Shown: positions 1 through 20,820 of the stretch, in pieces
Position numbering within the stretch: the stretch's first letter is position 1
Layout: each line of letters begins with the position of its first letter
Virus record (IMG/VR): IMGVR_UViG_3300045996_000589
Span: 1 to 20,820 of that record
Source: a virus
Direction: 5' to 3' (one strand)
Length of the DNA stretch: 20,820 bases
Program-made: the position numbers and the translations under genes
Notes under the pieces: model-generated
What the model was told of the DNA's origin: nothing
Databases searched by the model: none
The model's input: the letters and a program-made list of their open reading frames with translations, nothing else

Positions 1-1
1 A

Positions 2-154
2 CTCGCAGGACTGGACCTGGACCCACTCGACCGTGCGCTTCTCGCCGAAAAGGTCGAACAGCCCGCGGACACGCTTCTCAAGGCCGAAATGATCGCTCGC
101 CGGATTCATGAACAGCGAGCTACTGGAAACACAGGCACAAATGATGACGGATAA
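2..154 (+). CDS. C-terminal end of an unidentified protein (partial)
   Basis: An open frame enters from the left edge and runs 50 codons to TAA at 152-154. The visible part is charged and helix-prone (it includes DPLDRALLAEKVEQPADTLL) and ends in a small polar tail. The codon use looks coding and the stop overlaps the start region of the next plus-strand gene, as expected within a compact operon. The start lies outside the window and the family is not recognised. Confidence 0.5.
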   Translation, partial: LAGLDLDPLDRALLAEKVEQPADTLLKAEMIARRIHEQRATGNTGTNDDG

Positions 155-329
155 AAAGGAACGTCAGGTATACAAAATTATGTTCGGTAGCCTCGGCATC
201 GCTTTTCTGCTGATAATGCTGTTCATCGCCGCGAGCGATTACACAGACGCGCGATGGTTGAGAGATCTACAAAAGATGGAAGCAGACAAAAGGATCAAAC
301 ATGAGTCTCATAAACAGGATCAAATATAA
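141..329 (+). CDS. Small single-TM membrane protein
   Basis: A 62-residue product with a charged N-terminus (MMTDKKERQVYK), one hydrophobic membrane segment (about GSLGIAFLLIMLFIAA) and a highly charged tail rich in K, D and E. I chose ATG 141 because it gives only a short overlap with the preceding partial gene and has a weak AGG 5 bases upstream. ATG 144 or ATG 108 (73 residues, no visible ribosome-binding site) are alternatives. The 3' end overlaps the ATP-grasp gene by 29 bases in another frame. This suggests the two are co-expressed, possibly with this protein placing the enzyme near the membrane, which is inference. No family is recognised. Confidence 0.6.
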   Translation: MMTDKKERQVYKIMFGSLGIAFLLIMLFIAASDYTDARWLRDLQKMEADKRIKHESHKQDQI

Positions 330-1179
330 GTTTATTCCCCGCACCCGACTCGGAGATCGATATCTCGCACGTGAAGCATTTATTAAGGCACACGGCAGAG
401 CACCATCGAAGAATGGTGGATTCAACGACATGATCTACTACATCAAAACGGGTGAAGAGATCATGCACCCGCTCCGGCACCGCATCACTGATAAGGAATT
501 CGTGAAGGAGTACGTCAAGGACAAAGTCGGCGATCAGTACAATGTACCGACGATTGCTATTCTCAGGTCAGTCGAAGAACTCACCCGGTATACATTCCCG
601 GTCGATTGCGTCATCAAACCTACGCACCTATCTGGTCAGGTGATTTTCCGCCGCGATGGAAGCAGTGTCGATATGGCGAGAATGGTCGATTGGATGCGGA
701 CCAATTATTACCGATGGACGCGCGAAGTGAATTACCGGGATCTAGCGCCGAAGATCATCGTGGAGCCCTATATTTTTGGCAGGAAAGGCGTTGAGGATTA
801 CAAAATCCACTGCGTCCAAGGTGAGGCTCGGTTAATGTGGATTGACATAGGTCGACAAACCGATCACCGCCGAAATATATACACCACCGATTGGCAGCAG
901 ATCGATGCAGCGATTGCTCACGAAACCGGGGAGCATCGGGATCGACCGGCAAACCTAGAGGAAATGCTGGATGTGGCTAGCGCGTTGGCCGCTGACCTGA
1001 ACTATATCCGCGTCGATTTGTATTCAGACGGCAAAAACGTGTTGGTCGGCGAGCTGACCAACTGCAGTGACGACGCGCGAGGGATCTGGTACCGAGGTGA
1101 AAAGGTATTTACTGAAACGATGTTCGGCAAGAGGGGCATCCGTGAAGTACTGGACCAGCCTTCACGGGTCGAGCATTAG
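301..1179 (+). CDS. TupA-like ATP-grasp family protein
   Basis: A 292-residue protein resembling the TupA-like ATP-grasp family (ATPgrasp_TupA), whose members are often found in polysaccharide and teichuronopeptide loci. These enzymes form amide or similar bonds through an acyl-phosphate. Family-like marks in order are the N-terminal segment around HGRAPSKNGGFND (31-43), TDKEFVKEYV (63-71), a presumed ATP-binding lysine K106 in VIKPTHLSGQ, E155 in IIVEPYIFG, DYKIHCVQGEARL (166-178), and a C-terminal metal-binding pair in YIRVDLY (D239) and VGELTN (E251). AAAGGATC precedes the ATG by about 5 bases. The gene faces the late operon tail to tail with only 2 bases between them. A role as a lysogenic-conversion (surface modification) gene is inferred from position and family. 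The substrate is unknown. Confidence 0.75.
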   Translation: MSLINRIKYKFIPRTRLGDRYLAREAFIKAHGRAPSKNGGFNDMIYYIKTGEEIMHPLRHRITDKEFVKEYVKDKVGDQYNVPTIAILRSVEELTRYTFPVDCVIKPTHLSGQVIFRRDGSSVDMARMVDWMRTNYYRWTREVNYRDLAPKIIVEPYIFGRKGVEDYKIHCVQGEARLMWIDIGRQTDHRRNIYTTDWQQIDAAIAHETGEHRDRPANLEEMLDVASALAADLNYIRVDLYSDGKNVLVGELTNCSDDARGIWYRGEKVFTETMFGKRGIREVLDQPSRVEH

Positions 1180-1181
1180 CG

Positions 1182-1379
1182 TTAGCCGCCCGCTCGTTGC
1201 CGATCCGCTTCGGCTCTAGCTGCTTGCCGGATAGCCTTTCCCAGCCCGCCGAGTTCATCGATTTCCGCATCCGTTACGTCTCTGTTTTCAGACTGGGATA
1301 CGAGCATCAGGCGCTGATAGGCTTGGAGCTGCTGCAGGCCCTGCATAATCAGCTGGGCGATAATCAATGAATTGCTCAT
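1182..1379 (-). CDS. Small helical protein downstream of the lysis genes
   Basis: A 65-residue product, probably all helical: a glutamine- and leucine-rich first half (LIMQGLQQLQAYQRLML) and an alanine/arginine-rich tail. Its ATG overlaps the stop of the lipoprotein gene by 4 bases (ATGA), so the two are translationally coupled. It is the last gene of the minus-strand operon and meets the ATP-grasp gene tail to tail. There is no signal peptide, no clear membrane segment and no recognised family. Confidence 0.65.
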   Translation of the reverse strand: MSNSLIIAQLIMQGLQQLQAYQRLMLVSQSENRDVTDAEIDELGGLGKAIRQAARAEADRQRAGG

Positions 1380-1708
1380 TTGCGGCGCTCCAGTTCGGCG
1401 GTAAGGGCTGTAATGACATCCAGGACGAGCGTAAGCCTGTCCTGGGCATCCGCTGGGCTGGTGGGATAGATGGATCTGGCGAGATCAATGCCTCGCTGTG
1501 CGTCTTCCGTTCGGTCTATGTAGCGATCCGATTCGGCAGGCGTTATTTTGCGTGCTTGCAGAAGCGTGAGTACCGTTTGGCTTGCGGCATTGACGCTGGC
1601 CGTCGCTGCCGCGGCTCTTTGGTTGAACGTTTTTGGCGTCGGCACGCCGAGGGATGCGCAGCCGATCAGCAGCAGCGCGAGCAGAGGGGCAAGGGATAGC
1701 TTAAGCAT
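1376..1708 (-). CDS. Small lipoprotein of the lysis region
   Basis: A 110-residue protein with a bacterial lipoprotein signal: MLK, a hydrophobic run (LSLAPLLALLLIG) and a lipobox LLIG-C with the acylated cysteine at position 17. The mature part is alanine-rich and helical, with conserved-looking segments around PTPKTFNQRAAAA and TPAESDRYIDRTEDA. It should be anchored to a membrane and face the periplasm. A GGAG about 10 bases upstream provides the ribosome-binding site. The position after endolysin and holin suggests a lysis role, for example the outer-membrane spanin, but the proline-rich linker common in Rz1 proteins is not evident. The lipoprotein call is firm; a spanin function is only a possibility. 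Confidence 0.75.
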   Translation of the reverse strand: MLKLSLAPLLALLLIGCASLGVPTPKTFNQRAAAATASVNAASQTVLTLLQARKITPAESDRYIDRTEDAQRGIDLARSIYPTSPADAQDRLTLVLDVITALTAELERRK

Positions 1709-1820
1709 TGGGCTTGGTCTCCTGTAGATCAGTTTGCGGGATCGTTGTGGCGCTCACAGAGGTGGTGACGCGCGTATTGGGTTCCGGCGTCTCTTGGGTG
1801 CGAGTGCGGTTGAACCAAAA
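1701..1820 (-). pseudogene. Orphan C-terminal tail of a second holin gene
   Basis: Reading the minus strand from 1820 to TAA at 1701-1703 gives 39 residues starting FWFNRTRTQETPEPNTRVTT. They align without gaps with residues of the intact holin starting FLYLRARVDGVPDPATTTIK: both have F-x-[FY]-x-R-x-R, then P-[DE]-P, then a threonine-rich tail. The frame is open upstream only into the antisense of the HNH gene, with no credible start codon or membrane segment. Its stop overlaps the lipoprotein ATG by 8 bases, which is the kind of junction a functional upstream gene would have. I read it as the leftover 3' end of a related holin gene separated from its 5' part by the HNH gene. Confidence 0.55.
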
Positions 1821-1840
1821 TGCCTTAGTTTTCGGATATT
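1810..1840 (+). promoter_or_regulatory. Possible promoter for the HNH endonuclease gene
   Basis: TTGAAC at 1810-1815 and GATATT at 1835-1840 are separated by 19 bases, each with four of six consensus positions. The predicted start of transcription would fall at or just before the ATG at 1850, which fits the lack of a visible ribosome-binding site for that gene. This is a weak match only. Confidence 0.2.
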
Positions 1841-1849
1841 CTTGCACCC

Positions 1850-2386
1850 ATGGGAAGAAAAATAGAACGCATATGCAAGCACTGTGGCACCAAGTTTTTG
1901 GCGATCGTCAGCCAAGTGAACTTAGGCTTCGCAAAATTCTGCACTAAGTCGTGCCAAGTCAAAGAGCAACATAGGAACAGAACAAATAAAGCCGCCCGCA
2001 AAGCGGACAAGCATCACAACTGGAAGGGCGGCAGCACAGTCGACACAAAAGGATACCTACGCAGGCGATACGAATCGCATCCCAAAGTGTTCGTCATCGG
2101 CATGTATCGGCACGAGCATGTGACCGTGTGCGAAAACATTCTCGGCCGTTTTCTTCTGCCCAACGAGGTGGTTCACCACAAGGACGAGGTTCGCACTAAC
2201 AATCACCCAACTAACCTTTGTGTAATGACCAGGGGTGCGCACACAGCGCTTCACTGGAAGCTCCGGCGACTAAAGCGTGCCGGCCTCATTGAGGATTATC
2301 AGAATTTAGCTGCCGCAGTTCCGAGCGTGCTGGAACACTCTCCTGCTTCACCGAAGGTAGAGTCTCCGTCTCGGTCGTCTGCTTGA
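1850..2386 (+). CDS. HNH homing endonuclease
   Basis: A 178-residue free-standing HNH endonuclease. The N-terminus has a zinc-knuckle pattern (C9, C12, C31, C35). The middle has an HNH_3-like core: RHEHVTVCENILGRFLLP followed by EVVHHKDEVRTNNHPTNL, with the histidine pair H109-H110, asparagines N118 and N122, and H131/H135 in RGAHTALH. Such enzymes cut DNA at or near their insertion site and spread with their own gene. It lies on the strand opposite to the lysis genes, and its last 34 codons are antisense to the 3' end of the holin gene. No ribosome-binding site is visible upstream of the ATG. There is no sign of a group I intron or intein around it. The family call is firm; homing activity is inferred. 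Confidence 0.85.
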   Translation: MGRKIERICKHCGTKFLAIVSQVNLGFAKFCTKSCQVKEQHRNRTNKAARKADKHHNWKGGSTVDTKGYLRRRYESHPKVFVIGMYRHEHVTVCENILGRFLLPNEVVHHKDEVRTNNHPTNLCVMTRGAHTALHWKLRRLKRAGLIEDYQNLAAAVPSVLEHSPASPKVESPSRSSA

Positions 2387-2633
2387 TCGTCGTAGTTGCT
2401 GGATCTGGTACACCATCCACGCGCGCTCTCAGATAGAGAAATGCAAACAACAGCCCAAGAGCACCGCTCAGGCCAATGGCCAGGGTTTTACCCAGCTCAA
2501 TGAGGTTGTCAGGAATGCTCGGCTTGCCAATGAATAGCAGACAGAGGAAACCGAAGTATCCAATGATGAAGATCACCGCGATGGTGAACTGAAGGTATGC
2601 GGTGATGTAGCTCAAAGGCGCTCGTGATTTCAT
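2286..2633 (-). CDS. Holin, two transmembrane segments
   Basis: A 115-residue membrane protein with two hydrophobic segments (about ITAYLQFTIAVIFIIGYFGF and TLAIGLSGALGLLFAFLYL) and a polar threonine/glutamate-rich C-terminal tail. I chose the ATG at 2633 because AGAGGGA lies 6 bases upstream and the start overlaps the endolysin stop as ATGA; an upstream ATG at 2651 has no such site. Size, topology and position directly after the endolysin gene indicate a holin, which forms inner-membrane lesions so that the cytoplasmic lysozyme reaches the cell wall. The distal part of the tail is antisense to the HNH gene and may have been acquired or altered with that insertion. Confidence 0.75.
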   Translation of the reverse strand: MKSRAPLSYITAYLQFTIAVIFIIGYFGFLCLLFIGKPSIPDNLIELGKTLAIGLSGALGLLFAFLYLRARVDGVPDPATTTIKQTTETETLPSVKQESVPARSELRQLNSDNPQ

Positions 2634-3046
2634 AGCAATCCCTCTGGCCACTTGCCGGTTTTTATCATCCCGACAATTCGCGGTCCGCGACGGGTGACTT
2701 GGCGATACCAGAGAGAATCCATGAGTTCGTCGCCAGCCACGTCAAACGCATTCACTTTCATGGCAGAGGCGAAATTAACAAAGTGCGCGATCTTATTTCC
2801 CAGGTTGAAGCACAAATCGATCACGGCTGCTTGTCGAATTTCATCCAAGGAGCTGAACCATGGGAACTGCTCTGCAAGCGCAGTCGCCCTTCGGATATCG
2901 CTCTCTAGAAGATAAACAACCTCATCGTGAGATAGGCCAACATCCGTCAGATTGCGACCTACCCCTATGGTCAGCTTGCCAACCGTATCGACGTATGGCT
3001 TGTAGCTCACACCCTCATGGTCAATCAGAAGATCGCGGAGATTCAT
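2630..3046 (-). CDS. Endolysin, T4-type lysozyme (glycoside hydrolase 24)
   Basis: A 138-residue phage lysozyme that hydrolyses the glycan bond between N-acetylmuramic acid and N-acetylglucosamine. The catalytic triad of T4 lysozyme is present at the same numbers: E11 (DHEGVSYKPY), D20 and T26 (VDTVGKLTIGVGRN). The family motif CFNLG follows the middle region, and the C-terminus carries the typical RRGPRI segment. There is no signal peptide or signal-anchor segment, so it should accumulate in the cytoplasm and depend on the holin. Its start overlaps the upstream gene by 4 bases and its stop overlaps the holin start by 4 bases, so the cassette is translationally coupled. Confidence 0.93.
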   Translation of the reverse strand: MNLRDLLIDHEGVSYKPYVDTVGKLTIGVGRNLTDVGLSHDEVVYLLESDIRRATALAEQFPWFSSLDEIRQAAVIDLCFNLGNKIAHFVNFASAMKVNAFDVAGDELMDSLWYRQVTRRGPRIVGMIKTGKWPEGLL

Positions 3047-3372
3047 TTAGGCGGACGCTCCAGCATCTTGCGAATAAAGGCGATAATCTCGGTGTGCCAC
3101 TCAGCTAGCCTGTGAGTAACGCTGTCCAAGATTTCGTGGCGCATATCGCGAAGTTTGGCGACTTCGGCCTCTAGCGTTTCCATCTTGGTTTCTTGGCGAA
3201 CGATGCGCTCATGCATTCTGTTATCGTCCTTGATGTGCTGGGCAAAATGCGCTTCATTGCTATCGGTACGAGCGTCCTGTCGATCATCACGCGCGCGGCT
3301 AGTGAGATAGATAACCCCGATCAGACTGCATACGATGGAAATCGAAAGGCCAATGATCCATTCAATGCTCAT
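3043..3372 (-). CDS. Single-TM coiled-coil protein, possible inner-membrane spanin
   Basis: A 109-residue protein with an N-terminal membrane anchor (MSIEWIIGLSISIVCSLIGV) followed by a long charged helix with a heptad-like stretch (about ETKMETLEAEVAKLRDMRHE). This is the architecture of an i-spanin (Rz-like) or of small XhlA-type lysis accessory proteins. The stop overlaps the endolysin ATG by 4 bases, supporting a lysis role. I cannot assign it to a family; the architecture is seen and the function inferred. Confidence 0.65.
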   Translation of the reverse strand: MSIEWIIGLSISIVCSLIGVIYLTSRARDDRQDARTDSNEAHFAQHIKDDNRMHERIVRQETKMETLEAEVAKLRDMRHEILDSVTHRLAEWHTEIIAFIRKMLERPPK

Positions 3373-3387
3373 TGCGTTTAGTGATCA

Positions 3388-3558
3388 TCAATCCTCGTGA
3401 TCAGCTTCCAGGCGCTTGTATGCCTTGCGAACCAACTCACCGACCTGCTGTGGCGTTGAGCCATGCGGCACGGGTAGTTCGTATTCGTATGACGCTTCCG
3501 CCAGAAGCGCATCCGCCATTGCTGAGCGCTTGAGGATAATAGTGATATGAGACATCAT
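3388..3558 (-). CDS. Small conserved-looking protein, 56 residues
   Basis: A short gene with a good AGGAGAG ribosome-binding site just before ATGATG at 3558-3553 and a TGA at 3390-3388. The product has a helical first half (RSAMADALLAEASYEYE), a PHGSTPQQVGE turn and a basic helix (LVRKAYKRLEADHED). It is soluble, without a signal peptide. It fills the otherwise empty space between two membrane-protein genes in the same orientation. No family is recognised. Confidence 0.6.
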   Translation of the reverse strand: MMSHITIILKRSAMADALLAEASYEYELPVPHGSTPQQVGELVRKAYKRLEADHED

Positions 3559-3563
3559 CTCTC

Positions 3564-3989
3564 CTAGTGATCGGAAATCGGGATACCTTTCTTCGCAAGC
3601 TCAACTTTCAAATCGTTCCAGCGCTCTTGAGTGACGCGATTCTCGCGCTCCACGATTGAAAACTTGTCCGACAGCTCCGCGAAGCGCGCATTCGCTTGAT
3701 CGCGCATGTCCTCTGCGCGCTTCTCGGCGGCATCCGCTCTGTCATGTGCCGACTTCGAAATAAGCAACGCCGTAACCGATGCGGCAATTGCCAGAGACAT
3801 GATTGCCACTACCCATGCGGCGACCTTACCGACGCTTTTGTCGATAGTCAGCGTCAGGCTGATAGGCCCTTTCTGCTCGCTCAAGAGTGGTAACGCGACT
3901 ATCGAGTCCCCTGAGTTCTGTGTCGTGCCTGGAGTCTGCGTTGTCGTGCCGGGCGTCTGAGGATTCGAATCTTGTGACGTCTCGGTCAT
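3564..3989 (-). CDS. Membrane protein with internal TM and coiled-coil tail
   Basis: A 141-residue protein with three parts: a low-complexity Thr/Pro/Gln N-terminus (SQDSNPQTPGTTTQTPGTT), one membrane segment around residues 55-80 (VAAWVVAIMSLAIAASVTAL) and an alanine/glutamate/arginine-rich coiled coil. GGGGGAA lies 6 bases upstream of the ATG. The first 164 bases overlap the 3' part of the preceding gene in a different frame. The repetitive N-terminus is what one would expect of sequence constrained by, or created over, another reading frame. Its role is unknown; the position between tailspike and endolysin suggests lysis or membrane attachment. Confidence 0.65.
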   Translation of the reverse strand: MTETSQDSNPQTPGTTTQTPGTTQNSGDSIVALPLLSEQKGPISLTLTIDKSVGKVAAWVVAIMSLAIAASVTALLISKSAHDRADAAEKRAEDMRDQANARFAELSDKFSIVERENRVTQERWNDLKVELAKKGIPISDH

Positions 3990-4197
3990 TTTGTTTCCCC
4001 CGCTCGCTGAGTGTTACTTGTAGCGCGGTGATCGACCCGGCCATGGTCCAGGTCACACCGATCAGCGCCACTATGCCAGCCAAGCTGAGCGCCTGCAGCA
4101 ATTGCATGATCCATTGAGTTCCGCCATTACTGTTGCCGCTCGTTGCGTTCACTGAGGCCCCATAGAGTTCACAATCGGGGGGTGGCGGTTTGTCCAT
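3826..4197 (-). CDS. Single-TM coiled-coil protein following the tailspike
   Basis: A 123-residue product when started at ATG 4197, which lies 16 bases after the tailspike stop. An in-frame ATG at 4266 would begin inside the tailspike gene and is less likely. The N-terminus is polar (MDKPPPPDCELYG), followed by one membrane segment (LLQALSLAGIVALIGVTW) and a charged coiled coil (HDTELRGLDSRVTTLERAE). Its 3' half overlaps the next gene by 164 bases in another frame. The architecture resembles the two other membrane proteins of this region. No family is recognised. The ribosome-binding site is weak (AAAGAG), which suggests coupling to tailspike translation. Confidence 0.6.
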   Translation of the reverse strand: MDKPPPPDCELYGASVNATSGNSNGGTQWIMQLLQALSLAGIVALIGVTWTMAGSITALQVTLSERGKQNDRDVTRFESSDARHDNADSRHDTELRGLDSRVTTLERAERAYQPDADYRQKRR

Positions 4198-4213
4198 CAC
4201 TCTTTGTTCGGGA

Positions 4214-6280
4214 TTAAAAGAGCTTGGTGCCAGAAAGATCAGTCCCAGCAAACACGGTGTCGCCATCTGACCCGGAGTTCGTCACCATGTTGTCCCCGCC
4301 GGTCGCGTACGATCCACCGGCAACCGTCTGTATTCCGCCTTTACAGTTATCGATCTGATTCGCGGATATCAATGTGTTGGTGCCTGCCGAACGCACACCC
4401 CGACCACTGGCCTGGCTAAATCCTCGGACCCTGTTTGACACAACCTGAGTGCCATCAGCCGTTGATGCGATTGCTATGCCATAGCTACCGCCAGTTGATC
4501 CAGTACCGTCTGCCTCAACATCGTTGCACACGATTTGGCAATTATCCGCTTCGACGCTGACGGTAGGGTCTGTTGTCCCTTTCATACGCAGAGTGACACC
4601 CTTGCACGAGGCCCCATCCGCTCCAGTGGCGAGAATGACTTTGTTCGCAGCGCCCCCGCTGACCTTCGCGCCTTTTAAGTTGGCGACCTCAATGGTGCCA
4701 TCGACGTCACAGCCATCGATTTCAAGCGATACTGAAGTGCTAGCTAGCCCCGCGCACAGAATCGATCTATCCGTCGCACCGCGACCGCAGATTGATACTC
4801 GTTGGCCAGTTACCGCTGGGTATGCCTTAAAATTCTGTGCGAATCCCGTGACGGTTGCGCGTATTTCCCCTGGATAGAACGATCCGTCCACACCAGGCTC
4901 AATGTTGATGCCCGCATTTGGGTTAGTGCCAGTCTCATCAATGACGTGAGCCCCTAAGATATGGACCTCAGTTCCAAGCGCCACCCCGTTTAAGTGGATG
5001 CCGTTGCCGATATTTGAATAAGCACGGTACGTGCCTCCGCTAATCTTGATGCGACCGGCGCCGTCCGTGATACGAAGCACCCCGCCTAAATTGGTATTGC
5101 CGTGTGCTCCGCGCACATCAACGCCGTGAAGTTCGGCAGTCTCGGTAACGTTCGTGAGCAGAATCCCACCGGAGAATTCATCGCCGTTAGTAATCCAGTA
5201 TTTCCCTCCCCAGAAATAGACTCGCTTCGCATATCGAATAGAGGGGTAAACTGCCGCGACACAATCCCGAAGCACCACCAAGTCACTGCTATTTCCAGCT
5301 CCGTCCGTATTCGTGTGAATGTAGTACGTACCGCCACTGTCTTTCTGCACGAATCCATCCACAATCACGGATAGGCATGCCTGGTAGTAGCCAACGACAC
5401 CATTTCCATCCGTTAGCGTGTTGTCGGCCGAACCACCTGTAATACGCACCTGACGAACCCATTTGGCCTGCGCCATTCCTGACATGCCATCAATGTGAAC
5501 ATTATTCAGGGTGACCGATTTTCCCCAGGTTCCGTATGCGCTGCCCGCTGCACCTACTACGTAACCGTACAGCTCACTGTCGCCGCCAACAGTGCGCGTT
5601 CCAATAACATTCAGATTTTCAATCGTGATGCCACCAGTTCCGCAGCTGAACAAGTTCTGGTTTGCGCTGGGTACTGCAAACTTTATCGTCGCGCCATTGC
5701 CGCGAATGGTAAGTCGCTTATTTCCCGTCGAGAGCTGGGCGGTAAGGTAATAGAATTCGTTAGCTGCTGTTTGTGGCAACTCAATGCACCCACCATCAGG
5801 CGCGACAGAAATGGCGTCTTGGAAAGCTGTTTGACTGGATGTCGATCCTGAGGTTGCTACCGCACCGTAGCGGCGCACGTTGCCGTAGTCAGTGACATCG
5901 ACGGTAAAATCGACTGGATCAACCGCATTGAATTCCTCCGCATCAGTGCGCTTGTACGAGTCACTATCAGCTAAATATTCATTGAACCTGGATTGCGACA
6001 AGGCCGCTTGGAGAAGCGGATCAACCGTCCCACCTGGAAGCGTCACATCATCTGCAGTAGTTTCGATTTTCTTGTATGTGACTACAGGATCAAGATAAAT
6101 TGGCGGGTAGAACCCCGCAGAATTCGACCGAACCGGCTGCGTGTGCTCGTTTTCCAGCTCTGCATCAATGTAAACTGGTGCCGGATCGCTAGTCCCTGTG
6201 ACATAAAACGCCAGCTTAGCGTTGACCACGGGATCGCCATTGCTATCAACAGCGCGAGATCTTCCGGGGTAATACAGCAT
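4214..6280 (-). CDS. Tailspike protein with right-handed beta-helix
   Basis: A 688-residue receptor-binding protein. Residues 1 to about 80 match the virion-attachment module common in tailspikes: GDPVVNAKLAFYVTGTSDPA, then PVRSNSAGFYPPIYLDP and a following TYKK. After a linker the pectate-lyase-like entry motif appears (DYGNVRRYGAVATSGSTSSQ), then a long run of short beta-strand repeats typical of a right-handed parallel beta-helix (for example ITIENLNVIGTRTV). Such spikes bind and usually cleave surface polysaccharide such as O-antigen or capsule. GAGGTC lies about 6 bases upstream of the ATG. A terminator-like hairpin is only about 24 bases upstream, so its level may be set separately from the ejection genes. 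The polysaccharide target cannot be read from sequence. Confidence 0.88.
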   Translation of the reverse strand: MLYYPGRSRAVDSNGDPVVNAKLAFYVTGTSDPAPVYIDAELENEHTQPVRSNSAGFYPPIYLDPVVTYKKIETTADDVTLPGGTVDPLLQAALSQSRFNEYLADSDSYKRTDAEEFNAVDPVDFTVDVTDYGNVRRYGAVATSGSTSSQTAFQDAISVAPDGGCIELPQTAANEFYYLTAQLSTGNKRLTIRGNGATIKFAVPSANQNLFSCGTGGITIENLNVIGTRTVGGDSELYGYVVGAAGSAYGTWGKSVTLNNVHIDGMSGMAQAKWVRQVRITGGSADNTLTDGNGVVGYYQACLSVIVDGFVQKDSGGTYYIHTNTDGAGNSSDLVVLRDCVAAVYPSIRYAKRVYFWGGKYWITNGDEFSGGILLTNVTETAELHGVDVRGAHGNTNLGGVLRITDGAGRIKISGGTYRAYSNIGNGIHLNGVALGTEVHILGAHVIDETGTNPNAGINIEPGVDGSFYPGEIRATVTGFAQNFKAYPAVTGQRVSICGRGATDRSILCAGLASTSVSLEIDGCDVDGTIEVANLKGAKVSGGAANKVILATGADGASCKGVTLRMKGTTDPTVSVEADNCQIVCNDVEADGTGSTGGSYGIAIASTADGTQVVSNRVRGFSQASGRGVRSAGTNTLISANQIDNCKGGIQTVAGGSYATGGDNMVTNSGSDGDTVFAGTDLSGTKLF

Positions 6281-6303
6281 TAATGGACCTCAAAAACGAG
6301 AAA

Positions 6304-6321
6304 ACCCGCTCGGAGGCGGGT
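6304..6321 (-). terminator. Terminator-like hairpin before the tailspike gene
   Basis: A 6-bp GC-rich stem (ACCCGC/GCGGGT, one terminal A-T pair) with a 6-base loop. On the minus strand the stem is followed by TTTT and, after CTCG, a second run TTTTT. It lies between the last ejection-protein gene and the tailspike, so it would reduce readthrough or protect the 3' end of the upstream transcript. On the plus strand the same hairpin covers the GGAGG that precedes the small gene at 6326. Confidence 0.6.
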
Positions 6322-6325
6322 CTTA

Positions 6326-6475
6326 ATGTCTAACTCAGTTGGCTGGGCAATGGCCTTACGGCCGATTGTCCTTGTCGTCGTACTCTGCGCCGTTTATCCC
6401 GCTCGGCTCGCGGTTCAGCGGTGGATGAAATCAGGGAGACTTAAATCACTCTTGTTGCGTCGCATAAGCAACTGA
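6326..6475 (+). CDS. Small membrane protein encoded antisense to the late operon
   Basis: A 49-residue frame with GGAGG (6312-6316) placed 9 bases before its ATG. The product starts MSNSVGWAMALRP, has one strongly hydrophobic stretch (IVLVVVLCAVYPARLAV) and ends in a basic amphipathic tail (KSGRLKSLLLRRISN), giving a clear positive-inside membrane topology. It fills the only sizeable gap (165 bases) between the ejection and tailspike genes and overlaps the ejection gene 3' end by 30 bases tail to tail. No minus-strand ORF competes for the gap. No family is identified. Exclusion or lysis-modulating roles are conceivable but not shown. Confidence 0.6.
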   Translation: MSNSVGWAMALRPIVLVVVLCAVYPARLAVQRWMKSGRLKSLLLRRISN

Positions 6476-8116
6476 GGGAATTGTCGTCTTCTTCGCATGC
6501 TTGCCGATTTGCAATAGCGCAGAACCTGCTCTGCCCGGAACGTAGCTCTGCCCCGTGGTCACGGCCTGCCCCGCTTTCGATAGCAACGCCTCACGAGTAG
6601 CAATGCGGCCAAGAGGCAGCCCGAACAGCGCAGGGTTAATCGCTGATCCACCCACCCCCGCGACGATTGCATCAAGCGCTGACACTCCAGGCGAGTCTCG
6701 CACTTCAGCCGCAGCCTTCGGGAACGCGCGCGCGAACTTCGCTGCGAGTTCTAGCTCGCCGGATAGCGGCTTGCCGCGCTTGAGTTGGCCGCCTAACTGC
6801 GCTGCCACGATATTGCCGGTACTTTCGTTAAGCGCAGCCTCCACAGAGTACGTTTTTGCGATACGAACGCGCGCAATATCGAGGCGTTTGGCCAAAGCCC
6901 CCTTACCAGTGTTCTCTAGATGGCGGATCAGCATGTCCTCCACTGCACCAGCAGCGTCGCGCTGTGCCATGCCAAGCGCCTTCTTAGCGGGGTCAGCAGA
7001 TGCTGCAAACGATAGGTTTGAAGAAGCCTCTTTTCGTAGCTGTTTCATAAGCTCAACAGCACTACCGGAATCGAATGAGTCCTTCAGCAGACTATCGGTG
7101 AGCGCGTGAATCTCTTTGTTAGCGCCCACGTTTAATTCGGGAAAATCCTTGGCAACCTCATCAACACTCTCAGACAACTTCGCCAAGTCATCGACGTAAG
7201 CATCGTCCACGACGATCCGACCAGCCCCTTTCACCGCCTTGTAGACATGGCCCTCCTGAGATCGGATCGTGTTAAGCGTCGTCTTTGTAAGCGGCGCATC
7301 AGAGGGCAGGCCCAACGCCTTTCGTACAAGGCGATTCGTCACTTGCTGATTCTTGACTGCAGCGGATTGTTGAGTAGCGGCCTTTCCTGAGATGCCTTCA
7401 ACCGCTCTATTTAGCGCCGTGGGATTGCTTGATGAAGGTGGAACTACATAGCCCACCTTGCGGGCTTCCTTTAGGGTCGCATCTCGCACTGCATTCTGCG
7501 CCTCTGCGGTACTCGCTTGTGCGGTACGCGCTGCCATTTTGCTTTGCGCCCAGTTGGAAACTTTGCCGCCTACGCCTTGTGCAACTGCACCCACAGTCCC
7601 GCCGATAGCGGCGTTAGATAGTCGCTCACTAGTGCTCTCGGCGGGTTGGAGCCCACCTAATGCAGTGCCAATAACACCCGCGCCTGCAACGGTATTTGCT
7701 CCTGGAATAAAAAGGGCTGGCGCCGTCGCAGCTACATTACCCGCGATATTGCCAACTTTACCGGCCGTGGTTGACAGCAGTGGCGCATCGCGTTGCCGTG
7801 ATTCAGCAACGTCTTGATTACTGACCAAACCAAGCAGTTGGCCAGCTCCACGACCGAGGTCTACGAATGCCTTACCCGTACCTGCAAGGAAGTTGTCTAC
7901 CGCATTGGAGCCTGACAAAGCTCCATACTTGGCCTGGTACTCGGGGGACGAACTATCATATTCGGCGGGATTCTGCGCCTTTAGCGCGGCGCTGCTATCT
8001 TCACTGCTAGTCGATTGCCCTGAGATTTGCGCTATAACTTCCGTGGGATCAGCATCGTCAGGGCCTTCAATCTCAAAGACCTCGCCCTGGGGACCAGTAA
8101 CCTCATACAGCGCCAT
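6446..8116 (-). CDS. Large internal virion / DNA ejection protein
   Basis: A 556-residue protein, the last of three probable ejection proteins before the tailspike, the position of P22 gene 16. It opens with a short module seen in many phage virion proteins (MALYEVTGPQGEVFEIEGPD, then DPTEVIAQI). Residues about 120-185 are glycine/alanine-rich and hydrophobic (NIAGNVAATAPALFIPGANT), suitable for membrane insertion, as is a C-terminal stretch around VAGVGGSAINPALFGLPLG. The rest is helical. No lysozyme or transglycosylase motif is visible. It would be packaged in the capsid and released into the cell envelope at infection. Its start overlaps the preceding stop as TAATG. Confidence 0.65.
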   Translation of the reverse strand: MALYEVTGPQGEVFEIEGPDDADPTEVIAQISGQSTSSEDSSAALKAQNPAEYDSSSPEYQAKYGALSGSNAVDNFLAGTGKAFVDLGRGAGQLLGLVSNQDVAESRQRDAPLLSTTAGKVGNIAGNVAATAPALFIPGANTVAGAGVIGTALGGLQPAESTSERLSNAAIGGTVGAVAQGVGGKVSNWAQSKMAARTAQASTAEAQNAVRDATLKEARKVGYVVPPSSSNPTALNRAVEGISGKAATQQSAAVKNQQVTNRLVRKALGLPSDAPLTKTTLNTIRSQEGHVYKAVKGAGRIVVDDAYVDDLAKLSESVDEVAKDFPELNVGANKEIHALTDSLLKDSFDSGSAVELMKQLRKEASSNLSFAASADPAKKALGMAQRDAAGAVEDMLIRHLENTGKGALAKRLDIARVRIAKTYSVEAALNESTGNIVAAQLGGQLKRGKPLSGELELAAKFARAFPKAAAEVRDSPGVSALDAIVAGVGGSAINPALFGLPLGRIATREALLSKAGQAVTTGQSYVPGRAGSALLQIGKHAKKTTIPSVAYATQQE

Positions 8117-8125
8117 TACTTCACC
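8112..8125. repeat. Repeated gene-junction sequence, copy 1
   Basis: The 14 bases GGTGAAGTAATGGC (minus strand) combine a ribosome-binding site, the last codons and stop of the upstream gene and the ATG of the next. The identical sequence occurs at 9254-9267. Confidence 0.7.
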
Positions 8126-9258
8126 CTACGAACCGTGAAGCCGCCGATCTGCTGAGACTGTCCCTGCTCCCAAGAACCGCTAGAGCCACGATTTGCCTTA
8201 TCGATTGACGGCTCGGCGCGTCCTGCCGCGATGCGCGCGGTTTGAACAATAGTCTCAAATCTCTTTCTCTTCGCGGCGACCTGAGCATCAGTGTCATTAA
8301 TCTGCGGGAAGTATGATTTGCGCAGGTTTTGCAACTGCTCTCGCGTGTAAGCGGCGCCGGTGGCGAGGGTCAGCGCAGCGTCAAGTGCATCTAATTGCGC
8401 AGCATCTGCCTGCTGACGCTCCGATGAACGAACAAAGTTCGCGCCCATTTCACTGCCGATAGCTTCCAGCCCACGCTCCATTACACCAGGACGACTTGCT
8501 CCTGGTGCTCGCTGCTCTATTGCGTTCAGTTCCGTCATCGCGGCGTCCAATCGAGTGCCTAACGCAGCGGCCTTGCGCTCACCTTCCGTGACGTTTCCAG
8601 TTTGCGGAGTAACAGGCCGATAAGGCTCACCCGCGGGCTCACGCGTATTTGTCTTGGGGTTCCATGCGAAATCTTGCACCAAGCCCTCCCCCACGGGCCG
8701 CGTGATCAGCTTGCTAGATGTACCGGCTGTTCCCGTGCGTGCCTTCTCACGTTCGATTGCCAACCGCTCGCGCTGGTAGGGCGTGATGTCATTGGACTGT
8801 GGAGCAGAGGCAATCGGCTGACCGCCTGCAAAGCGCGTTTCGCCAGGCCTTAGCGTGAACGATTCGGGCGCGCTTGGCCCTTGACCTAGTTCTGCACTCG
8901 CTCGCTGCTGCATGGCCTGAACCATTTGTCTAATAGCGTTGTCGTCGGCTGTCGCCCAGTCCACCCCGCCGGCAGTCAGGTGCTTTACAAGGTCAGGTTC
9001 GTTCTGCTCAATATAGTTTTTAGGGTTCTGTGCTTGCAGGATGTAGCCGGTCTTGGCAACAACCTGCTGAGCCTTCTCCTTTCCCAGCACCACCTGCTCC
9101 GCGCGAGATTGCCGCTGCATATCCTGCTCGCCCGCCTGAATCCTCTGCTCCAAGTAGCGATCCTGCAGAGCATCGGTCTTACGCTGACGCTTCAGCGCAT
9201 TAATTGACTCTGCAGTGTGGATGACCTTGCCGAGGTCGAACGTCTGAAAGTCTGCCAT
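8116..9258 (-). CDS. Internal virion / DNA ejection protein, helical
   Basis: A 380-residue, largely helical, glutamine- and alanine-rich protein in the position of P22 gene 20. It has a long N-terminal charged helix (RYLEQRIQAGEQDMQRQSRA) and a middle low-complexity part with proline and threonine. A C-terminal segment (ALTLATGAAYTREQLQNLRK) resembles a stretch common in phage virion proteins, in which a GAAYT-type sequence precedes a YFPQ-type motif, here SYFPQINDTD. No signal peptide or catalytic motif is seen. It is flanked on both sides by TAATG junctions with the other ejection genes, so the three are probably made together. Function is assigned by position and composition. Confidence 0.6.
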   Translation of the reverse strand: MADFQTFDLGKVIHTAESINALKRQRKTDALQDRYLEQRIQAGEQDMQRQSRAEQVVLGKEKAQQVVAKTGYILQAQNPKNYIEQNEPDLVKHLTAGGVDWATADDNAIRQMVQAMQQRASAELGQGPSAPESFTLRPGETRFAGGQPIASAPQSNDITPYQRERLAIEREKARTGTAGTSSKLITRPVGEGLVQDFAWNPKTNTREPAGEPYRPVTPQTGNVTEGERKAAALGTRLDAAMTELNAIEQRAPGASRPGVMERGLEAIGSEMGANFVRSSERQQADAAQLDALDAALTLATGAAYTREQLQNLRKSYFPQINDTDAQVAAKRKRFETIVQTARIAAGRAEPSIDKANRGSSGSWEQGQSQQIGGFTVRRVK

Positions 9259-9267
9259 TACTTCACC
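9254..9267. repeat. Repeated gene-junction sequence, copy 2
   Basis: Identical to the 14 bases at 8112-8125. In both copies the upstream protein ends in Val-Lys and the stop and start codons overlap as TAATG, so downstream translation should be coupled at a similar ratio. Confidence 0.7.
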
Positions 9268-10109
9268 TTCAGATACTGCTGCAGCATATAGTTCTGTAAG
9301 CCGCCCTGAACCGCATTATTAATGTTCGCGCCATTTTGCATGTACAGCGATGCGCGATTGTTTGCAGCGCCGAGCAAGGCTGCGGAATTGTTATTCGCCA
9401 TGTTCTGACCTGCCGCAGCGGTGCTTTGAGTCGCAGCGTTACCGATGCCTGCAGCCGTAAACAAGCGATTCATGTAGTTGCTGAACTCGCCAGAGGCGTT
9501 ACCCGAAGCGTTCCGCTGCAGCTCTAACGCCTGCCGGCCTGAGTTAAATCGACCGCCTGCAGCTCCGGCGCGCTCTAAAGCCTTTTGCTGTTGCTCCAGG
9601 TTGAATTGATAGTCAGGGCTCGTGAAGAACCGGGACATATCCGGCGCGCCCGGCTGTGTCTGTGGCTGAGCCTGCGTTACCTGCTGGCGCAGTGCATTGA
9701 TGTCGACGCCGGTATCATTGATGAATCTCCCGCTAGCAGCTCCCGGCCGCAGGGTTCCTACCCGCTGACCGCCATAGTGCACCTCAAACCATCCCTTCCC
9801 TAAGGGATCAAGCGTAGTTCCAGCAGGCAGCATGTGATCGCCGATCTGGCGATCTGCATTGGCGCGCTCTGTATTAGCTGCCTGCGAGGGATCGGCCCAG
9901 CCGTAGATGCTGGCAATATCACCTTGCGCGCCATATCCAATAGATCGCTGGCCGGCAAAGTCCATTCGGGTCTGATCGTACTGTCGGGCCTGCTCTGCTA
10001 TTGATGCATTCGCCCCCGATTTGCTGGCATCAGCTGCTTTGCCAGTGCTATACGCGGATGCGCCCGCGCCAACAACTGCAGCAACCGCAACTCCCCAAAT
10101 TTCAGCCAT
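9258..10109 (-). CDS. Internal virion / DNA transfer protein, gp7-like position
   Basis: A 283-residue protein with an N-terminal hydrophobic, alanine-rich segment (WGVAVAAVVGAGASAYSTGK), followed by a glutamine-rich helix (SIAEQARQYDQTRMDFAGQR) containing the RMDF/Q-type sequence often seen in phage ejection proteins. The C-terminal half is asparagine-, alanine- and glutamine-rich and low in complexity. It overlaps the oxygenase-like gene by 8 bases. The order (small, medium, large protein before the tailspike) matches the P22 genes 7, 20 and 16. An ejection role is inferred from that order. Confidence 0.6.
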   Translation of the reverse strand: MAEIWGVAVAAVVGAGASAYSTGKAADASKSGANASIAEQARQYDQTRMDFAGQRSIGYGAQGDIASIYGWADPSQAANTERANADRQIGDHMLPAGTTLDPLGKGWFEVHYGGQRVGTLRPGAASGRFINDTGVDINALRQQVTQAQPQTQPGAPDMSRFFTSPDYQFNLEQQQKALERAGAAGGRFNSGRQALELQRNASGNASGEFSNYMNRLFTAAGIGNAATQSTAAAGQNMANNNSAALLGAANNRASLYMQNGANINNAVQGGLQNYMLQQYLKVK

Positions 10110-10704
10110 GCGGCGCCCCTAGTACGAAATGACAGACCCACACCATTCGACCAGTCTCTTCAGTATTCCCAATGCCGTGCTTTGGATGTCGCGCATGAAA
10201 GCGCGGCGCATCGAAGATGAGCGCCCGGTTATAGAGACCGCGAACAAAATCTAGCTGCTCCCAGTCTCTTTCAGAGCCTTCGACCATTTGGCCCTTGAGC
10301 TTGTTGAATGCCGACGCGTCCTCAAACATCTCCGCGAACGACGGCATATGAGTCATGCCGCTTTCTCGATGGCGGTAAAATCCAGTTCCCGAATTGATAT
10401 CGCTGTGATCGGAGAGGTAGACGATGCAAGTAAAGTCACCCGATTCACGGTCGCTGTGGACGTAGGCGGATTCAGTGTTCTCATTGGTGACGCGGAAGAA
10501 CATGCTGTTTGGATAGATGGGACTGCCCATCACCCGCGTGAGGGCATGCACAAAGATCGAATGCCGGCCCCAAAAGCTCATGCCCTCGTAAATGGATGAC
10601 CCAACCTCACCCTTGTTCGGCCTCCATGTGCCAAAGCCGCTGGCTAAAGCACTTTCCCGTCCCTGCTCAATCAGTGGAGTAAACCCATCAATAATGGTTA
10701 TCAC
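10102..10704 (-). CDS. 2-oxoglutarate/Fe(II) oxygenase-like protein
   Basis: A 200-residue protein with the residue pattern of Fe(II)/2-oxoglutarate-dependent oxygenases. H83-x-D85 lies in AYVHSDRESGDFTCIVYLS, a distal histidine is in FDAPRFHARHP (H170), and R186 in GRMVWVCHFV could bind the 2-oxoglutarate carboxylate. The segment NSGTGFYRHRESG between them is typical of prolyl-4-hydroxylase-like folds, and DUF6445-type proteins look similar. It probably hydroxylates a protein side chain. The start is GTG with AGGA 6 bases upstream, overlapping the previous stop as GTGA. It lies between tail and ejection genes, so a virion protein or a host factor may be the substrate; this is inference. Confidence 0.7.
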   Translation of the reverse strand: MITIIDGFTPLIEQGRESALASGFGTWRPNKGEVGSSIYEGMSFWGRHSIFVHALTRVMGSPIYPNSMFFRVTNENTESAYVHSDRESGDFTCIVYLSDHSDINSGTGFYRHRESGMTHMPSFAEMFEDASAFNKLKGQMVEGSERDWEQLDFVRGLYNRALIFDAPRFHARHPKHGIGNTEETGRMVWVCHFVLGAPHG

Positions 10705-10922
10705 TGCATTTCCTGAAGACCCGCCAGCACACCCTGCCAGTTGTCGTAATTGACCTGCAGGCGATTCAGTAGCTCGTCGCGACCCTGCGCGAGTAGTCCT
10801 GGATTCACCGCGAGCGCAGCGGCTGAGATCGTCCAGCGTTGTGTAAGCTGCGGATATCCGTCGACAGTGCCTTCAAGCACCACTCGCTTTTCGTCCTGCG
10901 ATATGACGACAACGGAGATCAT
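10701..10922 (-). CDS. Small hypothetical protein of the tail cluster
   Basis: A 73-residue product with a predicted beta-strand first half (ISVVVISQDEKRVVLEGTVD) and a helical second half ending in LNRLQVNYDNWQGVLAGLQE. The start overlaps the previous stop by one base and the stop overlaps the oxygenase GTG by four. There is no membrane segment or known motif. The tight packing between a tail gene and the oxygenase supports expression; the function is unknown. Confidence 0.6.
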   Translation of the reverse strand: MISVVVISQDEKRVVLEGTVDGYPQLTQRWTISAAALAVNPGLLAQGRDELLNRLQVNYDNWQGVLAGLQEMQ

Positions 10923-11746
10923 CAGTAGAAATATCCGGGATAGTAGATCTCGTACGAGCCACCAGCTCCGCCTATCCCTGCCGCAGGAACGCTGACGCGC
11001 GTTACCGTTCCGCCGGATGTGTAGACCCCGAACGCCGTGCCGTCGACGCCATTGAGTGTGTAGCTGGTCGGACTCGTCACTGTGATGACCTTTGCGGGCA
11101 GTGCATTAAGCTCGGTCATGCCGCCTACGCCAGAATGCGTCACGCTATCGCCCGTATTGAGGCCATGAAATACCCCAGTCGTCACTGACACAGGATTTGT
11201 ATTGGTAGCCGCTGATATCGCCGCCGATATCGACGAAACCGGTGTGCGAATCGCACCGACCCGGTAGCGGTCCTTTGATCCGGCCAGGTCCGTATAGTCG
11301 GTCGTAAACTCGTAAGTGACCGCGCCGCCCTCTAGATCGGGATCGTCTGCATAGATATGCAAATCCGTGTTGACTGGCGCACCTAAGACCACTCCAGCAG
11401 CGTAGGAGATCGTTTCGCCCCCGAAGATCACATCGTGAGGGGCAACGTTTATCGTTGCTACAACGGCGTCAGCGGAGGCTGAAAGTGGAATTGTGCTCTG
11501 TACAGAGCCTGCGTTCGCGAACGTAATCATTCGCAAGAAGCTTTGATCAGTCATCCGACCGTCATCGCCGATTAGCTCTAAAAGCTCGCTCAGCGAGACC
11601 CCAGCACGGTCAGCCAAGGTAATCAGTGCGGTGATGTACGCCTGATCGCCTGAAACCTTAATCGCCTGGTTGAGCTTGCGCGTGAACTGCTCCCAGGTTC
11701 GAGTATCAACAGGAAGCTGCTGGCTGATCTCCAGGATGCCGCGCAT
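10922..11746 (-). CDS. Tail protein with FCCH-like beta domain
   Basis: A 274-residue protein. The N-terminal 75 residues are helical (ISQQLPVDTRTWEQFTRKLN). A beta-rich middle follows, then a segment (about 185-250) resembling the FCCH-type domain repeated in many phage tail proteins: HGLNTGDSVTHSGVGGMTEL, then a VITVTSPTSYTLNGVDGTAF stretch and SGGTVTRV. The C-terminus is aromatic and glycine-rich (YEIYYPGYFY). It directly follows the gp10-like gene (TAATG overlap), where P22 has the tail needle gene 26, but the long needle coiled coil is absent. It may be a different plug, fibre or adaptor. The exact role is unknown. Confidence 0.6.
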   Translation of the reverse strand: MRGILEISQQLPVDTRTWEQFTRKLNQAIKVSGDQAYITALITLADRAGVSLSELLELIGDDGRMTDQSFLRMITFANAGSVQSTIPLSASADAVVATINVAPHDVIFGGETISYAAGVVLGAPVNTDLHIYADDPDLEGGAVTYEFTTDYTDLAGSKDRYRVGAIRTPVSSISAAISAATNTNPVSVTTGVFHGLNTGDSVTHSGVGGMTELNALPAKVITVTSPTSYTLNGVDGTAFGVYTSGGTVTRVSVPAAGIGGAGGSYEIYYPGYFY

Positions 11747-13101
11747 TATGGGTTCAGGTAGGCGCCGACCATGGTGCGCCGGACTGGATCACTGACCACA
11801 TATTTATAGACACGACGCCGTGATCTGCCCGCCCGCAACAGCCGTACGCGGTTCTTGTACTCACCCATGCGCCCCAAAGAACGCCATTTCTCGTTGCTCC
11901 AGCTATGGCCCGAGTCATCCGAGAACTGAAACATTACTTTCGGGTCACTGCCCTGCCCCGAAGCCAATCCATGACCTACATCGAAGTGCAGTTCCAGACA
12001 ATCATGGTCAATCTCGCGGCCTTCATCGAACACCTCGGCCGAATCGCACTCCAGGCGCATCGTTTCGCCAAACTCAGTAAACACATCTGGCGTAAAGACC
12101 CCGAGCTGATTGCCGCTCGCGGCAAAATATCGCCCGAAAGCATGTATCGCGAATTCCGCGTCCCAGGTATCAGTGCCGAAGCTCTGCCGCGTGTGCCACA
12201 GCTGTGTGGCGAAGTCGAACACCCAGCTGTATGCGCTCGACTGAACGCACAACATGCGGTGCCCGCCTTCAACCCACCAGAACAGGCGCACATCGATGTC
12301 GCCACCGGATTCGATATCCTGCTCGACAACGTGGGTAGAGATTCGGCGTGGCGTATAGCCCTCAAGCCGGTAAACCATGTTGTCGGTGCCGACGAAACAG
12401 ACACTGTTATCAGCCTTCGTCGCTGCAAAATCCGACTTGATGCCCATCTCGATGAAGCCAGAGCCGACGCGCTCCAAAGGGAAATCCGCGTTCCCAGTGT
12501 TTATCCAGACTTCAATGGATTCGCGACCGAACAAAAATAGCTCGCGCTTCTCGACGATGCCGTAAAGGACGTCATCGGGCGCGCCTTCTGCGGACGCGAA
12601 CTCCAGTGCGTTCCAGCTTGAAGGTGTCAACGGCCCGGCGACGTACACCCTGCCTGTGTCTGGCTCCGAAATGACGATATAGCCGTCAAGATAGGCAGCC
12701 CAATTCGAACCCGGAAAGTCCGGATCGCTTATCTCCGACAGCGTCGTGCCGTTGTAGACGTAGCCATCGCCAGAATCCACCACGACAATGTTTGTGCCAT
12801 CCCCCACAACTGATACGGGGCCGTAGCCTGGTAGTCCACTACCCAACGAAGTTGTGTTACCCGTTGCATTTAACCGGTACAACCCACTACCTGATGCCAA
12901 GTACGGCACACCATTCACCACGGTGCCACCGCGCAACCGTGTGCCAATCGTCGCAAAAGTCTCCAACCCATAGGAAGGAACCACAGCAACAGGCGATTTA
13001 GACGCTTTGGGCGATTCCTCCAGGTAGCAATTGATCATCTTGCACGCACTCACCACCTTCGAGCGATGCGGCGAATGCTCAACCCCGAACTGAATTTGCA
13101 T
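11746..13101 (-). CDS. Packaged DNA stabilisation protein, P22 gp10-like
   Basis: A 451-residue tail-hub protein resembling P22 gp10, which forms a hexamer below the gp4 ring and helps retain packaged DNA. It starts QFGVEHSPHRSKVVSACKMI and continues with NCYLEESPK, the usual N-terminal form. It then has propeller-like beta repeats (GVPYLASGSGLYRLNATGNT and WAAYLDGYIVISEPDTGRVY), a conserved region FPLERVGSGFIEMG, and a C-terminal VMFQFSDDSGHSWSNEKW stretch followed by an Arg-rich end. It overlaps both neighbours by one base (TAATG). Family and order agree, so the call is firm. Confidence 0.85.
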   Translation of the reverse strand: MQIQFGVEHSPHRSKVVSACKMINCYLEESPKASKSPVAVVPSYGLETFATIGTRLRGGTVVNGVPYLASGSGLYRLNATGNTTSLGSGLPGYGPVSVVGDGTNIVVVDSGDGYVYNGTTLSEISDPDFPGSNWAAYLDGYIVISEPDTGRVYVAGPLTPSSWNALEFASAEGAPDDVLYGIVEKRELFLFGRESIEVWINTGNADFPLERVGSGFIEMGIKSDFAATKADNSVCFVGTDNMVYRLEGYTPRRISTHVVEQDIESGGDIDVRLFWWVEGGHRMLCVQSSAYSWVFDFATQLWHTRQSFGTDTWDAEFAIHAFGRYFAASGNQLGVFTPDVFTEFGETMRLECDSAEVFDEGREIDHDCLELHFDVGHGLASGQGSDPKVMFQFSDDSGHSWSNEKWRSLGRMGEYKNRVRLLRAGRSRRRVYKYVVSDPVRRTMVGAYLNP

Positions 13102-13469
13102 TAGAAGTATTCAGTGCGTGATGTCTGCGAGTAATAGCGCTTGGACATCTGCTTGCGCATCATTCGTTCGGCAATAGACGGCTGCGGAGAATCAAGAGCG
13201 CCTAAAGCCCCAAGCTCTATCCGCTTCTGCCCGGAAATCCCGAAGGCAGGCGCACACAGAAATGCGAGCATGTAAGTGACAGGAATCTCGGCCCAGGATG
13301 GGATTTCGTCCTCTTCACCCCACTCCACCCAGTCTTTCGATTCCAGCAACGCATACAGACCGATGTACTTCTCGCGAACCTTATCGCGATCATCGGCCTC
13401 GGCGACTTCGCCAGATGCAAGGACGCCGATCTCTTGGAGTGCGGCGGTGTATAAATCTGTAAGGGTCAT
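13101..13469 (-). CDS. Head-tail adaptor, P22 gp4-like tail accessory factor
   Basis: A 122-residue helical protein resembling P22 gp4, which binds the portal ring after packaging and receives gp10. It begins MTLTDLYTAALQEIGVLASG and has the typical early helix with ALQEIG. A following region contains LLESKDWVEWGEEDEIP, then the hydrophobic helix IPVTYMLAFLCAPAFGI. The gene lies between the head genes and the gp10-like gene, as in P22. Its ribosome-binding sequence GGGG is inside the 3' arm of the hairpin at 13475-13497. Confidence 0.8.
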   Translation of the reverse strand: MTLTDLYTAALQEIGVLASGEVAEADDRDKVREKYIGLYALLESKDWVEWGEEDEIPSWAEIPVTYMLAFLCAPAFGISGQKRIELGALGALDSPQPSIAERMMRKQMSKRYYSQTSRTEYF

Positions 13470-13474
13470 AAGAA

Positions 13475-13497
13475 AGCCCCAAGTCTTAGTTGGGGCT
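13475..13497 (-). terminator. Hairpin between head and tail genes
   Basis: A perfect 8-bp inverted repeat (AGCCCCAA/TTGGGGCT) with a 7-base loop. On the minus strand it is followed by TTCTTATG, a short T-rich stretch that runs into the start codon of the gp4-like gene. It could be a partial terminator, a transcript-processing structure or a translational control element, because its 3' arm contains the likely ribosome-binding GGGG. Confidence 0.5.
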
Positions 13498-13503
13498 CAC
13501 AGC

Positions 13504-13848
13504 TCATCGGCCGAGCTTCGCGTCTTCTTGGATCTTGGCGACCCGCGCATCTTCACGCGCTTTGACCGCCTTCAGCTCCTCGATTTCCTCAGGCGAAAGT
13601 TTCACATCCTTCGCCTTCGACTTCTCCAGCAGCTTGGCATCGGCTTCCTTCTGCTTTTCAGCTTCCGAAAGCTCCACCGTCCCGCTCACTTCCTCGAACT
13701 CGTCTTTAGTTCGCATCTTGTGAACAAGATGATCCGGCACTTCCACCGCCTTACCCAGCGGGAAGACGATGTCGTACAGAATCTGCTGCTTGTTGGCGTT
13801 TACACCGCGGTCTTTACCGCCCACGTATTTGAACTTCGTGAGAGCCAT
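13504..13848 (-). CDS. Hypothetical head-region protein with charged helical tail
   Basis: A 114-residue protein. The N-terminal 55 residues look beta-rich and compact (MALTKFKYVGGKDRGVNANK, then ILYDIVFPLGKAVEVP). The rest is a highly charged helix with many Lys, Glu and Ala (SEAEKQKEADAKLLEKSKAK). GGAGG lies 5 bases upstream of the ATG. It sits between the decoration-like and gp4-like genes, so a structural or assembly role in the head is likely. No family is recognised. Confidence 0.65.
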   Translation of the reverse strand: MALTKFKYVGGKDRGVNANKQQILYDIVFPLGKAVEVPDHLVHKMRTKDEFEEVSGTVELSEAEKQKEADAKLLEKSKAKDVKLSPEEIEELKAVKAREDARVAKIQEDAKLGR

Positions 13849-13858
13849 GATTGCCTCC

Positions 13859-14332
13859 TTACAGGGACACGTATTGAACGACGAGCGTCAGCTTGCCGGT
13901 GCCGCCGGTGTGCGCGGCCGCGATGACAGTGCCAACAATCTTCGTCTCATTCGTGAAGAATTGCGGACCGGTGGTGTACAGAACCCCGCCCAAAGGCCGG
14001 TAAATACCGGTCTCCGGCTTAAGGTTCGTGATTGCCGCACCGTTCAGCACACCCATGTTGCCGAAGCCGTCTGGGTCTGCAGCTTCCACACCATTGGCTA
14101 ACCAGCCAATGTCGATGTCGAGCGCATCCGTTCCCGTGTCCAGATCAGGACCGTAGATCCAACCACCCAGAACGGTGGACCGAGCAGGCAAGGTCAGGAA
14201 GCGGACAACATCCGCTGCGGTGGGATTGACAGCAAACGTATACGTGCCCCAATGCACATTCATTACGCCGCCGCCAACCGGTTGAGGTACGGGAAAGCTG
14301 TCCGCACCACGGTTGCTATACAAAGTAGCCAT
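13859..14332 (-). CDS. Probable head decoration/stabilisation protein
   Basis: A 157-residue, beta-rich protein with many Gly, Thr and Val and no helices of note (for example VHWGTYTFAVNPTAADVVRF and the end GTGKLTLVVQYVSL). There is no signal peptide. It has a good AGGAGA ribosome-binding site and lies 27 bases after the major capsid gene. Size, composition and position suit a capsid decoration or accessory protein. I cannot match it to a named family, so the function comes from context. Confidence 0.6.
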   Translation of the reverse strand: MATLYSNRGADSFPVPQPVGGGVMNVHWGTYTFAVNPTAADVVRFLTLPARSTVLGGWIYGPDLDTGTDALDIDIGWLANGVEAADPDGFGNMGVLNGAAITNLKPETGIYRPLGGVLYTTGPQFFTNETKIVGTVIAAAHTGGTGKLTLVVQYVSL

Positions 14333-14359
14333 GAAATTATCTCCTGTGTGTGGTGTGGC

Positions 14360-15454
14360 TTAGTCAGCGACGGCTGCAAACCAACCCGTGACCATGCCGG
14401 CGTCTTTGGTATGGGTGTCGTCGCTGTCGTTGTAGGCGAAGCGAATCTTGTCCATACCGCGGATTTCGCTCACTTCCACACCCCACTTGTCCTCGTAGTC
14501 GAACAGTTTGGTAACGGTGCGCGAACGACGAGCCCATGCCATGGCAAGGGCTTGAGCACCCATCAGGTACACAGGGCCAACCTGAATCGTGCCGTTCGTG
14601 GTCAGTGGAATCTCCGGGAATTCGCGGATGATGATTCCATCCCACACATAGTCGGCGCCGCGGAACAGCGGGTTGTCTTTGCCGCGCTCACGAGCTTCAC
14701 GATTTGACTGCGTGAATGCGGTGTTTTCCTTCAGGTCTCGCATCGCGAGGCGATTGACCAGCGCGACATACCACTCCTCATCACCCTTCGTACGAACAGG
14801 CGAGACGATGGGGTTCGCCGACTGCGCCATACGCTTCATCAACGACAGCGCGGCAGGCGTGAGCTTGTCTGAGGTGTTATCGACGGTCGCAAGGGAATCG
14901 GAGAAGTCATACGCGACCGTGCCGCCCGTGGAATCGGTATTGGCAGTCGTTGCGCCGAACAGCGCGCGGTCGTTGTTATAGTCCAGCCAAGCATCGCGCT
15001 GAGCTTCAGTGGCAGAAGCGAACGCAACACCATTGATGTTGCCAGCAGCCAGCGTCATCTTGTCGCGCAGATCTTTGCTGATCCACGTTTTCAGCGTCTC
15101 ACGAGCTGCATCGCGCAGATCGATAGCGTTCTTGATCTCTTCCAGTTCAGGGATCAGGACGGCATTGCGAATCTTGTCGACCGAGAGCAGGAATGCCTTC
15201 TGGTCTAACGCCTCTTCGTTGCCCTCCATCATGTTCGAGCCAGTGACGCCAGAATTCGTCAGCTGACCGACGAAGTTGTACGTGAAGCGATCACCCCGGC
15301 GCCAGTTGCCCGATCCGCGTTCCTTTACCTGGATAATGCTGTTCTCGCTCGTTCCCATATAGGGCTTCCAGCGAGACTCACGCACGTACTCAGTCCAAAA
15401 ATCATCGTCCCACGACTGAACGCGCGCGGCGCTCGCCGTATAAGTAATAGCCAT
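14360..15454 (-). CDS. Major capsid protein, N4-gp56 / Phage_capsid_3 type
   Basis: A 364-residue coat protein resembling the N4 gp56 family. The N-terminus (QSWDDDFWTEYVRESRWKPY followed by MGTSENSIIQ) and the next region GSGNWRRGDRFTYNFVGQLT are typical, followed by MMEGNEEALDQKAFLLSVD. The C-terminal part has PVYLMGAQALAMAWARR and WGVEVSEIRGMDKIRF, then TKDAGMVTGWFAA. It would assemble into the capsid with the HK97-type fold around the scaffold encoded just upstream. GAGGG precedes the ATG by 5 bases. P22 itself has a different coat family, so this is a mosaic arrangement. Confidence 0.9.
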   Translation of the reverse strand: MAITYTASAARVQSWDDDFWTEYVRESRWKPYMGTSENSIIQVKERGSGNWRRGDRFTYNFVGQLTNSGVTGSNMMEGNEEALDQKAFLLSVDKIRNAVLIPELEEIKNAIDLRDAARETLKTWISKDLRDKMTLAAGNINGVAFASATEAQRDAWLDYNNDRALFGATTANTDSTGGTVAYDFSDSLATVDNTSDKLTPAALSLMKRMAQSANPIVSPVRTKGDEEWYVALVNRLAMRDLKENTAFTQSNREARERGKDNPLFRGADYVWDGIIIREFPEIPLTTNGTIQVGPVYLMGAQALAMAWARRSRTVTKLFDYEDKWGVEVSEIRGMDKIRFAYNDSDDTHTKDAGMVTGWFAAVAD

Positions 15455-15466
15455 AAAGCCCTCGAA

Positions 15467-16216
15467 TTAGTTTGAAAAGACGGATTTGAGCGGTCGGGGG
15501 CCGGCGAACGTGTCGTCTTTCGGCGCGCCCGATGCTTCGGCGTTCAGTGACTGAGGGATGGCTGCTTTTTTCTCTTGCGATGCCTTGCCTGCGGCTAACT
15601 CAGCTTCGAGCGCCTTGATTCGCGCTTTGGCTTCATTGAGTTCAGTGGCTGTCTTCGCCGTGATGTGTTCGCGGTACTTAGTGAGATCTCCACCCACCTC
15701 GGACAGCTCCTTACGGATCTTGCCGAGCTTGTAGATGGACTCACCGGGATCGTCTTGATCTATCTGTTGGAACAGCTCGGGGTGCGCTTGCACCTCAGCG
15801 TTCATGAAGTCATAGACCTCGTCGTAATCCTCGCGACCAGGAACACGTTTGGCGTAGTTCACTGAGAGCTTGAATAGCTGCTGTCGTAGCGGCGTTGTGG
15901 CTTCGGACAGACGCTCATTGAACGCCTTGTCTTCATCCTCAAGCACCGATGTTTTCGGCCTCTTCTCAAGCTCTGCTAACCGTGCCTCCAGCGCTTCGCG
16001 TCGCTTTCGCTCAGCGTGTAGCGCTTCGTGAGGTACGGTTTTGACCGGCAGTGGTGTCTCTGGCTCCTTGGCAGGAGCTACAGGTTCTTCCTTTGCCGGT
16101 TCAACAGGCGTTTCAGGCTCGGGCGGCTGGGTTTCTTCAACCTCAGGGATCTCGGGTTCGATAACTTTCGTTTCTTGCACGCGATCAGAAAAAGCGGCCT
16201 CAAATGTTGAGCCCAT
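15467..16216 (-). CDS. Scaffolding protein
   Basis: A 249-residue acidic protein with a Pro/Glu-rich disordered N-terminal third (PEIPEVEETQPPEPETPVEP) and long charged helices after it (ERKRREALEARLAELEKRPK and ELNEAKARIKALEAELAAGK). The last residues GPRPLKSVFSN form a short basic-hydrophobic end, a common coat-binding feature of scaffolds. The location between portal and capsid genes and the helical, soluble character fit a scaffold that directs procapsid assembly and then leaves. GGAG lies 9 bases upstream of the ATG. Confidence 0.75.
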   Translation of the reverse strand: MGSTFEAAFSDRVQETKVIEPEIPEVEETQPPEPETPVEPAKEEPVAPAKEPETPLPVKTVPHEALHAERKRREALEARLAELEKRPKTSVLEDEDKAFNERLSEATTPLRQQLFKLSVNYAKRVPGREDYDEVYDFMNAEVQAHPELFQQIDQDDPGESIYKLGKIRKELSEVGGDLTKYREHITAKTATELNEAKARIKALEAELAAGKASQEKKAAIPQSLNAEASGAPKDDTFAGPRPLKSVFSN

Positions 16217-16329
16217 CAGTCATCTCCATACGTTGGATTACGAACGCCCATGACGCTGGCGGCGCGTTTGCTCTTGATGGCGAGCAGCCATACGCCCGAG
16301 AACCCGGCGGCGGTGTAGAATCGGGGCAC
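16216..16329 (-). CDS. Possible 37-residue protein upstream of the scaffold gene
   Basis: A short frame from GTG at 16329 to a TGA that overlaps the scaffold ATG by one base (TGATG). The product contains RFYTAAGFSGVWLLAIKSKR followed by AASVMGVRNPTYGDD, with one short hydrophobic stretch. The only ribosome-binding sequence (AAGGG) sits directly against the GTG, which is too close for a standard site. Coding is therefore uncertain. The translation-coupled junction and coherent sequence are the arguments for it. It faces the plus-strand gene starting at 16350. Confidence 0.35.
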   Translation of the reverse strand: MPRFYTAAGFSGVWLLAIKSKRAASVMGVRNPTYGDD

Positions 16330-16349
16330 CCCTTGACCGGAGTGACACG

Positions 16350-16535
16350 ATGGAAATCGACGAAATCAGCAAACTTGAAGCGCTACGATCTCTGCACGCT
16401 GAACGTGTCAAGGGATACGAAAGCGAACTGTCAGAACTGCGGAGCTACAAGGCCAATCGCGGCTATTCCTTCAATCCACTACTCGCCTTAGCCATTGCAT
16501 TCATTGCAGGCTTAGCAGCAGGAGCGTTACTTTGA
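16350..16535 (+). CDS. Small tail-anchored membrane protein
   Basis: A 61-residue product with an N-terminal charged helix (MEIDEISKLEALRSLHAERV), a short linker and a C-terminal hydrophobic anchor (LLALAIAFIAGLAAGALL) that ends the protein. This is a tail-anchored topology with the helix in the cytoplasm. GGAG lies 7 bases upstream of the ATG. It is encoded against the direction of the late operon in the space between scaffold and portal genes. The function is unknown. Confidence 0.65.
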   Translation: MEIDEISKLEALRSLHAERVKGYESELSELRSYKANRGYSFNPLLALAIAFIAGLAAGALL

Positions 16536-16804
16536 GCAACCCCGAATTCCAGATGAAAGGCATCAGCTTCGTGATCTCTGCGACCACGAACAGCGGTCAT
16601 CCGCTACCGTTCAAAGTGAAATTGCCCAATGGCAAGAGCGCTGAGATTCAGCACTCACTGCGAGAAAGCTTCGATGTGTTCGACGTGATCGCCGAACTGC
16701 GATTACTCGCGACTAATCTAGAAACAACGGCCTCGCTGATTACGCCGCTGACCGGGAAGGGGCCGGTGACGATTCACGATCCGGCGACATTGCCTTTGCC
16801 GTAG
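16532..16804 (+). CDS. Small soluble protein paired with the tail-anchored one
   Basis: A 90-residue product with a TTG start overlapping the previous stop (TTGA). AGGAGC 7 bases upstream supports this start over the in-frame ATG at 16553, which lacks a site. The first half looks beta-rich (ISFVISATTNSGHPLPFKVK) and the second is helical (DVIAELRLLATNLE) with a Pro-rich end. The last 65 bases are antisense to the 3' end of the portal gene. Together with the membrane gene it forms a two-gene moron-like unit. No family is recognised. Confidence 0.6.
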   Translation: MSNPEFQMKGISFVISATTNSGHPLPFKVKLPNGKSAEIQHSLRESFDVFDVIAELRLLATNLETTASLITPLTGKGPVTIHDPATLPLP

Positions 16805-18623
16805 TTGCAATAGCATCTACCTCTGTCTTGCCGGCTTGCGCTTCCTTCAACGCGGCCGAGGCATTGGTCTCGCGAACCTCCGCCTGCTTGAGCAAGCCTT
16901 CCATCTTCATCATGAATTCGCTGAATTGAGCTTGCATCTGAGCCACAGGGTCTTCCTTAGGCTTCAGAATCTCCATGATTCGCTTCTTCTTGCCCGCGCT
17001 TAGGCCAGAGGCTTCGATGAGTACCTCGGGCGGCATCTGGACCATGCCAGTGCCCGCGAGCTGTACCATTTTCTCGAAGTCCTCAGACTGCAACGTCACG
17101 TTGTCCGGGGTCTCATCGATGATGATGTCGACCTCAAGCTCCGCCACGTTGTTCGCAATAGCCGGCTGCTGTGCCTGCGGGTCTTGTGCGATCTGCTCAA
17201 GTGCGGCTTGAATCTCTTCAGGCGGCTTTCCCTTCAATCGACGGGCTGCAAGCTCGCCTTGCGTCGTCTTCTCATTCAGCTTGATGAATTTCAGACCCAT
17301 CTCGCTATCCGTCACGCGGATGACAGTCTCTTCATCCCAGTACTGACACACGCGGTGCCATGTCGCCTTCGCAACTCGAAGTTGGAAGTCGCGCAAATTG
17401 TCTGGGAGTACTCCGATCTGAAGGGCGCCGCCCATTTGGTCCAGCTCTTTCGCTCGACCGGAGATTGAGCCGGATTGTCCCAGCAGGGCGGCATTGGGGC
17501 CGGTGACCGACAGGTCGTTAATATCCTGCTGCAGCATCTGCAGATGGGCAGCGGACAAATTGAGGTTGTCCTCAATGTCAAACCGCATGCCTGGAGATAC
17601 TTCGATCCACCCATCAGGCTTATGCACTTCCTTGCGTGCTTCGGCAGCATTTTCTACTGCGCCGGTTTCGGTTATTACGGTCTTGGAGTTAAGTAGATGA
17701 AGAGATTTGCTCTGACGCTTATTGATTGCGTCCTGTTTCGAGATGTATCGCTTTACGAGGCCATACCGGCGCCCCTCTCTGTCCACATAGGCGGACGCAG
17801 GAATGATCGGCCATTCGTGTTTAGGCGCTTCCTTATCGTCATCCACATAGGGGCATTCAGCCTCCTCTTCGAGGAAGCCGCCCCAGCAGAATACAGAGCG
17901 GTAAATGGAGCCCTTTTTCTTCTCGTATTCCTCAAAGACCTGAATACGTTTGCGCTTCGCATCGACCCAGCGGGGTTTATCGTCGGTAGATTCGCCCGTG
18001 TTCTGCGCTTGCATCTGCGCTGAAGTGGTTTCGATTGCCTGATGCTTGCCAGGCCATTTCTCTTTGGCCTTCGCCTCATCCATCCAGGTGATGACACCGA
18101 TATAGCTGGCGTCCGAGCAGTCGGGCTCCATGCTGTACGGATCGCGATACAACCGATCCCAACGGATGCGACGAATCAGCACCTTCTTGGGATTCGCCTT
18201 ATCGACGATCACCTCAACCGCACCCCAGCCCTCAATCAGCATGTTGTTGTACACGGCTGATTTGGTCATCGAGAAGCGGTTTTCATCGAAGATGAACCGC
18301 AGGGCGTCGGTTACGACATCAGCATCCTCGTCGTGAACAGGCGTGCGAGGAAACGCCTTCGGATCGGTGCGGCTCTTGCGCTCCACACCCTCCATGTACT
18401 CAACCTTATCCTTGATCTTGTTGTCGGTGATGACCGGCTGACCGCGAGCTTGGAGCGTCGCGATTTCGGCTGCAGTCCACTGCTTATCGTCGAAGTAGTC
18501 GCGGTGCAGCTCAGCCCATTCGCGTTCCTCGCGCGTGTTATCCAGATATTCGGTGACGTGACGACGCTTGGTGATGAGCTTGTCATCGACTGTTTTGTCG
18601 GCCTCTTCGACATCAACAGACAC
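16740..18623 (-). CDS. Portal protein, P22 gp1-like
   Basis: A 627-residue portal protein resembling the P22 type. It forms the dodecameric ring at one capsid vertex through which DNA is packaged and released. Typical stretches are WTAAEIATLQARGQPVITDN and KIKDKVEYMEGVERKSRTDP near the N-terminus, WDRLYRDPYSMEPDCSDASY in the wing, and LNLSAAHLQMLQQDINDLSV with SGRAKELDQMGG in the stem/crown half. A coiled helical C-terminal region follows (AQMQAQFSEFMMKMEGLLKQ). The start is GTG with AGGG 6 bases upstream, overlapping the exonuclease stop by 11 bases. Confidence 0.9.
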   Translation of the reverse strand: MSVDVEEADKTVDDKLITKRRHVTEYLDNTREEREWAELHRDYFDDKQWTAAEIATLQARGQPVITDNKIKDKVEYMEGVERKSRTDPKAFPRTPVHDEDADVVTDALRFIFDENRFSMTKSAVYNNMLIEGWGAVEVIVDKANPKKVLIRRIRWDRLYRDPYSMEPDCSDASYIGVITWMDEAKAKEKWPGKHQAIETTSAQMQAQNTGESTDDKPRWVDAKRKRIQVFEEYEKKKGSIYRSVFCWGGFLEEEAECPYVDDDKEAPKHEWPIIPASAYVDREGRRYGLVKRYISKQDAINKRQSKSLHLLNSKTVITETGAVENAAEARKEVHKPDGWIEVSPGMRFDIEDNLNLSAAHLQMLQQDINDLSVTGPNAALLGQSGSISGRAKELDQMGGALQIGVLPDNLRDFQLRVAKATWHRVCQYWDEETVIRVTDSEMGLKFIKLNEKTTQGELAARRLKGKPPEEIQAALEQIAQDPQAQQPAIANNVAELEVDIIIDETPDNVTLQSEDFEKMVQLAGTGMVQMPPEVLIEASGLSAGKKKRIMEILKPKEDPVAQMQAQFSEFMMKMEGLLKQAEVRETNASAALKEAQAGKTEVDAIATTAKAMSPDRESSPAPSRSAA

Positions 18624-19053
18624 GATGAGCCCTCATCGCTGACAGCACGGCCCGCGCATCACTAAGCGCGTTGTGCTCCGAAGGCCCCTCGGTCACGTTA
18701 CTGCTCTGGATCTCTGCAAATTCCTTGAATCGCATTGGCCAGCCTTTGGGCATTTGCATGAATCCACCAAACACCCGACAAAACCAATACCAATCATAGG
18801 CGCCGTAGTAGCACCAGAATTCAGGGGATTCGCCTCCAATGAACTCTACGATCTCGACGGCAGCGCGTTCCAAGCTGTACAAATCACCCGTCAAATGCTT
18901 GACAACGTTCTCATCCAACCACGGCGTAAGCTCATCTCGCGGATAGTCGAATTCGAAATACCGGAAAGTGCCGTCTTCACACACGATGCCGAGGCTGATC
19001 AATGCTGAGCACGTAGGCGTGTCAATGAACTCAGTATCAATGACGTACTTCAC
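18613..19053 (-). CDS. DEDDh-family 3'-5' exonuclease (Rv2179c-like)
   Basis: A 146-residue nuclease. The DEDDh residues are visible: D6 and E8 (YVIDTEFIDT), D87 (YYGAYDWYWF) and H127 with D132 (SEHNALSDARAV). The WxxDxxxWF-like middle segment recalls the 3'-5' exoribonuclease Rv2179c-like group. I chose GTG 19053 because it overlaps the terminase stop as GTGA, has GGAAG 5 bases upstream and places the first catalytic motif at the N-terminus as usual. A GTG at 19065 is possible. It lies between terminase and portal genes, so it may act on DNA ends or RNA during packaging. The substrate is unknown. Confidence 0.8.
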   Translation of the reverse strand: MKYVIDTEFIDTPTCSALISLGIVCEDGTFRYFEFDYPRDELTPWLDENVVKHLTGDLYSLERAAVEIVEFIGGESPEFWCYYGAYDWYWFCRVFGGFMQMPKGWPMRFKEFAEIQSSNVTEGPSEHNALSDARAVLSAMRAHRVC

Positions 19054-20474
19054 GCTGTCTTCCACGAACTCGCTTGCTCCTCGTCATCCCAAGAATCACG
19101 TTTCTTAACTGGCTCTACAGCCCGCACGATGCCCGGATGGGCCAGATCAATCGCAAGCGGCAGTAACGCCGCCATGTCGACTGCGTCATCCAGCTTGCCC
19201 GCAGGGAACTGCAAGAGCTGCGTCAGCAAGTGGTGACCGTATTCGGTATCGGCGATCTTTACCTTGCCCTGCGCTGCCATCGCCTGAAGGGGCCTTGCCA
19301 TCGTTGGCTTGTCGTGACCGCGCGTCAGCCACTCAAGGCGGCAGAACGTCCTGCGCTCCTTCATCCGCCTCGTGAGAAAAGGCTCAATAGAGCGTCGGAT
19401 CGGGCCTGACTCTCCGTAGAAGCACATCGGTTTAAATCGCGCGAATTGGTCGATGAGTCTTTCGATCCACACGTCTGCGCTGGTCTGGCCACGCCATCCT
19501 TCACAAGCCAGGTAGAGCGTGTCATTGCAGTAGCGGTGCGTTGCGAGTTCCGTGAAGTCCCCGCCGTCTTCCGTAACCGCAAAATCTCCCGTTGGGTAGG
19601 CATGCCCTGCTTTCTGCTTTACCGGATCGAACAGCTCGAACCACTCGCGCTTGAAGAAGGTGCCTTCATCGGGCGTCGGGTTCTGCATGTACAACGCGGA
19701 CCACTGACGTGGATCGGTGTTGTCACGAATACGCTGGAGCGCTTGGCTGTCGTAGCGCTCAATCCATGGCGGATCATTGATGTCGGCTGGGAGATTGATG
19801 ATCTCCCACTTGTCTCCGCCCTGCTTCTGCTTCTCAATTAGACGGCCCGCAAGGTCGTCTTCGTGCATTCGGTGCTGAATGACGATGATCGGTTTGCCGG
19901 GTCGAATACGGTTGTACAGCGTACCCTGATACCAGTCCCAAACCTTCTCACGCTGCAGCTCAGACTGAGCATCAGCCCAAGAACCAAAGGGGTCATCGAC
20001 AATCGCCATGCCACCACGGCCGAATAGCTGTCCGCCTACGCCTACCGCGTAGTAACCACCGCCCTGCCGAGTGTTCCACTTGCCCTTGGCCTGGCTATCC
20101 TCAGCCAATTGCGTCTCGGGAAAGACGTTCTGGTATTCCTGAGAACTAATGCAGTTCCTGACATCTCTGCCGAAGCCTTCAGCTAAGTCGCTCGTAGCAC
20201 TTGCGGAAATGATGTCCTCCGCAGGATTCAGCCCGAGAATGTAAGCGGGCAATCTCCGGGAGATAATCTCAGACTTGCCATGCTGCGGCGGACATAGCAG
20301 CAACAGCCGATCAATCTCACCGCGGACAACTCGGTCCGCTTGCACGCAGATCTCTCGATGAATCTTTCCGTCTTTCCAGCGCGGTGTTGTGTACCGCGTG
20401 AAGTCAAGAGTCGAGCGGCGGGCGCGACGCCTGCTCAATAGCTCCGTCGCTGCTTCCTGAGGCGATACGCTCAA
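19050..20474 (-). CDS. Terminase large subunit
   Basis: A 474-residue DNA-packaging motor. The ATPase domain has a Walker A-like CPPQHGKSE (61-69), Walker B MAIVDDP (156-162) with catalytic-type acidic residues, and a coupling region IIVIQHRMHEDDLAGRL. The RNase H-like nuclease domain begins near GDFAVTEDGGDFTELATH (296-313), with CFYGESGPIRRSIE further on and a C-terminal DDAVDMAALL carrying a last acidic cluster. It cuts concatemeric DNA and pumps it through the portal. The TTG start has GAGGAGC upstream but overlaps the small-subunit gene by 71 bases; a TTG a few codons later is also possible. Confidence 0.93.
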   Translation of the reverse strand: MSVSPQEAATELLSRRRARRSTLDFTRYTTPRWKDGKIHREICVQADRVVRGEIDRLLLLCPPQHGKSEIISRRLPAYILGLNPAEDIISASATSDLAEGFGRDVRNCISSQEYQNVFPETQLAEDSQAKGKWNTRQGGGYYAVGVGGQLFGRGGMAIVDDPFGSWADAQSELQREKVWDWYQGTLYNRIRPGKPIIVIQHRMHEDDLAGRLIEKQKQGGDKWEIINLPADINDPPWIERYDSQALQRIRDNTDPRQWSALYMQNPTPDEGTFFKREWFELFDPVKQKAGHAYPTGDFAVTEDGGDFTELATHRYCNDTLYLACEGWRGQTSADVWIERLIDQFARFKPMCFYGESGPIRRSIEPFLTRRMKERRTFCRLEWLTRGHDKPTMARPLQAMAAQGKVKIADTEYGHHLLTQLLQFPAGKLDDAVDMAALLPLAIDLAHPGIVRAVEPVKKRDSWDDEEQASSWKTA

Positions 20475-20730
20475 GCTGCTCCTCAGTCATTTCGCTGTAG
20501 TGACGGTGCCCAATGTCACCGGTGTGCTCAATGGCCTGAGCAGGCTTGCCATCGATGCGATTAGCAATCTCTTCAATGGCGCGCCATTCACCTTCCAACG
20601 CCTGAGCCACTACCTTGTCCGCAATCAAGGCCAATGCCATCCCGCTGGAATGCTTCGAAAGTGATCTGCGCAGAGCGTCTTCCCAGTCCTTGGCTTTACG
20701 GGCGTAGCTATTACCCTTTGCGGCTGCCAT
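20404..20730 (-). CDS. Terminase small subunit-like protein
   Basis: A 108-residue protein located directly upstream of, and overlapping, the large terminase gene. It starts MAAAKGNSYARKAKDWEDAL and continues with a helical core (ALALIADKVVAQALEGEWRA then IEEIANRIDGKPAQAIEH), where the ANRIDGKPAQ sequence is characteristic of many phage small-terminase-like proteins. The C-terminus is flexible. It would recognise the packaging site and recruit the motor. The ribosome-binding site is weak (GAAG). Confidence 0.75.
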   Translation of the reverse strand: MAAAKGNSYARKAKDWEDALRRSLSKHSSGMALALIADKVVAQALEGEWRAIEEIANRIDGKPAQAIEHTGDIGHRHYSEMTEEQLERIASGSSDGAIEQASRPPLDS

Positions 20731-20768
20731 GAAACTTCAATAGTTAACTGATTAGAAAAGGTAAACGC

Positions 20769-20820
20769 TCAGTGATCCCGCACCCGAATACGCACGGTCT
20801 TGTCCTTCTGACGCCCACCT
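20769..20820 (-). CDS. C-terminal end of an unidentified upstream gene (partial)
   Basis: The frame entering from the right edge ends at a TGA at 20771-20769 and gives GGRQKDKTVRIRVRDH. It is basic and charged, and of the three frames it looks most protein-like, but only 16 residues are visible. The 38 bases between it and the small terminase gene are AT-rich. Confidence 0.3.
   Translation of the reverse strand, partial: GGRQKDKTVRIRVRDH

Follow-up and report, generated by a model that had tools for sequence, protein, structure and literature searches.

Organisation of the lysis cassette

The window, i.e., the whole stretch of DNA analysed here, is a metagenome-derived virus contig of 20,820 bases from IMG/VR. 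Its major capsid protein shares about 41% identity with its counterparts in the Pseudanabaena phages Pam5 and Pan3. In minus-strand order, a tail-spike-like gene is followed by several short open reading frames (ORFs), some with a hydrophobic segment, then by the endolysin gene and the holin-like gene. Continuing leftward, an HNH endonuclease gene is located on the plus strand, and after it, again on the minus strand, come a holin-like gene fragment (tail B), a lipoprotein gene and a gene for 65 amino acids (Table 1). The endolysin of the window is 40% identical to the one encoded upstream of the holin in L002, one of the contigs with a related holin.

Upstream of the endolysin gene, at 3388–3989 (−), short ORFs were observed that code for a membrane plus coiled-coil protein and then for a small protein starting with MSH. 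Look-alikes were seen by eye in the same order at 4435–5153 of L002, which suggests a conserved layout of the lysis region. Just past the lysis genes, on the opposite strand, lies a TupA-like ATP-grasp gene (301–1179, +; PF14305, 4.8e-40), which had no convincing PHROG match (best E 0.03) and thus looks like unusual phage cargo.

Table 1. Predicted features of the lysis region, with positions in the window and the evidence for each
Feature	Position	Strand	Evidence
65-amino acid gene, following the lipoprotein gene in relatives	1182–1379	−	similar short ORFs at the same place in L003, L004 and L007, by eye
Small lipoprotein gene, following the holin in relatives	1376–1708	−	27–41% identical to the post-holin gene in L003, L004 and L007
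Tail B, putative C-terminal remnant of a second holin allele, left stranded	1701–1823	−	profile search, position compared with relatives, identity counts
AGGAG, ribosome-binding-site-like, for the lipoprotein gene, within tail B	1719–1723	−	direct reading; 10 nt ahead of the ATG at 1708
HNH endonuclease gene, strand opposite to the lysis genes	1850–2386	+	PF13392 1.8e-8; phrog_20891 2.9e-19
Extra ~18 holin residues, SVPARSELRQLNSDNPQ	2286–2340	−	DNA on the HNH side; antisense to HNH residues ~146–163
Tail A, part of the intact holin's C-terminal tail that resembles the family	2340–2438	−	27/30 residues identical to L002
Intact holin-like gene, 115 amino acids, two hydrophobic segments and a polar Thr-rich tail	2286–2633	−	56–76% identity to L002–L007 over the alignment
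Endolysin (phage lysozyme), upstream partner of the holin	2630–3046	−	Pfam Phage_lysozyme 3.3e-8; phrog_7 endolysin 8e-14

The holin-like gene and its family

Searches of viral contigs with the single protein, with an alignment and with a pattern all retrieved the same six relatives of the window holin (L002–L007). The protein had no match in Pfam and only a chance-level match in PHROG, and by this test it does not belong to a described holin family. No match was obtained in 50,697 phage records, and the family was found neither in isolate phages nor in prokaryote genomes; five pattern matches in prokaryote genomes look unrelated and were discarded.

Two hydropathy peaks are present in the window holin at about residues 7–40 and 46–69, and in the window as well as in five of the six relatives (L002, L003, L004, L005 and L007) the gene adjoins a predicted lytic-enzyme-like gene. 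It thus codes for a small protein with at least one membrane segment that is encoded together with an endolysin, as is usual for holins. The two hydrophobic segments and the lytic-enzyme neighbour support the name 'holin' for the predicted protein, and the presence of two membrane segments presumably corresponds to a class II-like label. By eye, the constant holin-like family stands beside seemingly different lytic enzyme classes (L002, L003, L004, L005 and L007, at approximately 5000–6000), a pattern that would fit modular exchange of endolysins.

The holin ORF is intact, i.e., the upstream C-terminus is in phase with the body of the gene. Its DNA alignment with L002 ends near 2340, where the L002 holin stops about two codons past the matching point, whereas the window holin continues for ~18 residues opposite HNH codons. 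These last ~18 residues had no match to L002 and are the part of the present C-terminus that can be pointed to as not derived from a holin. A sequence-only reading of the window had proposed that the C-terminus of the present holin might be foreign; the tail is family-like down to ~2340, but the remainder overlaps the 3' end of the HNH gene.

The HNH gene and its junctions

The HNH ORF codes for a CxxC zinc-ribbon-like N-terminus and an HNH_3 domain, and its nuclease motif is intact (HHKD...NN..N...H present; PF13392 above cut-off). As had been read from the sequence before, it lies between two holin tails and on the opposite strand. The gene is absent at the same place in L002, L003, L004 and L007, a presence–absence pattern expected of a free-standing homing endonuclease; HNH_3 genes in the relatives' contigs lie far from the lysis genes. 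Proteins related to the HNH protein are encoded at other genomic places, and their identity to it is 58% at most, over short stretches. Many of them end within ~17 residues after the nuclease domain and others have long extra parts, so that the original end of the HNH gene can be given only approximately.

On its right side, the HNH gene runs into the holin: residues past ~163 are antisense to tail A, and the last ~15 codons are clearly antisense holin DNA. The gene fills its gap tightly, as the homology of tail B, whose family-like residues start at 1823 (AFWFNRTR), ends 26 bp before the HNH ATG (1850) and holin DNA resumes near 2340 within the HNH frame. A G+C boundary at the HNH gene was also considered and was dropped because gene-to-gene scatter is equally large across the window.

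The window is metagenome-derived and known here as an assembly alone, and a chimeric assembly of two phages might be put forward for this arrangement. This is very improbable, as no repeat between the two sides was found to be both long and similar enough to mislead an assembler (direct repeats within 1150–3400 are imperfect and at most 26 nt long) and the gene order on either side of the HNH gene matches the cassette of the relatives.

A second holin tail beyond the HNH gene

The open frame of tail B extends over 1847–1701 (−). Within it, the translation of minus-strand 1823–1701, AFWFNRTRTQETPEPNT..., corresponds to the final part of membrane helix 2 and to the Thr-rich tail in the holin-like family. 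The fragment had earlier been placed at 1820–1701; this place was right, but the family-like residues begin one residue earlier, at 1823.

A position-specific matrix made from the six relatives only was applied to the window and the retrieved loci in all six frames (353,716 positions). The 16-mer FWFNRTRTQETPEPNT of the fragment reached 23.05 bits, compared with 36.6–52.3 for the seven true family tails and 13.0 for the best unrelated 16-mer. The fragment thus ranked eighth, directly after the seven true tails, and was the best non-holin match of the scan, which answers the earlier call for a measure of significance against the holin family. In 200,000 shuffles of its letters, this score was never reached. 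Over 21 residues, the gap was similar (26.3 versus 12.0 for the next), whereas over the first 12 residues alone the fragment was marginal (14.6 versus 14.0 for the next best). As these 12 residues are near background, the signal comes from the stretch as a whole, through to PEPNT.

The marginal score of the first 12 residues might suggest that the resemblance arose by chance or by convergence of a Thr/Pro-rich frame. Such an origin is exceedingly improbable, given that the fragment stands 10 bits above the best of the other positions across 16 residues, that no shuffle equalled it, and that it occurs in exactly the expected frame and place. The similarity, far above chance, confirms tail B as a predicted holin-family tail, as the sequence-only reading had claimed. 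In viral contigs and phages, no relatives of this type of tail were found.

Tail B still overlaps the lipoprotein gene, by 8 nt at its start (1708), and contains its ribosome-binding site. The protein of tail B is presumably no longer needed, and the end of the fragment still supplies this predicted site to the lipoprotein gene.

The two tails as two alleles

Over 17 compared residues, tail B is identical to L005 at 10, to L007 at 9 and to the tail of the window holin at 7, and the corresponding DNA identities are 31, 30 and 22 out of 51. It is divergent overall, with 6–10 of 17 residues identical to other tails compared with 12–16 of 17 among those tails themselves. Given its greater likeness to L005 and L007 than to the window's own holin, tail B would represent another allele and not a recent copy. 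A recent duplication of the window's own tail was rejected, as the fragment is least like this tail at the DNA level. Tail A tends to L002 and tail B to L005 and L007, with no close relative covering the region. The HNH ORF is flanked by two diverged versions of one gene's C-terminus, as in the hybrid genes of mitochondria.

The same locus in relatives without the HNH gene

In four relatives (L002, L003, L004 and L007), a single holin gene runs straight into a small lipoprotein gene with no HNH gene between them. The holin gene of L003, L004 and L007 overlaps the start of the lipoprotein gene, and a short ORF like the 65-amino acid gene of the window follows. In L002, the holin (ending LPSVPKHEETP) and a lipoprotein-like start overlap at ATGA, shortly before the contig ends. 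In L005 and L006, the holin is followed by other genes. The overlap of tail B with the lipoprotein gene is the same joint as in the HNH-free relatives, and the proposal that the fragment retains a holin-type junction was borne out. As a single protein, the window lipoprotein had no match in viral contigs, nor in phages. Contigs with relatives of the endolysin (L008–L015) were set aside because they have a different gene order and no such holin adjoining.

Two adjacent holins of the family in an ancestor, the second of which lost its body through HNH insertion or deletion while its tail stayed, could also explain the difference between the two tails and the lipoprotein junction retained by tail B. 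This history is improbable, because each of the six relatives has one family match and four of them join the holin directly to the lipoprotein gene. Two holins of the family, which would come close to the case that the sequence-only reading had named as evidence against its own proposal, were found in none of the six.

Probable recombination between two holin alleles

We consider it rather likely that the HNH gene entered the lysis cassette between the holin and the lipoprotein gene via recombination of two diverged holin alleles. As a free-standing gene, it would have cut in or near a holin gene; the break would then have been repaired from a donor that carried the HNH gene, with homology limited to one side. 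On the right side, homologous exchange would have taken place within the holin gene or upstream of it, and on the left side the incoming DNA would have been attached at a joint with no long homology, at most a few bases from the AF/WFNR codons. The last ~40 codons of the other allele would then have been left as tail B between the HNH gene and the lipoprotein gene, and the phage would have kept one complete holin, the last ~18 residues of which are encoded opposite the HNH 3' end. In this course of events, the HNH protein as the agent, double-strand-break repair and the direction of transfer are the parts that we infer. In T4, co-conversion of flanking sequence goes along with endonuclease-driven homing, which takes the route of illegitimate joining at microhomologies when only one side is homologous (PMC2988022). 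By analogy, a similar one-sided event between two holin alleles would give the observed anatomy.

Recombination is favoured by the fact that tail B is a family tail at the very joint of holin and lipoprotein gene that four HNH-free relatives have. The earlier proposal of recombination between two related holin genes is partly supported, in that the tails are different alleles and the fragment stands where the single holin gene of HNH-free relatives ends. It had been predicted that HNH-free relatives would have a single holin at this joint, which four do, and that its tail would be like the fragment; such a tail joined to a body was not found among the relatives searched. Also against recombination, the closest phages by major capsid protein (77–96% identical to that of the window, L060–L065) are short virus contigs without lysis genes, and in the contigs of L060–L070, near by the same protein, no match to holin, lipoprotein or endolysin was obtained. 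The divergence of tail B fits relaxed evolution after stranding and an already distant allele alike.

As a special case of recombination between alleles, the tail alone might have been exchanged. A cassette of tail A and the HNH gene would have integrated into a resident holin gene at the AF codons, providing an in-frame replacement for the C-terminus and shifting the native tail (tail B) downstream. Here, identity to L002 is relevant, which amounts to 90% in tail A and to 72% (47/65) in the body. This excess of tail over body is the largest among 21 pairs and hints at a separate history of the tail, but with a Fisher p of 0.065 and with saturated synonymous (fourfold) sites. Due to this saturation, the events might be old, or the known relatives might be too distant for dating. 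The two tails start at roughly corresponding residues, and the order of body, inserted C-terminus, endonuclease and displaced native C-terminus is the same as in the fungal case (PMC3630166). However, neither a donor nor an HNH-free sister is known, and the fungal cases described are in phase, whereas the HNH gene and the holin gene are on opposite strands. Exchange of the tail alone is therefore a tentative reading.

Comparison with known systems

The window holin shares with two-segment phage holins the small membrane protein, the polar tail and the position of the gene next to the endolysin; it differs in that it is predicted from sequence and matches no described Pfam or PHROG family.

HNH endonucleases of lactococcal Skunavirus phages are encoded by many genes at varied insertion places and were proposed as drivers of phage diversity (PMC12724721). 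These are different phages and different HNH families from those of the window. The free-standing homing endonucleases Seg and Mob of T4-like phages are closer, as an HNH or GIY-YIG gene lies between phage genes and flanking genes are co-converted, with illegitimate one-sided repair described for T4 intron homing (PMC2988022). For Seg and Mob, cleavage and marker exclusion were demonstrated, whereas the HNH gene of the window is known from its sequence alone. Unlike in the window, a stranded second C-terminus is not described for them in the passages of this source that were covered (PMC2988022).

The literature covered, mostly as titles and abstracts and with subscription papers largely outside, contained no hybrid of an endonuclease and a C-terminus from a phage. 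In fungal mitochondria, mobile endonuclease ORFs bring along a foreign C-terminus, by which the native one is displaced, as reported for atp6 of Allomyces, atp9 of Rhizopus, cox2 of Mortierella and atp6, atp9, cox2 and nad3 of Glomus sp. (PMC3630166). The window shares with these hybrids the gene body, the in-phase C-terminus, the endonuclease ORF and a second, diverged C-terminus downstream (PMC3630166). It differs in that the target is a phage lysis gene, the endonuclease is of the HNH and not of the LAGLIDADG or GIY-YIG type, and the endonuclease gene is on the opposite strand.

With the entry of the endonuclease, the C-terminus of the holin would have been remodelled, and one sequence would record how a selfish gene got into a tightly packed, overlapping lysis cassette and left a working gene behind. 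A phage version of the mitochondrial tail-replacing element, in which the HNH gene moves together with a substitute C-terminus for the gene that it targets, is conceivable but doubtful. If it were true, the HNH gene could insert within the coding sequence of a lysis gene and still spare that gene, phages would share a strategy known from fungal mitochondria, and homing genes would have a route to drive holin diversity.
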